Shown here: positions 1 through 64,000 of the stretch, one piece after another
Layout: each line of letters starts with the position of its first letter
Position numbering within the stretch: the stretch's first letter is position 1
From: Epilithonimonas mollis
GTDB lineage: Bacteria; Bacteroidota; Bacteroidia; Flavobacteriales; Weeksellaceae
Assembly (NCBI RefSeq): GCF_900142325.1
Contig: NZ_FRAM01000001.1
Span: forward strand, 1,550,001-1,614,000
Direction: 5' to 3'
DNA: 64,000 bases
Made by a program: the position numbers and the translations under genes
Notes under the pieces: generated by a model
Database searches by the model: none
Told to the model about the DNA's origin: nothing
Seen by the model: only the letters and a program-made list of their open reading frames with translations

Positions 1-1139
1 CTTATCTTTTGCAACAGCAGGGTCACGAGGTTATCGGACTTTTTATGCGCAACTGGAATGATGCGTCGGTAACTTTGGAGGACGAGTGTCCCTGGATAGA
101 AGACAGTAATGATGCGCTTCTCGTCGCACAAAAATTAGGAATTCCGTTTCAGGTTATCGATATGAGCGAGCTCTACAAAGAGAGAATTGTGGATTATATG
201 TTTGAGGAATATCAGAAAGGCAGAACGCCGAATCCCGATGTGCTTTGTAACCGAGAAGTGAAATTTGACGTGTTTATGAAAACGGCTTTATCGCTTGGTG
301 CTGAGAAAGTTGCAACCGGACATTACGCGCGCGTTACCTCGACTTTTGATGAAAATGGGAAGGAGATTTTCCACCTTTTGGCAGGAAAAGATAATAATAA
401 AGACCAAAGTTATTTCCTTTGTCAGTTGAGTCAAGACCAATTGTCAAAAGCCTTGTTTCCGATTGGGGAATTAACAAAACCTGAAGTTCGTGAAATTGCG
501 AAAGAACAAGGTTTGGTAACCGCAGACAAGAAGGATTCGCAAGGACTTTGTTTCATTGGAAAAGTAAGTTTGCCTACCTTTTTGCAACAGCAATTAGTTC
601 CGAAAGAAGGCGAAATTGTAGAAATTTTCAATGATTTTGCAGAATATCATAAACCTCAGCCAACTTTCAATTCAAAACAGAAAGAATTGGAATATTTGTC
701 GGCAAAAATCAATTATAAAAGAGAAGATGGAAAAGTGATTGGTAAGCATCAGGGGGCGCAGTTTTTTACGATTGGTCAAAGTAAAGGTTTAGGAATTGGA
801 GGTCATAAGGAATCTTGCTTCATCATTTCCAGAGAAATGGAAAACAATATTATTTTTGTTGGCGAAGGCAGAAATTTCCCTGGACTTTTCCGCAAAGCTT
901 TAAAAATAGATAATTCTGAAGTTCATTGGGTTCGGGAAGATTTGAGATTAAAAGTTGGCGAATCTATGGAAGTAATGGCAAGAATCCGTTACAGACAAAC
1001 TTTGGAAAAAGCAACCATTTATCAGTTCGAAGATGGATTTTATATGGAATTTGAAAATCCTCAATCTGCGATTGCCGAAGGGCAGTTTGCTGCTTGGTAT
1101 ATTGATGATGAATTGATTGGAAGTGGGGTGATTAGTTAA
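1..1139 (+). CDS. mnmA: tRNA-specific 2-thiouridylase MnmA, 5' truncated by window edge
   Basis: Makes the 2-thio group of s2U34 in the wobble position of Lys, Glu and Gln tRNAs: it adenylates the base, then transfers persulfide sulfur. The frame is open from base 3 with no start, so the N-terminus and its PP-loop ATP site lie before the window; the first visible residues ([14 protein letters not shown]) are the helix that normally follows that motif. Both catalytic cysteines are present: [16 protein letters not shown] at about visible residue 80 and DSQGLCFIG at about 180. The C-terminal central and beta-barrel domains are intact. It is followed at once by a bidirectional terminator and a convergent gene. 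Identification is firm; the true start cannot be seen. Confidence 0.96.
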
Positions 1140-1177
1140 GCGAGATTAGATTTCATATTTATGCTGTACAAATAAAA

Positions 1178-1213
1178 TAATCCGCCTCAAAATTGAAGCG
1201 GATTACTTTTTTT
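1178..1213. terminator. bidirectional intrinsic terminator
   Basis: Perfect 8-bp stem TAATCCGC (1178-1185) / GCGGATTA (1198-1205), 12-base loop, followed by seven T on the + strand; the other side is A-rich. It lies between the convergent ends of mnmA and the T9SS protein gene and can serve both. Confidence 0.85.
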
Positions 1214-4200
1214 ATCTCTTAATTATCTTGAATCTTTGCGATTTCGTATCAGTTTCAGCTTCCAGATAATATATTCCGGTAGTGAGAGATGTAACATCAA
1301 CACTACTATTATTTAAAAGAGATAGCATTTTAATTAATCGCCCATTACTATCGAATATTTTAACTTCTTTAATTTTATCCTGAGAATCAAAATGCAGGAA
1401 ATCAATCACAGGATTTGGATAAATTTTAATCTTAGTGAATGAATCTTCTTGGACACCTAACATTTCGCTTATTCTGAAACTATATAGTTCCGAATAAATT
1501 TTCTCAGACCCATCCATCGCAGAAATTTTGTAATAATAAATCTTGTTGATATCGAGTCCAGATAAAGTAAATTCAATTGGCTGAACAGCGTTTCCATAAA
1601 CATAATTTAGAACAACTGGCGACAAAGATCCCAAATCGGGAGTTAAGCCATATTCAAATTTTACTGATGTTAGAAACTTTTGACCAGCATATACCAATCC
1701 TTTCATTTTCACTGAGGTATTGTCTATCGGAACTACAGAATCTTTAATAAGAATTGGAGTGGTAGGACTAGTTGTAAATATTGAGTTTTCACTATAAACA
1801 ATTCTCCCGTTAGTTTTTCCACTTAGACGATAATAATATGGTCTGTTAGGATCTATTGAAGAAATATTGATTGAAGCATTAACCTGTTTGTTTGATAAAG
1901 CAACAACATTATCAGGTGAAGCAGCAACACTATTTTCAAAATCTAAGGTGCCGTACTCAAATTTCAATTCAGTAATATCTTTATAGTATGCATCTACAAA
2001 AGCATTTAAAAATATTTTTTCATTCGCAATCTCATTAGATATAGAAAAACTAAATTCCTGATTCGTAGTAAATGAAATGGTGTTGCTATAAACCGCGCTT
2101 CCTTTATAATGCCCTTTAATTCGAGCATAATATTTTGTCGCAGGTAATAAATTTACCAAATTTCCAGTCAATGTTTTTTGTCCAGATTCCTTTAATACCT
2201 CATTTGGCACAGAAACTACCTGATTGGAAAAATCTGTTTCCGTTAGTCCGTATTCAAAAACCAAATCTAATAAATCATCACCGTTTGCTGTTGCTAATCC
2301 CTCAAGTTTAACCTTTGAGGCATCACCATAAATCATTGGAGTCGATATATTTAGTGTGAAATTTTCAGTAGTAGTAAAGTTTTCAGTATTCCCATTGATT
2401 TTTAACCCGTTCCTTTTTGCGGTAAGTCGCACATAATATTTTTGGTTAGGTTGCAAACCTGAGACTGCACCAATAATATCTTTCGAATCATTAGAAGAAA
2501 CTTGGGAAAGATTCGCTTCAATATAAAAGGGTTGCGCAAAAAACTGTGTTGTACTAATTTCAAATTTTATATCTGTGAGTTCTTCTACTCCGTTATTCGC
2601 TACTGATCCCTTAAGTTTTGCCCTGTCATTAAAGTATTCAACAACCGGCTTTGTTACTACTACATTTTGTGGTACGTTTAAAAAATTTCCTCTTAAAATT
2701 CTGCCACCTTCTCCGGTAATATAAATTTTGTTATTTACAATTTTCAATGAGTTAAAAGAATAATGATTGCCGTCATATTTCCAGGTTCTACCTCCGTCAT
2801 ACGAGACATTTATTTGCCCTTCTTCATCTATTAAAACCCCTACATTCTTATTTAAAAATTTAATTTGTTTATACCATTCATAAGGTATTTGTTCCCTTAT
2901 CCAAGTTACACCACCATCTACAGTTCTGTTCAAATTTACATCCGGATCGCCAATTAAAAATCCGTTATTCTCATCTAAAAAAAAGAAATCAGCAATCTCT
3001 TGGTTGTCATAAGTAAACAATAAATTCCAAGATAATCCCCCATCAGAACTTTTGTAAAGATGACTGTAACTGGCTGCATAGATGATTTGTTCACTAAAAA
3101 TTTTGATAGAACGAAAGCTATATTGACCATTTAATTCCACCCAAGTCTCACCACCATCTGTAGTTTTGTACAAACCATAAGTCATCGTTCCTTGCCCACC
3201 ACAAATAATTCCAAAATTTTCGTTTAAAAAATCAAAACCAGTTAATCCAGAGGCAGAAAAATTCTTTTTCTTGGTCCAAGAAATTCCTCCATCGGTAGTT
3301 TTATAAAGGTTGGACTCGGTGTTATATTTACCACCAATTATATATCCTATATTATCCGAAACAAATTTCACATCTCTAGCATAAGGCTGAACCGATGTAG
3401 GCTGTAAATCATCTGGTCTACTAAGTTTCGACCAGTTTCCTCCGGAATCAGAAGTCTTAAATATATCAAGTCCAACTTTTGCGAAAATACTATTTTCTGT
3501 AATCTCTAAAGAGTTTACACTTGAATAAAATGGTGAATACTGTGTCCAATTGAAACCTCCATTATCTGTTCTAAGAATTCTTCCTGCAGAACCAACAATG
3601 AACCCTTTGTCTTCATTGAAGAAGTGCAAACCAAACATTGACGTTCCATAGATATACCCATTCTGAAAAAGACGAGTTTGCCAAGTAATTCCCCCATCTG
3701 TTGTTTTATATACCACCCCATATTCTCCCACAGCATAACCAATGCTTTCGGAAAGAAACTGTATGGCAAAAATATTTTCGCTGGGATTTGAGATTTTTAA
3801 CCAAGTTTCTCCAGCATCCACAGTTTTCATGACATTTCCATGTCCTTGCACTGCATAACCAATCTGTGTATTATAAAAATACATAGTAAAGTAATCTGAT
3901 GGAATAGTATTGCTCGAAATTTTTTGTGACCAAGAATTTCCGCCGTCTGTCGTTTTAAAAATACTTCCATTTGTAGTGCCCACAAAACCAGTATTTTTAT
4001 TGGTAAAGTAAACGATATTTGCTGCGCTTATATTAAACGTTTTTGTAATCCATGTTGTGCCGCCATCTACTGTAGAATAGATTTTATTTTTCGAAGCGAC
4101 AACAAAATTATCATTATCAAAAACCTTTGCATATATCAGATTATCCTGTGCTCCCAAAGTTTGAGTTTGCCAAGTAGAAGCTCGATCCTTAGTGATTGAT

Positions 4201-4475
4201 ACCTGACAAAAGTTTTGAGCAACAATTCCCACATCATTTAGTAAATCGAAACTGTTGGCGTAAGTAAAGTTTTTATTGACCGTCCAATTTGTACCACCAT
4301 CTTTTGTCTCGATTAGCTCCTTTCCTGTTAAAAAGAAACCTTGCATTTCATTAATAAAATGTAAATCCTTTCCTGAATTGTATGTTGGCTTTGGGCTTAG
4401 AACCTCCCAGTTGATTTGATTTTGTGAATAAATAAATACTGACATAAAAGTCAGCAGAAAGTATAGTTTTTTCAT
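1212..4475 (-). CDS. Secreted YCF48-repeat and fibronectin-like protein with T9SS type A sorting domain
   Basis: A 1087-residue predicted cell-surface or secreted protein. An N-terminal signal peptide (about residues 1-17, ending near IYSQ) is followed by a run of YCF48/BNR-type repeats with the recurrent core TTDGG-x-[ST]W (about residues 25-640), expected to fold as one or two beta-propellers. Then come about four FN3-like repeats, each with a core such as [IVL]KFEYG (about 650-1005), and a C-terminal sorting domain starting IYPNPVIDFLHF and ending with a basic KR-rich tail (about 1015-1087). The sorting domain directs export through the type IX system and cleavage or attachment at the surface. 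The ligand is unknown. It lies 38 bp downstream of a LytTR regulator and could be its last operon member, but it is also like other free-standing surface proteins. It shares its architecture with the protein at 32391-34691. Confidence 0.88.
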   Translation of the reverse strand: MKKLYFLLTFMSVFIYSQNQINWEVLSPKPTYNSGKDLHFINEMQGFFLTGKELIETKDGGTNWTVNKNFTYANSFDLLNDVGIVAQNFCQVSITKDRASTWQTQTLGAQDNLIYAKVFDNDNFVVASKNKIYSTVDGGTTWITKTFNISAANIVYFTNKNTGFVGTTNGSIFKTTDGGNSWSQKISSNTIPSDYFTMYFYNTQIGYAVQGHGNVMKTVDAGETWLKISNPSENIFAIQFLSESIGYAVGEYGVVYKTTDGGITWQTRLFQNGYIYGTSMFGLHFFNEDKGFIVGSAGRILRTDNGGFNWTQYSPFYSSVNSLEITENSIFAKVGLDIFKTSDSGGNWSKLSRPDDLQPTSVQPYARDVKFVSDNIGYIIGGKYNTESNLYKTTDGGISWTKKKNFSASGLTGFDFLNENFGIICGGQGTMTYGLYKTTDGGETWVELNGQYSFRSIKIFSEQIIYAASYSHLYKSSDGGLSWNLLFTYDNQEIADFFFLDENNGFLIGDPDVNLNRTVDGGVTWIREQIPYEWYKQIKFLNKNVGVLIDEEGQINVSYDGGRTWKYDGNHYSFNSLKIVNNKIYITGEGGRILRGNFLNVPQNVVVTKPVVEYFNDRAKLKGSVANNGVEELTDIKFEISTTQFFAQPFYIEANLSQVSSNDSKDIIGAVSGLQPNQKYYVRLTAKRNGLKINGNTENFTTTENFTLNISTPMIYGDASKVKLEGLATANGDDLLDLVFEYGLTETDFSNQVVSVPNEVLKESGQKTLTGNLVNLLPATKYYARIKGHYKGSAVYSNTISFTTNQEFSFSISNEIANEKIFLNAFVDAYYKDITELKFEYGTLDFENSVAASPDNVVALSNKQVNASINISSIDPNRPYYYRLSGKTNGRIVYSENSIFTTSPTTPILIKDSVVPIDNTSVKMKGLVYAGQKFLTSVKFEYGLTPDLGSLSPVVLNYVYGNAVQPIEFTLSGLDINKIYYYKISAMDGSEKIYSELYSFRISEMLGVQEDSFTKIKIYPNPVIDFLHFDSQDKIKEVKIFDSNGRLIKMLSLLNNSSVDVTSLTTGIYYLEAETDTKSQRFKIIKR

Positions 4476-4513
4476 GAATTAGTTTTTGACTGTTGACAAA
4501 TTTATAAAATTTA

Positions 4514-5260
4514 TTACGATTTAATTAGCCAATCTTTAAAATCCTTCACTCGTTCTCTACTTACCGTAATCTCTTCATTCGGCTGGAAATCCAAATCGAC
4601 TTTGTAATTTGGGGAAGTATGGATGTTTTTAATGTAATCCGAACTGATGATAAACTGTCTATTGACACGGAAAAATTTGGTTTCGTCTAAAACATTTTCC
4701 AGTTCATCTAAAGTGAAATCTGTGGGATAATTTCGTTCTTTGGTTTGAAGGTAAACGATTTTATTCTCGCTGTAGAAACAACTGACTTCATTGATAGAAA
4801 CGACTTTAAGATTATAGCCGATCTTGACCAAAATTCTGGAAAGCGTCGATTTTTCTTTCCGAACAATTTGTCTGATTTCCTGAGAATTAACTGTTCCTTC
4901 TTCCGGCAGAAATGATTTAAACTTCTCAATGGCTTTTGCAAGATCTTCTTCTTCAATCGGCTTCAGAAGATAGTCTATGCTGTTGAGTTTGAAAGCTTTC
5001 AAAGTATATTGGTCAAAGGCTGTGGTATAAATGATAAAAGCTTTGGTTGAAACTTTATCAAAGATATCAAACGATAATCCGTCGCCTAAAACGATATCCG
5101 AAAAAATGAGTTGCGGATGTTCATTTTCCTGAAACCAACCTACTGCTTCTTCCACAGAATTAAGGCTTGCAACTACTTCTAAGTCAGAGAATAAACCTAA
5201 CAATTTTTCAAGCCTTCTGACTGCAGGTTTTTCATCTTCGATGATTATCGTTCTTATCAT
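4514..5260 (-). CDS. LytTR-family response regulator
   Basis: A 248-residue DNA-binding response regulator. The receiver domain (about 1-120) has the acidic pair ED at 9-10, phospho-acceptor Asp55 in IFSDIVLG, the switch Thr in YTTAF and the conserved Lys in LLKPI. The C-terminal LytTR domain (about 145-245) has the typical FYSENK...FFRVNRQFIIS core. It should be phosphorylated by the LytS-type kinase at 5910-7229, from which it is separated only by two small 2TM genes, all on the same strand. A pair of ACAGTTCAG repeats upstream of the kinase gene fits the binding mode of this family, suggesting autoregulation. Start is ATG with no visible Shine-Dalgarno. Confidence 0.95.
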   Translation of the reverse strand: MIRTIIIEDEKPAVRRLEKLLGLFSDLEVVASLNSVEEAVGWFQENEHPQLIFSDIVLGDGLSFDIFDKVSTKAFIIYTTAFDQYTLKAFKLNSIDYLLKPIEEEDLAKAIEKFKSFLPEEGTVNSQEIRQIVRKEKSTLSRILVKIGYNLKVVSINEVSCFYSENKIVYLQTKERNYPTDFTLDELENVLDETKFFRVNRQFIISSDYIKNIHTSPNYKVDLDFQPNEEITVSRERVKDFKDWLIKS

Positions 5261-5303
5261 TTTAAACAGTTTCTTTTTTATTGAATCGAAATTTAGGAAA
5301 ATA

Positions 5304-5606
5304 TTATTTTTCTTTATCCATCAATTGCCGAATTTTTCTCTCTTCCCAATTTCTTCCTAAAATAAATTGCGGAACAAAAATACTCAACCCGTGCGCTATC
5401 AAACCTATTCCCCAAAAAAATAGAGTCATGAAATTTTTAGGTTGAAAATAACTTTCGCCCGGTTTTAAATCCTGATAATTAATAAATACAATCAGCAGGT
5501 TTACAAGGACATAAATCGCCACATGGGTATAAAAACCTTTGAGTCTTTTCACCCTTTTCCTGGCTTCGAGATACTTGATATTATCCCGATCATTAATAAT
5601 TTCCAT
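5304..5606 (-). CDS. Small 2TM-domain membrane protein
   Basis: A 100-residue protein that is essentially one 2TM domain (Pfam 2TM family): an amphipathic start with the motif ARKRVKRLKGFYTH, two membrane helices (about 26-45 and 61-82), then NWEERKIRQLMDKEK. It is a paralogue of the protein encoded just upstream (5593-5892), whose gene it overlaps by 14 bp, and of the C-terminal 82 residues of the histidine kinase. The tight packing argues for co-translation and a shared membrane complex or signalling role; the molecular function of 2TM domains is not established. Confidence 0.85.
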   Translation of the reverse strand: MEIINDRDNIKYLEARKRVKRLKGFYTHVAIYVLVNLLIVFINYQDLKPGESYFQPKNFMTLFFWGIGLIAHGLSIFVPQFILGRNWEERKIRQLMDKEK

Positions 5607-5892
5607 TGTTTTGTTTTTTGATTTCTTTGTTAATCATATCATTTTCCCAATCAGAATTTAAGAAAAACAACTTGATGCCTTTAATGACAAGAATCAATCC
5701 CCAGACGATAAAAACCCAGGAAATCTGCATCTCTCCAAGATTTTGTGGGAAACCGTGTTTGAAATATTTGATTCCGTAAATTACTCCAAATACGATGGCG
5801 AAAACCAAAAGTCCTGTGTAAAATTTTTTGATTTTTTGTACCCTTTCCACGGCTATTGCGTAACGTGGATTTTCTTTATTTATATTTTCCAT
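5593..5892 (-). CDS. Small 2TM-domain membrane protein
   Basis: A 99-residue 2TM-domain protein: AVERVQKIKKFYTGL start motif, membrane helices at about 27-45 and 58-76, then SDWENDMINKEIKK. It is the most divergent of the three 2TM copies in this operon; the charge-rich tail matches the pattern xxWExxxIxxxMxK of its neighbours only loosely. Its stop region overlaps the start of the next 2TM gene by 14 bp, and its start lies 17 bp after the kinase stop. A role as accessory or sensory partner of the kinase is inferred from position only. Confidence 0.83.
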   Translation of the reverse strand: MENINKENPRYAIAVERVQKIKKFYTGLLVFAIVFGVIYGIKYFKHGFPQNLGEMQISWVFIVWGLILVIKGIKLFFLNSDWENDMINKEIKKQNNGNY

Positions 5893-5909
5893 TATGATTG
5901 ATTTTTAAA

Positions 5910-7229
5910 TTATTTCTGATTGTTCATTATTTCCTGGATCTTCTTTTCTTCCCAGTTTTTACCGATGGCAAAAGTGTTCATTCCGTGAGCCAGGATTCCT
6001 ATTCCCCATCCCAGCATCGGCCAGTAAAACCAAATTTCTTTTGGTGAAGTGATGAGGTTGATGATGGCCAAAAACGGAATCACAATGCAATATGAGATCA
6101 GGTTTCCGTAAAATCCCTTCAGTTCTTTTACTCTTTTTACGGCTTTCTCGTAAGCCATGTTTTCTGTGGATTGTGCTGTGTAAGTTGTCATTTGATGCGT
6201 ATCTTTTTTTATTAATATTGGAACTTTAACTTTAAAATTGTGTTCTGATTTTTCTATGAAAACATTCTCTTTTGTAAGCAATGCATAACGCTGGACGATG
6301 TTTGACAAACCGATTCCGGCACTTTCTGTCAGTTGCTCTCTCACCTGGAGATTATTCTCGATGCAAAGAAATCTGCCCTCCGTGAAGATTCTGATATTTA
6401 AAGGTCTGCCAGATGTTGCGAAATTATGTTTGATGCAGTTTTCTAATAATAATTGCAATGAAAGTGGAACAACCATTTTTTGCAAATCATCAGAATTGAT
6501 ATTAAAAGTGAAATCAACACTATCTTCAAATCTGGTTTTCAGAAGGTTGCAGTAGATTTTCGCAAATTCTATCTCATCCTCCACTTTTACCATTTCTTTA
6601 TCTTTCTGTTCCAGAACATAACGGTAAATCTTCGACATCGATGTCGTGAATTTCTGTGCCTGTTCTGGATTTTCATCAATCAAAGCGGTTAAGACATTAA
6701 GAGAATTGAAAAGAAAATGAGGATCCAGTTGATTCTTAAGCGATTCGAATTGGGCGTTGGCTGATTTTGCAATCAGCTTTTGTTCCACCACCTCTTTTTT
6801 CGTATTCTTTTTTAATTCTTCCATAAAGCCTTTGGCATGAAGAAAAGCTGAAATCATCAAGGCAAAGTTGATCATAAACCAAGTGGTAAAATCATACTTT
6901 CCGGATAAAAAATCTTCTGTGGAAGCCACTTTTTGGATTATAACATAGTTGACATAATTACAGGCATATACGACTATAAAATTGACTATAATGGTTGCTA
7001 TAATTCCCAGAATCGTTCTCAGTCGGGTTTGTTCCGTCCAGGAGAGTTTCTTATTTAGAAAATCATTTAAATAACCATTACTCAAGCCCAAGCTAAATGC
7101 ATATATAGAAGAAATCAACAGGTTGTATCCGAAGCTTTCCAACGTTTTTTCCTCAGAGAAAAAAGTGAAAAAAAAGATGGACGAACCGAGCGTTATCCAA
7201 GTTAGTGTTGTTAAAGGTTTTTTGTTCAT
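5910..7229 (-). CDS. LytS-type sensor histidine kinase with C-terminal 2TM domain
   Basis: A 439-residue membrane kinase. Four N-terminal membrane helices (about 10-24, 36-52, 72-96, 114-131) lead into a short coiled coil and a His_kinase (LytS/YehU family) domain with phospho-acceptor His171 in QLDPHFLFNSLN, then a HATPase domain with the N-box LLENCIKHN and the glycine box SAGIGLSNI. Kinases of this family usually end just after the HATPase, near the sequence KVKVPIL here. Instead this one continues into a complete 2TM domain (residues about 358-439) like the two small proteins encoded downstream. An in-frame ATG (6189-6191, residue 347) shows where a separate 2TM gene might once have begun. 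It should phosphorylate the LytTR regulator at 4514-5260. The signal is unknown. Confidence 0.92.
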   Translation of the reverse strand: MNKKPLTTLTWITLGSSIFFFTFFSEEKTLESFGYNLLISSIYAFSLGLSNGYLNDFLNKKLSWTEQTRLRTILGIIATIIVNFIVVYACNYVNYVIIQKVASTEDFLSGKYDFTTWFMINFALMISAFLHAKGFMEELKKNTKKEVVEQKLIAKSANAQFESLKNQLDPHFLFNSLNVLTALIDENPEQAQKFTTSMSKIYRYVLEQKDKEMVKVEDEIEFAKIYCNLLKTRFEDSVDFTFNINSDDLQKMVVPLSLQLLLENCIKHNFATSGRPLNIRIFTEGRFLCIENNLQVREQLTESAGIGLSNIVQRYALLTKENVFIEKSEHNFKVKVPILIKKDTHQMTTYTAQSTENMAYEKAVKRVKELKGFYGNLISYCIVIPFLAIINLITSPKEIWFYWPMLGWGIGILAHGMNTFAIGKNWEEKKIQEIMNNQK

Positions 7230-7246
7230 AGCTTGATTTCCTGGTT

Positions 7247-7277
7247 CAAAATTATTTCAATGCCAGAAGGTAAACAA
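7247..7277 (-). promoter_or_regulatory. Promoter of the LytS-2TM-2TM-LytTR operon
   Basis: On the minus strand a TTG (7275-7277) is followed after 20 bp by TAATTTTG (7247-7254), a full match to the Bacteroidota -33/-7 pattern TTG-N17-23-TAnnTTTG. The -7 box ends 17 bases before the kinase start codon. Confidence 0.75.
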
Positions 7278-7287
7278 TAATTATTTA

Positions 7288-7317
7288 CTGAACTGTAAAA
7301 AAACAAGGCTGAACTGT
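7288..7317 (-). promoter_or_regulatory. Probable LytTR response-regulator binding site (direct repeat)
   Basis: Read on the minus strand there are two identical 9-mers ACAGTTCAG (7309-7317 and 7288-7296) separated by exactly 12 bp, so 21 bp or two helical turns apart. With the flanking T-run identity extends to 14 bases. The arrangement closely resembles the direct repeats bound by AgrA, which carries the same LytTR domain. The site ends 10 bp upstream of the -33 element of the kinase operon, a typical activator position. The target regulator is inferred to be the one encoded in this operon. Confidence 0.65.
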
Positions 7318-7381
7318 AAAAATATCTCCAGACATAAAAAGGAACGCTATTTGCTTATTTGTTTTGACAAAAATTGTCTTT

Positions 7382-7576
7382 ATGAAGAATAGTATCGAAA
7401 TTATATTTGCAGGAATATTTGGGACAGCCGCTGTTCTGAGTGTGATTGCGGCCAGAAAATACTTTAAGAATAAAGTTTATAACAGCGATTATTCTGACCA
7501 TCATCTGTTATTCGGTTCACCGAGAAAAGCTTACGCTAATCCAAATGATGGTGTAGAATTGGACGCCTTTCTTTAG
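7382..7576 (+). CDS. Small hypothetical membrane-anchored protein
   Basis: A 64-residue protein counted from the ATG at 7382; an in-frame TTG lies 18 bases upstream but ATG is preferred. An N-terminal hydrophobic helix (IIFAGIFGTAAVLSVIAA, about 5-22) is followed by a basic stretch and a polar tail with SDHHLLFGSPRKAY. I do not recognise a family. It is divergent from the LytS operon and followed by a clear terminator, which supports it being a real single-gene unit. Confidence 0.6.
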   Translation: MKNSIEIIFAGIFGTAAVLSVIAARKYFKNKVYNSDYSDHHLLFGSPRKAYANPNDGVELDAFL

Positions 7577-7602
7577 CACCAAATTCAATAATTATATATA
7601 TT

Positions 7603-7628
7603 TCCGGTTCTTACGAGCCGGATTTTTT
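7603..7628 (+). terminator. Intrinsic terminator
   Basis: Stem TCCGGTTC (7603-7610) / GAGCCGGA (7615-7622), one G-U pair, loop TTAC, followed by a run of six T. Ends the small gene at 7382-7576. Confidence 0.85.
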
Positions 7629-7742
7629 GTGGAAAACTTTACGGAATTTTAAGATAGTTTTCATTTTTCAAGTGATAATTTTGAAACAGAAATTCAATCA
7701 TTTTATTGCAAAGACGGAAAGTTCATTTCCTAATTAACCTCA

Positions 7743-7768
7743 TTAAGACGCAAAACTTTGCGGCTTAA
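7743..7768. repeat. Short inverted repeat of the AAGnCGCAAA type
   Basis: TTAAGACGCAAA (7743-7754) and TTTGCGGCTTAA (7757-7768) form 12-bp arms with one mismatch around a 2-base centre. Related words recur at 8879-8918 (other side of the same gene) and in the hairpin at 44242-44279, indicating a dispersed intergenic element. Confidence 0.6.
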
Positions 7769-7823
7769 AAACAGATTAATTAATCATTTTTATTTGTGCC
7801 TTTGCATTAGTTTTCATCAACTT

Positions 7824-8864
7824 ATGTCAGATTTAATTCCAAAAGGTCAGGGTGCACAGCGCAACGTCACCAACCGGTTCGACAGATATACCTTCGAGCC
7901 GGAAGACTATGAAATGGACAAAATCAAGACTCAGGTTACAGAAGTTTTTCCGAAGACAATAATCAATATTGTGAAGAGTCCGGATCTCTCAATGGATTAT
8001 TCGATGAATCCTTATCAAGGCTGCGAGCACGGCTGTTCCTATTGTTTTGCAAGGCCAACGCACGAATTTTGGGGTTACAGTGCCGGAATCGATTTTGAAA
8101 GAAAATTAATGGTCAAGAAAAATGCACCGGAACTTTTGGAAAAAACCTTCCAGAAGAAATCTTATGTTCCGAAACCCATTATGCTTTCCGGAAATACAGA
8201 TTGTTACCAACCGATTGAAAGACAATTTAAAATCACCAGAAAGCTGCTGCAGATTTGTCTGGATTACAGGAATCCTGTTTCTATTATAACAAAAAACGCT
8301 TTGATCCTAAGAGATCTGGACATTCTCGAAAAAATGGCAGAGAAAAATCTGATTGCTGTCAATATGAGCATTCCGACACTTAATGAAGATTTGAGACGTG
8401 TGATGGAACCCAGAACTTCTACTGCAAAAAATAAACTGAAGGCCATTGAAGTTTTATCCGGTAAAAATATTCCTGTGAATGTGATGATTGCGCCCGTCAT
8501 TCCCGGATTGACAAGTGAGGAAAGCCTTTTTATAATGAAATCCGTCTCCGATGCCGGCGCAAGAAGCTGCGGTTACACTCTGGTTAGACTAAATGATACA
8601 GTTGAACCCGTTTTCATCCAATGGCTGGAAGCGAATTTCCCAGACAGAAAAGACAAAGTTCTGAACCTCATCCGCTCCATGCGAGGCGGAAATCTTGGTG
8701 AAAAACGATTTTTCCAGCGCTACCAAGGCGAAGGCAATATTGCTGAAATGATTCATAAAACATTTGAAATCGGAAAGAAGAAGTTTTTTAATAATTGTGT
8801 AAGAGCAATTTTGACAACAGAGCATTTTACAGGAAGCAAGACTCAGCAATTGCGATTGTTTTAG
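7824..8864 (+). CDS. PA0069-family radical SAM protein
   Basis: A 346-residue radical SAM enzyme of the PA0069/Rv2578c group, related to spore photoproduct lyase-like proteins. The 4Fe-4S ligands are Cys67, Cys71 and Cys74 in the cluster motif GCEHGCSYCFARP. The region after it (SGNTDCYQPIE, TKNALILRD, MIAPVIPGL) matches the group's conserved barrel strands. Its substrate is not known. The start is set at the ATG at 7824 (MSDLIPKGQGAQRN), because family members begin with this stretch; the upstream in-frame codons to 7758 read as repeat-like non-coding sequence. It stands alone between two members of a short inverted-repeat family. Confidence 0.9.
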   Translation: MSDLIPKGQGAQRNVTNRFDRYTFEPEDYEMDKIKTQVTEVFPKTIINIVKSPDLSMDYSMNPYQGCEHGCSYCFARPTHEFWGYSAGIDFERKLMVKKNAPELLEKTFQKKSYVPKPIMLSGNTDCYQPIERQFKITRKLLQICLDYRNPVSIITKNALILRDLDILEKMAEKNLIAVNMSIPTLNEDLRRVMEPRTSTAKNKLKAIEVLSGKNIPVNVMIAPVIPGLTSEESLFIMKSVSDAGARSCGYTLVRLNDTVEPVFIQWLEANFPDRKDKVLNLIRSMRGGNLGEKRFFQRYQGEGNIAEMIHKTFEIGKKKFFNNCVRAILTTEHFTGSKTQQLRLF

Positions 8865-8878
8865 GTGTTTTTACCGCA

Positions 8879-8918
8879 AAGTCGCAAAATTAAAATCACA
8901 ATACAACCTTTGCGACTT
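8879..8918. repeat. Short inverted repeat of the AAGnCGCAAA type
   Basis: AAGTCGCAAA (8879-8888) and its exact complement TTTGCGACTT (8909-8918), 20-bp spacer. It begins 14 bp after the radical SAM stop codon and could act as a weak transcription stop. Same word family as 7743-7768. Confidence 0.6.
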
Positions 8919-8979
8919 AAAATCTATCGGGTGTCTATAATTTTCCTCCTTTGCGATAAAATAAAACAAGTCTTTTGAT

Positions 8980-8987
8980 TAAATTTG
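8980..8987 (+). promoter_or_regulatory. Candidate -7 box for menD
   Basis: TAAATTTG matches TAnnTTTG and ends 32 bases before the menD ATG. No TTG is found at the expected -33 distance, so only the -7 element is supported. Confidence 0.45.
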
Positions 8988-9019
8988 CAATCTGATTTAT
9001 TTCTCAGTAATTTTCCCAA

Positions 9020-10684
9020 ATGAAGCAATATTCCGCAAAACGAAGCATCCAGATTCTCGCTCATATTCTTGAACAATACGGAATCGACAAAATCATCATT
9101 TCCCCGGGTTCCAGAAACGCACCTTTGGCGATTCATTTTTCTGAGATTGATGCGTTCCAATGCTACAGTATTGTGGACGAAAGAGCGGCGGCTTTTGTCG
9201 GTTTGGGAATTTCAAAATCGATTAAAAAGCCTGTTGCAATTACTTGTACTAGCGGTTCAGCAGCAACCAATTATTATCCTGCTGTTGTGGAAGCCTTTTA
9301 TCAGAATGTACCGCTTTTGGTTCTGACAGCAGACAGACCGGCGGATTTTGTGGATTTATTCGACGGACAAACCATTCGTCAGAAAAATATTTTCCAGCAA
9401 CATTCTTACGGCGATTTCGAATTACTGGAAGATGAAAAGGATGACGCTGATGATTATAATTTTGAAACCATCAAAAAAGCAGTTGAATTGTGCATTGAAA
9501 AAAAAGGCCCTGTTCACATCAATATCCCTTTAACAGAGCCTCTTTACAATTTGTTGGACGAGTTGCCTGTAATGCCTGACGTTGAAAAAACGATTCAGAA
9601 AAAAAATTATGAACTTCCCTCGAATCTGATCGCGGACTGGAACACTTCGAAACGAATTATGATTCTGACAGGAACCTTAGATCCAAATCCAGAATTGGAA
9701 ACACAACTATCGCAATTAGTTAAGAATCACACTGTTGTTATTTTAACAGAAATGAATTCCAATCTTCAGCACGATAAGTTTTTTGCTCATATCGATCGTT
9801 ACATTACTGATTTTTCTGAAGAAGATTATCACATTTATGCACCCGATCTATTAATCACCATTGGACAGAATGTGGTTTCCAAAAGAGTGAAGCAATTCCT
9901 GAGAAAAGCGAAACCAAAACAACACTGGCATATAGATGAATACTGGCAGCCAGATACTTATTTTGTTCTAAGTCAAAAGATTGAAACCAAACCGGAAATT
10001 TTCTTTTCCAAATTACTGAAATCTATCAATCTGGAACCCAGAACGTTTTTCAATCTTTGGGACGTTCTGAAAGATAAAAAAGACGCCAAACACGAAGAAT
10101 ATCTGAACAAAGCTCCTTTCTCGGATTTCTATTTGTTTAATCAATTGTCCAATCATATTCCGGAAAATTACCGGATTCACTTCTCTAACTCTTCGGCAAT
10201 TCGATATGCACAATTATTTGAATATCAGAAATATGACGTGTTTTGTAATCGCGGAACCAGCGGAATCGATGGCTGTACTTCTACAGCAATGGGATTTGCG
10301 ATGATGGAAGACGAACCAACGATTCTGATAACCGGCGATTTGTCGTTTTTCTATGATATCAACGGGCTTTGGAATCAGTATATTCCGCCTTACACGAGAA
10401 TTGTGATTTTTAATAACGGTGAAGGCAATATTTTCAAAATTATTCCCGGACCAAGCGGAACGAATGCCTTGGACGAGTTTATCGCCACGCAACACCACAG
10501 AAATGCAGAATTATTAGCCAAGAATTTTGGCTTTGATTATACTCGGGTTGAAGATGAAATCTCTCTTGACCGCGTCTTACTTAATTTTTTCAAGTCTAAT
10601 CCGAAACCGAAAATTCTGGAAGTAATGACTTCGGAATGTAATAATGCGGATGTTTTGAAGCAATATTTTGAATCATTAAAGTAA
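9020..10684 (+). CDS. menD: 2-succinyl-5-enolpyruvyl-6-hydroxy-3-cyclohexene-1-carboxylate synthase (MenD)
   Basis: A thiamine-diphosphate enzyme of menaquinone synthesis that joins isochorismate and 2-oxoglutarate (with loss of CO2) to SEPHCHC. At 554 residues it has family length. Visible markers: the N-terminal PYR domain with SPGSRNAPLAIH and TSGSAATNYYPAVVEA, and the C-terminal PP domain with NRGTSGIDGCTSTAMG and the ThDP/Mg motif GDLSFFYDINGLWN. Menaquinone is the usual respiratory quinone in this phylum, so the gene is expected to be essential. A GNAT gene follows 5 bp downstream and is probably co-transcribed. No other men genes lie in the window. Confidence 0.97.
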   Translation: MKQYSAKRSIQILAHILEQYGIDKIIISPGSRNAPLAIHFSEIDAFQCYSIVDERAAAFVGLGISKSIKKPVAITCTSGSAATNYYPAVVEAFYQNVPLLVLTADRPADFVDLFDGQTIRQKNIFQQHSYGDFELLEDEKDDADDYNFETIKKAVELCIEKKGPVHINIPLTEPLYNLLDELPVMPDVEKTIQKKNYELPSNLIADWNTSKRIMILTGTLDPNPELETQLSQLVKNHTVVILTEMNSNLQHDKFFAHIDRYITDFSEEDYHIYAPDLLITIGQNVVSKRVKQFLRKAKPKQHWHIDEYWQPDTYFVLSQKIETKPEIFFSKLLKSINLEPRTFFNLWDVLKDKKDAKHEEYLNKAPFSDFYLFNQLSNHIPENYRIHFSNSSAIRYAQLFEYQKYDVFCNRGTSGIDGCTSTAMGFAMMEDEPTILITGDLSFFYDINGLWNQYIPPYTRIVIFNNGEGNIFKIIPGPSGTNALDEFIATQHHRNAELLAKNFGFDYTRVEDEISLDRVLLNFFKSNPKPKILEVMTSECNNADVLKQYFESLK

Positions 10685-10689
10685 AAATT

Positions 10690-11142
10690 ATGCAAATCGA
10701 AAAGGCTCAAATAGATGACCACATCATTCTAAGTAAGATTACTTATTTGGGAAAAGCCTTTTGGGGTTACGACAAAGAATTACTCGATAAATGGAAAGAA
10801 GATCTCACAATAACTCCGGATTACATCATTAAAAATAACGTTTTTAAATTGATTTCTGATGGAAAAATTATTGGTTATTATTCTTTTCTAAAACTTGAAA
10901 ATAATATTTTGAAGCTTGATTTTCTATTTATTTTGCCGGAATATATTGGTTCAGGAATTGGGAAACTGTTGATGACTGATTTTATTGATAAAGCTAAAAA
11001 TCTCAATATTGAAAAAATTATTTTAGACGCTGACCCAAATGCAGAAAAATTTTACAGCAAGTTTGGTTTCCAAACATACAACAAATTGGAATCATCTGTG
11101 AAAAATCGATTTCTTGCACAAATGCAATTAATTCTGAATTAA
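10690..11142 (+). CDS. GNAT-family N-acetyltransferase
   Basis: A 150-residue Gcn5-related acetyltransferase. The acetyl-CoA binding motif is seen as EYIGSGIGKLLM (about residues 93-104), followed by the C-terminal DPNAEKFYSKFGF strand-helix that closes the GNAT fold. The acceptor substrate is unknown. It lies 5 bp behind menD, likely in the same transcript, and its stop overlaps the stop of the convergent pabC by 4 bp. No antitoxin-like gene is next to it, so a GNAT toxin role is not suggested. Confidence 0.88.
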   Translation: MQIEKAQIDDHIILSKITYLGKAFWGYDKELLDKWKEDLTITPDYIIKNNVFKLISDGKIIGYYSFLKLENNILKLDFLFILPEYIGSGIGKLLMTDFIDKAKNLNIEKIILDADPNAEKFYSKFGFQTYNKLESSVKNRFLAQMQLILN

Positions 11143-11765
11143 AATTCCAAATCAGATTCCTCTTTCGGTAGATTAATAATTTTTTCAATGGGGTAAATGA
11201 ACATATCATCGAAATCATTCAGCGCATTGATGAGCTGAAAATGTGAGAATTCTTTGATATTATCTAAAGTGATTTCTGTTTCTTTGATTTCCTTAGATTG
11301 AAGAAGATTCTGTCTCATCACGCCATTCAGAAGATAATTTTTTGGCGTGAACCAAATCTTATCTTTCAGGAACAAAAGATTGGAATATGAAGTATCTGTA
11401 ATTCGATTATTTTTCACAATAATGACTTCATCAGCGTGGCTTTTATCTTTCAAATTCTGCAAATGAGTTCTTTCAGCAGACTTAAAGCTATAGTCGATTT
11501 CATCATCAATAACCAATTCAAAATCATATAATTCTGAAATGGCGTAAGGAATAATTTGTGTTCTGAAATTATTCTCCAAGTCATATTCAATCCGGAATTT
11601 GTAAAGTCCATCTTCTTCGTGCTCCAGATTGAGAAATAAACTATGAATATCGATTTTACAAACTTGTCCGAAATTCGAGAATGTGTCGTTCATTCTTCTC
11701 TGATGAAGTTCTTTCAGGAAAATTCTCTGGTCTTCCACCTTTATACTTTCAATAAATCGGGACAT
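11139..11765 (-). CDS. pabC: Aminotransferase class IV, probable 4-amino-4-deoxychorismate lyase
   Basis: A PLP fold-type IV protein, 208 residues, shorter than the roughly 270 of E. coli PabC. It should release pyruvate from aminodeoxychorismate to give p-aminobenzoate for folate. The region YSFKSAERTHLQNL holds the probable PLP lysine; the class IV signature region is SYSNLLFLKDKIWFTP. The assignment to PabC rather than another class IV enzyme rests on the gene overlapping pabB by 17 bp and on the short size common in this phylum's PabC-like proteins. Expression is likely translationally coupled to pabB. Confidence 0.83.
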   Translation of the reverse strand: MSRFIESIKVEDQRIFLKELHQRRMNDTFSNFGQVCKIDIHSLFLNLEHEEDGLYKFRIEYDLENNFRTQIIPYAISELYDFELVIDDEIDYSFKSAERTHLQNLKDKSHADEVIIVKNNRITDTSYSNLLFLKDKIWFTPKNYLLNGVMRQNLLQSKEIKETEITLDNIKEFSHFQLINALNDFDDMFIYPIEKIINLPKEESDLEF

Positions 11766-12720
11766 AAATTTTGTTTTTCATTTCTTCGTATTCACTAACA
11801 AGGTCACTTTGATGGGTAATTCCACCGCCGCTTTTGAAGAAGAGTTTATCATTCTCTTTTTCAATAAAACGTATCATCACACAGGAATCCAGATTTTTGC
11901 CATCGAAAAAACCAGCAATTCCGGTATAAAACCCTCTGTCAAATTGTTCCGCTGCGAGAATGATTTCCAAAGTTTTCGGTTTTGGAGCGCCAAGAATAGA
12001 ACCTGCAGGCAACAATTTCTGAAGAATGGTTCCAATCTTATTCTTGAATTCGGGTTTAATCTCGCCTTCTATTTCAGAACTCATAGCCAATAGATTTTTC
12101 TGCTTGGTTTTGATATAATCTATTCTCTGGAATTCTTTAACCTGTACACTGTCAGCAACCATACTCAAATCATTTCTCAATAAATCCACAACCGTATAAT
12201 GTTCCGCCTTTTCTTTCGGGTCATTTTTCAGAATCTTTTCTGCATCTTCTATTTCCGCATCAATTGTTCCTTTCATTGGATGTGTAAAAATCTTGTTGTC
12301 AACGATTTCTACAAATGTTTCCGGCGAGAAAAACACAAACTCATCCGGAACCAGAACCTTGTATTTTGCCTTTGAAAACCGAAAAATATCTTCCAAGCTG
12401 AGATTGGTTTGGATTTCAGTTGTTGTCGTATAGTTAGTCAAATAAGAATTCCCTTTCCTGAGATTTTCCTTAACCAATCCGAATCCTTTTTTGTAATTTT
12501 CTAATGTTTGTGGGAATGATTTCCATTCAAAATCAGGAATTGCTTTGTGCTGATAATTCACGTTTCTAACATTGTGAAAATCAATTAACAAAGCTTTATT
12601 CTCAATGTCATTATGAGTGAAAATCCTGACGTCATTCATCAAAAAATTAACCAGAAAAAAAAATGGTTCTTTTCTTTCTGATAATTCGTCCATTTTCTGA
12701 AACTGTGGGTTCTGAAACAT
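11749..12720 (-). CDS. pabB: Aminodeoxychorismate synthase component I (PabB)
   Basis: Chorismate-using enzyme that, with an amidotransferase partner, forms 4-amino-4-deoxychorismate for folate synthesis. The 323 residues correspond to the catalytic domain only; the N-terminal Trp-binding-like domain of enteric PabB is reduced. Conserved parts: HPMKGTIDAEIEDAE, VDLLRNDLSMVADSV, and PAGSILGAPKPKTLEII, with the Mg-binding Glu-rich C-terminus. pabC overlaps it; no pabA-type glutaminase is in the window, so the ammonia-supplying subunit must be encoded elsewhere, perhaps shared with anthranilate synthase. Start is ATG at 12720; a second Met at residue 10 is possible. Confidence 0.92.
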   Translation of the reverse strand: MFQNPQFQKMDELSERKEPFFFLVNFLMNDVRIFTHNDIENKALLIDFHNVRNVNYQHKAIPDFEWKSFPQTLENYKKGFGLVKENLRKGNSYLTNYTTTTEIQTNLSLEDIFRFSKAKYKVLVPDEFVFFSPETFVEIVDNKIFTHPMKGTIDAEIEDAEKILKNDPKEKAEHYTVVDLLRNDLSMVADSVQVKEFQRIDYIKTKQKNLLAMSSEIEGEIKPEFKNKIGTILQKLLPAGSILGAPKPKTLEIILAAEQFDRGFYTGIAGFFDGKNLDSCVMIRFIEKENDKLFFKSGGGITHQSDLVSEYEEMKNKIYVPIY

Positions 12721-12725
12721 AAAAA

Positions 12726-12733
12726 CAAAAATA
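12726..12733 (-). promoter_or_regulatory. -7 box 5 bases before pabB
   Basis: TATTTTTG on the minus strand, then TTTTT and the pabB ATG. Such spacing puts the transcription start at or next to the start codon. No -33 TTG is visible. Confidence 0.5.
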
Positions 12734-12795
12734 AGAGAAAAGATGATTGATAAAAAGATAAAGACTTAAAATGTGGTTTATCAAATTCAATCCTT

Positions 12796-12803
12796 TACTT
12801 TTG
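12796..12803 (+). promoter_or_regulatory. Candidate -7 box for the membrane protein at 12820
   Basis: TACTTTTG matches TAnnTTTG, 16 bases before the ATG. No TTG at the expected -33 distance. Confidence 0.5.
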
Positions 12804-12819
12804 CAAAAAAGTTTGATAA

Positions 12820-13527
12820 ATGACGACGCAAAAACCGGAAATTGGAAAAATACTGACAGAAGCTTATCAATATTGGATAAGAACACTGCCTTTTCAGCTG
12901 CTGTTCACGGTACTTTATTTCAGCATATTTATGTTTTTTTCTATGTATGCATTTCGTTATTACGGCCTTTTTGAAGAGATTCAGAAATTTCAGAACCTTT
13001 TTTACTCTGATACAAAAGTCTTTCTGAATAAGTACGAAGAACTGATGCAGACTGAGAACGCCCAGTATTTTGCAATGGTGGTGATCGTTATAAAATCGGT
13101 GCTTTTTCCTTTAAACATAGGTTTTCTGAAGATTTACAGAAAACTGGATCTTGGCGATCTGCCACAGATGTCTGACCTCTTTGCAGGATTTCGCGGGCAT
13201 TATTTCTTTTTGTTTGCGATCTATGCTTTGTTTTGGAATATTATCAATAATTATTTATTATTTTTTACAATCCTTTGGATTCCGATGTTGCTGATGATTC
13301 CGTCTCTGGTTTTTTTCAAAAATTACAATTTCTTTCTGTCGTTCAGGATCAGCGTTTCCGTTTTCAGAAACAATGTTTTACTATTGCTTTTGGCAACACT
13401 GGCTTCGATCATCATTTCTTACAGCGGACTGGTAATGTTCTTTTTCGGGATTTTTGTAACCTTTCCTTTTTGGAATGCTGTGATTTATGTTCTTTACAAA
13501 CATTTGGTAGCTGATTTTCAGGAATAA
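12820..13527 (+). CDS. Polytopic membrane protein, unknown function
   Basis: A 235-residue integral membrane protein with about five hydrophobic segments (near 24-46, 85-104, 125-148, 149-166, 185-222) and no recognisable catalytic motif. Proteins of this sort in the genus are often auto-annotated as beta-carotene 15,15'-monooxygenase, a label the sequence does not support. It precedes a second membrane protein of similar size and layout (13598-14335), 70 bp away; both have a F-x-S-F-R-x-S or FEKASAFDAIKKSF type amphipathic segment before the last helices, so they may be distant relatives. Confidence 0.75.
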   Translation: MTTQKPEIGKILTEAYQYWIRTLPFQLLFTVLYFSIFMFFSMYAFRYYGLFEEIQKFQNLFYSDTKVFLNKYEELMQTENAQYFAMVVIVIKSVLFPLNIGFLKIYRKLDLGDLPQMSDLFAGFRGHYFFLFAIYALFWNIINNYLLFFTILWIPMLLMIPSLVFFKNYNFFLSFRISVSVFRNNVLLLLLATLASIIISYSGLVMFFFGIFVTFPFWNAVIYVLYKHLVADFQE

Positions 13528-13564
13528 TTATTTTTCGGTTTATCCATTTCAGAAAAATTTTATG

Positions 13565-13572
13565 TAGTTTTG
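13565..13572 (+). promoter_or_regulatory. Candidate -7 box for the membrane protein at 13598
   Basis: TAGTTTTG, 25 bases before the ATG. No convincing -33 TTG. Suggests that the gene can be transcribed apart from its upstream neighbour. Confidence 0.45.
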
Positions 13573-13597
13573 AGTAACAACTACAAAAATTAATTCA

Positions 13598-14335
13598 ATG
13601 GAAAATTTTAATGAATTTGACTCACCAGCCAATTCCCCAAGTAGAGAAACGGGAAGTATCATTTCTCATGCTTTCGAGATTTTTAAAAACACCTTTTTAT
13701 ACTGCCTTTTAGCAGTAGTAATCTATTTTTTATTAAGCTTTGTTATTCAACTACTTACAGGTTTCGATTCTCAAGTTTTTGTTGAACAAATCAAAGAAAG
13801 AACCTCAGCTGGACAAAGTGTGGGCTATAAAGATTTTATCAGTGCACCTGGATTCACGGCTTACAGTGGCGCAAATTTTCTGGTTTCACTTTTATTGTCT
13901 CCAATTTTCGTGAGTCTTATTTATATTGCAAATAAATCAAATTTCAAGCAGGCAATTACTGTTTCCGATGTGTTTTTTGCTTACAGACAAAATTTTATCA
14001 ATATTATTATTTACGCTTTGATCACGCAGATTGCATTCTTTATTTTATTAATAATGTGTGTGTTGCCTGCTATATTTGTGATGCCTTTTTTCTTTTTGGG
14101 ATACCCGATTCTTTTGTTTGAAAAAGCAAGTGCTTTTGATGCCATAAAAAAATCTTTTGCAATAGTTCAGGAAAATTATGGCACGATTTTGCTTACTGGG
14201 ATTTTGGCTGGCCTCATCAGTATTTCTGGAATCATATTATGTTGTGTAGGAATTTATCTAACAATTCCTTTTGCATATATAGCAATGTATTCTGCTTACT
14301 GTGCTTTTTGCGGAGCGCCAAGACAATTAGGATAA
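13598..14335 (+). CDS. Polytopic membrane protein, unknown function
   Basis: A 245-residue membrane protein: hydrophilic N-terminal 25 residues, then hydrophobic segments at about 32-54, 92-111, 134-156, 158-175 and 197-222, with the amphipathic helix FEKASAFDAIKKSFAIVQEN between the last two. This layout resembles the YciC / glycerophosphodiester phosphodiesterase membrane-domain type families, which are poorly characterised. No catalytic residues can be pointed to. It is followed after 17 bp by the AI-2E family transporter, so the two are probably co-transcribed. Confidence 0.75.
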   Translation: MENFNEFDSPANSPSRETGSIISHAFEIFKNTFLYCLLAVVIYFLLSFVIQLLTGFDSQVFVEQIKERTSAGQSVGYKDFISAPGFTAYSGANFLVSLLLSPIFVSLIYIANKSNFKQAITVSDVFFAYRQNFINIIIYALITQIAFFILLIMCVLPAIFVMPFFFLGYPILLFEKASAFDAIKKSFAIVQENYGTILLTGILAGLISISGIILCCVGIYLTIPFAYIAMYSAYCAFCGAPRQLG

Positions 14336-14352
14336 TTAAAACCCAATAAACT

Positions 14353-15444
14353 ATGTCAGATTCCGGTAAACAAATTGACTCTATCGTTATTAAACAGATC
14401 GCTTTGATTCTTCTGATCACTGTATTGGTCGGATTGATTTGCTGGAATCTGGCATTGTTCATTCCTGCAGTTTTAGGAGCAGTGACGCTTTACATCATCT
14501 GCAGAAAATATAATTTCTACCTTATAGAAGAAAAGAATTGGAAACCCTGGTTAGCGGCAACATTACTGATGCTGGCATCACTAATTATTTTAATTCTGCC
14601 TGTTTATTTCATTATTGACCAGCTTGTTTCAAAGCTGGATAATGCGCAGATTTATATGCAAAAATTCAATGTTTTTCTTGAGAAGATCCATCAGTTTATC
14701 TATCAGAAAGTCGGTTTTGATATTTTAAGCAAAGAAAATATTACGAAAGTTTCCAACTTTGCGGGAAATTTTTCTACCAAGGCATTAAGTACAACTTTTA
14801 ATACATTCACAGTTATCACTTCGATGTATTTTATCTTGTATTTTATGTTCGTTAAAGGAAGGGTTTTTGAAAAAGTGGTGGCGAGGGCAATGCCTTTCAA
14901 AAGAACCAACACCCAACTGCTTGGCACCAAATTTAACAAGCTGGTGTTAGCGAACGCTATCGGGATTCCTGTTGTGGCACTGGGTCAGGGCGTGGTTGCG
15001 CTGATTGGTTATTGGATCTTCGGTGCACCAAGTCCGATGCTTTTATTTGCATTAACCTCGCTTGCGTCTATGCTTCCTGTGGTTGGTGCTGCCATTATCT
15101 ATGTTCCTGTAGCGATTTTTATGATAGCTGAAGGACAAACCGGACCAGGAATTGGGATCCTTGTTTACGGGCTTGTAATCGTCGGGTTAACGGATAATTT
15201 ACTGAGATTTACATTACTGAAACGATTGGAAGACATCCATCCTCTCATTACAGTTTTCGGCATTATCATGGGGATGAATATTTTTGGATTTATGGGATTG
15301 ATTTTTGGTCCTATTCTGATGTCGATCACCGTTTTATTAATTCAGGTTTACAGAGACGAATTTTCTGAAGACGATACTCCGCCTCCGTTGAAAATACCAA
15401 ATCAGGATGATGAGCTTGATGACCCAACCACTTTAATTGTCTAA
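14353..15444 (+). CDS. AI-2E family transporter (PerM-like permease)
   Basis: A 363-residue polytopic membrane protein of the AI-2E transporter superfamily (Pfam AI-2E_transport). About eight membrane helices are seen, with the family's typical late region GAPSPMLLFALTSLASMLP and FGIIMGMNIFGFMGLIFGP. Members range from autoinducer-2 exporters to Na+/H+ antiporters, so the substrate is open; the name does not imply AI-2 transport. The C-terminal tail is acidic and cytoplasmic. The stop TAA shares its last A with the ATG of the next gene, indicating translational coupling. Confidence 0.88.
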   Translation: MSDSGKQIDSIVIKQIALILLITVLVGLICWNLALFIPAVLGAVTLYIICRKYNFYLIEEKNWKPWLAATLLMLASLIILILPVYFIIDQLVSKLDNAQIYMQKFNVFLEKIHQFIYQKVGFDILSKENITKVSNFAGNFSTKALSTTFNTFTVITSMYFILYFMFVKGRVFEKVVARAMPFKRTNTQLLGTKFNKLVLANAIGIPVVALGQGVVALIGYWIFGAPSPMLLFALTSLASMLPVVGAAIIYVPVAIFMIAEGQTGPGIGILVYGLVIVGLTDNLLRFTLLKRLEDIHPLITVFGIIMGMNIFGFMGLIFGPILMSITVLLIQVYRDEFSEDDTPPPLKIPNQDDELDDPTTLIV

Positions 15445-15665
15445 TGGAAGGATTTAACCCTCAAATACTGAAAGAAATCTGCGAAGTAAAAATGCCGTTT
15501 GGTAAGTATCAGAATACAATTCTTATGGATCTGCCAATTTCCTACCTCGAATGGTTTATGAGAAACGGTGGATTTCCAAAAGGAAAATTAGGGATGCAGC
15601 TGTCCACAATCTACGAAATAAAGCTGAACGGTCTGACAGATTTATTAAAACCGCTCAGACGATAA
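15444..15665 (+). CDS. DUF3820 family protein
   Basis: A 73-residue protein of the DUF3820 family (putative quorum-sensing-regulated virulence factor in Pfam). The core is MPFGKYQNTILMDLPISYL followed by WFMRNGGFPKGKLG. This fold is predicted to resemble parts of exonuclease-associated proteins, and the function is unknown. It overlaps the stop codon of the transporter by one base (TAATG). Confidence 0.85.
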   Translation: MEGFNPQILKEICEVKMPFGKYQNTILMDLPISYLEWFMRNGGFPKGKLGMQLSTIYEIKLNGLTDLLKPLRR

Positions 15666-15692
15666 ATCTTTCGCACCGCAACGATTATCCTT

Positions 15693-16730
15693 ATGAAAAA
15701 AAAAATAAATGCTATAAGAAGGGCTTTGATGAAAAGCCTTACCAAAAATATTGGCAAATCACAGCAAAAAGGGCAATCCAACAAAGATATCAATATCAAA
15801 AGAGTGCTGATTTCCAGACCTAATCACAGGCTTGGAAATCTTCTTTTGTTGACACCTTTGGTTCAGGAAATTGAAAATATCTTTCCGAACAGTAAAATCG
15901 ATTTGTTTGTGAAAGGTGGTGTAACACCTGCTATTTACAAAAATTATAAAAACATTGACAAAATCATCCAGCTTCCGAAAAGACCTTTCAGTAATATTTT
16001 AAAATATATAAAAGGCTGGTTTTCTCTGCGGTGGAATAATTACGATCTGGTAATCAATGCCACTCAGGGTTCATCATCAGGAAGATTATCAGTGCTTTTT
16101 ACCAAGTCCGATTACAAATTTTTCGGAGAAGATGTGGTAGCCCTTGAATCAGAATACGATGATTATCATCACATTGCAAAAAACACAATTTATAATCTCA
16201 GAAGCTACCTGTCTGATTTTGGTATAAAGAATGAAAACAAAGACATTCCTTTTCTTGACCTGAAATTGGATCAGAATGAAATAGAAAACGGGAAGCAAAA
16301 ACTATCCGAACTGGTGAAAAATGAAAAAAAAACCATTTGTCTTTTTACAAATGCAACAGGCGACAAATGCTATTCCGAGTCATGGTGGAACGATTTCTAT
16401 GAAAAGCTTGAAGCCACTTTTCCGGATTATAATATCATCGAACTCCTGCCTGTAGAAAACATCTCAAAACTGAACTTTAAAATTCCCACTTTCTATAGCA
16501 AGGACATTCGCAAAATGGGTGGTTTTCTAGCAAATACAGCTGTTTTCATCGCGGCAGATAATGGTGTGATGCATTTAGCAAGCGCTTCCGGAACGCCAAC
16601 TGTAGGTCTTTTTTCTATAACTGATGAAAAGATTTATAAACCTTACAACCGTAACAGTTTTTCGATAAATACTAATAATTTTGATAACAATAAAGTAATC
16701 GAGCTTATTAAAACGTCTCTAAGTTTATAA
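15693..16730 (+). CDS. Glycosyltransferase family 9 protein (heptosyltransferase-like)
   Basis: A 345-residue GT-B fold transferase of the ADP-heptose:LPS heptosyltransferase family. The N-terminal domain begins after a basic leader with VLISRPNHRLGNLLLLTPL; the C-terminal nucleotide-sugar domain shows AADNGVMHLASASGTPTVG, the family hallmark. It likely adds a sugar to lipopolysaccharide core or another surface glycan. The next gene, 9 bp on, is a Kdo-kinase-like protein, consistent with core modification. Directly after the ATG there is a run of ten A; loss of one A gives an immediate TAA, so length change would switch off this start. A second ATG at 15729 (residue 13) could still give a near-full-length product. 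A second A9 tract lies at 16324-16332. Confidence 0.88.
   Translation: MKKKINAIRRALMKSLTKNIGKSQQKGQSNKDINIKRVLISRPNHRLGNLLLLTPLVQEIENIFPNSKIDLFVKGGVTPAIYKNYKNIDKIIQLPKRPFSNILKYIKGWFSLRWNNYDLVINATQGSSSGRLSVLFTKSDYKFFGEDVVALESEYDDYHHIAKNTIYNLRSYLSDFGIKNENKDIPFLDLKLDQNEIENGKQKLSELVKNEKKTICLFTNATGDKCYSESWWNDFYEKLEATFPDYNIIELLPVENISKLNFKIPTFYSKDIRKMGGFLANTAVFIAADNGVMHLASASGTPTVGLFSITDEKIYKPYNRNSFSINTNNFDNNKVIELIKTSLSL
15696..15705 (+). repeat. A10 homopolymer directly after the glycosyltransferase start codon
   Basis: Ten consecutive A follow ATG at 15693. With ten the frame reads M-K-K-K-I-N; with nine it reads M-K-K-K-stop. Runs of eight A occur in other genes here (for example menD), so this is the longest coding run noticed rather than a unique one. 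Confidence 0.9.
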
Positions 16731-16739
16731 GCAGAGATT

Positions 16740-17498
16740 ATGAATTTATTATTTTCCGAAGCGTTTTCACAATACAAAAATGAGGTTTTATCGATTATTG
16801 AAAACTTCAGAAATAGTGGTACTTTAATTGGTTCCGATGCTAGGAATATTGTTAAGTTTGTCGAAATCGATGGAAGAAAATTTAATTTCAAATCCTTTAA
16901 ACAGCATAACTTCATCAATCGTCATGTCTATAAATTTTACAGAAAATCTAAAGCCAGACGTTCTTTTGAGTATGCTAATATCCTGTTAGAAAATCGCTTT
17001 CACACGCCAAATCCCATGGCTTATGTTGAATTTCATGATTTCTGGGGTTTAACGTCCAGCTTCTACATCAGCGAACAGCTTGAAAATTGCTTTACTCTAA
17101 AAGAGGTGTTTTCTGATTCTCACTTTCCGGACAGGGAACACATCATCAGGAATTATACATCGTTGATTTATGATCTCCATGAGAATGGTATAGAATTCAT
17201 TGACAATGCTCCGGGAAATTTTCTTATTAAAAATGAAAAAGGGATTTATAATTTTTATCTTGTTGATCTCAACAGGATGAATTTTCATGATGAAATCGAG
17301 ATTTCAAAACGTTTGAACAATTTTTCCCGTTTAACCGATGACTTGGATATCATCAAAATTGTAAGCCAGGAATATGCTGTTCTTTCTGATAACACTTTCG
17401 ATTTTTGCTACAAATCAATTTTTTCTGCTATGGATAAACGACAGTTAAAACTCAGATTAAAAAAAAATCTGAAATTTTATAAATATTTTCTGAAGTAA
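16740..17498 (+). CDS. Lipopolysaccharide kinase-like protein (KdkA/InaA type)
   Basis: A 252-residue protein-kinase-like fold related to Kdo and lipopolysaccharide core kinases. The catalytic loop LHENGIEFIDNAPGNF (residues 146-161) keeps the catalytic Asp155 and Asn160 but has Phe153 where the HRD His would be; the metal-binding Asp176 lies in LVDLNRM. The N-terminal part has FRNSGTLIGSDARN in the place of the glycine-rich loop and a Lys-rich segment FNFKSFKQHNFIN. The Asp and Asn make an active enzyme plausible. It follows the family 9 glycosyltransferase by 9 bp in an apparent operon for lipopolysaccharide core decoration. Its end is 1 bp from the convergent uvrB stop. Confidence 0.82.
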   Translation: MNLLFSEAFSQYKNEVLSIIENFRNSGTLIGSDARNIVKFVEIDGRKFNFKSFKQHNFINRHVYKFYRKSKARRSFEYANILLENRFHTPNPMAYVEFHDFWGLTSSFYISEQLENCFTLKEVFSDSHFPDREHIIRNYTSLIYDLHENGIEFIDNAPGNFLIKNEKGIYNFYLVDLNRMNFHDEIEISKRLNNFSRLTDDLDIIKIVSQEYAVLSDNTFDFCYKSIFSAMDKRQLKLRLKKNLKFYKYFLK

Positions 17499-17499
17499 T

Positions 17500-19491
17500 C
17501 TATCCCTTCAGCGCAGCAATCTCATCCCGAAGTTTGGCCGCTTTTATGAAATCAAGGTTTTTCGCAGCAGCTTCCATTTCTTTTTGTTTTTGAACGATGA
17601 TTTTTTCGATATCTTCGCTTCCGTAGTTGGCTTTGGTCTCTGCGACTTCCATCAACAGTTCCTTATGCGTATATTTTTCATCCGGGAAATCTTTGCTTCT
17701 GCCGACCAGGTTTTCACTGATTTTTTTGTTCAATGCTTGAGGAACTTTACCGTGTTCTTCGTTATATCGCATTTGCTTTTCACGGCGGTAATTGGTTTCA
17801 TCAATAGTGTTCTGCATCGATTTTGTCATTTTATCAGCATACATTATTGCTCTGCCGTTAAGGTTTCTGGCAGCTCTGCCGACAGTTTGTATCATCGACC
17901 TGCGCGAACGGAGCATTCCTTCTTTATCCGCATCCAGAATCGCAACCAACGATACCTCCGGCAAGTCCAATCCTTCTCTTAAAAGATTAACTCCCACCAA
18001 AACATCAAACAGTCCCAATCTCAAATCCTGCATGATCTGGATTCTTTCCAAAGTCTCAACATCAGAATGGATATACCGTGTCCGGATTCCGACTTTTGTG
18101 AAATACTTCGTCAGTTCTTCAGCCATTTTTTTGGTTAATGTTGTTACCAGAACCCTTTCATCCAGCTCTACTCTTTTATGGATCTCTTCTATCAGATCAT
18201 CAATCTGGTTCATCGTAGGACGCACTTCGATAATAGGATCCAAAAGCCCTGTCGGACGGATAATCTGCTCTATGTAAGTTCCTCCGGTTTTTTCCAGTTC
18301 GTAATCTGCAGGTGTTGCAGAAACGTAGATCACCTGATTCTGCATATCTTCAAACTCATTGAACTTCAGCGGTCTGTTATCCATCGCTGCCGGCAAACGG
18401 AATCCGTGTTCTACCAAAACCTCTTTCCTGCTTCTGTCGCCACCATACATCGCATGAACCTGAGGAATAGTAACGTGACTTTCATCGATAACCATCAGGA
18501 AATCTTTTGGAAAGTAATCCAGCAGACAGAACGGTCTGGAACCAGGTAAACGTCCGTCCATATAACGGGAATAATTTTCAATCCCTGAACAATATCCCAA
18601 TTCTCTTATCATTTCCAGATCCAACTCTGTACGTTCTTCCAGTCGCTTGGCTTCCAGAGGCTTCTCAATTTCGCGGAAGAAATCGACCTGCTTTACCAGA
18701 TCATCCTGAATCTGACGTATCGCACTCTGCATTGTTTCTGGCGTCGTTACAAAAAGATTAGCAGGATAAATATTGATGGACTCGAAATTAGAAATAACAT
18801 TACCTGAAACCGGATCAAAGCTCTGTATCTTCTCGATCTCATCACCAAAAAACTGGATTCTGATTGCAGTATCAGCATAAGCCGGATATATATCAATCAC
18901 ATCTCCTTTAACACGAAAAGTACCTCTCTGAAAATCATTCAGCGCTCTGGAATATAGTGCACTCACTAATGAATGAAGCAGTCTTGTCCTGGATAATTTT
19001 TCATTTTTCTCAATCGTAATCAATGACTTATGAAATTCGGTCGGGTTTCCGATACCATAGATACAGGAAACCGAAGCCACAATCAGAACATCACGTCTTC
19101 CGGAAAGCAAGCTTGCAGTAGCTGATAATCTTAATTTTTCAACTTCTTCATTGATGCTCAGATCTTTCTCTATATAAGTATTGGTAGAAGCAATAAAAGC
19201 CTCGGGTTGATAATAGTCGTAATAGCTCACAAAATATTCCACTGCATTATCCGGAAAAAACTCCTTGAATTCCATAAAAAGCTGAGCTGCCAACGTTTTG
19301 TTATGAGCAAGCACCAAAGTCGGTTTCTGAACCTGCTGGACAACATTGGCAACGGTAAAGGTCTTTCCGGAACCAGTTACACCGAGAAGCGTCTGGTATT
19401 TTTCCCCGATATTGATTCCCTCCACTAATTTTTCTATGGCCTGCGGCTGATCTCCGGTTGGTTGATATTCTGATTGAAGTTTGAATTGCAT
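17500..19491 (-). CDS. uvrB: Excinuclease ABC subunit UvrB
   Basis: Damage-verifying helicase-like subunit of nucleotide excision repair; receives DNA from UvrA and presents it to UvrC. At 663 residues it has family length. Features in order: Walker A GVTGSGKT (37-44), the beta-hairpin region YYDYYQPEAFIASTNTYIEK that probes the lesion, Walker B variant VIDESHV, helicase motif VSATPADYE, QTVGRAARN motif VI, and the C-terminal UVR coiled coil (about 625-660) that contacts UvrC. The TAnnTTTG box lies only 4 bases before the ATG. Confidence 0.98.
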   Translation of the reverse strand: MQFKLQSEYQPTGDQPQAIEKLVEGINIGEKYQTLLGVTGSGKTFTVANVVQQVQKPTLVLAHNKTLAAQLFMEFKEFFPDNAVEYFVSYYDYYQPEAFIASTNTYIEKDLSINEEVEKLRLSATASLLSGRRDVLIVASVSCIYGIGNPTEFHKSLITIEKNEKLSRTRLLHSLVSALYSRALNDFQRGTFRVKGDVIDIYPAYADTAIRIQFFGDEIEKIQSFDPVSGNVISNFESINIYPANLFVTTPETMQSAIRQIQDDLVKQVDFFREIEKPLEAKRLEERTELDLEMIRELGYCSGIENYSRYMDGRLPGSRPFCLLDYFPKDFLMVIDESHVTIPQVHAMYGGDRSRKEVLVEHGFRLPAAMDNRPLKFNEFEDMQNQVIYVSATPADYELEKTGGTYIEQIIRPTGLLDPIIEVRPTMNQIDDLIEEIHKRVELDERVLVTTLTKKMAEELTKYFTKVGIRTRYIHSDVETLERIQIMQDLRLGLFDVLVGVNLLREGLDLPEVSLVAILDADKEGMLRSRRSMIQTVGRAARNLNGRAIMYADKMTKSMQNTIDETNYRREKQMRYNEEHGKVPQALNKKISENLVGRSKDFPDEKYTHKELLMEVAETKANYGSEDIEKIIVQKQKEMEAAAKNLDFIKAAKLRDEIAALKG

Positions 19492-19495
19492 CTAA

Positions 19496-19503
19496 CAAAA
19501 ATA
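19496..19503 (-). promoter_or_regulatory. -7 box 4 bases before uvrB
   Basis: TATTTTTG, then TTAG and ATG on the minus strand. The expected transcription start would coincide with the start codon. No LexA-like box was recognised and no -33 TTG is visible. Confidence 0.5.
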
Positions 19504-19595
19504 CGAAATAAATAAATTTATGATTGTTAGTTAATTATTGTTCTTTCAGATTTTACTGGCATTATTTTTCCATTACAAAAAAGAAAATAAAAGTT

Positions 19596-20798
19596 ATGTT
19601 AAAATCTTATTACCTCTCAGCATTATTTTCTCTGATGGCTGCTTTATATTCTTGCCAAAGTAAAGGAAAGCCCAGCGAACCGACCGCAAAAGAAGAAAAA
19701 CCAAATACAGACTACAAACCGGCTTTTGCAGGACAGACAAGAATTACACCAGTAAAAACTACCACACCTTATAATGTAGAAATCCTGAACACATCACTAG
19801 GAAAGCCCTGGGGAATTATCAACCTGCCTGACGGAAGCTTCCTGATAACAGAAAAATCCGGGTTTATGAATATCGTTTCTGCAGACGGAAAACAGATTTC
19901 TAAAATCGACGGCTTCCCAAAAGTTGATGCTAAAGGACAAGGCGGGATGTTGGATGTAGCACTTGATCCTGATTTTATAACCAATAACATCATCTATTTC
20001 AGTTTTTCCGAGCCTTATGAAAATGGTAATCATACAGCTGTGGGGAAAGGGAAACTCTCAACTGACATGAAGAAAATTTCTGATGTGAAAGTGATTTTCC
20101 GTGCAACACCGACTTATGATGGTGATAAACATTATGGCAGTCGCCTGGAATTTGATAAAAATGGAAATCTTTTCGTTAGTACCGGCGAACGTTCTGATAA
20201 ACAGACAAGGATATATGCACAGAAAACAGATAATTTTCTCGGAAAAATACTAAAAATTACAAAAGATGGAAAACCGGCTGAAGGTAATCCTTTCATAGGA
20301 AAAAGCGGTTACAAGCCTGAGATATATGCATACGGAATCCGAAATCCGCAGGGAATGGCTCTGGATGAGAAAGGCCAGCTTTGGGACATCGAGATGGGTC
20401 CAAGAGGTGGTGACGAGATCAACCTTATCATGCCGGGTAAAAACTATGGCTGGGGCGACGTGACTTACGGCATCGAATACTCCGGGGAAAAGATTAATAA
20501 CGGGACTACGCAAAAAGCAGGAACCGAACAGCCTGTATATTATTGGGATCCTGTAGTTTCGCCCAGCGGTGTGACATTCTACACAGGCAACATAGATGAA
20601 TGGAAAAATAATCTTTTCATAGGCTGCCTGAGCGGCGAACATATCAACAGAATTGTGATTAAAGACAATAAAGTAGTTGGCGAAGAACGCCTGTTGCTTG
20701 ACCAGAAAGAAAGATTCCGAGATGTTCTGAACGGAATGGACGGCAATCTATACGGCATAACTGATAGTGGAAAACTTTATAAAATTTCTAAAAAGTAA
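19596..20798 (+). CDS. PQQ-dependent sugar dehydrogenase family lipoprotein
   Basis: A 400-residue six-bladed propeller of the glucose/sorbosone dehydrogenase family (GSDH, soluble aldose dehydrogenase type). Start is placed at the ATG at 19596 because it gives a lipoprotein signal with lipobox LYSC (Cys20); the longer reading frame from 19524 has no ATG start. Characteristic pieces: LGKPWGIINLPDGSFLITEK, HYGSRLEFDKNGNLFVSTG, and YAYGIRNPQGMALDE with EMGPRGGDEINLI near the PQQ/Ca site. It would oxidise sugars at the periplasmic face using PQQ, if that cofactor is present; no PQQ synthesis genes are seen here. Related proteins without activity exist, so the substrate is unassigned. Confidence 0.88.
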   Translation: MLKSYYLSALFSLMAALYSCQSKGKPSEPTAKEEKPNTDYKPAFAGQTRITPVKTTTPYNVEILNTSLGKPWGIINLPDGSFLITEKSGFMNIVSADGKQISKIDGFPKVDAKGQGGMLDVALDPDFITNNIIYFSFSEPYENGNHTAVGKGKLSTDMKKISDVKVIFRATPTYDGDKHYGSRLEFDKNGNLFVSTGERSDKQTRIYAQKTDNFLGKILKITKDGKPAEGNPFIGKSGYKPEIYAYGIRNPQGMALDEKGQLWDIEMGPRGGDEINLIMPGKNYGWGDVTYGIEYSGEKINNGTTQKAGTEQPVYYWDPVVSPSGVTFYTGNIDEWKNNLFIGCLSGEHINRIVIKDNKVVGEERLLLDQKERFRDVLNGMDGNLYGITDSGKLYKISKK

Positions 20799-20805
20799 AA
20801 ATATA

Positions 20806-20833
20806 AATCCTGATTTATTCAGGATTTTTTTTT
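20806..20833. terminator. Bidirectional intrinsic terminator
   Basis: Perfect stem AATCCTGA (20806-20813) / TCAGGATT (20819-20826), 5-base loop, then seven T on the + strand. The hairpin's right arm contains the stop codon of the convergent tsaB. Confidence 0.85.
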
Positions 20834-21505
20834 GCGCTCAGCCTTCTTAATTCCCTGAAAATCTTTCAAATAAAAAGGTTCAAAGTAAGCCACATTTTCA
20901 AAATCTTTTTTATTAAATTTTTTAACAGATTTCTTAATCAATCCTTTTGCTGACGGATAAATATCCGATTTAAAATCAGCATTCGGAAGATTCAGAATTT
21001 CCTGAGCTTTTTTTGTGCCATCACCAATGAAAAGCATTTTTTTATCCGCTAATTCGGAAAAAGAATTTTCATCAAGGATTTTGGCTTGGGTTTCAGAAAT
21101 CATTTCACCACTTTTTCCATCGAAAAATGCGGTATAGACTTCCATTCGTCTGGCATCAATCAAAGGAATAATCAGTTCATAACCCTGGTTTACAAATCCT
21201 TCAACCATAGAATCCAAAGAATTGATGGCAATCAAGGGCAAATTCAATCCATAACAAAAGCCTTTTGCGGAAGCGGCACCAATTCTGAGGCCGGTATAAG
21301 AACCCGGACCTTTACCCAGAGAAACCGCATCCAGGTCTTTTAAAGAAAGTTTGGCACCTTCCAAAGCCCATTCTACAAATGTATGCAGACTTTCTGATTG
21401 CTTATAATTATCAGAAACTTCTTCGCAAAGACATAATAATTTGTCGTCTTCAGATATGGCAACCGAACAATTTTTTGATGATGTTTCTATGTGCAGGATT
21501 TTCAT
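20819..21505 (-). CDS. tsaB: tRNA threonylcarbamoyladenosine biosynthesis protein TsaB
   Basis: Partner protein of TsaD and TsaE in forming t6A37 in ANN-decoding tRNAs. The actin/ASKHA-like fold is shown by ILHIETSSKNCSVAI at the N-terminus, DLDAVSLGKGPGSYTGLRIG (residues about 59-79), and a degenerate C-terminal half without the TsaD metal ligands, as is normal for TsaB. At 228 residues it matches family size, with a lysine-rich C-terminus (KKAERKKKS). The gene stands alone: terminator on one side and TAACTTTG box 4 bases before the ATG on the other. Confidence 0.95.
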   Translation of the reverse strand: MKILHIETSSKNCSVAISEDDKLLCLCEEVSDNYKQSESLHTFVEWALEGAKLSLKDLDAVSLGKGPGSYTGLRIGAASAKGFCYGLNLPLIAINSLDSMVEGFVNQGYELIIPLIDARRMEVYTAFFDGKSGEMISETQAKILDENSFSELADKKMLFIGDGTKKAQEILNLPNADFKSDIYPSAKGLIKKSVKKFNKKDFENVAYFEPFYLKDFQGIKKAERKKKS

Positions 21506-21509
21506 TCGT

Positions 21510-21517
21510 CAAAGTTA
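21510..21517 (-). promoter_or_regulatory. -7 box 4 bases before tsaB
   Basis: TAACTTTG, then ACGA and ATG on the minus strand. No -33 TTG at the usual distance. Confidence 0.5.
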
Positions 21518-21559
21518 AGAATTAAAAATCCTTTCAGAAATTTAGATCCGTTTAAAGGT

Positions 21560-22117
21560 TTAATTTCCAATAATCCTGTTGATTTTCGGTTGCAAAAACC
21601 ATATTCCGACCGGGAAAAACCAGAGAAGAAAAAATTCTCCCGCAAAATCCACAAATGTTACATCTTCCTGTGATTCTGCGATTTTAATAGACCTTGCCGT
21701 GATATAAACCACATAGAAAAAACTAAAAACGGCAAATAAATGGATCGGAAAAATCAAAATGATCCACCAGATATTAAACAGATGCTCTGTTGTCGTAATC
21801 AAAAACCCAGTCGGGAAAATAAGAAAGGCCAAAAACATATACAACACAGGAAAAATCATAAAGAACCAAATGCCGTTAGACGATGACTTCAGCTTTTTAT
21901 TCTGGATTTTGCTGTTCATACCGTGATTGAGAAAATAATACCAGCTCAATAAAAGGCTTAATGAGCCTGAACATGCTATCGCCATTGCAAATCCTGTAAA
22001 AATTGTGTCTTGGGAATACGTTAAGACGAGATAAAAAAGTCCAATGACTAGCAGAAAAGTGACAAAAAACAGCAGGAAAACTTTCCATTGTTTTGATGTG
22101 AGAAAAAAGCGTTCCAT
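21560..22117 (-). CDS. Hypothetical membrane protein
   Basis: A 185-residue protein with five hydrophobic segments (about 11-33, 41-62, 82-106, 113-141, 156-178). No family recognised. Between helices 2 and 3 there is a basic loop (NSKIQNKKLKSSSNG), placing it in the cytoplasm by the positive-inside rule. It starts 16 bp after the end of the NTF2-like gene and is probably in one transcript with it. Confidence 0.7.
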   Translation of the reverse strand: MERFFLTSKQWKVFLLFFVTFLLVIGLFYLVLTYSQDTIFTGFAMAIACSGSLSLLLSWYYFLNHGMNSKIQNKKLKSSSNGIWFFMIFPVLYMFLAFLIFPTGFLITTTEHLFNIWWIILIFPIHLFAVFSFFYVVYITARSIKIAESQEDVTFVDFAGEFFLLWFFPVGIWFLQPKINRIIGN

Positions 22118-22133
22118 ATTTTAGTTTTTAAAA

Positions 22134-22562
22134 TTAAATTTTTGAGCTCACCGCTTGTCGGCTCCACAGTTTCCATTTTCCTTTTTGCCGGATCCAGAAT
22201 TCTAGAACCGAGAGTTTCATGTCAAAGATTTCTTTGTTATAAAATCCTTTCACTGCAATAATTCTTCGGATAATTGCAAATTTATTTTTTGTTTTAAATT
22301 CTTTTAATTCAGTTTGCTTTACGGATTCATATTTCACTTTTCCGGATTCGAAATCTTTTTTGAAATCTGCATAATTCTGAACCCATCCGTTTGAATGGCC
22401 AAACGAAACATCGTCAGAAAATAAATCCAGAATTTTAGAATCATTCTCTTCCATCAGCGAATCTAATTTTGAAACCTGAAACAATAGATTTTTTTCTGTT
22501 CTTGAATGTTGTGACAATCCGAGGACGAAACAAAACATCAAAAACACTTGAAGCATTTTCAT
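22134..22562 (-). CDS. Exported NTF2-like (DUF4440-type) protein
   Basis: A 142-residue protein with a signal peptide (about 1-18) and an NTF2-like alpha-beta cone: the segment VSKLDSLMEENDSKILDLF helix, then SDDVSFGHSNGWVQNYADF, and final strands EFWIRQKGKWKLWSRQAV. Family members bind or act on small ligands, but the motif gives no substrate. Probably periplasmic. Downstream is a membrane protein 16 bp away. Confidence 0.8.
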   Translation of the reverse strand: MKMLQVFLMFCFVLGLSQHSRTEKNLLFQVSKLDSLMEENDSKILDLFSDDVSFGHSNGWVQNYADFKKDFESGKVKYESVKQTELKEFKTKNKFAIIRRIIAVKGFYNKEIFDMKLSVLEFWIRQKGKWKLWSRQAVSSKI

Positions 22563-22607
22563 TTGTGTAATATTAAAAATATTGACTTTATAAAATCATG
22601 CATTAAA

Positions 22608-22635
22608 ATTAAAAAATCCCGAACGATTCCGGATT
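22608..22635 (-). terminator. Probable intrinsic terminator of the SDR gene
   Basis: Minus strand reads AATCCGGAATCGTTCGGGATT (5-bp outer plus 3-bp inner stem, one mismatch), then a T-rich stretch TTTTTTAATTTTAA. It lies 50 bp past the SDR stop. Confidence 0.6.
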
Positions 22636-22685
22636 GATTATTATCATAAATTCAAAAATATTTCAAATATTTGTCAAATACAGAA

Positions 22686-23438
22686 TTATGACTTGCGATA
22701 AATCGTTCTTGGTTCTGCTTGTGCTTTTGGATAAATCGCAATTTCTGCAATCGAAACGCGTTCCGGAGCATTGATGCAATAAGCAATAGTGTCAGCAATA
22801 TCTTCCGGAAGTAATGGTTCATAGCCGGCATAAACGGTCGCCGCTCTCTCACTGTCACCCTTGAATCTTACTTTAGAAAAATCAGTTTTCACAGCGCCCG
22901 GCTGGATATTCGTCACACGGATTCCGAATTCTGTCAATTCGATTCTCATGCCTTCAGAAATCACATCGACTGCTTTTTTGGAAGCACAATAAACCACGCC
23001 ATTGGCATAAGTTTGTCTAGAAGCAACAGAACTGATATTGATGATTTGTCCATTTTGTTTTTCTTTCATCAGTTTAATAATCGGTTGAGAAACATAAAGC
23101 AAACCTTTTACATTGCCGTCTAACATTGCATTCCAATCGTTTATGTCTCCATCGGAAATAGGGTCTAATCCGTGAGCATTTCCAGCGTTATTAATCAAAA
23201 CATCAATGTTTTTCCAATCTTCGGGAAGTGAATTAATAGCAGAGAAAACTTCATCAGAATTCCGGACATCGAAGTTTAAACTAAAAATTTCGGTTTGTTG
23301 AGATAATTGAGCTTTTAGTTCGTCTAAAACATTCTGATTTCTCCCACAGATAATCAATTTGTTCTTTTGTTGTGCAAGTAGAATAGCAGTCGCTTTTCCA
23401 ATTCCGGAAGTGGCGCCGGTAATGAATATTGTTTTCAA
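22686..23438 (-). CDS. Short-chain dehydrogenase/reductase (YdfG-like)
   Basis: A classical SDR of 250 residues. Rossmann motif ITGATSGIGKA (5-15), NNAG at about 87-90, and catalytic Ser-Tyr-Lys in INISSVASRQTYANGVVYCASKK (cited in parts: ISSVAS and YCASKK). The sequence pattern resembles the YdfG/serine 3-dehydrogenase group, acting on 3-hydroxy acids or malonic semialdehyde with NADP, but the substrate cannot be fixed. Initiation appears to be at TTG (23436-23438): no ATG lies close upstream in frame, and the codon gives the usual M-K-T-I-F-I-T-G start. Confidence 0.9.
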   Translation of the reverse strand: MKTIFITGATSGIGKATAILLAQQKNKLIICGRNQNVLDELKAQLSQQTEIFSLNFDVRNSDEVFSAINSLPEDWKNIDVLINNAGNAHGLDPISDGDINDWNAMLDGNVKGLLYVSQPIIKLMKEKQNGQIINISSVASRQTYANGVVYCASKKAVDVISEGMRIELTEFGIRVTNIQPGAVKTDFSKVRFKGDSERAATVYAGYEPLLPEDIADTIAYCINAPERVSIAEIAIYPKAQAEPRTIYRKS

Positions 23439-23460
23439 TTTTACTGTAGATTAATTACTG

Positions 23461-23468
23461 CAAATTTA
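23461..23468 (-). promoter_or_regulatory. Candidate -7 box for the SDR gene
   Basis: TAAATTTG on the minus strand, 22 bases before the TTG start. Confidence 0.45.
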
Positions 23469-23480
23469 AGTGATATCAAA

Positions 23481-23507
23481 GAAAAATCCCGAATAATTTC
23501 CGGGATT
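23481..23507 (-). terminator. Intrinsic terminator of msrB
   Basis: Stem AATCCCG (23485-23491) / CGGGATT (23501-23507), followed on the minus strand by TTTTC. It lies 10 bp after the msrB stop. Confidence 0.7.
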
Positions 23508-23516
23508 GATTTTAGA

Positions 23517-24062
23517 CTATTTTTTGCTGTCTGCCACAAAATCCAGACTCGCCGAATTCATGCAATATCTAGTGCCTGTCGGTGGCGGCCCATCATTGAA
23601 TACGTGACCTAAATGCGAATCGCAGCGTTTGCAAAGAACTTCTGTCCTCTCCATACCGTGAGAAGAATCGCGTTTGTAAATCACGCCTTCTTTGTCCGCT
23701 TCGAAGAAGCTTGGCCAGCCACAAGTGCTCGCAAATTTGGAATCAGAACGGAATAAATGGTTGCCGCAAACAGCACAGTAATATTCGCCCAATTCATCAA
23801 ACTCATTATATTTCCCAGTGAAGGGATATTCTGTATTAGCTTCTCTTGCAATGGCATAAACTTCCGGCGAAAGGATTTTTTTCCATTCTTCATTGGAAAC
23901 ATGAAGTTTTGTTCTGTCGGTTCTTGAGTAGTACGGATTGTTGGCGTGTGTGTTATCTTCCATTTTAGTTTGTTGTGTGGGTTGTTTGGTTAAGTCGACT
24001 TTTTTCTGCGCGCACTGTTGCAAAAATAAAGTCATTATCATTAAAAAAATTAATTTTTTCAT
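23517..24062 (-). CDS. msrB: Peptide-methionine (R)-S-oxide reductase, lipoprotein form
   Basis: Reduces methionine-R-sulfoxide in proteins. The MsrB domain (about residues 48-178) has the two zinc CxxC pairs (CAVC and CKRC), the substrate region TCGWPSF, and the catalytic cysteine in RYCMNSASLDF. The N-terminal 17 residues form a lipoprotein signal with lipobox LQQC, so the enzyme should sit in the periplasm or on a membrane surface, repairing envelope proteins. The 181-residue length reflects the signal plus a 30-residue linker. Confidence 0.95.
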   Translation of the reverse strand: MKKLIFLMIMTLFLQQCAQKKVDLTKQPTQQTKMEDNTHANNPYYSRTDRTKLHVSNEEWKKILSPEVYAIAREANTEYPFTGKYNEFDELGEYYCAVCGNHLFRSDSKFASTCGWPSFFEADKEGVIYKRDSSHGMERTEVLCKRCDSHLGHVFNDGPPPTGTRYCMNSASLDFVADSKK

Positions 24063-24159
24063 TTGTTATTTCTATTGTTTTAAAGGTCAGATGAAACGCA
24101 AGCTTCTCATCTGTGTAAATTTACTAAATCCAATGTTGGATTCCATTATCATAAGATAG

Positions 24160-25518
24160 TTAAACAAACGCACTCATTCCTGTAATTGAACGGCCGACAA
24201 TCAGCGAATTGATTTCTTTTGTGCCTTCGTATGAATAAATCGCTTCTGCATCGGCAACAAAGCGGGCAACATCGTGTTCCAGGAGAATTCCGTTTCCGCC
24301 CATTACTTCTCTTGCCTGTGCAACGACATCTCTGGTTCTGAGACTGCAAAAAACTTTTGCCAAAGATGCATGTTCGTCTTTCAAAATACCAGTATCCTGC
24401 ATCTCCGAAAGTCGAAAAACCAAGGTTTGCATCGCGGTTAAATTCGACAACATTTCCACCAAATGTCCCTGCACTAATTGAAACGAAGCAATCGGTTTTC
24501 CGAATTGCCTGCGTTTTCTGGTGTAATCCAAAGCGCTCTCGTAAGCACCTCTTGCGCAGCCTGTCGCCATCCACGCAACGCCAGCTCTTGTCATCTGAAG
24601 AACTTTTGCGGTGTCTTTGAAACTGTTGGCGTGTTCCATTTTCTGAGAATCGGCAACGAAGCAATCTTTCATTGTGACGAGTCCGTTCTGCACAATTCTT
24701 AGCGCCATTTTTCCTTTGATTTTTTCGACTTCAAATCCTGGTGTATCTTTCTCAACAATGAAGCCTTTAACCTGATTGTCATCATCATCCCTTGCCCAAA
24801 TAATAATCACATCCGCAAAAGTGGCGTTTCCAATCCATTTTTTCTGTCCGTTCAGAATCCAGCCGCCTTCTACTTTTTTGCAGGTTGTCGTTAATCCGCC
24901 AGCTGCGCCGGAACCAACTTCCGGTTCTGTCAATCCAAATGCACCGATCAAATCGAATTGTTGCATTCCGGGAAGGTATTTTTGTTTTTGTTCCTCTGAG
25001 CCGCACATATAAATCGAACCCATTGACAATCCTGACTGAACGCCGAAAAATGTTGCCAAAGAAGCGTCTACCCTGGCAATTTCCATCGCAATAACACCTT
25101 CCATCAGGAAAGGCAAATTAGGGCAGCCGTAACCTTCGTAAGTTACGCCACAGAGATTTAATTTTTTAAATTTTGGAATGAGTTCGTGCGGGAAATCGTC
25201 TGTCAGCCAATATCTGTTGACCAAAGGTTTTGCTTCTTTCTCCATAAATTCTCTAACCTTCAGCTGAATTGCTCTTTGTTCATCCGTCAGTTTCAAATGC
25301 AATTCATAAAAGTCACCGTTGATGGGTGGCAATTCTTTTTTCTTTCCGGAGGAATCCAGCATTTTTGTTAAACCTTTGATTTGATTTTCGTCCAGCTTTG
25401 AAAATTGATCCATCAGCTTTGGAATGTCAACTTTTTGAGAAATTTTGGAGATCTGGTCCATATCAATATGTTTCAGAAGATTGAAAATGCCTTTGATTTT
25501 AGAAATCGTGCTGTTCAT
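24160..25518 (-). CDS. Acyl-CoA dehydrogenase (glutaryl-CoA dehydrogenase-like)
   Basis: A FAD flavoenzyme of 452 residues. The acyl-CoA dehydrogenase fold spans about 65-450: FGLTEPEVGSGAAGG (FAD/substrate region), KKWIGNATFADV, RRQFGKPIASFQLVQ, and the catalytic base Glu in YSYEGTKEINSL near residue 433, the position used by glutaryl-CoA and isovaleryl-type enzymes. There is an N-terminal extension of about 60 residues (SKIKGIFNLLKHIDMDQI onward), predicted helical and not usual for glutaryl-CoA dehydrogenase. Probably involved in lysine/tryptophan or fatty acid breakdown. No electron-transfer flavoprotein genes lie nearby. Confidence 0.9.
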   Translation of the reverse strand: MNSTISKIKGIFNLLKHIDMDQISKISQKVDIPKLMDQFSKLDENQIKGLTKMLDSSGKKKELPPINGDFYELHLKLTDEQRAIQLKVREFMEKEAKPLVNRYWLTDDFPHELIPKFKKLNLCGVTYEGYGCPNLPFLMEGVIAMEIARVDASLATFFGVQSGLSMGSIYMCGSEEQKQKYLPGMQQFDLIGAFGLTEPEVGSGAAGGLTTTCKKVEGGWILNGQKKWIGNATFADVIIIWARDDDDNQVKGFIVEKDTPGFEVEKIKGKMALRIVQNGLVTMKDCFVADSQKMEHANSFKDTAKVLQMTRAGVAWMATGCARGAYESALDYTRKRRQFGKPIASFQLVQGHLVEMLSNLTAMQTLVFRLSEMQDTGILKDEHASLAKVFCSLRTRDVVAQAREVMGGNGILLEHDVARFVADAEAIYSYEGTKEINSLIVGRSITGMSAFV

Positions 25519-25625
25519 AGATTTGTTTTCTTGTAGAATGCAATTAATATTCCTAACGTATTAAATTTCTAGACACAAAATTTTACCTGAATAATCGTTG
25601 TGTCTTGTGAAAAAATTTTGTGGCT

Positions 25626-25655
25626 TTTGTGGTTGGTATAAATTTCATAATTTTG
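25626..25655 (+). promoter_or_regulatory. Promoter of the heavy-metal module
   Basis: TTTG (25626-25629), 18-bp spacer, TAATTTTG (25648-25655): both elements of the Bacteroidota consensus. The -7 box ends 7 bases before the ATG at 25663, so the 5' leader should be almost absent. Confidence 0.75.
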
Positions 25656-25662
25656 CAAAGCC

Positions 25663-26034
25663 ATGTTGAGAAAACTGCAATTGATATTAATGATTTTCTG
25701 TTTGGGAATTTTTGTATTTCCAAAGCAGAATTTTAATGCTCAGGTTGCTCAGAGTTCTTGTTGCGAAGTTCAGAAAGACAGTTCTGACTGTTGCAAAAAG
25801 GGCGAGAAAAAATCAGATTCCTGTCATCACGATTCCAAAAAAGAAAAAGACTGCAAAGACAATTGCACCACTTGCAAAACCTGCAGTTCGGGATTTGTTT
25901 TCTCCGTTGTTCTGAATAATTTAGACAACAAACTGAAGACACCGTTTTTCACAATCAGCAATCCGTTTTCTTATTATTCACAATCACCCTCAGCAAGGTC
26001 TTTCAATATCTGGCAACCGCCTAAACTTGGTTAA
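25663..26034 (+). CDS. Cys-rich exported protein with terminal PP motif, putative metal handling
   Basis: A 123-residue protein with a signal peptide/membrane anchor (about 1-26), then a middle part dense in Cys, His and Lys (SSCCEV, SSDCCKKGEKKSDSCHHD, DNCTTCKTCSSG, about residues 31-86) and a C-terminal tail ending WQPPKLG. It resembles the small HYC_CC_PP-type proteins that accompany metal-uptake or resistance genes in Bacteroidota, though it lacks a clear HYC. The clustered CC, CxxC and HH suggest copper or another soft metal as ligand; this is inference. It precedes two HMA-domain genes on the same strand (gap 145 bp to the first). Confidence 0.75.
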   Translation: MLRKLQLILMIFCLGIFVFPKQNFNAQVAQSSCCEVQKDSSDCCKKGEKKSDSCHHDSKKEKDCKDNCTTCKTCSSGFVFSVVLNNLDNKLKTPFFTISNPFSYYSQSPSARSFNIWQPPKLG

Positions 26035-26049
26035 TTTTAATTAGTAATC

Positions 26050-26119
26050 TCTCGCTGATTTAGTAAATATTACAAATTTATCTGAAAATTTATCTGTTAA
26101 ATCCGTAAAATCTGCGAGA
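26050..26119. repeat. Inverted repeat TCTCGC(T/A)GATTT
   Basis: TCTCGCTGATTT (26050-26061) and AAATCTGCGAGA (26108-26119): 12-bp arms, one mismatch, 46-bp spacer. The words CGCTGATTT/AAATCTGCGAG recur as intergenic debris in related genomes as far as I recall; only one pair is seen here. Confidence 0.5.
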
Positions 26120-26179
26120 ATTAAAATCCAAAGATTTATTTAAAAAAATCTTAATTCAAACCAATTAAAATTAATCAAA

Positions 26180-26572
26180 ATGAATACAATCATAAAATCA
26201 GGATTTTTATTCCTTTCCATATTTCTATTCTCCAATTTTTCTGCTCAAACCAAATCCTTCAAAGCGAAAGTAGAAGGCAACTGCGGCATGTGCAAAGATC
26301 GCATCGAAATGGCTGCTAAATCTGACAAAAACGTAAAGTCAGCTGACTGGAGTATGAGCAAAAAAGTACTGACTGTGAGCTATGACGCTTCCAAAACGGA
26401 TAAAAAATCGATCCTGAAAAGTGTTGCGGAAGTTGGTCACGATAATGAAATGTTCCGTGCTTCTGACAAAGTCTATGAAGATTTGGATGCTTGCTGCCAG
26501 TACGACCGTCCTGACAACAGCAAAAAAATGGCGAAAAATGCAGATACAAAACAAGTCTGCGAGCTTAAGTAA
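26180..26572 (+). CDS. Secreted heavy-metal-associated (HMA) domain protein
   Basis: A 130-residue exported protein: signal peptide (about 1-22) then one HMA domain (about 26-95) with the metal loop GNCGMCKDRIE, Cys35 and Cys38. After the ferredoxin-like fold comes a short tail with a CC pair (LDACCQYDR). The same HMA-plus-CC unit is present at the N-terminus of the receptor encoded 19 bp downstream, which suggests a duplication and that the free protein passes metal to, or takes it from, the receptor in the periplasm. HMA domains of this form bind Cu(I) most often; Zn or Hg cannot be excluded. Confidence 0.88.
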   Translation: MNTIIKSGFLFLSIFLFSNFSAQTKSFKAKVEGNCGMCKDRIEMAAKSDKNVKSADWSMSKKVLTVSYDASKTDKKSILKSVAEVGHDNEMFRASDKVYEDLDACCQYDRPDNSKKMAKNADTKQVCELK

Positions 26573-26591
26573 TTAATTTAAATTTTTGACG

Positions 26592-28952
26592 ATGAATTAT
26601 TTAAGTAGAAAACTTATGTTTTCTGTGCTGCTCGTTTGTTCCATATTTTCTTTTGCACAAACCGTTACAGAACAGTTTTTGGTAAAAGGAAATTGCAATA
26701 TGTGCAAAGCCAGAATAGAAAAAGCAGCCTTGAAAGCCGGAGCACAGACCGCCAACTGGACCGCCGATAATCAAACGTTGACGATGACGCTTGACGAATC
26801 GAAAGTCAAATGTGATGATATCCTGAAACAAATTGCAGAAGTTGGCCACGACAATGAGAAATATAAAGCGCCTGAAGATGCTTATAAAAATCTGCCTGCG
26901 TGTTGTTTGTACACAAGAGGTTCTGATTATAAAGCGTCAAATGAAAATACTGACCACGACTCAGATTCTGATGAGAAACAAATCCAAGGTGTAAAACTGA
27001 CGAGAGAAAAAGAAGCAACAGCAATCAGCAAAAAAGAAGCTGGTTTGATTTTCAATATCAGTTCCAAAGAACTGTTGAAAGCGGCTTGCTGCAACCTTTC
27101 CGAAAGTTTTGAGACCAATGCAACAGTAGATGTTTCTTTCAGCAATGCAGTGACTGGAACCAAGCAGTTAAAAATGCTAGGATTAGACCAGAAATATACA
27201 CTTCTGACAAAAGAACAACTGCCGGAAATCCGTGGATTGGCTGCGCCTTATGGATTGAATTTCATTCCTGGAAAATGGATTGGCGGAATCCAGTTGACCA
27301 AAGGTGGAAGTACGGTTCTTAACGGTTACGAAAGTATCACGGGACAAATCAATACAGAACTTTTGAAAACGCATGCTGACAATAAAAAATCGGAAACGGA
27401 AATCAATTTGTTTTCTGATAACAATGGTCGTGTTGAAGCAAATGTTACTCATACTTCTCCAGTTTCCGACAAATGGAGTCAAAGTGTTTTGCTCCACGGA
27501 AACGGAACTTTTGGCGATACGGACATGAACGATGACGGTTTTCTTGACAGACCGAAAGGAAGCCAGTTAAACGTAGCTTATTTATTGAATTACAATGATT
27601 TGGAGAACTCTGGTTTTGCTTCACATTTCGGAATTAATTATCTGAAAGACGAACGAACGGCTGGACAAATCGGATTCAATAAAAGAATTCCACAAAAGGA
27701 CCAATCGCTTTATGGTGTTGGGATTGATATTTCGAGATTTCAGGTTTGGAACAAAACAGGTTATGTTTTCAAAGGGAAACCTTATCAAAGTTTGGGCTGG
27801 ATGAATCAATTAACTTATCATCAGCAAGATAGCTTTTTTGGATTGAGGAATTATTTTGGGAAAGAAACGTCTTATTATTCTAATTTGATTTTCGAAAGTA
27901 TCATCGGAAATACGAACAACAAATATAAAGTTGGAGCGAGTTTCCTTTATGATAAGTACGATGAAAACTACATTCAAGATGTCAGTTTCAGTGGAATCGA
28001 AGACTACAAAAGAACCGAAACTGTTCCAGGATTGTTTGCAGAATATACTTTGACGGGCGAAAAATTCACTTTGGTAACAGGTGCTCGTGTTGATTTTCAC
28101 AATCTTGCGGGAACGCAGTTTACGCCGAGAATGAATTTCAAATATGATTTGACTCCGAAAACCATTTTCCGAGTTTCGGCTGGAAGAGGTTTCCGAACTG
28201 CTAATATCTTTGCAGAAAGTCAGTCTTATTTTGCATCGAATCGTCAAATCCAAATCATCAATAATGGTGGTGAAATCTATGGTTTGAAGCCAGAAATTGC
28301 GTGGAATTATGGCATTAGTCTTCAGCAGGAATTCAAATTGTTTGGGCGACAATCGACTATTTTGGCTGATTTTTTCAGGACGGATTTCCAGAATCAGGTG
28401 GTGACGGATTTGGATGAATCTGCTCAGAAAATTTTGTTCTACAATCTTGAAGGAAAATCGTTTGCCAATAGTTTCCAAACGCAATGGGATTTCCAGCCTG
28501 TGAAAAATCTGGAATTCAGAATTGCCTACAAATATTATGATGTAGCTTTGGATTATTTGAGCGGATTGAAAAAAGTGCCTTTTATGGCTAAACATCGTGG
28601 ATTTGCGAACCTGGCTTATTCAACCAATAAAACTGAAAGAGGCAGATTTTGGAGTTTTGACACCACTTTAAATTTAGTTGGAAAACAAAGACTCCCGAAC
28701 ACCAAATCGAATCCGGCAGAATTCCAGATTGGAGATTATTCACCAAGTTATACGACTTTGAATGCTCAGATTTCCAGAAACTTCTCGGAGAAAATCAGAG
28801 TTTATTTGGGCGGAGAGAACTTGACTGGTTATCAGCAAAAAGTTGCGATTCTTGATGCAGCAAATCCATTTGGAAATTATTTTGACGGCGGAATGGTCTA
28901 TGCACCGATTATGAAACAGAATTTCTACGTGGGTGTAGATTTTAAGTTTTAA
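26592..28952 (+). CDS. TonB-dependent receptor with N-terminal HMA domain
   Basis: A 786-residue outer membrane receptor. Start is ATG at 26592, two codons after an in-frame TTG. Order: signal peptide (about 1-22); HMA domain (about 26-95) with GNCNMCKARIE, Cys35 and Cys38, and tail LPACCLYTR; acidic linker rich in Asp/Glu (about 112-130); plug domain with the conserved ELLKAACCNLSESF and NGYESITGQINTEL segments; 22-strand barrel to a C-terminal Phe (YVGVDFKF). Receptors with this plug usually carry a carboxypeptidase-regulatory-like domain in front; here an HMA domain occupies that place. Likely takes up a metal or metal complex, or exports via partner proteins; copper is the best guess. Confidence 0.9.
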   Translation: MNYLSRKLMFSVLLVCSIFSFAQTVTEQFLVKGNCNMCKARIEKAALKAGAQTANWTADNQTLTMTLDESKVKCDDILKQIAEVGHDNEKYKAPEDAYKNLPACCLYTRGSDYKASNENTDHDSDSDEKQIQGVKLTREKEATAISKKEAGLIFNISSKELLKAACCNLSESFETNATVDVSFSNAVTGTKQLKMLGLDQKYTLLTKEQLPEIRGLAAPYGLNFIPGKWIGGIQLTKGGSTVLNGYESITGQINTELLKTHADNKKSETEINLFSDNNGRVEANVTHTSPVSDKWSQSVLLHGNGTFGDTDMNDDGFLDRPKGSQLNVAYLLNYNDLENSGFASHFGINYLKDERTAGQIGFNKRIPQKDQSLYGVGIDISRFQVWNKTGYVFKGKPYQSLGWMNQLTYHQQDSFFGLRNYFGKETSYYSNLIFESIIGNTNNKYKVGASFLYDKYDENYIQDVSFSGIEDYKRTETVPGLFAEYTLTGEKFTLVTGARVDFHNLAGTQFTPRMNFKYDLTPKTIFRVSAGRGFRTANIFAESQSYFASNRQIQIINNGGEIYGLKPEIAWNYGISLQQEFKLFGRQSTILADFFRTDFQNQVVTDLDESAQKILFYNLEGKSFANSFQTQWDFQPVKNLEFRIAYKYYDVALDYLSGLKKVPFMAKHRGFANLAYSTNKTERGRFWSFDTTLNLVGKQRLPNTKSNPAEFQIGDYSPSYTTLNAQISRNFSEKIRVYLGGENLTGYQQKVAILDAANPFGNYFDGGMVYAPIMKQNFYVGVDFKF

Positions 28953-28973
28953 AACTTTAAAATATGAATCAAA

Positions 28974-28999
28974 AAACCTCGTCAGATTTGGCGAGGTTT
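28974..28999. terminator. Intrinsic terminator between convergent genes
   Basis: Perfect stem AAACCTCG (28974-28981) / CGAGGTTT (28992-28999), loop of 10. On the minus strand it is followed by TTTTTTG-type tail, so it ends the DUF2007 gene best; it can also stop the receptor transcript. Confidence 0.75.
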
Positions 29000-29004
29000 C
29001 GTCT

Positions 29005-29232
29005 TTATTGACTGTCTTTACTGTAAAACTCAGTCATCAGTTCATTCGCTTTTTCGAAATCATTTTCAGCAACTTTCAGCTGAACACCGCCACTCGTATT
29101 GTTGAACAAATTGTAAGTGTTGGCTAAAATATTTCCGAAAATAAAGGTTTCTATTCCATTCGTTTCCAAGAAAATTTTGAGCATTTCTGCTTCGATTTCT
29201 GTATTGAAAATCTTAAGTGTGATGAGTTCCAT
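29005..29232 (-). CDS. DUF2007 family protein
   Basis: A 75-residue cytosolic protein of the DUF2007 family (putative prokaryotic signal-transducing protein). Typical layout: MELITLKIFNTEIEAEMLK, then a central glycine (NGIETF) and a final AENDFEKANELM helix. These small proteins adopt a GlnB-like/ferredoxin-like fold and their role is unknown. It stands alone, with a terminator just downstream and a repeat upstream. Confidence 0.88.
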   Translation of the reverse strand: MELITLKIFNTEIEAEMLKIFLETNGIETFIFGNILANTYNLFNNTSGGVQLKVAENDFEKANELMTEFYSKDSQ

Positions 29233-29260
29233 AAGTAATTTTATAATTTAATTTCAAACG

Positions 29261-29327
29261 CTTCGACTCCGCTCAACGTGACATAGTAAACTTTCTTTAA
29301 GAAATGTCAGTCTGAGCGGAGTCGAAG
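29261..29327. repeat. Imperfect palindrome with TTCGACTCCGCTCA arms
   Basis: Left arm 29261-29283 (begins CTTCGACTCCGCTCA) and right arm 29305-29327 (ends TGAGCGGAGTCGAAG) pair at 20 of 23 positions; the spacer holds a TTCTT/AAGAA mini-stem. It lies between the end of pyrD and the start of DUF2007 and is more GC-rich than its surroundings. This word is a recurrent intergenic element in Flavobacteriia as far as I know; it may serve as a terminator for pyrD. Confidence 0.7.
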
Positions 29328-29347
29328 ACTTTATTTCTCTTCAAATA

Positions 29348-30358
29348 TTAAATCTTTTGTTTTAGAATCGCTTTGTTGATTTCATTAATCAATTCCGGCC
29401 CTTCATAAATAAATCCTGTGTAAAGCTGAACAAGACTCGCGCCAGCTTCCAGCTTTTCCAAAGCATCTTGCGCCGAATGAATTCCGCCAACACCAATAAT
29501 CGGGAATGCTTTGCCACTTTTTTCCGATAAAAATCTTATGACTTCTGTCGAACGTTTTGTTAAAGGTTTTCCGGACAATCCGCCCATTTCAGATTTATTT
29601 TCTGAAGTTAAATTTTCTCTGGATAAAGTTGTGTTGGTTGCAATCACGCCAGCGATTTGAGTGTCTTTAACAATATCAATAATATCCAAAAGTTGCTCAT
29701 CCGTCAAATCTGGTGCAATTTTCAGAAGAATCGGCTTTTGTTTTGGCTTTTCAAGGTTGAGATTTTGAAGCGTTGATAATAATTCGGTCAAAGGTTTTTT
29801 CTCCTGGAGTTCACGGAGATTTGGTGTGTTTGGCGAACTGACATTAACCACGAAATAATCTACATAAGGAAATAATTTCTCGAAACAGATTTTGTAATCG
29901 TTAACTGCTTCTTCATTTGGCGTCACTTTATTCTTTCCGATGTTTCCGCCGATGAGAACGTTTTTGTTCTTCTTTAATCTTTTAATTGCTTCATCAACGC
30001 CACCGTTATTGAAACCCATTCTGTTGATGATTGCAGAGTCTTCTTTCAATCGGAACAAGCGTTTTTTTTCATTTCCTGGCTGAGGTTTCGGTGTCAAAGT
30101 TCCGATTTCTATGAAACCGAATCCAAGGTCAGACAACTCGTTGAAGAGTTTTGCATCTTTATCAAAACCCGCAGCCAATCCAACCGGATTTTTAAATTTT
30201 AATCCAAAAACTTCACGTTCCAGACGTTTATCTGTAATTGGTTTTGGCAAAAGTAATTTGGCTAGAAATCCAAAATTCTTCAATAAAGAAAATGTAAAAT
30301 GATGAACTTCTTCTGGGTCGAATTTGAAAAGAAGCGGACGAATAAGGCTTTTGTACAT
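29348..30358 (-). CDS. pyrD: Dihydroorotate dehydrogenase (quinone), class 2
   Basis: Oxidises dihydroorotate to orotate in pyrimidine synthesis and passes electrons to menaquinone. 336 residues with the class 2 layout: a short N-terminal membrane-associating helix pair (about 1-40, including [18 protein letters not shown]), FMN-barrel segments [25 protein letters not shown] (with the catalytic Ser), [11 protein letters not shown], and the phosphate-binding [15 protein letters not shown]. It is monocistronic, with a TAAATTTG box upstream. Confidence 0.97.
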
Positions 30359-30373
30359 CGGAGAAAAGTTTTA

Positions 30374-30381
30374 CAAATTTA
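30374..30381 (-). promoter_or_regulatory. Candidate -7 box for pyrD
   Basis: TAAATTTG on the minus strand, 15 bases before the ATG. No -33 TTG seen. Confidence 0.45.
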
Positions 30382-30470
30382 CGTTTTTGTTAGGATAATT
30401 GGTTTAAAAAATCACTTTTATGAAGTGTTAAACACAATGCCACAAAGATTAATTTTGATATCTAATATTT

Positions 30471-30515
30471 TTAAGGCACAAAGTATTTAAAATCTTCGAA
30501 TTTCTTGTGCTTTAA
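30471..30515. repeat. Inverted repeat TTAAGGCACAA / TTGTGCTTTAA in the pyrD-regulator gap
   Basis: Arms 30471-30481 and 30505-30515 pair with one G-U. The 274-bp gap (30359-30632) also holds TGTGCCTTTG at 30540-30549, a word found again at 7795-7804. No gene is seen in this gap. Confidence 0.45.
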
Positions 30516-30632
30516 ACTGTTTATTACTGTTATAATTCCTGTGCCTTTGTTCACTATATGACGCATTTTCAGAATTCAGAAAAATAAATTAAAATCTTTA
30601 TATCTTTACTTAGATTTTATCTCAAGCTATAA

Positions 30633-32288
30633 ATGATTTCAATTGCTTTTTACAGAAGTTTAATTTATATATTTTTTCTCTTTTTTCTGCCTTTCCAGAC
30701 TTTTGCGATGACGCCAAAAGACTGCGAAAAAATGGTCATCAAAGCAGTGGAAGCGATGAATAAGAAGGAATTTGCCAAATCTCTCCAGATCCTTAGCAAA
30801 ACCAAAAAAATTGCGCAGGATAACCGTTGGTATAGGGAGGAGTTCCTGGCTGTCAACAACATCGGCGCCAATTACTATATGATGCTGGATTACGGTGAGG
30901 CGCTCAATAATTATCTGGATGCCTACAAAATTGCGGTTGCTCATCTCGATGAAAAATCAGAAATGACTGTTCTCAACAACATTGCCATTCTCTATTCCCG
31001 GGATAATAAAATCGACAAGGCCAAAGATTATTTCTCCAAAGCCTATGAACTAGCAGGAAAAGTTAACAATAACACTTCCAAAGGTTTATACGCTATTAAT
31101 CTGACTATTGTCTATAATGAAAAAGGCGATTATAAAACAGCCAAAAATTATATTGATGAAGCGCTGAGACTCACCGCAAATTCCCCCTACTATTTGCTGG
31201 CAAAATCGACCTATATGGAAACGCTGGTGAATCTGAAACAATATGATGCTGCAGAAAAAATGGCCAATGAGCTACTTCCGAAACTGAATGGTGTGGAATA
31301 TGCCGAGTACAAAACGCAGATTTTTTATAATCTTTCCGTGATTGCCGAACATAGAAACGATTTGCCTAAGTCTTTTCATTATCTCGAACTGGCAGAAAAA
31401 AACAACCTGAATTTTGATTTTAAGGAAAATATTTTCGAGCGATTCAGCACGCTTTACAAAAAAACAAATAATATCGATCGTGCCGTTTCTTATAAAGATT
31501 CGATAATGACGGTAAAAGATTCTGTGAACAGAATCAAAAACGGGCAGCTTTTCGAGAACAGTAAAATCAAATTTGAGCTTCAGAATTCTCAGAAAGATCT
31601 GGCGGAAAGTCAGGGAAAATTATCCTCGCAGCGTTCTTTTTTCATCAAAGGAACTTTGCTTGCGGTTTTTATTGTTCTGATAATTTTCTGGGCGTTGAGA
31701 AACAGTATTGTTAAAAACAAACAGCAAAAAATCATTGAGCAAAGCAATGCGGAAATCGCCAAGCTCGAACTCGAAAAAGAAAAAAAGAATAAGGAAATCC
31801 TTGAAAATCAATTAAAAGAAAAAGAAGTTCTGGTACTTTTGGAGCAGGAGAAATTCAAAAATGAAATCGAGGCCAAGAACAGGAAACTGACAACCAAAGC
31901 TCTACAGCTTTCCACAAAGATTGAACTGATTGATGACCTCATCAAAACGTTGTCGCGGGAATCAGATGATCTCAAAAAAGTGGATGTCAGCAATATCATC
32001 CAGCAATTCAAAATTCTACAGAAACAGACCCATGAGGAAGAGGGCTTCCTGGTTCATTTTGAAGAAGTCAATAAAGGTTTTCTTTCCAAATTGAAGCAAC
32101 TTCATCCGGACCTTAATTCAAACGATATACGGTTTCTGTCTTATGTGTATATGAACCTTTCCATAAAGGAAATTTCTGTCATTTTTAACATCACTCCAGA
32201 AGCTTGCCGCAAGCGAAAGGAACGCATCGAAAAGAAAATGTCACTCGCCGAAAACTTAGACTTATATAATTATATTACAAGTATTTAA
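30633..32288 (+). CDS. TPR-containing membrane transcriptional regulator with C-terminal HTH
   Basis: A 551-residue one-component-type regulator common in Flavobacteriia: signal/anchor segment (about 1-22), periplasmic TPR repeats (about 40-300), one membrane helix (about 337-358), a cytoplasmic coiled coil rich in Lys and Glu (about 362-430), and a LuxR-like HTH at the end with DLNSNDIRFLSYVYMNLSIK and ITPEACRKRKERIEKKM (about 490-550). It should sense an envelope signal through the TPRs and bind DNA at the membrane. The T9SS protein gene starts 102 bp downstream on the same strand and may be a target or partner; that is inference from position. Confidence 0.86.
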   Translation: MISIAFYRSLIYIFFLFFLPFQTFAMTPKDCEKMVIKAVEAMNKKEFAKSLQILSKTKKIAQDNRWYREEFLAVNNIGANYYMMLDYGEALNNYLDAYKIAVAHLDEKSEMTVLNNIAILYSRDNKIDKAKDYFSKAYELAGKVNNNTSKGLYAINLTIVYNEKGDYKTAKNYIDEALRLTANSPYYLLAKSTYMETLVNLKQYDAAEKMANELLPKLNGVEYAEYKTQIFYNLSVIAEHRNDLPKSFHYLELAEKNNLNFDFKENIFERFSTLYKKTNNIDRAVSYKDSIMTVKDSVNRIKNGQLFENSKIKFELQNSQKDLAESQGKLSSQRSFFIKGTLLAVFIVLIIFWALRNSIVKNKQQKIIEQSNAEIAKLELEKEKKNKEILENQLKEKEVLVLLEQEKFKNEIEAKNRKLTTKALQLSTKIELIDDLIKTLSRESDDLKKVDVSNIIQQFKILQKQTHEEEGFLVHFEEVNKGFLSKLKQLHPDLNSNDIRFLSYVYMNLSIKEISVIFNITPEACRKRKERIEKKMSLAENLDLYNYITSI

Positions 32289-32390
32289 CAGAAATGTCAC
32301 GTTTTTTCTAATTCAGCGTCCTACTATTTCTACATTAATTTTTTGTGTTGCTAATATTAATCATAACATTTGTTTGATAAAATTAGATAT

Positions 32391-34691
32391 ATGAAAAAAT
32401 TTACTTTTTTAGCGGGTCTTATATTTGCGCTTTTCACCAATAATATCGATGCCCAGCTTCAGGTTTTGGGAAAAAATGAATTCGGGAGAATTTTCGAGGT
32501 TACTTACAGCACCACGGAGCAAAATACCATTTATGCCACGACAATCGTCAATCACATTGTGGTTTCTCACAACAATGGAGCATCTTGGGAAATATTTTAT
32601 TCTTTACCTCCTGAATTTGGTAATATCAGTAATAATACCAAGCTTAATATCAGCAAGGATGGTACTTTTTTGTCTTTTTCTACTACAAAAGGAGGAATTG
32701 GTGAATTGCATATTTTTGATATTAGCACCAAAACTATTACTAAGACTTTCACAATGCCTAATTATTCTGAAGGCGCATATGTTTCGGCTTATAATTTCTT
32801 CGGTGATGATAAAGACAATCTAATTGTGAGCTCACAGTTTCCTTACGGATTCGGAACTGCCAACCGCGTTTACACCACTAATGACGGCGGACAAAACTGG
32901 AAAGAAGTCTATTATTCTGTAGAAGACAATCATAATATTATCACAAGCTATGTAGCCTTTAACCCGGCTGATAAAAACAAAATCTACATTGCCAACGGAA
33001 ACGGCAGCGAAGGGTTTTCTGGCGGATTGATGATCTCCAGCGACGGGGGAGATACTTTCACGACAAAGCTAGAAGGAAGTGTCCTCGCAACGCTGGAATT
33101 CAACCCGAATAATCCTAATGAAATCTATGCAGGAACAGGAATCAGCTTTGGAATGAGTCCGGAAAAGCTTCATCATTCCACAGATGCCGGAAATACTTGG
33201 GAAGACAAAAATATCACTTGGGGAAGCAACGGAATCCTTAACAACATTATTGATATTAAATATAACCCTCTGGATAATAACCACATTATTGTTTTGGAGG
33301 AAGATGAGATTGTTTCCACAAAAGACGGTGGCGCAACCTGGCAAAATGTGGAATATCCTTATGATAATCTTGATAGTTACTATTACGGCATTAAAGCAAG
33401 TTTCAACCCGTTCAAAGCAGGAGAATTATTTATTACAGCGAATTATAAACCGTTGTTCTCCACAGATAACGGAACAACGATGACGCAGGTTCAAACGCCA
33501 TTTTTCAGTTCTACAGGAAGAGTCAACCTGTTCAAAAATGAAATGTCGAAACATCTTTTCTACAGCGTTCAGAATGGTTTTGTCCATAGAAATCTGGCTG
33601 ATAATTCTGAAAATGCATTCGACATCCAGCCGCTTAATATTTTCACTAATAATAATGGCCCGGCTTACATTTCCGATTCCAAAAAAGAAGGAAGGGTTTA
33701 TTCTTTCAAAGGCGGATTTTTGGGTTCTACATTGGCAATGAGTGATAATTTCGGCGCTGATTTTTCTCCTGTTTTTGAAACTTTTACAAATGGATTAACC
33801 AATATAATTCCTGATCCTCAGGTTAACAATCAGATTTTTGCAACCTTCAACAATTGGGATCAGGGCGAGCTGGACAAGATCAATTTTAATAATCCGAACG
33901 ACATTCTGGTCACTAACATACCACTTCCGGCTCAGGGTGCCGTTTACAAAATCCTGCATCCGAACAAGATTTCTGATGAATTCTTTATAATTGTCGGCTC
34001 AGAGCTTTATAAAACCACAAATGGCGGAAACGACTGGACGGCGGTTTCCATCGACACTTCGTTCCCATCCGAGTCTGTTATTTTTGATATTGATCAAAAT
34101 CCGAAAAACCTGAATCAATTGGCTTTGGCAACATCAGAAGGCGTATTTGTTTCCGGCGACAAAGGTGCAACATGGAGTCAGGTTTCTAACTTTGTAGCAT
34201 ACAAAGTATCCTATTCTGATGTCAATAACGGTGTTCTGATAGCAATAACTTACTCTTCTATGTATACCAGTTTTAACATCCATTATTCTGTGGACAACGG
34301 GATCAACTGGAAAACGGTTGACCGTGCTGAGCTTTTATATTCAGAAACCAATTCCGTAACTATCGATTTCTCAGACAAAAAAGCGTTTATCTATATCGCT
34401 TCCGGAGACCTTGGACTTTTGGGATATAATCTGAATCTGGATGTCTTGGCAACAGATAATGTCTCTGCGGAAAAGGCAAAAGTTTTAGTCTATCCGAATC
34501 CTGTGGTTGACGTCATTCACATTGATGATAAGAATCTGAAGTCCGTTATACTTTACAGCATGGACGGGAAAAAACTGCTTGAAACGAAGAACAATGAAAT
34601 GACCGTTTCTCAGCTTCCGAAAGGTGTTTATATTCTTAGAATAGTAACAGCTGACAACAGTATTGTAAGCAAAAAAATCATCAAAAAGTAA
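32391..34691 (+). CDS. Secreted BNR/YCF48-repeat protein with T9SS type A sorting domain
   Basis: A 766-residue predicted surface protein. Start at ATG 32391 gives a signal peptide (MKKFTFLAGLIFALF..., ending near DAQ); the longer frame begins at a TTG. The bulk is sialidase-like beta-propeller repeats with TTNDGGQNW, SSDGGDTF, STDAGNTW, SKDGGATWQ and SGDKGATWSQ motifs. The C-terminal sorting domain (about 690-766) starts VYPNPVVDVIHI and ends SKKIIKK. No catalytic sialidase residues can be identified, so binding or adhesion is more likely than catalysis. A clear terminator follows. Compare with the protein at 1212-4475. Confidence 0.88.
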   Translation: MKKFTFLAGLIFALFTNNIDAQLQVLGKNEFGRIFEVTYSTTEQNTIYATTIVNHIVVSHNNGASWEIFYSLPPEFGNISNNTKLNISKDGTFLSFSTTKGGIGELHIFDISTKTITKTFTMPNYSEGAYVSAYNFFGDDKDNLIVSSQFPYGFGTANRVYTTNDGGQNWKEVYYSVEDNHNIITSYVAFNPADKNKIYIANGNGSEGFSGGLMISSDGGDTFTTKLEGSVLATLEFNPNNPNEIYAGTGISFGMSPEKLHHSTDAGNTWEDKNITWGSNGILNNIIDIKYNPLDNNHIIVLEEDEIVSTKDGGATWQNVEYPYDNLDSYYYGIKASFNPFKAGELFITANYKPLFSTDNGTTMTQVQTPFFSSTGRVNLFKNEMSKHLFYSVQNGFVHRNLADNSENAFDIQPLNIFTNNNGPAYISDSKKEGRVYSFKGGFLGSTLAMSDNFGADFSPVFETFTNGLTNIIPDPQVNNQIFATFNNWDQGELDKINFNNPNDILVTNIPLPAQGAVYKILHPNKISDEFFIIVGSELYKTTNGGNDWTAVSIDTSFPSESVIFDIDQNPKNLNQLALATSEGVFVSGDKGATWSQVSNFVAYKVSYSDVNNGVLIAITYSSMYTSFNIHYSVDNGINWKTVDRAELLYSETNSVTIDFSDKKAFIYIASGDLGLLGYNLNLDVLATDNVSAEKAKVLVYPNPVVDVIHIDDKNLKSVILYSMDGKKLLETKNNEMTVSQLPKGVYILRIVTADNSIVSKKIIKK

Positions 34692-34712
34692 TAGTTAGTA
34701 AATATGATCAGA

Positions 34713-34742
34713 AAGGCTTCTCAGAAATGGGAAGCTTTTTTC
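34713..34742 (+). terminator. Intrinsic terminator
   Basis: Stem AAGGCTTCTC (34713-34722) / GGGAAGCTTT (34729-34738) with two G-U pairs, loop AGAAAT, then T-run. Ends the T9SS gene; the convergent truC ends 19 bases further on. Confidence 0.75.
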
Positions 34743-34760
34743 GTTCTATGGTTTCAAAAA

Positions 34761-35462
34761 TTAAATATAATTATCAAAATCAAAACTTAAGATCTTTCCT
34801 ATTTGCAAAAAACCAGGATTCACATTCAGACCCGCATTTATGGAAATATCTTGATTGGTAATGGGATGTTTAAAATTAAGCTGATGAGCATGCAAAGGCA
34901 TTGCAGTAAGATTAAAACTATTCAGCCATAATTTATTCTGCTTATTGCAACCGTGTTTTCTGCAACCTAAAATCGGATGCAAAATATGTTTGAAATGTTT
35001 TCTTAACTGATGAAACCTTCCCGTTTCCGGGATCGCTTCTACCAAAGAATAACGGGAGGTCTGATGTTTTAGAAATGGCAGATCAATCTCGGAAATCATC
35101 AGCCGTTTATAGTGCGTCACGGCATTTTGAACGATCTCATTTTCATTGGTCAGGTCATAATCAATCGTTTCTTCTTCCTTTGTCCAACCGCGCAGAATCG
35201 CCAGATATTTTTTTTCTACTTCGCGGTTCATAAACTGATTACTCAGTAATTTGAGTGTTTCTTTATCCAACGCAAAAAGCAAAACACCCGAAGTTTTCCG
35301 GTCCAAACGATGAACGAGATGAACCTTTTTCCCAATCTGGTCCGTCAATTTCTCTACAGCATATTCGTCAGCCGGCCCGGCATATTTTGATTTATGAACC
35401 AAAAGTCCACTCGGTTTGTTAATCGCAATAAGGTAGTCGTCCCAATAAAGAATTTCTAGCAT
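34761..35462 (-). CDS. truC: tRNA pseudouridine synthase, TruC-like (RluA family)
   Basis: A 233-residue RluA-family pseudouridine synthase. Catalytic Asp is in LVHRLDRKTSGVLLFAL (about residues 48-64). The C-terminal part GRFHQLRKHFKHILHPILG followed by HGCNKQN matches TruC, which modifies U65 in tRNA, better than RluA/C/D; it lacks the S4 domain of the latter. The extreme C-terminus adds a short extension. It is monocistronic, with a full -33/-7 promoter ending 4 bases before the ATG. Confidence 0.88.
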   Translation of the reverse strand: MLEILYWDDYLIAINKPSGLLVHKSKYAGPADEYAVEKLTDQIGKKVHLVHRLDRKTSGVLLFALDKETLKLLSNQFMNREVEKKYLAILRGWTKEEETIDYDLTNENEIVQNAVTHYKRLMISEIDLPFLKHQTSRYSLVEAIPETGRFHQLRKHFKHILHPILGCRKHGCNKQNKLWLNSFNLTAMPLHAHQLNFKHPITNQDISINAGLNVNPGFLQIGKILSFDFDNYI

Positions 35463-35466
35463 TGGG

Positions 35467-35494
35467 CAAAAGTAGAGATTTTCATTATAATCAA
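35467..35494 (-). promoter_or_regulatory. Promoter of truC
   Basis: Minus strand TTG (35492-35494), 17-bp spacer, TACTTTTG (35467-35474), then CCCA and the ATG. Good consensus match; predicts a leaderless transcript. Confidence 0.65.
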
Positions 35495-35579
35495 TCCTTT
35501 ACGAATCATAAAAAGATTTTATCTTCACTTCAATTGTAACATTTTTGATTGAATATACTCTAAATCTAAAAAAGGACCA

Positions 35580-36077
35580 ATGCAGAACTTACACTTCGAA
35601 GACATTTACCACGATTACCGGAAGAAGATCTTTCGTCTTTGTATGGGTTATGTGAATGATGATGATCTGGCGAAGGATCTTTGTCAGGAAACCTTTGTTG
35701 CGGTTTTCCAGCAGTTGCCAAAGTTCCGTCAGGAAGCAACAGTCGGAACCTGGATTTACAGGATTGCGACGAATATCTGCCTCAGACAAATCAATCTCGA
35801 AAGACGAATGCCAAAAAGCGAACTGCCTTATCAGATCAAGGATAATTCTGAGAAAGACAACAAGCTGGAAAAAGATAAAATGACCGGTTTTCTTTACCAA
35901 TGCATTTCCGAATTGCCGGAAATGGAGAGAATCATTATTTCCCTCGAACTTGAAGAAATGAAACAGTCGGACATTGCGGAAGTTGTAGGAATTTCGCCTG
36001 CCAATGTTAGAGTAAGAATCCACAGAATCAAAGAAAAATTAACCGAAAAATTCAGAAAGTATGGAAACCAATTATAA
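35580..36077 (+). CDS. RNA polymerase sigma factor, sigma-70 family (ECF type)
   Basis: A 165-residue ECF sigma factor: region 2 (about 1-75) with DDLAKDLCQETFVAVFQQL and TWIYRIATNICL, and region 4 (about 105-160) with LPEMERIIISLELEEMKQSDIAEVVGISPANVRVRIHR (cited by its ends LPEMERII and VRVRIHR), the -35 binding helix-turn-helix. The following gene overlaps it by 17 bp and encodes a four-helix membrane protein, a usual position for an anti-sigma or membrane sensor. Its regulon is unknown. Confidence 0.93.
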   Translation: MQNLHFEDIYHDYRKKIFRLCMGYVNDDDLAKDLCQETFVAVFQQLPKFRQEATVGTWIYRIATNICLRQINLERRMPKSELPYQIKDNSEKDNKLEKDKMTGFLYQCISELPEMERIIISLELEEMKQSDIAEVVGISPANVRVRIHRIKEKLTEKFRKYGNQL

Positions 36078-36651
36078 TTTTCAGGATCTCTGGAAACAGA
36101 AAGAAACCAATACACCTGACAGCCGGTTTATCATCAAAAAAGCCAATGCTTACAGGAAAAATCAATTGCTGATATCCTCTTGTCTCATCACTTCTCTTTT
36201 AGCAACCTGCGGTGTTATAATTTGGGTTTGGGTCAGTTTTCCGGATTTGCATGTTCTCACAAAATCAGGAATAATGCTGATTGTTACTGCATTATTATTT
36301 TTCATTTTTTTGAATCTGCAAAAAGTAAAAATTATCAATGGTATCAATCCTTCACTGAGCAATCAGGACTATCTCAAACAGATGAAAATTCTGCAGAAGA
36401 AACAAATGTATATTCAGACCAAAGGTTTTACAATCTATTTCCTCCTAAATTTTTTCGGACTGGCTTTTTATCTTTTTGAATTTACACAAAGAATGTCGGC
36501 TTTATGGGGAGCATTTACTTATTCCCTGATTTTTGCGTGGATTCTTTTTGTATGGTTTTACATCAAGCCGAAAAGAACCCGCAAACAACAGCAGAAAATA
36601 CGGCAAGTCATAGATTCTCTCGAAAGTCTGGAGAAAGGATTTTCAGAATAA
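36061..36651 (+). CDS. Membrane protein coupled to the sigma factor, possible anti-sigma partner
   Basis: A 196-residue protein: N-terminal cytoplasmic 35 residues (NFQDLWKQKETN...AYRKNQL), two membrane helices (about 37-57, 66-84), a cytoplasmic loop with MKILQKKQMYIQTKG, two more helices (about 121-139, 147-166) and a basic coiled tail. No zinc HxxxCxxC anti-sigma motif is present, so any anti-sigma activity would be of another type. The 17-bp overlap with the sigma gene implies coupled translation and supports a functional link. Confidence 0.8.
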   Translation: METNYNFQDLWKQKETNTPDSRFIIKKANAYRKNQLLISSCLITSLLATCGVIIWVWVSFPDLHVLTKSGIMLIVTALLFFIFLNLQKVKIINGINPSLSNQDYLKQMKILQKKQMYIQTKGFTIYFLLNFFGLAFYLFEFTQRMSALWGAFTYSLIFAWILFVWFYIKPKRTRKQQQKIRQVIDSLESLEKGFSE

Positions 36652-36725
36652 GCCTGCTTTTGAGAAACTAAATGAGCAAAAGCAATCTTATACAATTGAA
36701 TACGAAAAATTTGCTGTAAAATTCT

Positions 36726-36733
36726 TATTTTTG
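36726..36733 (+). promoter_or_regulatory. Candidate -7 box for glyS
   Basis: TATTTTTG, 19 bases before the ATG. The nearest TTTG (36710-36713) is only 12 bp away, too close for a standard -33 element. Confidence 0.5.
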
Positions 36734-36752
36734 CACATCAATTAAACTAAAT

Positions 36753-38294
36753 ATGGCAAAGCAAGAAGATGTTTTCAAAAAAGTGGTTTCCCACGCTAAA
36801 GAATATGGTTTTATTTTTCCTTCCAGCGAGATCTATGACGGACTTTCTGCAATCTACGATTATGGACAGAACGGTGCGGAGCTGAAAAATAACATCAAAC
36901 AATACTGGTGGAAAGCGATGGTTCAGCTGAACGAAAATATCGTTGGGATTGATTCTGCCATTTTTATGCATCCTACAATCTGGAAAGCTTCCGGACACGT
37001 AGATGCTTTCAATGACCCGTTGATCGACAACAAAGATTCTAAAAAACGTTTCCGTGCGGATGTTTTGGTGGAGGATTATTGCGCCAAAATAGAAGACAAG
37101 GAAAATAAAGAAATAGAAAAAGCCGCCAAGCGTTTTGGTGATGCTTTTGACAAAGCTCAGTTTGAGGCTACCAATCCAAAAATATTGGAATACCGCGAAA
37201 AAAGAGCGACAATTCTTTCCAGGCTGGCAAAATCTCTTGAAAAAGAAGACCTTGCGGATGTAAAAGCTCTGATTGAAGAATTGGAAATTGCCGATCCTGA
37301 CACAGGTTCTAAAAACTGGACGGAAGTGAGACAGTTCAACCTGATGTTCGGGACGAAATTGGGCGCTTCTGCGGATTCTGCAACAGACCTTTACTTAAGA
37401 CCTGAAACCGCTCAGGGTATTTTTGTGAATTACCTGAATGTTCAGAAAACTTCTCGTCATAAACTGCCTTTCGGGATTGCTCAGATTGGTAAAGCCTTTA
37501 GAAATGAAATAGTTGCGAGACAGTTTATTTTCCGAATGAGAGAATTTGAACAAATGGAAATGCAATATTTTGTTCCGCCGGGAACTGAGCTGGAATTCTA
37601 TGAAAACTGGAAAAAAACACGTCTTAACTGGCATTTGGCTCTTGGTTTGGGCGCAGAAAACTATCGTTTTCACGACCACGAAAAATTGGCGCATTATGCA
37701 AATGCTGCGGCTGATATCGAGTTTAATTTCCCTTTTGGTTTCAAAGAATTGGAAGGCATCCACTCTAGAACAGATTTTGACCTTTCGGCGCACGAGAAAT
37801 TCTCCGGTAGAAAGATCCAGTATTTTGACCCGGAAAGAAATGAGAATTATGTGCCTTACGTTGTAGAAACTTCGGTTGGTCTTGACAGATTGTTTTTGGC
37901 AATTTTCTCTAACTCACTGAAAGATGAAGTTTTGGAAGATGGTTCAGAAAGAACTGTTTTAAGTTTACCGCCAGCTTTGGCTCCTGTAAAAGCGGCGATT
38001 CTTCCGTTAGTTAAAAAAGACGGTTTACCTGCATTTGCTGATAAGATTTTCAATGATCTGAAGTTCGATTTCAATGTGATTTTTGAAGAGAAAGACAGCA
38101 TCGGAAAACGTTACAGAAGACAGGATGCGATTGGAACACCTTTCTGTATCACTGTTGACCACGATTCTTTGAATGACAACACCGTAACTCTGAGATACAG
38201 AGATACAATGGAGCAGGAAAGAGTTCCTGTTTCTGAGCTGAGACGGATTATTGATGAGAAAGTGAATTTCAGGACTTTGCTTTCTAAGATCTAA
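36753..38294 (+). CDS. glyS: Glycine--tRNA ligase, dimeric single-chain type
   Basis: Charges tRNA-Gly. 513 residues, the alpha2 type found in Bacteroidota, archaea and eukaryotes, not the alpha2beta2 form of Proteobacteria. Class II motifs: motif 1 region with TWKASGHVDAFNDPL, motif 2 RNEIVARQFIFRMREFEQME, motif 3 VGLDRLFLAIF; plus the LRPETAQGIFVNY glycine-pocket segment. The C-terminal anticodon-binding domain runs from about 410 (LPPALAPVKAAILPLV) to the end. Monocistronic, with a strong terminator. Confidence 0.97.
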   Translation: MAKQEDVFKKVVSHAKEYGFIFPSSEIYDGLSAIYDYGQNGAELKNNIKQYWWKAMVQLNENIVGIDSAIFMHPTIWKASGHVDAFNDPLIDNKDSKKRFRADVLVEDYCAKIEDKENKEIEKAAKRFGDAFDKAQFEATNPKILEYREKRATILSRLAKSLEKEDLADVKALIEELEIADPDTGSKNWTEVRQFNLMFGTKLGASADSATDLYLRPETAQGIFVNYLNVQKTSRHKLPFGIAQIGKAFRNEIVARQFIFRMREFEQMEMQYFVPPGTELEFYENWKKTRLNWHLALGLGAENYRFHDHEKLAHYANAAADIEFNFPFGFKELEGIHSRTDFDLSAHEKFSGRKIQYFDPERNENYVPYVVETSVGLDRLFLAIFSNSLKDEVLEDGSERTVLSLPPALAPVKAAILPLVKKDGLPAFADKIFNDLKFDFNVIFEEKDSIGKRYRRQDAIGTPFCITVDHDSLNDNTVTLRYRDTMEQERVPVSELRRIIDEKVNFRTLLSKI

Positions 38295-38316
38295 GAAAAT
38301 AATTTTATATAATGAA

Positions 38317-38346
38317 AATCCCAACTTAATCGTTGGGATTTTTTTA
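38317..38346 (+). terminator. Intrinsic terminator of glyS
   Basis: Perfect stem AATCCCAAC (38317-38325) / GTTGGGATT (38332-38340), 6-base loop, then five T. Confidence 0.88.
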
Positions 38347-38352
38347 TTTTTG
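38345..38352 (+). promoter_or_regulatory. Candidate -7 box for the lipoprotein at 38370
   Basis: TATTTTTG overlapping the T-tail of the glyS terminator, 17 bases before the ATG. Confidence 0.4.
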
Positions 38353-38369
38353 AATAAAATTAAATAACT

Positions 38370-39167
38370 ATGAAAAAACTACTTTTTTACTCTTTATTTA
38401 TTGTTTTACTAATAAGCTGTTCTACAAGTGATGATGGAGAAATAGATACTAGTATTTTACCTACAAAAATCATTCACAAATTAAGATTTTTCAACAATTC
38501 TATTTTTACACGAACGTATCAATATGATGGAAATAAAATTAAGTCAATCATTTCAAGTTCAGGTGACAAATTAGAATACTTTTATTCTGGAAATTTGATT
38601 ACTACGGTCAATTATTTTGACGAAAAAAATTCACTAAATGCAACGATAAAAATAGATTACGAAAAGAACAGAATTAAAACTCTGACAAGAAAATACCATG
38701 ATGGTGGTAGTGATTTGATTTTCAATTACACCTGGATCAATGACAATCAGGTGAGAATTCAGAACAACAGATATCTCCCACCCAACACAACTGCTTACAC
38801 CGACGTTTTTTTATCCAACGGAAATATTACAAAAACAATCCGATATTTTAAAAGTACAGGTTATGAAATGGAAGAAAGTCGCAGCTATACCTATGATTCT
38901 AATAGTTTTCCTTTAAAAAATGTTGAAGGCTTTTCAAAAATAATAACCAGCGAGTTAGACGCAGCGCCAGTGATTGCAGACACTCAGGCCAATAATCTTT
39001 TAAAATATACCTATAAACAAATTACCACAGAAAACGGTCAGACACAAGAGACAGCCAATTATACACAAGAACTGAACAGTAACTTTTCTTATAATGCTAA
39101 TGGATTTCCTACAAAATATTTTAACCACAACGATGAGGACGATATTTTGATCGAGTATAATCGTTAA
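38370..39167 (+). CDS. Lipoprotein with YD/RHS-like repeats, unknown function
   Basis: A 265-residue lipoprotein: signal with lipobox ISC (Cys17) followed by an acidic STSDDGEID stretch that often marks surface-exposed lipoproteins in Bacteroidota. The rest has repeats of the form tYqYDGNKIKSI, KLEYFYSGNLI, IDYEKNRIKTL and SYTYDSN, typical of YD/DUF4595-like beta-rich proteins. No enzymatic motif. Flanked by terminators on both sides, so it is a single-gene unit. Confidence 0.78.
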   Translation: MKKLLFYSLFIVLLISCSTSDDGEIDTSILPTKIIHKLRFFNNSIFTRTYQYDGNKIKSIISSSGDKLEYFYSGNLITTVNYFDEKNSLNATIKIDYEKNRIKTLTRKYHDGGSDLIFNYTWINDNQVRIQNNRYLPPNTTAYTDVFLSNGNITKTIRYFKSTGYEMEESRSYTYDSNSFPLKNVEGFSKIITSELDAAPVIADTQANNLLKYTYKQITTENGQTQETANYTQELNSNFSYNANGFPTKYFNHNDEDDILIEYNR

Positions 39168-39185
39168 ATAATCGGAAATAAGAAA

Positions 39186-39225
39186 AAAACTGGGGATTTA
39201 ATTATATTTTTAAATCCCCAGTTTT
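39186..39225. terminator. Strong bidirectional terminator
   Basis: A perfect 15-bp stem (39186-39200 / 39211-39225, core CTGGGGATTTA), loop of 10, with A-tracts and T-tracts on both sides. Shared by the convergent lipoprotein genes. Confidence 0.92.
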
Positions 39226-39653
39226 TATTTCACTCTTGCCAAATGTATCACTTTATTATCCTGAGAAATCAAAAGTGAATCACCTTTCGTTTCGGCGGAA
39301 ATTGTATTTCTTTCATAGAATTCGCCTTCTGAAGTTTTCTTTCTAAAGTCCAGTACAAACTTATTATTATTAGACTCCAAAGTAATTGTTTTTGATTTTC
39401 CATTGTTGATGAAAGTAGCTTTCATACGGCCGCCATCAGCAGCTTTATAGGGAAAAGAATAGGATTCGGTTTTTTTGCCGCCGATTGTCTTTACCATAGA
39501 AGTTGTCGTAACACTGTCGATTTTGCCGTTCTCATCCGTAACGGTTGTTTCTGAAGAATAAGATTCTGAAGTAGACTTTCTGCTTTCATTTTTCTTGCAG
39601 GAAACTAATGTTGAAACTGTAATTAACGTCAAAATAAGAGCATTTTTTTTCAT
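39225..39653 (-). CDS. Small lipoprotein, unknown function
   Basis: A 142-residue protein counted from ATG at 39653 (MKKNALILTL), since this gives a clean lipoprotein signal with lipobox LVSC (Cys19); the longer frame from 39740 would bury it. After the signal comes a Ser/Thr/Glu-rich stretch (KKNESRKSTSESYSSETT), then beta-rich segments around ESYSFPYKAADGGRMKATF and KTITLESNNNKFVLDF. No family recognised. Confidence 0.75.
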   Translation of the reverse strand: MKKNALILTLITVSTLVSCKKNESRKSTSESYSSETTVTDENGKIDSVTTTSMVKTIGGKKTESYSFPYKAADGGRMKATFINNGKSKTITLESNNNKFVLDFRKKTSEGEFYERNTISAETKGDSLLISQDNKVIHLARVK

Positions 39654-39825
39654 AGTTATAGATTTCAGGTTATTGTTATTTTTGAATCGATTACCATACA
39701 ACATTTTAATAATTGCAAAATAATCAGAACAAAAATACACATTTTCATTGTTTTAGTTGAATCCGATTCATAAAAAATCCCTCCATAATTTATGAAAGGA
39801 TATTCTTTTTTATTAATTTCTAATT

Positions 39826-40620
39826 TCAGTTAGTCGCCATTTTTTGTTCCGGCGAATCCAGAATTTGATTCTTCTGTTCCGGATTTTTCAGCCATTGAGA
39901 ACCGGAAAGGTAATTCTGATCCGGATAGTAAATAAAAAGACATGTCCGGTCTTTTATCGTATTGATAATCGGCTGTGCAAGCTCTCTCGGAACAGCAGGG
40001 CAACCCCAGCTTCTTCCTAATCTTTTTTCGGATCTGATAAAATCCTCGCTCACATAGTTGGCACCGTGCATCACAATACACCGTTCCAGAGCATTGTCAT
40101 TATAACCTCTGTCCATCCCGAACAGCCTCATAGAATAACCATTGTCACCATTGTAAGCCTGCTCTGTAACATAAAACCCGAGGCTCGACTGGTGAGAATC
40201 TTCCGTGTTGGAAAAATTCATAGCAAACTCTTCACCGGTTCCTTTTCCGTGAGCAACCAATGTGTTAAACAATACTTTTTTCTCATCCAGATCCAGAACC
40301 CAAAGTCTTTTTTTGTTAGAAGACAAACTAAAATCACAAACCGAAAGCAACTTGGCCGACGGTTCCAGCTTTCCGGATTTTTTCAAATTTTGGAATCCTA
40401 AAAATGCTTTTTCAAAGACTTCAAAATTCAATGTTTCTTCCGTAAACTGAAGCTGTTTATAGATTTCTTCTGCTGGATTTGATGAGAAATTCTGTTTCGG
40501 GCTTAGCTTGATTTCTCTTATCGTATGCTTGGTCTCAGAATTTTTGTTCTCAGAACTTGCCGGATAAAAAGAAGTGGTTATCAAATAGACTAAGCACAGC
40601 AATAGGGGGAATTTCTTCAT
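39826..40620 (-). CDS. Murein L,D-transpeptidase catalytic domain family protein
   Basis: A 264-residue exported protein of the YkuD_2-type family. Signal peptide about 1-18; catalytic region from about 90 on with LVAHGKGTGEEFAMNFSN, RCIVMHGANYV and RLGRSWGCPAVP, giving the His and the nucleophilic Cys of L,D-transpeptidases. Expected in the periplasm to make or cut 3-3 crosslinks or attach proteins to peptidoglycan. The N-terminal 70 residues have no recognised domain. A TAATTTTG box precedes it. Confidence 0.9.
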   Translation of the reverse strand: MKKFPLLLCLVYLITTSFYPASSENKNSETKHTIREIKLSPKQNFSSNPAEEIYKQLQFTEETLNFEVFEKAFLGFQNLKKSGKLEPSAKLLSVCDFSLSSNKKRLWVLDLDEKKVLFNTLVAHGKGTGEEFAMNFSNTEDSHQSSLGFYVTEQAYNGDNGYSMRLFGMDRGYNDNALERCIVMHGANYVSEDFIRSEKRLGRSWGCPAVPRELAQPIINTIKDRTCLFIYYPDQNYLSGSQWLKNPEQKNQILDSPEQKMATN

Positions 40621-40652
40621 TAATTATAAAATTTATTTTTGTATTAGTGGTG

Positions 40653-40660
40653 CAAAATTA
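40653..40660 (-). promoter_or_regulatory. Candidate -7 box for the L,D-transpeptidase gene
   Basis: TAATTTTG on the minus strand, 32 bases before the ATG; a TTTG lies 25 bp further upstream, longer than the usual spacer. Confidence 0.45.
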
Positions 40661-40811
40661 TAGAATAATCATTTTCAGAAGGTTACAAAGATTCTTTTTA
40701 ACGAATTTTTAGGATATTTTAACGTAAAGACTCATTTTCCGAACGATTTTTATTAAGACTTTATTATGATTAGGACGATTAAAATGATAAATTGCAGTAA
40801 AGTTCTGAAGT

Positions 40812-41573
40812 ATGTCAACACTTAAAATTGCAGGCCTAAATCTGGACATTTCATGGAAAAACAAAGAAGAGAATTTCAAAAAAATTGAAGAAGCTTTTCG
40901 TTTCCTTGAAGCTGATTTATTTCTTTTACCGGAGATGTTTCCAACAGGATTTTGTATGGAAGCTGAAGAAGTTGCCGACAGAAATCTAGAAACTTTGGCT
41001 TGGATGAAATCCTTTGCTAAAAACAAAAATTCAGCAGTTGCAGGAAGTGTTTCCGTGGAAGAAAATGGAAAATTCTATAACCGGTTTTATTTTGTTTTTC
41101 CTGACGGCAGTTTCGAATATTACGACAAAAGACATTTGTTTTCTTACTCAGGGGAAGATAAAATCTATACGGCCGGAACAGAGCGAAAAGTCATTGTTTA
41201 TAAAGGATTTAAAATTCTTTTGCAGGTTTGTTTTGATTTGCGGTTTCCTGTTTTTTCAAGAAACCAGAATGATTATGATGCCGTTTTATATGTTGCGAAT
41301 TGGCCAAAGTCCAGAGTTGAAGCTTGGAAATCTCTATTAAAAGCACGTTCAATTGAAAATCAAGCATTTTTGTTTGGATTAAACCGGATTGGAACAGATG
41401 GTTATAACCTGGAGTATGAAGAAAGTTCATTAGTCTATTTCCCTGACGGAAGAGAAACTTCCGAAAGAGATAAAAACCTCATCATCACGGAATGGAATTT
41501 GGATGAATTGAAAGAGTTTAGAAATAAATTTCCTTTTTTGAATGAAAAGGATGAGTTTGAAATTAAGCTTTAA
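40812..41573 (+). CDS. Nitrilase-family amidohydrolase (omega-amidase YafV-like)
   Basis: A 253-residue C-N hydrolase with the Glu-Lys-Cys triad: LLPEMFPTGFCME (Glu), YYDKRHLFSYSGE (Lys) and LLQVCFDLRFPVF (Cys, about residue 139). The overall length and the YDKRHLFS motif fit the YafV/NIT2 group, omega-amidases that hydrolyse alpha-ketoglutaramate or related compounds in methionine salvage and metabolite repair. Substrate assigned by family only. The next gene begins 4 bp later. Confidence 0.9.
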   Translation: MSTLKIAGLNLDISWKNKEENFKKIEEAFRFLEADLFLLPEMFPTGFCMEAEEVADRNLETLAWMKSFAKNKNSAVAGSVSVEENGKFYNRFYFVFPDGSFEYYDKRHLFSYSGEDKIYTAGTERKVIVYKGFKILLQVCFDLRFPVFSRNQNDYDAVLYVANWPKSRVEAWKSLLKARSIENQAFLFGLNRIGTDGYNLEYEESSLVYFPDGRETSERDKNLIITEWNLDELKEFRNKFPFLNEKDEFEIKL

Positions 41574-41577
41574 ATCT

Positions 41578-42360
41578 ATGAAGAATCCTATTCCGTATAA
41601 AATAGCTATAGGAAAAACTTGGTCTTACGATTTTCCAAAAGAAACTTACTGTTTAAACTACTTTAGTTTTACTAGTGCAATTGGTGGTATTGGAAGCACT
41701 CCTCCTGAAATTAAATGTACAGTTAAAATCAAAGATTCGGAACAAAAATTCCTTGAAGAAGTAAATGAGCTTTTTAAAATATATAAAGATACAAATCTCA
41801 CTATTTTAAAAGATAATAATGGCATTTTAAAAATTGAAATCTTTGAATGGACATTTTTTGATTATGATTTTCAATTGATTATTAAAATTGAAAATATATT
41901 AGAAAAATATGTTTTTGAATTAACAAATGATTTTGATTTTTCTCAATCAGAAATAATATTTAAAAACGTTTGTGAGGTTTATAAAGATGGATATAAATAC
42001 ATCGAACCCAAAATCTTTTTTTCTTATAATACGTTCGGACTTGAATTAGCCTGTTTTATGGATAAGATAAATGAAGAAAAATTTTTAAAGAGAATAAATC
42101 AATTGTTAATAGACTTAAATTTTGATGAAGCCAAATATTATCGATGTCAGAATTCTCAAGAGGTAAGTTTTAGAATTTACTTCAGAAAATATCATACCTA
42201 TCTTTCTAAAAAGGGAAAGTACCAATTTGACATTTTAGATTTAGATAATAGTTTATTTACTATTTTTAATCATCTTAACATTCAAAATGGTAGAATGAAA
42301 AATGATTTAAATGTGATTGAAGTAAAACACACAATACAAAATTCTAATTCAATCAATTAG
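41578..42360 (+). CDS. Orphan AT-rich hypothetical protein
   Basis: A 260-residue protein from the ATG at 41578 (MKNPIPYKIAIGKTWSYDF), chosen over the in-frame start at 41542, which lies inside the preceding gene. No signal peptide, membrane helix or known motif. Rich in Phe, Tyr, Asn, Ile and Lys; the DNA is plainly more AT-rich than the neighbours and the codon use is extreme (mostly A/T third bases). That pattern is typical of recently acquired or strain-variable genes. The last 8 bp overlap the end of the convergent trxA. Confidence 0.6.
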   Translation: MKNPIPYKIAIGKTWSYDFPKETYCLNYFSFTSAIGGIGSTPPEIKCTVKIKDSEQKFLEEVNELFKIYKDTNLTILKDNNGILKIEIFEWTFFDYDFQLIIKIENILEKYVFELTNDFDFSQSEIIFKNVCEVYKDGYKYIEPKIFFSYNTFGLELACFMDKINEEKFLKRINQLLIDLNFDEAKYYRCQNSQEVSFRIYFRKYHTYLSKKGKYQFDILDLDNSLFTIFNHLNIQNGRMKNDLNVIEVKHTIQNSNSIN

Positions 42361-42655
42361 AATACTGCTCCAACAACCCCACCAAAGAATTCACATCGTG
42401 AACGCCGCTTTCTTTCCAAAGCAATTCTCCGTTTTTGAAAATCGCTAAAGTCGGAACACCGCGGACACCGTTATCAGCTGCAATCGACGGAAATTGGTCA
42501 ATATCAATTTTTACAATTCTCGCTTTTTCACCAACCTGCTCTTTTACAGAATTCAAAACAGAAGACTGCACTTTGCACGGCTGACACCAGGTGGCAAAAA
42601 AATCCACCAGAACAGGACGTTCGGATTGTATGAGTTCCTTAAATTTTTGTGACAT
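42353..42655 (-). CDS. trxA: Thioredoxin
   Basis: A 100-residue thioredoxin with the redox motif WCQPC (Cys24, Cys27) in place of WCGPC, and the cis-Pro in RGVPTLAIF (about 69-77). Changes in the two residues between the cysteines shift the redox potential. It lies 17 bp behind the MBL/rhodanese gene on the same strand, so it may supply the reductant that releases sulfur from the rhodanese or reduces persulfides, in addition to general disulfide reduction. Cytosolic (no signal peptide). Confidence 0.93.
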   Translation of the reverse strand: MSQKFKELIQSERPVLVDFFATWCQPCKVQSSVLNSVKEQVGEKARIVKIDIDQFPSIAADNGVRGVPTLAIFKNGELLWKESGVHDVNSLVGLLEQYSN

Positions 42656-42672
42656 TATATTATAAGTTAGAT

Positions 42673-44082
42673 TTACAAAGTTTTAGTCTGGCAGACAAAA
42701 TTGCTCAACGGGAATTTTTCTGTATTCTTAATCGCATTGAATCCACCATCAATCTCAGTAAAATTCCTATAGCCTCTTGCCTGCAAAATACTTGCCGCAA
42801 TCATACTTCTGTAACCACCGGCGCAATGGATGTAAAAATGTTCAGAGTTATCCACGGAATTTACCCAATCATTGATATAAGCCAGAGGCTTACTGTAAGC
42901 TTCATTGATGTGTTCTGCTTCGTATTCCGTTTCTTTCCTAACGTCGATAACTTTTACATTTTCAGTAAATTCTTCACCGAATTCTTCTGCAGTGATTCTT
43001 TTTATTTCGTCTGTCTCCTTGCCAGAATTTTTCCAGGCTTCGAAACCTCCTTCCAAAAATCCTATGACATTATCAAATCCTACTCTGCTCAGTCTGGTGA
43101 TCACTTCTTCTTCGGTTCCTTCATCAGAAACCAAAAGAATCGGTTGCTGAACATCTACAATCATCGCACCCACCCAAGGCGCAAAATCACCTTTAATACC
43201 GATGTTGATAGAATTCGGTACAAAACCTTTGTGAAAAATCGCAGCGCTTCTTGTATCCAGTATCAAAGCTCCGGTTTCTTCTGCTGCTATTTCAAAATCT
43301 TCTACTGACAAAGGATGATTTCCTTTTTTCAGAACCTGGTCAAAACTTTCGTAACCGCCTTTGTTCATTGCGACATTCATCCCGAAATATTTTGGAGGTG
43401 CCGTTAATCCGTCAAGAACTTCGGTAATAAAAGATTCTTTATCTGGCTGATTCAGTGCGTAATTGGTTCTTTTCTGATTACCTAAAGTATCAACGGTTTC
43501 TTTCTGCATATTCTTTCCACAAGCAGAACCTGCACCGTGAGCCGGATAAACCGTAATGGAGTCATCCAAAGGTAAAATCTTACTTTGCAGGCTTTCATAT
43601 AACATTCCTGCCAAATCTTTTTCGGTAATTTCACCAGCTTTCTGAGCCAGATCCGGCCTTCCGACATCACCCAAAAATAAAGTGTCCCCAGAGAAAATCG
43701 CCGTTTCTTTTCCATCTTCATCCATAAGAAGAAAAGTTGAACTTTCCAAAGTGTGCCCGGGCGTGTGAAGCACTTTGATCTTAATTTTTCCTATCTCAAA
43801 AATCTGACCATCTTCCGCAATAATCGCTTCAAACTCAGGCTGAGCTGTTGGTCCGTAAACAATCAAAGCATCTGTTTTCTTGGATAAATCCAGATGTCCC
43901 GACACAAAATCTGCGTGAAAATGGGTTTCGAAAATATATTTCAGTTTCACCTGATCTTTCTCCAAACGGTCGAGATAGGGTTTCACTTCTCTTAGCGGGT
44001 CAATAATTGCTGCTTCGTTTTCAGAAGTGATATAATATGCGCCTTGTGCCAGACAGCCTGTGTATATTTGCTCAACCTTCAT
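42673..44082 (-). CDS. MBL-fold persulfide dioxygenase with two rhodanese domains (CstB-like)
   Basis: A 469-residue three-domain protein. Domain 1 (about 1-250) is a metallo-beta-lactamase fold with THFHADFVSGH (His54, His56, Asp58, His63) plus GHTLES and YPAHGAG, as in ETHE1-type persulfide dioxygenases. Domain 2 (about 255-355) is a rhodanese fold whose active loop reads LLVSDEGTEEE without cysteine, a pseudo-rhodanese. Domain 3 (about 365-469) is a rhodanese with active Cys420 in HCAGGYRS. This order is that of staphylococcal CstB, which turns low-molecular-weight persulfides into thiosulfate and detoxifies sulfide. Co-directional with trxA. No sulfide:quinone reductase or CstR-type repressor is seen nearby. 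Confidence 0.9.
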   Translation of the reverse strand: MKVEQIYTGCLAQGAYYITSENEAAIIDPLREVKPYLDRLEKDQVKLKYIFETHFHADFVSGHLDLSKKTDALIVYGPTAQPEFEAIIAEDGQIFEIGKIKIKVLHTPGHTLESSTFLLMDEDGKETAIFSGDTLFLGDVGRPDLAQKAGEITEKDLAGMLYESLQSKILPLDDSITVYPAHGAGSACGKNMQKETVDTLGNQKRTNYALNQPDKESFITEVLDGLTAPPKYFGMNVAMNKGGYESFDQVLKKGNHPLSVEDFEIAAEETGALILDTRSAAIFHKGFVPNSINIGIKGDFAPWVGAMIVDVQQPILLVSDEGTEEEVITRLSRVGFDNVIGFLEGGFEAWKNSGKETDEIKRITAEEFGEEFTENVKVIDVRKETEYEAEHINEAYSKPLAYINDWVNSVDNSEHFYIHCAGGYRSMIAASILQARGYRNFTEIDGGFNAIKNTEKFPLSNFVCQTKTL

Positions 44083-44233
44083 TTTGGTAGAATTTTTTCA
44101 AACTTTTATTTTAATGTTATTTGGTTTTAGCTTTTCGGTACAAATATGAGGCTATTTGGATTAACTATAAATAATTTTTAACTGATATTATTTATGATCC
44201 CGATTTAATTTTAAACAAACGATTGATTTCCTT

Positions 44234-44280
44234 ATAAAAAAAAGCCGCGAAGTCACGATTAACTATAGCTTTGCGGCTTC
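44234..44280 (-). terminator. Intrinsic terminator of the copper receptor gene
   Basis: Minus strand stem AAGCCGC (44273-44279) pairs with GCGGCTT (44242-44248), extended by AAG/CTT with a mismatch, then eight T. Its words (AAGCCGCAAAG, AAGTC) also match the AAGnCGCAAA repeat family. Confidence 0.75.
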
Positions 44281-44289
44281 TAAGCTCGA

Positions 44290-46311
44290 TCAAAATTCGT
44301 AAGAATAGGTAACTCCTATATTTCTTCCAGGCATCAGAATTCTTTGCAAATTATTATTCATCAGCCTCCTGTTGAGATATTCCGAATAAGATCTGTTGAA
44401 AAGATTATTGATATCTATCCCAAATCTGCCAAAGTTTTGAAGTTTATATCCAAAATGCAAATCAACCAGAGAGAAATCCGGTGTTCTCATTTCTGAAAAA
44501 CTGGGATTGATCCTATCTTGCTTTCCTGCAAATCTGTAGCTGATGACTGCAAAAAACGGATTGAAATCTGCCTTCAGGTTCCATCTTAAATCCAAAGGTG
44601 CGATCTCCGGCAAAGGGTTTTTGGTAGATTTGTCTTCAGCATAAGTATAGGCAACCGCCAGTTCTGAACGCAGAATCTTAGAAATCTGCCAGTTCATCTG
44701 ACTTTCGAATCCTGTTTTAAAAGCCTCATCAATATTTTGAAACTGACGGATTGCTACAGGCATCATTATCGAGCCCGTGATAATATCTGTTCTCAGTACG
44801 CCTGAAATATAATTTTCTAATAATGAGTAAAACACATTAACCTGAAAATAGAGTTTTTTATTATTCCCGAAAGTATAAATCAGATCCGCCTGATTATTGG
44901 TCTCCGGCTTCAAAAGTGGATTCCCGAGATAGTCGTAAGAATCATTTCCCACAGGAAATCTGTTGATAAATCTTTCTGTAAGGCTTGCGCTTCTTTGAGC
45001 TCGGCCAATCCAGAGAGAGATTTGTGACTGTTTCCCGATTCGTTTTTCAAAGCCTGCACTGATGTTATTATTCAAATTGTCAGAATTTGTCTTGCCATAA
45101 AGCTTCTTAAAGACAGAAGATGTCTCGGCTGCATCTGCAGTATTGTAATCCATTCTGTAAGAAATTCTCAGTCTGAATCTGTCCCAGGCATACTGATACT
45201 CATTGAACCATCCAACCTGGGAAATTTTTGAATCCTGCCAGCTGGTTCCGTCCCGCATCATTGTCATTCCGCCCATCATTGTCATAGTAAGAGCCGTGTT
45301 TTTAGCTCTTTCATTTTTATAATCCAGACCTGTGTATAAAAGATGTTTGCCTTTTTCAAATTTCAGCTCGCCTCTCAAACCATAAGTTCCGGAAGAAACA
45401 TCCGAAACCATAGACCGGTTTTCCGTGCCCATAGAATGATGAACTGTGGAGGAATAAGAACTGAAATTAAATTCCTTCAGCAGAGAATTTTGAAATTCGG
45501 AATGATGCATCAACTGAAACATCCACGTTTTGTCATAAAGCATTTTCATAGTTAAAGCCGGGAAATCCGTGTTGCGACCTTGATTGGCATTGATCTGGAA
45601 TATGGTATAATGATTTGAATTCCAGGCATAAATGGTTTTGTTTCCAAAGTTATAACGCTCAAACTCTGCAGGAACCTTGTTGCCGTTTCCATCTTTATAA
45701 TCTTCTCCTTGCTGATAAGCACCAAAAAACTGAGACGTGATTTTTTTGGTGCTGAGATTTGCCAAAACTTCATTCCGCAACACATTACCGTTACTTTCAT
45801 AAGCCGTAGAAAATCTACCTTTTATTTTAAACGACCCGGAAAATTCCGGTTTGAAACTTACAAAATTTACCGTCGCCCCAACCGAACTGCCATATCTGAA
45901 AAAATAAGGCCCTTTATAGATCTCTACTTTTTCAATTTGATTCATATTGATCTGAGAAATAGGAGGATCCATTCTGCCGGGGCAAGCCTGTATGGCATTT
46001 TGCGAACCATCTGCAATGATATTGAGCTGTTCATATTTGAACCCGCGAAAGACAGGATCTGTAGAATAATTCCCGGACTTTCTTACCCCGGAAAATTCCG
46101 GAACCGAAGTGAGGAAGCTTCCGGCATCATGATTCAGCCAGTCGGCAGACTGCGTTTGGATATTCTTAGTTTTAGACGAGAATTGTTTATTGATAATTAC
46201 TTTTTCTATTGGATAATAGATGCTGTCCGTTTGAGCCATTAGAATATTGCTTCCCAATACAACAGCTATATTTACAAAAATTATTTGTTTAATTTTAGAT
46301 ATAGATTTCAT
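44290..46311 (-). CDS. TonB-dependent copper receptor, OprC/NosA-like
   Basis: A 673-residue outer membrane receptor: signal peptide (1-26), plug (about 40-160) and barrel, ending in Phe. No carboxypeptidase-regulatory domain. The plug holds QACPGRMDPP: Cys110 and Met114 form a CxxxM, and a HHSM at 291-294 gives HxM (His292, Met294). In Pseudomonas OprC the copper site is a CxxxM-HxM set with about the same spacing between its halves, so Cu binding is well supported. A Met-rich external loop (TMTMMGGMTMM, about 343-352) adds further copper ligands. The upstream gene encodes a small Cys-rich protein (75-bp gap, same strand). Expected to import copper under scarcity. Confidence 0.9.
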   Translation of the reverse strand: MKSISKIKQIIFVNIAVVLGSNILMAQTDSIYYPIEKVIINKQFSSKTKNIQTQSADWLNHDAGSFLTSVPEFSGVRKSGNYSTDPVFRGFKYEQLNIIADGSQNAIQACPGRMDPPISQINMNQIEKVEIYKGPYFFRYGSSVGATVNFVSFKPEFSGSFKIKGRFSTAYESNGNVLRNEVLANLSTKKITSQFFGAYQQGEDYKDGNGNKVPAEFERYNFGNKTIYAWNSNHYTIFQINANQGRNTDFPALTMKMLYDKTWMFQLMHHSEFQNSLLKEFNFSSYSSTVHHSMGTENRSMVSDVSSGTYGLRGELKFEKGKHLLYTGLDYKNERAKNTALTMTMMGGMTMMRDGTSWQDSKISQVGWFNEYQYAWDRFRLRISYRMDYNTADAAETSSVFKKLYGKTNSDNLNNNISAGFEKRIGKQSQISLWIGRAQRSASLTERFINRFPVGNDSYDYLGNPLLKPETNNQADLIYTFGNNKKLYFQVNVFYSLLENYISGVLRTDIITGSIMMPVAIRQFQNIDEAFKTGFESQMNWQISKILRSELAVAYTYAEDKSTKNPLPEIAPLDLRWNLKADFNPFFAVISYRFAGKQDRINPSFSEMRTPDFSLVDLHFGYKLQNFGRFGIDINNLFNRSYSEYLNRRLMNNNLQRILMPGRNIGVTYSYEF

Positions 46312-46386
46312 AGAAATTTGAAATAAAAAGATAACTTGTGACTTAATGAAAAATCACAATAAATAAATTACACATCTTAAAAAAAT

Positions 46387-46743
46387 CTAAATCTGAGGCG
46401 GTTTTAGAAGAACTAAGTAAAACCCTGTTAAGGATTTGGAGTTAAAAAAAGGAAAAGGATTCTGATAAAAAATCGATATTTTCTCCATTACTAAAGATAA
46501 CCCGGCAACCAGCATAAGCTGGATTTCAAATCCCAGATTGGAAGAACTGATCGTGGATTTTTGTTTTTCACTTTCCAGTTTTGCCTGGCATTTTCCATGA
46601 CATCCAAGATTGGGAACGCTTTTATTAATACAGTTTATTTCGTAGAAAGTTTTGTTAAATTGATAATCCAAATAAACCAGCGATCTTTGAAAACTGGCTA
46701 AGAAGATCAGTAGAGCAATAAAAGTTAAAACGATCTTTTTCAC
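46387..46743 (-). CDS. Small Cys-rich membrane protein linked to the copper receptor
   Basis: A 118-residue protein starting with GTG at 46743. Hydrophobic anchor (about 4-20), then CINKSVPNLGCHGKCQ (about 38-53), a C-x9-CHxxC motif that looks like a metal site, a second hydrophobic stretch (about 70-90), and a tail ending LLKPPQI. Small proteins with a CxGKC motif and a C-terminal PPQ occur next to metal receptors in Bacteroidota; the family has no established role. The gene is 75 bp upstream of the OprC-like receptor on the same strand, so partnership in copper uptake is inferred. TAATTTTG ends 5 bases before the GTG. Confidence 0.72.
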   Translation of the reverse strand: MKKIVLTFIALLIFLASFQRSLVYLDYQFNKTFYEINCINKSVPNLGCHGKCQAKLESEKQKSTISSSNLGFEIQLMLVAGLSLVMEKISIFYQNPFPFFNSKSLTGFYLVLLKPPQI

Positions 46744-46748
46744 TCTTA

Positions 46749-46756
46749 CAAAATTA
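46749..46756 (-). promoter_or_regulatory. -7 box 5 bases before the Cys-rich gene at 46743
   Basis: TAATTTTG, then TAAGA and GTG on the minus strand. A TTG lies at a short 15-bp spacing upstream. Confidence 0.5.
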
Positions 46757-46814
46757 GCAAGATTAAGCTTTCAAAAAACTTGAATTATATCATCAGTTGA
46801 AAAAATGAATTTAC

Positions 46815-47315
46815 TTACCGGACAAGTGCCCATATTCCAACACCAATTCCCGTATAAGCTACAACTGTCAGAATATCAGCTACAGGTTGTGAGAAACGTC
46901 TTTCAGCGATAGTTGACTGATTGATCTGATTTCTGTGAAACTTCAGGATTTTTTTTGGCTTATGGATGACGTGGGCAACCAATGAGTCACTTTCCCATTT
47001 ATCCACCTGGATTTTATAGCTTCTGTCGGCTACATCAATTTTATAGAATTTATTGGGTTCCAGCTGTTCAGTGATATTCGTCGCTTGAGGTATCTTATTT
47101 TTCACTACTTTAGAATTCCGGCTGATTTTTGTGCTCGGAGCTGATTGTATACCAGTCTGATTATCAATAGCTGCACCTTCTTCCAGCTGATTATCCTGTT
47201 TGACTTGCGTTTCCCGCCTGTCTTGTTTTTTGGCATCAATTTCTGAATTGGTTTTGTATGTGTAGCAATTGGTAAGAGAAAATGGTATGATCAGGAGATA
47301 AAGATATTTTTTCAT
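46815..47315 (-). CDS. Lipoprotein, unknown function
   Basis: A 166-residue lipoprotein with lipobox LTNC (Cys17), a polar linker rich in Gln, Lys and Asp (about 20-85), then FYKIDVADRSYKIQVDKWESDSL, a beta-rich part, and a C-terminal hydrophobic segment VVAYTGIGVGIWALV. The core pattern (k-Y-x-V, then a short basic beta segment, then a C-terminal glycine/alanine-rich hydrophobic end) is shared with the lipoprotein at 51259-51585. Function unknown. Confidence 0.72.
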   Translation of the reverse strand: MKKYLYLLIIPFSLTNCYTYKTNSEIDAKKQDRRETQVKQDNQLEEGAAIDNQTGIQSAPSTKISRNSKVVKNKIPQATNITEQLEPNKFYKIDVADRSYKIQVDKWESDSLVAHVIHKPKKILKFHRNQINQSTIAERRFSQPVADILTVVAYTGIGVGIWALVR

Positions 47316-47454
47316 TGGCTAAATTTAAACATTAAACGGATTATTTCCGATTTTCTTTTGAAATATAATCAGATAAATCGTATTTCTGAACTATTGGTAT
47401 AAATTTTAAACGGCAAAGATAAATCCTATTGTGTGACAGCCAAGGCATTCACTT

Positions 47455-47486
47455 TGTTTAAGCACAATTCTCTGAATTAATTTCGT
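47455..47486 (+). promoter_or_regulatory. Possible mutS promoter
   Basis: TTG (47455-47457), 21-bp spacer, TAATTTCG (47479-47486), one base off TAnnTTTG, ending 27 bases before the TTG start. Confidence 0.4.
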
Positions 47487-47513
47487 AATTTAGCGCTTCA
47501 AAAATTCAGACAA

Positions 47514-50093
47514 TTGGCTAAGAAAGAAACTCCGTTAATGACACAATACAACACCATCAAAGGGAAATACCCAGATGCGCTTTTGTTGTTTCGTGTGGGA
47601 GATTTCTACGAAACTTTTGGGCAGGATGCGATAAAAACATCACAGATTCTCGGCATTGTTCTGACCAAAAGAGCCAATGGTGACGGTCATATTGAACTCG
47701 CTGGATTCCCGCACCATTCTGTAGATTCTTATTTACCAAAATTGGTGAGAGCTGGAATGCGTGTCGCTATTTGTGATCAGCTGGAAGATCCGAAAACCGT
47801 CAAAGGAATTGTAAAACGTGGTGTGACAGAATTGATTACGCCGGGCGTCACTTTCAATGACCAGGTTTTAAGTTCAAAGAAAAATAACTTTCTGCTTTCT
47901 CTTCATAAAGAAAAAGAGAAATTCGGGATGGCTCTGGTGGACGTTTCTACCGGAGAATTTCTCGTAAGTGAAGGGAATTTGGAAAAGTTACTTCACATCG
48001 TTCACACATTTGACCCGAGCGAAATTATTTATCAGAGAACTTCCGAGATTCCTAGTCAGCTGAAAAATAAAAATGTTTTCAAGCTGGAAGACTGGGCTTT
48101 CCGATATCCTTACGCTTACGAAAAACTGACTTCTCATTTCAAAACGCAATCTCTGAAGGGTTTTGGAATCGAGGATTCTAAATTGGGAATCACTGCTGCC
48201 GGAGCCATTTTCGCTTATTTGGTTGAGGATACACATCACGCATTGTTGCAACACATTACAAGGATCCAGGTGATTCCGCAGGATGATTATCTGATGATGG
48301 ATGGTTTCACGCTAAGAAATCTAGAAATAGTTTATTCTGCCGGTCAGCAAGGTAAATCGCTGCTTGATATCATCGACAAAACCTGTACGCCCATGGGCGG
48401 AAGATTATTGAGAAGGCGATTGATTTTGCCCTTAAAAAACATCAATGACATCAACAGAAGATTGAACCTAATTGAGTTTTTGAACAACGAAGATTCTTTA
48501 AAATACGATATCAAAGATTTGCTGAAAAGTATCTCAGATCTGGATAGATTGATTGGAAAATTAGCGGCAGAAAAGATTTCACCGAAAGAATTAGGTTATC
48601 TCCGTCAAAGCATCATTAACATTAATGAAATCAGAAAAAAGCTCCTGGATTTCCCCGATGTTTTAGCCTGGATCGACCCTTTCATTAATCTCGAGGAATT
48701 AATTACTCTGATTAATGAGCATCTGAATGACGACCTTCCTGTGAACATCAACAAAGGAAATGTCATCCGAGAAGGAATTTCAGAGGAATTGGACCATCTG
48801 AGAAATCTTCAAAATAAAGGCCGGGGATTTCTGGATGAAATGTGTCAGCGCGAAATCGAACGAACCGGAATCACAAGTTTGAAAATCGATTTCAACGGTG
48901 TTTTTGGCTATTATATCGAGGTCAGAAATACGCATAAAGACAAAGTTCCGGAAGACTGGATCAGAAAGCAGACTTTGGTGAATGCGGAACGTTACATCAC
49001 GGAAGAACTGAAAGAATATGAAAATCAGATTCTTGGCGCAGAAGAAAAAATCGGAAAATTAGAATTGGAACTTTACAGAAATATCTGTGACAATGTTCTG
49101 ATTTACATTGACCAATTGCAGGAAAATTCGAAATTGATTGGCGAACTGGATTGCGCTGTTGGATTGTCAGAATTGTCTGTTGAAGATAATTATACAAAAC
49201 CGATTTTGAACGATTCTTTCTCGATTGACATTCAGGAAGGCCGACATCCAATCATCGAAAAATCGCTTCCGCTTGGCGAATCGTACATCCCGAATGATGT
49301 TTTTCTGGACAGAGATTCCCAACAAATCATAATGGTTACTGGCCCGAATATGGCGGGTAAATCCGCAATCCTGAGACAGACGGCAATTATTTCTTTGCTG
49401 GCACAGATCGGAAGTTTTGTTCCTGCAAAACACGCCGAGATTGGAACTCTCGACAAGATTTTTACAAGAGTTGGCGCGACCGATAATTTGTCTGCTGGCG
49501 AATCTACTTTTATGGTAGAAATGAATGAAGCCGCAAATATCCTTAATAATATCTCCGACAGAAGTTTGATTTTGCTGGATGAAATCGGCCGTGGAACTTC
49601 CACTTACGACGGGGTTTCCATTGCCTGGGCGATTGCGGAATACCTTCATCAACATCCGACACAACCGAAAACTTTATTCGCAACACATTATCATGAACTG
49701 AACGAAATGTCTGTGAATTTCGAAAGAATCAAGAATTTTCACGTTTCCATTCAGGAAGCGAAAGACAATATTATTTTCCTCAGAAAACTGATTTCCGGCG
49801 GAAGCGAACACAGTTTTGGTATCCACGTTGCGAAGTTGGCAGGGATGCCTTCAAAAGTTGTAAACCGCGCTAATGAAATCCTGAAAACACTCGAATCAAC
49901 AAGAACAACTCAGGATTCCGGTGAAAAAATAAAACGTGTGACAGAAGAAAATCTTCAGCTTTCATTTTTCCAATTGGATGACCCGGTTTTGGAAAATATC
50001 CGAGAAGAATTGACGAAAATCGACATCAATACTTTGACACCGATTGAAGCTTTGATGAAGCTGAACTCGATTAAAAAAATGATTGGGCGGTAA
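47514..50093 (+). CDS. mutS: DNA mismatch repair protein MutS
   Basis: Mismatch recognition ATPase. 859 residues in the usual order: mismatch-binding domain with the F-x-E motif DFYETF (about 27-32), connector and lever domains, clamp, and the C-terminal ATPase with Walker A TGPNMAGKSAILRQTA and Walker B ILLDEIGRGTSTYDG (about 600-700), then the dimerisation helices. Initiation is at TTG (47514-47516), giving the family's M-A-K-K-E-T-P-L-M start; there is no in-frame ATG upstream before the intergenic region. The stop codon is followed without a gap by the stop of the next convergent gene. Confidence 0.97.
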   Translation: MAKKETPLMTQYNTIKGKYPDALLLFRVGDFYETFGQDAIKTSQILGIVLTKRANGDGHIELAGFPHHSVDSYLPKLVRAGMRVAICDQLEDPKTVKGIVKRGVTELITPGVTFNDQVLSSKKNNFLLSLHKEKEKFGMALVDVSTGEFLVSEGNLEKLLHIVHTFDPSEIIYQRTSEIPSQLKNKNVFKLEDWAFRYPYAYEKLTSHFKTQSLKGFGIEDSKLGITAAGAIFAYLVEDTHHALLQHITRIQVIPQDDYLMMDGFTLRNLEIVYSAGQQGKSLLDIIDKTCTPMGGRLLRRRLILPLKNINDINRRLNLIEFLNNEDSLKYDIKDLLKSISDLDRLIGKLAAEKISPKELGYLRQSIININEIRKKLLDFPDVLAWIDPFINLEELITLINEHLNDDLPVNINKGNVIREGISEELDHLRNLQNKGRGFLDEMCQREIERTGITSLKIDFNGVFGYYIEVRNTHKDKVPEDWIRKQTLVNAERYITEELKEYENQILGAEEKIGKLELELYRNICDNVLIYIDQLQENSKLIGELDCAVGLSELSVEDNYTKPILNDSFSIDIQEGRHPIIEKSLPLGESYIPNDVFLDRDSQQIIMVTGPNMAGKSAILRQTAIISLLAQIGSFVPAKHAEIGTLDKIFTRVGATDNLSAGESTFMVEMNEAANILNNISDRSLILLDEIGRGTSTYDGVSIAWAIAEYLHQHPTQPKTLFATHYHELNEMSVNFERIKNFHVSIQEAKDNIIFLRKLISGGSEHSFGIHVAKLAGMPSKVVNRANEILKTLESTRTTQDSGEKIKRVTEENLQLSFFQLDDPVLENIREELTKIDINTLTPIEALMKLNSIKKMIGR

Positions 50094-50270
50094 TTATTTT
50101 ACGCTGACTGTATCAACATTTTTCTCAGAAGAAATCGCCGCAGAATCCACACCTTTATTCCTCATATGTTCTGCGCTGTGGTCCTCTTTTCTCTTATCCC
50201 TTTTCTCTTTGTCGGGAACACAACTGGCGGCTAGCAATGCGATTGAACTGATTAATAATAACTTTTTCAT
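50094..50270 (-). CDS. Very small lipoprotein (58 residues)
   Basis: A short gene on the minus strand: ATG at 50270, stop TAA at 50094-50096. The protein begins MKKLLLISSIALLAASCVPD, a textbook lipoprotein signal with lipobox AASC (Cys17), followed by 41 very polar, Lys/Glu/Asp-rich residues (DKEKRDKRKEDHSAEH ... VDTVSVK). The signal and the strict fit between mutS and the next gene support it as real, and no plus-strand gene fits the same bases. It is below the size cut usually used in gene finding. Role unknown. Confidence 0.75.
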   Translation of the reverse strand: MKKLLLISSIALLAASCVPDKEKRDKRKEDHSAEHMRNKGVDSAAISSEKNVDTVSVK

Positions 50271-50330
50271 AACAATAAGATTTGGTTAGCATTTCTTTTT
50301 CAAAAATTGAACCGAAATCTGAAATGTAAA

Positions 50331-50729
50331 TCAGTTCATAAAATTCATTGTCATAGGGAATTTAAATCGGCTTTTAACTGGCTGACCATTTACCATACCA
50401 GGAGTCCATTTTCCTTTAATTTTCTTTATCGCATTAATAGCTAGGTTATTAAAAGAATCATTCTTACCTGTTGCAAACACTTGACTTATTATACCATTCT
50501 CATCAACTATAAATGTGATAAGTGTCTGATAAGTTCCAGTCCCTTTAAAACTATTTTTGGGGTCAAAGTTTTTTTGAAAGCCTTCTCTAAATTTATTAAT
50601 TCCTCCCTCATATTCTGCAGCTACATCAGTTTTATCATAAATAATGTCTTTTGTTTCTTGATTAGATTTTTCTTGAGAAAAAACTGGAATGCTGAAAAGT
50701 AAGAGAAATAATAGTAGTACTTTTTTCAT
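50331..50729 (-). CDS. Exported TonB C-terminal domain-like protein
   Basis: A 132-residue periplasmic protein from ATG 50729 (the longer frame starts at TTG 50747): signal peptide (about 1-18, ending FSQ), then a TonB-C-like domain with TYQTLITFIVDENGIISQV, NAIKKIKGKWTPGMVNGQPVK and the end strand FKFPMTMNF. It lacks the membrane anchor and proline-rich linker of a real TonB, so it is one of the many free TonB_C domain proteins in Flavobacteriia, role unclear. Confidence 0.85.
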   Translation of the reverse strand: MKKVLLLFLLLFSIPVFSQEKSNQETKDIIYDKTDVAAEYEGGINKFREGFQKNFDPKNSFKGTGTYQTLITFIVDENGIISQVFATGKNDSFNNLAINAIKKIKGKWTPGMVNGQPVKSRFKFPMTMNFMN

Positions 50730-50744
50730 AGTTAAAAATTTTTT

Positions 50745-50752
50745 CAAAGATA
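50745..50752 (-). promoter_or_regulatory. Candidate -7 box for the TonB-C gene
   Basis: TATCTTTG on the minus strand, 15 bases before the ATG. The region where its -33 element should lie is inside the 11-bp tandem repeat. Confidence 0.45.
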
Positions 50753-50758
50753 TTTATA

Positions 50759-50856
50759 AAATATAATTGAAATATAATTGAAATATAATTGAAATATAAT
50801 TGAAATATAATTGAAATATAATTGAAATATAATTGAAATATAATTGAAATATAATT
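50759..50856. repeat. 11-bp tandem repeat, nine units
   Basis: Eight exact copies of AAATATAATTG plus a ninth cut off at its last base (50847-50856). It fills most of the 147-bp gap between the divergent TonB-C and DUF2809 genes. Unit length equals about one turn of the helix. Each unit carries TATAATTG, one base from TAnnTTTG. Confidence 0.97.
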
Positions 50857-50876
50857 ATTCCGATTTTTTTGTTATT

Positions 50877-51272
50877 ATGAAAAACTATATCGTGAAAATC
50901 AATTTTAAATTCGATTATAAAAACTTTCTGATCGCAATTGCCATTTTCTTTACCGAAGTTCTTATCGCAACAAAACTCAAAGATTGCTTTTTTGTAAGAA
51001 CTTATCTGGGCGATGTTCTCGTTGTGATCCTGATATATTATTTTATCAAAGCATTCTTCGACATCCATTCGGCAAAGCTGATTATCGGAATTTTAATCTT
51101 TTCCTGTCTGATAGAATTTGCCCAGTACTTTCACTTTGCCGAAGTTCTCGGTTTCAAGCACAATCAATTGATGATGATTGTCCTGGGCAACTCATTCAGT
51201 TGGCTGGATATTATCTGTTATTTCGCCGGATGTGTGATTTTATTTTTAATCACAAAAATTAAATCGGAATAA
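50877..51272 (+). CDS. DUF2809 membrane protein
   Basis: A 131-residue protein of the DUF2809 family, counted from ATG 50877; the in-frame TTG at 50844 lies inside the tandem repeat and is unlikely. Four membrane helices (about 15-33, 41-62, 68-85, 103-124) and the family's IEFAQYFHF...LGNSFSWLDIICYFAG motif. It resembles small VanZ-like proteins but has no known role. Its last 14 bp overlap the end of the convergent lipoprotein gene. Confidence 0.85.
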   Translation: MKNYIVKINFKFDYKNFLIAIAIFFTEVLIATKLKDCFFVRTYLGDVLVVILIYYFIKAFFDIHSAKLIIGILIFSCLIEFAQYFHFAEVLGFKHNQLMMIVLGNSFSWLDIICYFAGCVILFLITKIKSE

Positions 51273-51585
51273 AAACCACTGCGGCAACAGCAGCCAAACC
51301 GATAATAACGGAAGACAGGATATCCGGTTTTTTGATTTCCCGGACTTCACTTTTCTCGATTTCTACCATTTCTCCAGTCTTGTTTTTCCCGTAGATTTTC
51401 GTTGCATCCAACTTTACAATTTCTAATTTCTGAACTTTTGCATCTTTGGTAACGACAGTATACTTTTTATACAAGTCCAGTGAATTGTCGGTCATCGGTT
51501 TATTAGGTGTGACAACTCTGGTGTGACAAGACATCAATATCATTGGAATCGCTAAAATCCAAAGTATTTTTTTAAATAGTTTCAT
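51259..51585 (-). CDS. Lipoprotein, unknown function
   Basis: A 108-residue lipoprotein with lipobox LMSC (Cys20), then KKYTVVTKDAKVQKLEIVKLDATKIYG (in pieces: YTVVTKDAKV, LDATKIYG), a basic beta segment EIEKSEVREIKK and a C-terminal hydrophobic end VIIGLAAVAAVVFIPI. Similar in plan to the lipoprotein at 46815-47315. No family assigned. Confidence 0.75.
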   Translation of the reverse strand: MKLFKKILWILAIPMILMSCHTRVVTPNKPMTDNSLDLYKKYTVVTKDAKVQKLEIVKLDATKIYGKNKTGEMVEIEKSEVREIKKPDILSSVIIGLAAVAAVVFIPI

Positions 51586-51634
51586 TATTTTATGATATAA
51601 TTAAATATGGTTTCAAATTTAATAAAATATTTCA

Positions 51635-52849
51635 TCATTTTATATTAATATCTTGAGCGATCAGCCAGGCTTCGCTCCAGCAAGCCTGGAAATTAAAACC
51701 TCCCGTAATAGCGTCTATATCAAGAACTTCACCAGCCATATAAAAATCAGGTAAAATTTTAGAACTCATTTTTTTAAAATTAATTTCTTTTAAATCTACG
51801 CCTCCTGCTGTTACAAACTCATCTTTGAAAGTCGATTTACCTGTAACTTTCAGCTTCTTCTGACAAAGATAATCAAAGATATGATTCATCTCCTTTCCGG
51901 AGAGATTTGCAATCTGTTTTTCCGGATCAATCCTGTTGACCTCCAGAATCCTGTTCCAAAACCGGTTAGTCACATCGAAGATTTTTGACTGCCCAACTGT
52001 TCTTTTGGGATGGCTGTTTTTAAAATCCTTGAATTGTTTTTCAACTTCTGCTATCGGCATCGAAATAAAATTGACCTCGATATCAAACTGATATTTTAAT
52101 TGTGCAAGCTTTCTCGCTTCCCAGGCAGAAATTTTCAAAACGGCTGGTCCGGAAAGTCCCCAGTGTGTAATCAATAATGGGCCGGATTCTTCGGTTTTCA
52201 AACCTGGGATTCTGATCTCTGCATTCCCAAAACTAGTCCCGGGAATGTCTTTCAACAGATCATCCTTGATATTAAAAGTAAACAAAGAAGGAACCGGTTC
52301 AACGATTGTATGCCCCAGATTTTCAATAATCCTAAGAGATTTTGGGGAGCTACCTGTTGCATAGATAATGATATCTCCGGAAAAGTCGCCTTGTTTGGTT
52401 TTTATTAAATAATTATCCTTTTGTTTTATGATCTCCGAAACTGAAACCTGGGTTTTTATTTCAAAATTTTTACGAATTACTTCGATGGTCATTGCATTAA
52501 TAATGCTTTGCGAAGAGTCCGAAACCGGGAATACCCGATTGTCTTTTTCGATTTTCAGCGGGACATTTCTGGACTCGAACCAATCCATTGTATCCCCGGG
52601 CTGGAATTTTGTGAAAACGCTCAACAATTCACGGTTTCCTCTCGGGTAGAATTGTACCAGTTCTCTGGGATCGAAGCAGGCATGTGTCACATTGCACCTT
52701 CCGCCTCCGGATATTTTTACTTTTTGCAAAACATCCGAATTTTGCTCGAGAATAATGACGTCAAATTTCTTTTCGTCGAGATTCGCCGCTGTGAAAATTC
52801 CCGCAGCGCCACCTCCAATGATTATAATTTTTCTTTTTTGAGAATTCAT
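51635..52849 (-). CDS. HI0933/BaiN-family flavoprotein (NAD(P)/FAD-dependent oxidoreductase)
   Basis: A 404-residue flavoprotein. N-terminal FAD Rossmann motif IIIGGGAAGIFTAANL (about 9-24), then KVKISGGGRCNVTHAC, and C-terminal GEVLDIDAITGGFNFQACWS, both hallmarks of the HI0933 family. One member is BaiN of bile acid-metabolising gut bacteria, but most have no known substrate. Its promoter sits in a 68-bp divergent gap shared with the thioesterase gene. Confidence 0.92.
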   Translation of the reverse strand: MNSQKRKIIIIGGGAAGIFTAANLDEKKFDVIILEQNSDVLQKVKISGGGRCNVTHACFDPRELVQFYPRGNRELLSVFTKFQPGDTMDWFESRNVPLKIEKDNRVFPVSDSSQSIINAMTIEVIRKNFEIKTQVSVSEIIKQKDNYLIKTKQGDFSGDIIIYATGSSPKSLRIIENLGHTIVEPVPSLFTFNIKDDLLKDIPGTSFGNAEIRIPGLKTEESGPLLITHWGLSGPAVLKISAWEARKLAQLKYQFDIEVNFISMPIAEVEKQFKDFKNSHPKRTVGQSKIFDVTNRFWNRILEVNRIDPEKQIANLSGKEMNHIFDYLCQKKLKVTGKSTFKDEFVTAGGVDLKEINFKKMSSKILPDFYMAGEVLDIDAITGGFNFQACWSEAWLIAQDINIK

Positions 52850-52854
52850 CGTTG

Positions 52855-52884
52855 CAAAATTACATTTTTAATATCCACCTCAAA
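52855..52884 (-). promoter_or_regulatory. Promoter of the HI0933-family gene
   Basis: Minus strand TTTG (52881-52884), 18-bp spacer, TAATTTTG (52855-52862), then CAACG and the ATG. Full consensus; predicts a leaderless or nearly leaderless mRNA. Confidence 0.75.
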
Positions 52885-52888
52885 TGGT

Positions 52889-52896
52889 TAATTTTG
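52889..52896 (+). promoter_or_regulatory. Candidate -7 box for the thioesterase gene
   Basis: TAATTTTG, 21 bases before the ATG at 52918. It points away from the opposite promoter, with 4 bp between the two sets. Confidence 0.5.
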
Positions 52897-52917
52897 AAGA
52901 ATCTTAAAATCAAAAGA

Positions 52918-53424
52918 ATGTCTGTATATTATCATAAATTTGAAGTGCGATGGAGTGATATCGATGCCAACCGTCACCTTGGCAATTCGACCTATGTTGA
53001 CTACTGCTCACAAACAAGAATGGCTTTTCTTAACAAAAACAAAATCGGACTGACACAGCTCAACCGCTGGGGCGTTGGACCTGTTATGCTGCATGAGCGT
53101 TATTCTTTCTTTAAAGAAATCTATGCAGATCAGACGGTTTTTGTGGGTCTGGAAGTTGCTGCTTTGTCAGAGGACGGTTCTATCTACCAGTTTGTTCACA
53201 AATTCTATTTGCCAGACGGAACCCACTGTGCAACAGCGGAAGCGACTGGTGTCTGGATCGATGTTATGTTAAGAAAAACAACAACGCCGCCAGAAGATAT
53301 TATGGAGGTCATGAACGCATTTAAATCTGAGAATGTGCAGACTATTTCCAGGGATTTCCTGAAAACACTGCCGTTCCGTCCAGACAACGTCGATGCCTCA
53401 ATATTTTCAGAAGGTATCAAATAA
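52918..53424 (+). CDS. Acyl-CoA thioesterase, 4HBT hotdog fold
   Basis: A 168-residue hotdog-fold thioesterase. Start ATG 52918 (MSVYYHKFEVRWSDIDANRHLG) gives the normal length; the frame upstream lacks ATG. The active-site Asp is in VRWSDIDANRHLGNSTYVDY, as in 4-hydroxybenzoyl-CoA thioesterase-type proteins. Acyl-ACP or acyl-CoA hydrolysis; the chain length cannot be told. Followed by thiL after 51 bp. Confidence 0.88.
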   Translation: MSVYYHKFEVRWSDIDANRHLGNSTYVDYCSQTRMAFLNKNKIGLTQLNRWGVGPVMLHERYSFFKEIYADQTVFVGLEVAALSEDGSIYQFVHKFYLPDGTHCATAEATGVWIDVMLRKTTTPPEDIMEVMNAFKSENVQTISRDFLKTLPFRPDNVDASIFSEGIK

Positions 53425-53475
53425 AGCATTGTGAAGCTTTTTAATCCCTAATCAATTAATTATCTAAAAAAAATT

Positions 53476-54531
53476 ATGTTAGAAGATAAATCTCAGGAAC
53501 TGACCCCGATTTCTAAGCTCGGAGAGTTTGGGCTGATAAAGCATTTGACGGAACATTTTCCGATAATTCAGAAATCAACCAAAATTTCCATTGGCGACGA
53601 CGCTGCAATGATTGATCCTGAAAATCAAAAAGTTGTAATTTCTACCGATATGCTGGCAGAAGGTATTCATTTCAATTTGGGTTATGTTCCTTTGAAACAT
53701 TTGGGTTATAAAGCCGTTGTGGTAAACCTCAGTGATATTGCTGCGATGAACGCAATGCCAACACAGATTTTGGTTTCCGTTGCAGTTTCCAATCGTTTTC
53801 CTGTAGAAGCTCTGGAAGAGATATATGCCGGAATTGCCCTGGCGTGCAACAGATATAAAGTTGACTTAATTGGCGGTGACACAACAAGTTCCAACGCCGG
53901 ACTGGTGCTAAGTGTAACTGCAATCGGTCTTGAAAATGAAGAAAAAATCGTCAAAAGGAGCGGCGCAAAAGCAAACGACCTGCTAGTCGTAACCGGAGAT
54001 TTGGGAGGAGCTTATCTCGGACTTCAGATTCTGGAAAGAGAACACGCAGTATATTTGGCAAATCCGAATATGCAGCCGGAAATGGAAGGTTATGATTACA
54101 TCCTGGAACGACAGTTGAAGCCTGAAGCGAGAACAGATATCAAAGCAAAATTAGCCGAACTGGATATTCTCCCGACTTCTATGATCGATATTTCTGACGG
54201 ATTGGCTTCGGAGATTCTTCACCTTTCCGATCAGTCGAGAGTCGGATTCCATGTGTATGAAGAAAAATTGCCGATGGATGAATCGACAATTCATACTGCG
54301 GACGAACTGAACCTCAATCCGGCAATGGCAGCCCTGAACGGTGGTGAAGATTATGAACTTCTTTTCACAATTTCTCCTTCAGATTTTGAGAAGATTAAAA
54401 ATCATCCGGACTTTACAATCATTGGTCATACAACCGATAATCCAACTGACAATGTCCTGGTCGCAAGAGGATCAAACCAGCTGATTCCGCTTACGGCACA
54501 AGGCTGGGATGCTTTTCTGAATAAAGAATAA
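53476..54531 (+). CDS. thiL: Thiamine-phosphate kinase
   Basis: Converts thiamine phosphate to thiamine diphosphate, the cofactor used by MenD among others. A 351-residue AIR-synthase-fold protein. ATP/Mg motifs: ISIGDDAAMID (about 37-47), DMLAEGIHFN, LSDIAAMNAMP, DLIGGDTTSS and DISDGLASEILHLS, plus NGGEDYELLFT near the end. Slightly longer than enteric ThiL owing to insertions around residues 185-215. Confidence 0.94.
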   Translation: MLEDKSQELTPISKLGEFGLIKHLTEHFPIIQKSTKISIGDDAAMIDPENQKVVISTDMLAEGIHFNLGYVPLKHLGYKAVVVNLSDIAAMNAMPTQILVSVAVSNRFPVEALEEIYAGIALACNRYKVDLIGGDTTSSNAGLVLSVTAIGLENEEKIVKRSGAKANDLLVVTGDLGGAYLGLQILEREHAVYLANPNMQPEMEGYDYILERQLKPEARTDIKAKLAELDILPTSMIDISDGLASEILHLSDQSRVGFHVYEEKLPMDESTIHTADELNLNPAMAALNGGEDYELLFTISPSDFEKIKNHPDFTIIGHTTDNPTDNVLVARGSNQLIPLTAQGWDAFLNKE

Positions 54532-54579
54532 TTTTTTGGAATAAAACTTGTAAAACACAATTAAATATTAAAATAAACG

Positions 54580-55386
54580 ATGAAAATCCTTAAAATTTCT
54601 TCTTATGCCCTTGTTGGATTAGGCCTGATGGCTTGTGTTACCAACCCCATTACCGGCAGATCATCTGTGCAGATAGCAAACAATTCGGAAATTGCTACTG
54701 CTGCTGCTTCAGAATACAGATCCACGCTTTCAAAAGCAAAAGTAATTACCGGAACTACAGATGCCAATCGTATAAAAAATGTTGGTGGAAAGATCAAAAA
54801 TGCAGCTTATGCTTATTACAAAAGCATTGGCAGAGAATCGGCCTTATCAGGATACAACTGGGAATTTAATCTCATACAGGACAGCCAGCTTAATGCCTGG
54901 TGTATGCCTGGTGGAAAAGTTGCTTTCTATACAGGCATAATGCCAGTCTGTAAAGATGATAATGGGGTTGCGGTAGTGATGGGGCACGAAGTATCACATG
55001 CTCTTGCAGGTCACGGAAACGAAAGAATATCTCAGGCAATGCTTGCTCAGTACGGCGGAAGTCTTCTGGGCGGAACAATGTCCAACAGCCAGTGGGCAGG
55101 AGTTTTTGAAAAAGTTTATCCAATCGGTGCACAGGTAGGTTTGATGGCTTATGGGAGAAAACAGGAATCAGAAGCCGATGAAATGGGACTTTATCTGATG
55201 GCAATGGCCGGATATGATCCAAGAACGGCTACATCTTTCTGGCAAAGAATGGAAGCGTCTTCTACAGGAAACAGACCGCCTGAATTTTTATCTACCCACC
55301 CGAATCCGGCTAACAGAATTGCAGATCTGAATGCCGATATGCCAAAAGCCTTGCAATATTATAAAGCAGCAGGCGGTAAACTTTAA
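54580..55386 (+). CDS. M48-family metallopeptidase lipoprotein (LoiP/YggG-like)
   Basis: A 268-residue zinc protease tethered by a lipid: signal with lipobox LMAC (Cys19), catalytic HEVSHALAGH (HExxH) near residue 135 and the third ligand Glu in ESEADEMGLYLM near 206. The layout matches E. coli LoiP/BepA-type periplasmic M48 proteases, which act in outer membrane protein quality control. STHPNPANRIADL is also a family signature. It is followed by a small membrane protein after 37 bp. Confidence 0.93.
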   Translation: MKILKISSYALVGLGLMACVTNPITGRSSVQIANNSEIATAAASEYRSTLSKAKVITGTTDANRIKNVGGKIKNAAYAYYKSIGRESALSGYNWEFNLIQDSQLNAWCMPGGKVAFYTGIMPVCKDDNGVAVVMGHEVSHALAGHGNERISQAMLAQYGGSLLGGTMSNSQWAGVFEKVYPIGAQVGLMAYGRKQESEADEMGLYLMAMAGYDPRTATSFWQRMEASSTGNRPPEFLSTHPNPANRIADLNADMPKALQYYKAAGGKL

Positions 55387-55423
55387 ACTTTTTTAATTAA
55401 TTTTAAAAACTAAAATCACAACT

Positions 55424-55693
55424 ATGAAAAGTTTAATTATTATCGGTATAATATTATTCGGCATTGGCGGATTATTGTTTTATCTTAATGACATGGCCGT
55501 TGATCTGCGTGTGGTGTATGGTTCTCTTTGTGGAATAGGAATTGGTCTGATCATTGGAGGATTAGTGGGCTATGTAAGCAAAGGCAGTGCTGTAAAAGAA
55601 GAACAGATCAGACGCGAACTAAAGCAACTTCAGCATGAGAAGGCTGAACTTGAAAAACAAAAAGCGCAAACCGAAATTAACAGGACCTATTAG
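55424..55693 (+). CDS. Small membrane protein with C-terminal coiled coil
   Basis: An 89-residue protein: two membrane helices (about 2-22 and 30-50), then a cytoplasmic coiled coil with EEQIRRELKQLQHEKAEL and EKQKAQTEI. Lipid- or protein-binding adapter functions are possible; no family recognised. Its end is 5 bp from the convergent AraC gene. Confidence 0.7.
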   Translation: MKSLIIIGIILFGIGGLLFYLNDMAVDLRVVYGSLCGIGIGLIIGGLVGYVSKGSAVKEEQIRRELKQLQHEKAELEKQKAQTEINRTY

Positions 55694-55698
55694 AATGA

Positions 55699-56544
55699 CT
55701 ACAAGTTTTTTATAAATTGTCCAGGAGTAGTGTTTGTGTATTTTTTGAAAATCTTATTAAAATAAGTGATATTATTAAAACCTGTAGCATAGCAGCTTTC
55801 TGCTATGCTTTTTTCTTGTGAAAGCAATATGCAAGCTTTATCTATCCTATACCTGTTTACAAACTCTACAAATGTAAGAGATGTTGCTTTTTTGAAAAAA
55901 TTACAAAAAGCCGGTTTTGTAAGGTTAGCGAGATCTGCAGCCTGCATAATATCTATTTCGTTCTGATAACCGTTCTCTACGTATGTAAATACAGCTTCCA
56001 GGCGATTCCTGTTTCTGGATACAATAGTGTAAGGCATCACTTCAGTATTCATCAGTTCAAAATCTTCTTTCTTAGACAAATCAAAAAGAATTTCCAAGAG
56101 CAACAAATATCTTTTATATCCTTCAGATTCAGCTATCAATTCTAACTTCGGGATGAGTTGTTTTTTTACCTGTGAGGAAAAAAGGACGCCGTATCTTGAG
56201 ATTTCCAAAAGTTTTCTGACGGCATTAGATTCAGGCTCGCCTTCCGGTAGGGAAAGAATGTCCTCCTTGAACTGTATTACGATTTCTTCGTGCGGATCTG
56301 TTGCATTGAGCCCGAAACCGGAATGTGGAATATTGGAGCCTATAAGAGCCAGCGCTCCGTCTTCAAAATGACTTTTATGATAGCCTACGTGTCTTGTGCC
56401 TTTACCATTAAGAACACAAACAATCTCAATTTCAGAGTGATAGTGATACTGCCAGTTCAGTTCGGAGATAGGAACATCTTTGATATGTAAAACTCTGAAA
56501 GAGCTATTTTCATCTGGTGTAATGTGCTCAAGTATAACCTTCAT
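55699..56544 (-). CDS. AraC-family transcriptional regulator
   Basis: A 281-residue regulator: N-terminal cupin (about 5-130) with HYHSEIEIVCVLNGKG and GSNIPHSGFG, the ligand-sensing part, and a C-terminal double HTH (about 185-281) with DIMQAADLANLTKPAFCNFFKKATSLTFVEFVNRYRI (parts: AADLANLTKPAFCNFFK, FVEFVNRYRI) and NITYFNKIFKKYTNTTP. Probably controls sugar or metabolite genes; no target is obvious, as its neighbours are convergent or opposite. Confidence 0.92.
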   Translation of the reverse strand: MKVILEHITPDENSSFRVLHIKDVPISELNWQYHYHSEIEIVCVLNGKGTRHVGYHKSHFEDGALALIGSNIPHSGFGLNATDPHEEIVIQFKEDILSLPEGEPESNAVRKLLEISRYGVLFSSQVKKQLIPKLELIAESEGYKRYLLLLEILFDLSKKEDFELMNTEVMPYTIVSRNRNRLEAVFTYVENGYQNEIDIMQAADLANLTKPAFCNFFKKATSLTFVEFVNRYRIDKACILLSQEKSIAESCYATGFNNITYFNKIFKKYTNTTPGQFIKNL

Positions 56545-56566
56545 TCCAGTTAATCTTCTTTGAAAG

Positions 56567-56574
56567 CAAAAATA
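56567..56574 (-). promoter_or_regulatory. Candidate -7 box for the AraC gene
   Basis: TATTTTTG on the minus strand, 22 bases before the ATG. Confidence 0.4.
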
Positions 56575-56712
56575 AGTAAAAGCTATTAATATTGTTCTAT
56601 TTTTTATTTATTATGTTAAATAAATGTTGAATAAAACCCTATACTTTCGTATTACAAAAATGATTTCTCAAGAGAAAGTAATTTTTGTGAATTTTTAAGG
56701 TCTATATATGAA

Positions 56713-56745
56713 GAAGGCTGGAAATTAATTTCCAGCCTTCTCATT
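56713..56745. terminator. Long hairpin, probable terminator of the beta-barrel operon
   Basis: A perfect 28-bp palindrome, 14-bp arms (GAAGGCTGGAAATT at 56713-56726 and its complement to 56740). The T-tail is better on the + strand (TCATTTTT) than on the minus side (TTCATATATA), but the gene ending nearest is on the minus strand (56766). Confidence 0.65.
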
Positions 56746-56765
56746 TTTAAATAAGATAGATGTAA

Positions 56766-57386
56766 TTAAAAATTATAACCAATACCCACGATAAACATGC
56801 TCGGGCGGTTGTCATATCTTACTACATAATCTCCACTGACAGCATCTATCACATTTCTGGTATCTTTAGAGAAAGCACCTTCATATCTGGCGTTGATTAC
56901 AAATTTTGAAAGCGTTGCCTGAGCTCCGAATTGATAACCAACGGTGAATTCGTTTTCTGCATTGACTTTAAAATCATCGTAAGTCTTTTTTGATGATAGA
57001 TTGTATGATGCAACAGGCCCCACGAAAGCTGCCAATTTTCCTAGCAGAAAGTTATGTCCCACTAATACCGGAACATCAATACGGTTACTTTTCGCTTCTA
57101 CCGTTACATCGTCAACGGTCAGGCTGTTCTTGAATGTAGTATAATAAACTTCCGGCATTACAAACCAACCGCCAACCGGAGACCCGATCTTAGCCGCCAG
57201 CCCGATATTGAAGCCCGCACTATTATCTCCTTTGTTTTCCCAGGCGTTGGTTGCTGTACTTTCGATATCTTTCCATTTTGCAGACGAGGTATTGAAAAGC
57301 GCATTGGCTCTCAGTCCTATTGTAACCTGCGAATAAGCCATTATTCCTAAAAATAAAGCTAATGTACTAATCAGTTTTTTACTCAT
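56766..57386 (-). CDS. Outer membrane beta-barrel (porin family) protein
   Basis: A 206-residue outer membrane protein with signal peptide (about 1-19, ending AYSQ) and alternating hydrophobic strands typical of an eight-stranded OmpA/OmpW-like barrel, ending in Phe (FIVGIGYNF). Its start overlaps the end of the MlaF-type ATPase gene by 8 bp, so it is the third gene of that transporter operon. An MCE (MlaD) protein would be expected there. Whether it serves the transporter is open. Confidence 0.87.
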   Translation of the reverse strand: MSKKLISTLALFLGIMAYSQVTIGLRANALFNTSSAKWKDIESTATNAWENKGDNSAGFNIGLAAKIGSPVGGWFVMPEVYYTTFKNSLTVDDVTVEAKSNRIDVPVLVGHNFLLGKLAAFVGPVASYNLSSKKTYDDFKVNAENEFTVGYQFGAQATLSKFVINARYEGAFSKDTRNVIDAVSGDYVVRYDNRPSMFIVGIGYNF

Positions 57387-58188
57387 TGTTTTCGGTTTTA
57401 TTATTGTTGTGTGTTAAACTTGTCTGTTCATTTTCCAGCATAAACTCTCTCAACTGTTTGAATAGTTCTGAAGAATAAACGAAATCCAGAAGATTTTTAT
57501 TCTTTGCTGTAGCCAGTATATCCTTGTTTCCTTCCCACTCTTTGATCCCAAGACGCAGATAAAGAATCTTCTCACCAATGGTCATTACAGAATTCATGTC
57601 ATGTGTGTTGATGATGGTTGTTGTATTATATTCTTTGGTGATTTCCAGAAGCAGATCATCAATTACATTGGAGGTATAAGGATCTAACCCGGAATTAGGC
57701 TCGTCACAGAAAAGGTATTTTGGATTATTGACAATTGCTCTGGCAATGGCCACTCTCTTTTGCATTCCTCCGGATATCTCTGACGGGAATTTTTTATTCG
57801 CTTTGTCCAAGTTCACCCTGCCTATTACTTCCAGAACTTTTCTTTTCTTTTCTCTGTAAGTGAGATTGGTAAACATATCCAGCGGAAAGCTGATGTTCTC
57901 CTCCACTGTCATTGAGTCAAACAACGCACTTCCCTGGAAAACCGTTCCAATCTCTGAACGTAGGATCTGTTTTTCTTCTCGGGACATCTTCATGATATCT
58001 CTTCCGTCGAACAAAATCCCGCCGCTGGAAGGTTCATAAACATTCAGAAGGCATTTAAGAAAAACCGTTTTGCCCGAGCCACTTTGACCGATCACGAGAT
58101 TTACTTTGCCCGTATCGAATGTTGTTGAAATCCCTTTGAGAACCTCAACATCATCAAAGCTTTTTCTTAATTCTTTTACTTCAATCAT
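57379..58188 (-). CDS. ABC transporter ATPase, MlaF-like
   Basis: A 269-residue ABC ATPase. Walker A GQSGSGKT (about 33-40), signature SGGMQKR (about 140-146), Walker B YLFCDEPNSGLD, His switch NTHDMNS. Sequence of this style, next to an MlaE-type permease, belongs to the Mla/TTG2 group that moves phospholipids between membranes. The C-terminal 25 residues are polar (EQTSLTHNNNKTENNE). Stop and start overlap by 1 bp with the permease gene upstream. Confidence 0.92.
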   Translation of the reverse strand: MIEVKELRKSFDDVEVLKGISTTFDTGKVNLVIGQSGSGKTVFLKCLLNVYEPSSGGILFDGRDIMKMSREEKQILRSEIGTVFQGSALFDSMTVEENISFPLDMFTNLTYREKKRKVLEVIGRVNLDKANKKFPSEISGGMQKRVAIARAIVNNPKYLFCDEPNSGLDPYTSNVIDDLLLEITKEYNTTTIINTHDMNSVMTIGEKILYLRLGIKEWEGNKDILATAKNKNLLDFVYSSELFKQLREFMLENEQTSLTHNNNKTENNE

Positions 58189-58940
58189 TAGCTCAGTAAC
58201 ATTTGGGTTAATAATAAATCCATGATGATAACAGAGACCATTGTCCAGACCACAGCCTGTGTACTAGCCCGTCCTACTTCCAGTGATCCTCCTTTTACAT
58301 TATACCCGAAATAAGCCGGGATGGTTGCAATCAGAAAGGCAAAAACCGCAGTTTTCAGAAAGGCATACCAGATAAAATAGGATGGCATATACATTTGGAT
58401 TCCAGTGATATAGTCTGCTTTGGTCCAGTTTCCTGTAGCAAGCCCTGCGATGTAACCGCCCCATATTCCGACAACGATACTAATTGCAATCAGTAATGGA
58501 TTAAAGATCACACTGGCAACGATTTTTGGCAAAATAAGAAAGTTGGGCGAGTTCACTCCCATGATATCCAACGCATCGATCTGCTCTGTAACTCTCATCG
58601 TTCCGATACTGGAAGCAATATATGATCCAACTTTGCCGGCAAGGATAACGGAGATGATGGTTGGTGAAAACTCAAGAATCAGAACCACTTTCGTTGCATA
58701 GCCGATAAAACTGTTCGGAATGGGGAATGATGAAGCACTGAAATTATTGAACATCTGTATCGCAACCACTGCACCCACAAAAAAAGAGGTGAATAAAACC
58801 AGGCCAAAAGAATTGACGCCAAGGTCATAAAATTCTCTTACCAGAAGTTTTAGATAAACGTTACGCTTCTGAGGCTTATTCAGAACTTTTCCCAAAAGCA
58901 TAAAGTATTCTCCGACAGATTCAAATAATCTTTTTAACAT
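58188..58940 (-). CDS. ABC transporter permease, MlaE-like
   Basis: A 250-residue permease with the MlaE signature: EFYDLGVNSFGLVLFTSFF at the start, EFSPTIISVILAGKVGSYIASSIGTM, MRVTEQIDALDIMGVNSP, and five membrane helices. Works with the MlaF-type ATPase in lipid trafficking across the cell envelope. It is the first gene of a three-gene operon (permease, ATPase, beta-barrel), 29 bp after the sugar transferase gene on the same strand. Confidence 0.93.
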   Translation of the reverse strand: MLKRLFESVGEYFMLLGKVLNKPQKRNVYLKLLVREFYDLGVNSFGLVLFTSFFVGAVVAIQMFNNFSASSFPIPNSFIGYATKVVLILEFSPTIISVILAGKVGSYIASSIGTMRVTEQIDALDIMGVNSPNFLILPKIVASVIFNPLLIAISIVVGIWGGYIAGLATGNWTKADYITGIQMYMPSYFIWYAFLKTAVFAFLIATIPAYFGYNVKGGSLEVGRASTQAVVWTMVSVIIMDLLLTQMLLS

Positions 58941-58969
58941 ACGGCTAAATTAGGTTTTTTTTCTAATAA

Positions 58970-60340
58970 TCAACGGGCTTTTTTATCGCCAACTACAATT
59001 AGAAAGACTGTTTTCAGAATGATTACAATATCCATACTAAAACTCCAGTTTCTGACGTAAAAAGAATCTGCGAGTACTCTTTTTTTCATTCCGATGTTCA
59101 TATCACCTTCATCGCCTCTCAGTCCGCTTACCTGTGCTAGACCTGTAATACCGGGTTTTACCATACTTCTCAGGCTGTATCTGCTTATTTTGGGTTTGTA
59201 AAAATCATCCACCAGAAGCATATGCGGCCTGGGACCTACGACAGACATATTTCCTTTGAGAACATTCATGAACTGCGGCATCTCGTCCAGACTGGTTTTC
59301 CTCAGAAACTTACCAATTTTTGTTATTCTCTCATCATTATAATCTGTTGTTTTCTCAGAAGACTTTTCATTTATCTTCATGGTTCTGAACTTCAAACAGT
59401 CAAACACTTCGTCATGAAAGCCATATCTTTTCTGGATAAAAAAAGGAGAACCTTTTGAACCATCTAATTTGATAAGCAAGATAATAATCGGGAAAAGCCA
59501 GGAGCAGACAAAAACCAGAATAATGGTTGAAAATATAATATCAAAAAGACGTTTGATGGAAGAATTTGTGAAAAAATCCAAGGGATATTTGGCTTGGGAT
59601 AATATCGGGACAGTTTCTATGTAATTGAATTCATACTCAAAAAACTGATTCTGAATAATATTAGGCACCAGTGATATTTTAACCTTGTTCAGTTCTGCCT
59701 GACGGAATAGATCATCTTCGAAAGTTTTTTCAAGACTGTGTTCCGAGGGCAGAAAGATTGTATGGATTCCGTTTTCTTTCCAGAACTCTATAATTTTTGG
59801 CAGATCATAATCATTTTCCTTATAGTCGTAGATTCTATAGCCGTAATCCTTACGCTGGTTGATAATATCACTAAGGATGTTAGAAGAAGCACTCTCGCCT
59901 ATGAACATTACATTCCTATGGTTTTTACCAATACTTCTGATGTATTTTAACAGAAAATAAATAAATGTTTTAATCGGTATCACTACCAATAGTAGAATAC
60001 CAGCAAGGTAGAAACGCTCGGTTTTCAGGAAGTCATTGTTGCTGACTTTTCCGAGCATGATGACGCCTATAAAAAAGAAAAAAACATGAATGAGTATTCT
60101 TTCCAGATATATGGTGTAAGTAACGTTTCTCGGGATATGATACAATCTTGTCCTCCCGCTCAGTAAAATCCAGAAAAAGCAAAGAAGCAGGATGGATAGT
60201 ATGTTTTGCTCCAGCGTTTCCGAATCATATTTAACCTCAAAATTCCTCCAATAATAAATTACAAAAACGGATGATACCAGAATCATGTCCAGTAAAATCA
60301 CAAATGCTTTGAAATAACGCGAATATCGGAGTCTTTGCAT
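58970..60340 (-). CDS. Exopolysaccharide polyprenyl-phosphate sugar transferase (WcaJ family)
   Basis: A 456-residue bitopic/polytopic initiating transferase that loads the first sugar phosphate onto undecaprenyl phosphate. Five N-terminal membrane helices (within about 8-135), a Rossmann-like CoA-binding-like middle part (about 140-230), one more membrane helix (about 273-297) and the catalytic bacterial transferase domain with KLDGSKGSPFFIQKRYGF, DCLKFRTMK, RKTSLDEMPQFMNVLKGNMS (20 residues), VVGPRPH and YSLRSMVKPGITGLAQVSG. No other capsule genes are next to it. Confidence 0.93.
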   Translation of the reverse strand: MQRLRYSRYFKAFVILLDMILVSSVFVIYYWRNFEVKYDSETLEQNILSILLLCFFWILLSGRTRLYHIPRNVTYTIYLERILIHVFFFFIGVIMLGKVSNNDFLKTERFYLAGILLLVVIPIKTFIYFLLKYIRSIGKNHRNVMFIGESASSNILSDIINQRKDYGYRIYDYKENDYDLPKIIEFWKENGIHTIFLPSEHSLEKTFEDDLFRQAELNKVKISLVPNIIQNQFFEYEFNYIETVPILSQAKYPLDFFTNSSIKRLFDIIFSTIILVFVCSWLFPIIILLIKLDGSKGSPFFIQKRYGFHDEVFDCLKFRTMKINEKSSEKTTDYNDERITKIGKFLRKTSLDEMPQFMNVLKGNMSVVGPRPHMLLVDDFYKPKISRYSLRSMVKPGITGLAQVSGLRGDEGDMNIGMKKRVLADSFYVRNWSFSMDIVIILKTVFLIVVGDKKAR

Positions 60341-60344
60341 GAAT

Positions 60345-60352
60345 CAAATTTA
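60345..60352 (-). promoter_or_regulatory. -7 box 4 bases before the sugar transferase
   Basis: TAAATTTG, then ATTC and ATG on the minus strand; it overlaps the queE stop codon. No -33 TTG is seen, so this one is the least secure of the close boxes. Confidence 0.4.
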
Positions 60353-60982
60353 AGGAATATTTAGATATTTATGCGTTTGGATAGAAGATCTCCATTTCGG
60401 GTGTTCCAGGATGAAATCTGTAATTTTCGGATACATCACATCACGCTTGCTCCATTCACTCTGCAGATAGAGTTCACACTTGTCATTCACTTTCCCGCCT
60501 TGTTCCTGAGCAAATTTAAAATCATTTTGATTAAAGATAATCATCTTCAACTCACTTGCTTCTTTATAAATATCCGCGAGGGGAAGCCCTGTTTTCTTTG
60601 GCGAAAGTGTGATCCAGTCCAGATGACCACTCATAGGGTAAGCTCCCGAAGTTTCAATGTGGATGGTGCAACCCAATTCTTTCAGCTTAGACGTAAGAAT
60701 CTCCAGATTCCACATCAACGGTTCGCCACCCGTGAGAACAATTGTTTTGCAATATCTCGCCGCAGTTTCTGCAATTTCTTCCGTATTCATCAACGGATGG
60801 AGTTTCGGATCCCAGCTTTCCTTTACATCACACCAGTGACAGCCCACATCGCATCCGCCCAAACGAATGAAATAGGCTGCTTTGCCGGCATGAAATCCTT
60901 CACCCTGAATAGTGTAAAAATGCTCCATTACAGGGAGCATTTTACCTTCTTGTAATAAAATATCTTCTTCTTCCTTAGTCAT
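60350..60982 (-). CDS. queE: 7-carboxy-7-deazaguanine synthase (QueE)
   Basis: A radical SAM enzyme that converts 6-carboxy-tetrahydropterin into CDG on the path to queuosine. 210 residues from ATG 60982; a longer frame starts at TTG 61006. The cluster motif is FIRLGGCDVGCHWCDVKES with three cysteines in CDVGCHWC, VLTGGEPLMWN follows, and HIETSG closes the SAM pocket. Its first 8 bases overlap the end of folD, so the two are translated from one transcript. No other que genes are in the window. Confidence 0.93.
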   Translation of the reverse strand: MTKEEEDILLQEGKMLPVMEHFYTIQGEGFHAGKAAYFIRLGGCDVGCHWCDVKESWDPKLHPLMNTEEIAETAARYCKTIVLTGGEPLMWNLEILTSKLKELGCTIHIETSGAYPMSGHLDWITLSPKKTGLPLADIYKEASELKMIIFNQNDFKFAQEQGGKVNDKCELYLQSEWSKRDVMYPKITDFILEHPKWRSSIQTHKYLNIP

Positions 60983-61859
60983 TATAAACCGAAGTTTTAT
61001 AGGCAATGATAGTGTTTTTCATTAGCATCGCTCGCGTCATTGGCCCAACTCCTCCCGGAACTGGCGTGATCCAACTAGCCTTTTGTGCACAGCTTTCAAA
61101 ATCTACATCGCCTGCAAGATGATAACCTTTTTCAGAATCATCATCTACTCTTGTAATTCCGACATCTATGATAACCGTACCTTCTTTGATCATTTCTTTT
61201 TTCAGGAAATTCGGATCGCCCAAAGCTGTTATCACAATGTCGGCTTGTTTTGTATATTCTTCTATATGTTCTGTGTAAGAGTGTGTTAACGTTACCGTAG
61301 AATTTCCCGGGAAATCTTTCCTTCCCATCAGGATGCTCATTGGTTTCCCAACGATTCTGCTTCTACCGATGATCACACAGTTCTTACCTTTGGTTTCAAT
61401 ATTATACCGTTCCAATAATGTCAATATTCCAAATGGTGTTGCCGGCAGGAAAGTATCCATTTCCAAAGCCATTTTTCCAAAATTCTCCGGATGGAAACCA
61501 TCCACATCTTTTCTCGGATCGATGGCCATAATGATTTTTTCCTGATCAATCTGTTTAGGCAAAGGCAACTGAACGATAAAGCCGTCCACAGCTTTTGATT
61601 TGTTCAGTTCATCAATCTTTTCCAATAGTTCTGATTCCGAAACCGTACTTGGAAATTTGATCAGTGAAGACTGGAAACCAACTTCTTCACAATCTTTCAC
61701 TTTGCTGTTCACATAAGCCTTGCTCGCTCCATTGTTTCCAACTAAGATTGCCACCAGATGCGGTGCCCTTCTATTGTTGGCGAGGATTCTTTCAACCTCC
61801 TCTTTGATTTCAGCTTTTACCTCTTTTGAGACCTTCAGTCCGTCTAGAATTTGTGCCAT
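60975..61859 (-). CDS. folD: Methylenetetrahydrofolate dehydrogenase/cyclohydrolase (FolD)
   Basis: Interconverts 5,10-methylene-THF and 10-formyl-THF. Start ATG 61859 (MAQILDGLKVSKEVK); the frame further upstream is not typical. 294 residues. Family markers: VGNNGASKAYVNSK (with the catalytic Lys), DGFIVQLPLPKQID, GRSRIVGKPMSILM (NADP site) and VTPVPGGVGPMTRAML. Upstream is pgi (77-bp gap), downstream the overlapping queE; all three are on the same strand. Confidence 0.96.
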   Translation of the reverse strand: MAQILDGLKVSKEVKAEIKEEVERILANNRRAPHLVAILVGNNGASKAYVNSKVKDCEEVGFQSSLIKFPSTVSESELLEKIDELNKSKAVDGFIVQLPLPKQIDQEKIIMAIDPRKDVDGFHPENFGKMALEMDTFLPATPFGILTLLERYNIETKGKNCVIIGRSRIVGKPMSILMGRKDFPGNSTVTLTHSYTEHIEEYTKQADIVITALGDPNFLKKEMIKEGTVIIDVGITRVDDDSEKGYHLAGDVDFESCAQKASWITPVPGGVGPMTRAMLMKNTIIAYKTSVYND

Positions 61860-61936
61860 TTTTACTTTCTTTTTACTTTTTTGATTTATTAGAAAAATGA
61901 AATGTTCCTTTCCCAACATTTCATTTTTTATATTTT

Positions 61937-63580
61937 TTATCGGTTAGATTTATAAAAATTGATCAAACCATTTGTAGAGCTGTCGTGTGTTTCTACATTG
62001 CCTTCTGCTTCCAGCTCTGGGAGTATTTTTCCGGCCAGAACTTTTCCTAGTTCAACGCCAAATTGATCAAAGCTGAACACATTCCAAATCACACCTTGAA
62101 CAAAAATTTTATGCTCATACAAAGCAATCAACTGTCCTAATGTAAACGGATTCAATTCTTTAAACAAGAATGAGTTGGTTGGCGTATTTCCTGCGAAAAC
62201 TTTATATGGCAAAAGGAATTCTGTCTCTTCTTCAGTTTTTCCAGATGATTTTAATTCATTAAAAACCTCATCCTCAGTTTTTCCAAAAGCCAAAGCTTCG
62301 GTTTGTGCAAAAAAGTTTGCCAACAAAATATCTTGATGCTCGCCTACATCATTCGGAGATTTTGCATAAGCAATGAAATCCGCAGGAATCAACTCTGTTC
62401 CCTGATGGATTAGTTGATAAAAAGCGTGCTGACCGTTGGTTCCAGGTTCTCCCCAGATTATTGGGCCCGTTTCATACTCCACGAATTCGCCGTTCCTGTC
62501 CACAGATTTTCCGTTACTTTCCATATCACCTTGCTGCAAATAGGCCGCAAAACGGTCAAGATATTGTGAGTATGGCAAAATCGCATAGGTTCCGGCTGCA
62601 TAGAAGTTCCTGTACCATATTCCCAAAAGTCCCATCAGCACAGGTATATTCTCTTTAAAATCTTTGGTCTGGAAATGTACGTCTGTCTCATAGGCACCTC
62701 TAAGTAGTTGTTCAAAATTTTCATAGCCTACGGATAAAACAATGCTCAATCCAATAGCGCTCCAAAGCGAATATCGGCCACCAACCCAGTCCCAGAACTC
62801 GAAAATGTTTTCTTCCGCAATCCCGAATTTTTTTACAGCTTCAATATTCGTTGATAATGCAACAAAATGTTTGGCGACATCCTCATTCTTAGCACCAGAC
62901 TTCAGAAACCATTCTTTTGCTGAGTTGGCATTGGTCATAGTTTCCTGTGTGGTAAATGTTTTGGAGGCAATGATGAATAAAGTGGTTTCAGGGTTCAGGT
63001 TCTTCACAACCTCGGCCATATGATTGCCATCTACGTTGGATACAAAATGAACATTAAGCCTTGTTTTAAAATGTTTTAATGCAGAACAAACCATCACCGG
63101 ACCAAGATCTGACCCTCCGATTCCCACATTGACCACATCTGTGATTTCTTTACCCGTAAAACCTTTATGAGAACCGGAAATTACAGATTCCGAAAATGTT
63201 TTCATATGATCAAGAACCTTTTTGATGCCGGGTTTGATATTCTCACCATCCACAATGATTTCCTTATCAGAAAAATCTCTCAAAGCGGTGTGAAGAACTG
63301 CTCTTCCTTCTGTTTCATTGATTTTATCGCCAGAAAACATTTTCCCAATCGCTTCTTTCAGTTGAGATTCTTCAGCCAACTTCAATAATAATTCTAAAGT
63401 CTTAGTATCCACCAGATTTTTAGAATAATCGAAAAGATAGTTGTCTGTCTGTAGTGAAAACTCCTGAAAACGATTCGGATTATAATGGAACAATGTTCTA
63501 AGTTCGAAATCGTTATTGGCAAATTGCTGATCCAGGGCTTTCCATGCAGATGTTTGTGTAGGATTTATTTTTGGTAACAT
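61937..63580 (-). CDS. pgi: Glucose-6-phosphate isomerase
   Basis: Interconverts glucose 6-phosphate and fructose 6-phosphate. 547 residues, the long form. Sugar-phosphate motifs: [33 protein letters not shown], and the active-site Glu and His regions [11 protein letters not shown] and [18 protein letters not shown], with Lys near the C-terminus ([11 protein letters not shown]). First gene of the pgi-folD-queE run. Confidence 0.97.
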
Positions 63581-63614
63581 ATTTATAAGATTTGTTGATT
63601 GTCAGAAAGACCTG

Positions 63615-63622
63615 CAAATTTA
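63615..63622 (-). promoter_or_regulatory. Candidate -7 box for pgi
   Basis: TAAATTTG on the minus strand, 34 bases before the ATG; no -33 TTG seen. Confidence 0.4.
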
Positions 63623-63763
63623 AGAAAAATCGTGCACTTAATTTGGGATTAATTTCAGAGATCTGTCATATCAAAAATTCATTTTTAATTTTGTTTTTTA
63701 ACGGATTAAGAACTTTTACTTTAGTCACAATAGCAAGCAAACTTCGCAAGTTTTATTTTTTTG

Positions 63764-63771
63764 TATTTTTG
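63764..63771 (+). promoter_or_regulatory. Candidate -7 box for the prolyl oligopeptidase gene
   Basis: TATTTTTG, 21 bases before the ATG at 63793; no TTG at -33. Confidence 0.45.
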
Positions 63772-63792
63772 GGAACATTCAAAAGTTTAATA

Positions 63793-64000
63793 ATGAAAGT
63801 AAAATCAATTCTTGCAACAGCAGCCGTCGTTTTTTACGTTGGCGCTAATGCCCAATCTATGAATAAGCCAACTTATCCCAAAGCTCAGAAAGGTAATCAG
63901 ACAGATAGTTATTTCGGAAATCAGGTTGCAGATCCCTTCCGCGATCTGGAAAATGATTCCGAAGCCACAAAAAAATGGGTGGACGAAGAAGTAGCTTATA
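63793..64000 (+). CDS. Prolyl oligopeptidase family (S9A) protein, 3' truncated by window edge
   Basis: Only the first 69 codons are visible and the frame is open to the last base. They encode a signal peptide (VKSILATAAVVFYVGANAQ, about 2-20) and then the start of the S9A beta-propeller: YPKAQKGNQTDSYFG and VADPFRDLENDSEATKKWV, where DPFRxLE is the strongly conserved N-terminal motif of prolyl oligopeptidases. The catalytic Ser-Asp-His domain lies beyond the window. A secreted or periplasmic prolyl endopeptidase is expected. Confidence 0.9.
   Translation, partial: MKVKSILATAAVVFYVGANAQSMNKPTYPKAQKGNQTDSYFGNQVADPFRDLENDSEATKKWVDEEVAY

Follow-up and report, generated by a model that had tools for sequence, protein, structure and literature searches.

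The window, i.e., the whole 64-kb stretch of Epilithonimonas mollis DNA analyzed here, carries a sensor operon on its minus strand, a direct repeat and a promoter ahead of that operon, and a small divergent gene beyond them. The features, in window positions, are as follows.

7309..7317, minus strand: distal half-site ACAGTTCAG, read directly; conserved columns in the alignment
7297..7308, minus strand: 12-bp spacer between the half-sites (period 21)
7288..7296, minus strand: proximal half-site ACAGTTCAG, read directly; conserved columns in the alignment
7287-7278, minus strand: 10-bp gap from the proximal half-site to the -33 element, read directly
7275..7277, minus strand: -33 element TTG, read from the sequence
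7247..7254, minus strand: -7 element TAATTTTG, beginning 42 bp past the start of the proximal half-site
5910..7229, minus strand: LytS-type sensor kinase, His_kinase (PF06580) with a C-terminal 2TM domain (PF13239) by Pfam
5593..5892, minus strand: small 2TM-domain protein (Pfam)
5304..5606, minus strand: small 2TM-domain protein (Pfam)
4514..5260, minus strand: response regulator, receiver (PF00072) and LytTR (PF04397) by Pfam, presumed to bind the site
7382-7576: divergent 64-aa protein without a Pfam or NCBIfam match

The operon places a PF06580 kinase beside a receiver-LytTR regulator, the arrangement of a LytS/LytTR two-component system. Multi-TM sensor domains of the LYT type are typical of classical LytS kinases, and many PF06580 kinases lack them; in this kinase, Pfam at E 0.001 gives His_kinase and 2TM only and no LYT-type domain, so our claim is limited to the wider PF06580 kinase class. 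The best NCBIfam match of the regulator is BtsR, with 120.6 bits against an equivalog cut-off of 246, which rules out its assignment as BtsR; via its DNA-binding half, the regulator reaches one PDB structure, 3d6w (E 0.0005), and AgrA is not reached. The number of stand-alone 2TM proteins that follow the 2TM-tailed kinase differs between genomes, from one to several (L009-L088), and in two loci of genus g2 (L268 and L269) both kinase and regulator are present but no 2TM match is found. Directly following the regulator on its strand, positions 1212-4475 encode a 1087-aa protein whose start is signal-like.

Upstream of the kinase, the first-pass annotation had described two identical minus-strand 9-mers, 12 bp apart and 10 bp upstream of a -33/-7 promoter, and our reading confirms them at 7317-7288, where their period of 21 sets them two turns of the helix apart. 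The identical stretch around each half-site amounts to 14 bp (TTTTTACAGTTCAG, minus strand 7322-7309 and 7301-7288), exceeding the 9-mer given there. The promoter reads TTG-N20-TAATTTTG, followed after 17 bp by the kinase ATG at 7229 (minus strand); we take the TTG at -33 to be an element of the Bacteroidota promoter type. LytTR-type operators consist of direct repeats of about 9 bp with a gap of 11-13 bp, placed just upstream of the -35/-33 element. The gap here is 12 bp, and the repeats end 10 bp before this element in all four promoters of this genome listed below. The broad LytTR half-site consensus is [TA][AC][CA]GTTN[AG][TG], which ACAGTTCAG fits as judged by eye.

With up to 3 mismatches allowed, the 30-bp pattern has a single match in the 64 kb, an exact one, and 100 shuffles average 0.02. 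The exact pattern is unique in the 3.7-Mb genome, and the runner-up, with 2 mismatches, is a second regulon member. When the window was scanned with a weight matrix built from related promoters, the operator scored 26.7 bits; the second-best place reaches 13.3 bits and has no -7 box, the reversed matrix has a maximum of 10.2, and isolated matrix matches of 12-13 bits arise by chance, coding sequence included.

Conservation of the repeat at orthologous kinase operons

The kinase is present in all 23 genomes of the genus, and so is the repeat; its absence upstream of orthologous operons in sister species, which would have spoken against the first-pass annotation, was thus not observed (repeat in 23/23). 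The upstream regions of orthologous kinase operons at 103 loci gave 86 distinct sequences. Paired half-sites occur in 74 of these, all at a period of 21 with periods of 20, 21 and 22 permitted, and in 72/74 the TAnnTTTG box begins exactly 42 bp downstream, counted from where the proximal half-site starts. The exceptions are L047, which has no matching -7 box, and L056, in which the pair is located elsewhere.

The alignment comprises the 76 rows whose -7 box stands at the distance expected and could serve as anchor (24 Epilithonimonas-like and 52 Chryseobacterium-like; 10 of the 86 sequences were dropped). The 18 half-site columns average 1.80 bits in the Epilithonimonas-like and 1.26 bits in the Chryseobacterium-like rows, the spacer 1.33 and 0.78 bits, and the upstream flank 0.64 and 0.73 bits, respectively, so the column information content bears out the expectation that the site is conserved while its flanks drift. 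The most constant part of the half-site is the core xCxxTTCRG, and in Epilithonimonas a T-run ahead of each half-site is conserved as well. By matrix, the operator is found at 71 of 80 kinase operons in genomes of Epilithonimonas, Chryseobacterium and unclassified relatives, counts that, like the others given here, are not independent events, the genomes and loci being related by descent. All nine kinase promoters without a site (9/80) retain the receptor and 2TM sites of their own cluster.

Operator-bearing promoters across genomes

The pattern RCNRTTCRG-N12-RCNRTTCRG matches 54 times in the 23 genus genomes, versus once for the reversed pattern. All 54 matches were classified by fetched neighbourhoods and coordinates: 23 stand before the kinase operon, 14 before a gene for a TonB-dependent receptor, 8 before that of a 213-aa secreted protein and 8 before that of a secreted alpha/beta hydrolase, and 1 was assigned to none. 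The genome-wide repeat search that the first-pass annotation had proposed thus yields a small, coherent target set, with 53/54 matches before the same four genes. The operators in the own genome are located as follows.

C4:1557288-1557317: kinase operon (the operator in the window)
C5:29988-30017: receptor
C5:27548-27577: 213-aa protein
C5:124301-124330: hydrolase

All four promoters share the layout 9-12-9-10, then TTG, TTT, TTT or TTC, then 20 bp and TAnnTTTG. A composite pattern of operator and -7 box has four matches in the own genome, exactly the four targets, and none when reversed. Within the family, it occurs in 143/246 genomes, with no reversed match in any: in 142/208 genomes with the kinase (E 1e-70) versus 1/38 without (Fisher p 2.8e-15, not corrected for kinship), the sole match among genomes lacking the kinase at this cut-off being in G094. 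A strict site in G013 contig 20 (L164) and a composite match in G225 contig 8 (L237) adjoin none of the target genes and were taken as chance.

Most Chryseobacterium-type loci are clustered, with the receptor, the 213-aa gene, the kinase and 2TM, and then 2TM proteins and the regulator in sequence. In L040, the one locus that was read throughout, a putative methyltransferase gene of 189 aa separates the kinase part from the 2TM-2TM-regulator part. Divergently upstream of the receptor, L147 (6098-6598) and many Chryseobacterium loci carry a gene for a Cu/Zn superoxide dismutase.

A weight matrix was trained only on 76 kinase promoters, with leave-one-out scoring for those, and up to 300 bp upstream of each gene was scanned, counting sites of at least 10 bits. 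The matrix finds sites at 60/60 receptor promoters and at 55/55 separate 2TM units before the regulator (start approximated), and at 1/61 of the 213-aa genes, which usually follow the receptor in these loci. Among 132 control upstream regions, it finds none (0/76 for the regulator, 0/21 for the dismutase, 0/18 for the small gene and 0/17 for a radical-SAM gene), with a top control score of 0.9, and the reversed matrix gives 0 throughout. The -7 box follows 42 bp downstream at 69/71 kinase sites, and 42 or 43 bp downstream at 58/60 receptor and 51/55 2TM sites. Most receptor and 213-aa genes of Epilithonimonas are located apart from the kinase, and several copies bear their own operators, as a trans-acting regulator predicts. 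If the circuit proposed below is right, the operator matrix would allow the regulon to be read in other genomes.

At greater depth, the kinase is found in 91/296 order-level genomes (E 1e-60). In five other genera of the family, every locus examined (12/12, seven of them from one genus) has one or more operators with a -7 box before a target, and the operator before the hydrolase gene is seen again in two other genera, in three genomes (L235, L236 and L238). In another family of the order (f3, probably Flavobacteriaceae), an operator precedes the 213-aa gene in 7/20 loci, and 13/20 loci have no operator with a -7 box before a target gene; among 18 more distant loci, none (0/18) shows an operator with a -7 box. 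A wider matrix scan of 40 loci, one a 100-base stub, gave 62 places of at least 12 bits versus 1 for the reversed matrix; 32 of the 62 have a -7 box at 42-43, and 31 of those stand before a target gene, the exception being in L251.

Target proteins and possible cargo

The receptor combines a TonB-dependent barrel with a carboxypeptidase-regulatory-like domain, and its search against PDB sequences gave no match at E 0.01. At E 0.001, neither Pfam nor NCBIfam assigns the 213-aa protein to a family; it matches PDB 6bqs/6crl (P. gingivalis PG_2227) over residues 21-210 with E 2.3e-28, and 62/184 aligned positions are identical to HusA. By this comparison, the secreted 213-aa protein is homologous to HusA, a haemophore of Porphyromonas gingivalis. 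According to PMC6173696, 6bqs/6crl are structures of HusA, a haemophore-like protein whose TPR-like fold has a hydrophobic groove in which haem and porphyrins are bound, presumably to be handed to the TonB receptor HusB. The locus thus resembles the Hus haem uptake system of P. gingivalis in having a HusA homologue beside a TonB-dependent receptor (PMC6173696, PMC10100897), a likeness that, for the receptor, is one of gene context.

HusA-like proteins occur in 105/395 genomes of a phylum sample. From the 64 genomes with a match outside the order, we selected 18 distant HusA-like loci; a receptor relative adjoins the HusA-like gene in 18/18, and a LytS-type kinase and a LytTR regulator lie within about 1.2 kb after it in 4/18. 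Second, weaker HusA-like genes are present elsewhere in genomes G041, G079, G090, G099 and G107. Two of the eight strict sites before the 213-aa gene belong to G006 (L171) and G019 (L157), genomes of the genus in which the uptake genes appear to be in decay: receptor and 213-aa HusA-like gene match only as remnants, and the repeat persists before the HusA-like remnant.

The homology to HusA suggests haem or a porphyrin as cargo, with the chances about evenly balanced. It is just as conceivable that operator and regulon are real, but that the HusA-like fold binds a non-haem ligand and another nutrient is taken up: haem binding is proposed to have arisen within Porphyromonas, and close HusA relatives to be confined to that genus (PMC6173696), identity to HusA stands at 62/184, the groove residue F80 is not kept, and the hydrolase is not an obvious haem gene. 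However, the other groove positions (M116, L122, P126, W130, L157 and Y164) are mostly apolar or aromatic in 77 homologues, and the receptor relative accompanies the HusA-like gene in every distant locus (18/18). We advance only tentatively, at slightly less than an even chance, the full proposal that a self-activating LytTR system with 2TM partners is a dedicated regulator of HusA/HusB-type haem or porphyrin uptake in Flavobacteriales and partly beyond, in which sensing or gating would be the likely task of the 2TM proteins. If true, this would amount to a dedicated switch for HusA-type uptake in Flavobacteriales and would suggest a role for the 2TM family.

Regulator, mode of action and known systems

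The operator and its regulon are strongly supported as sequence-based predictions, and the reading of the repeat as a LytTR-type operator, made in the first-pass annotation, gains support from conservation and from the coherent regulon. Leaving the cargo aside, we regard it as very probable that an auto-activating LytTR operator and regulon drives HusB/HusA-like uptake genes. In the mechanism we propose, the direct repeat would be the operator of the response regulator encoded at the end of its own operon; a regulator dimer, bound to both half-sites from one side of the helix and 10 bp upstream of -33, would activate transcription, resulting in positive autoregulation. An equal operator at equal distance from the promoter would also drive the TonB-dependent receptor (HusB-like), the secreted HusA-like protein and the secreted alpha/beta hydrolase. 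Whether by need or by presence of the substrate, the 2TM-tailed kinase would be triggered to phosphorylate the regulator, so that uptake system and sensor both rise; as for the 2TM domains, they might, at a guess, partner or gate the kinase. This would turn an orphan two-component system, whose 2TM domain has no known function, into a testable circuit that comprises operator and promoter geometry, four target units and a candidate class of substrate.

The genome encodes ten LytTR domains, and overlapping LytTR regulons are known, as for HdrR and BrsR of S. mutans (PMC6193735), so that another of the ten proteins, or several, might read the site. We consider this unlikely, because the operator tracks the kinase operon (142/208 genomes with the kinase vs 1/38 without) and because 3.2-3.3 kb around each of the nine other LytTR loci contain no operator with a -7 box (best 13.2 bits), which points to the regulator of the kinase operon. 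It is very likely this protein (4514-5260), rather than one of the nine others, that reads the site.

As for the mode of action, we infer from the promoter position that the regulator activates its own operon. If +1 directly follows the -7 box, the centre of the repeat would fall near -60, the place reported for AgrA of Staphylococcus aureus (PMC4227749), and three of the four own promoters have no TTG at -33, as expected if an activator is needed. Together with the 10-bp gap, this position and the lack of TTG make activation, both of its own operon and of the uptake genes, the most likely role of the regulator, comparable to that of BtsR at a transporter gene. Repression appears improbable: position alone would be compatible with it, and AgrA does repress bsaA, but its site there lies downstream of the promoter (PMC4227749), whereas the present site stands upstream of -33 at a fixed distance, like those of AgrA-activated and LRS promoters, and the missing TTG in three of the four promoters also speaks for activation.

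The operator type is already known. According to PMC6193735, the repeats through which LytTR systems autoregulate typically have a 12-bp spacer and a distance of 10 bp to -35, and direct repeats mediate positive feedback in LRS operons. The present operon is like the LRS systems HdrRM and BrsRM in its two 9-bp direct repeats with a 12-bp spacer, 10 bp upstream of the promoter, and in the inferred positive feedback on its own operon (PMC6193735). However, an LRS consists of a LytTR regulator and a membrane inhibitor, with no kinase (PMC6193735), and the receiver domain and kinase found here rule out such an assignment; moreover, LRS-like repeats of Bacteroides are 11 bp with 11-bp spacers, whereas ours are 9 bp with 12 (PMC6193735). 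The AgrA system, similar in the position of the repeat, differs in promoter type (here -33/-7) and in targets, among which we saw no peptide quorum-sensing genes. BtsS/BtsR and YpdA/YpdB of Escherichia coli are likewise LytS/LytTR pairs that turn on transport genes (PMC5552118), yet here the targets are an outer-membrane receptor and a binding protein, and the kinase has a 2TM tail.

In open-licence PubMed Central papers, we found neither LytTR control of hus nor a LytTR circuit over HusA-type uptake genes, nor is this class of regulator connected with haem uptake in the papers found. HaeSR of P. gingivalis bound the hmuY, kgp and rgpA promoters, and husA is absent from the main text of that paper (PMC3764172). 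Judged by titles and the beginnings of abstracts, none of the open-licence publications found under '2TM domain-containing' deals with Bacteroidota two-component systems. Going by the text available, Riemerella RAYM_RS09735/09740 was ruled out as a studied orthologue, being of the BaeS/OmpR type (PMC5399024). On the same footing, we set aside a phage-shock paper that mentions LytTR and 2TM domains in another context (PMC11237479), an F. johnsoniae coevolution paper with a LytTR mutation of unknown role (PMC10197871) and an iron review whose LytTR protein is AgrA (PMC7139808).

That the repeat is a chance occurrence or serves the divergent 64-aa gene, with which it shares an intergenic region, is extremely improbable, given a chance expectation of 0.02 in the window, 18/18 relatives of that gene without a site oriented towards them, and 53/62 loci that keep the site without the gene. 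The link to the gene at 7382 suggested in the first-pass annotation is thus not upheld: the directional matrix finds 0/18 sites upstream of it, on which grounds we rejected it as a target, and the site does not follow its presence, the 62/80 loci without a relative being defined by tblastn at E 1e-8 within the fetched stretch. Likewise, no operator points towards the divergent Cu/Zn superoxide dismutase gene (0/21). A relative of the 64-aa gene is present in 18/80 loci, in most of which a radical-SAM gene lies beyond it.
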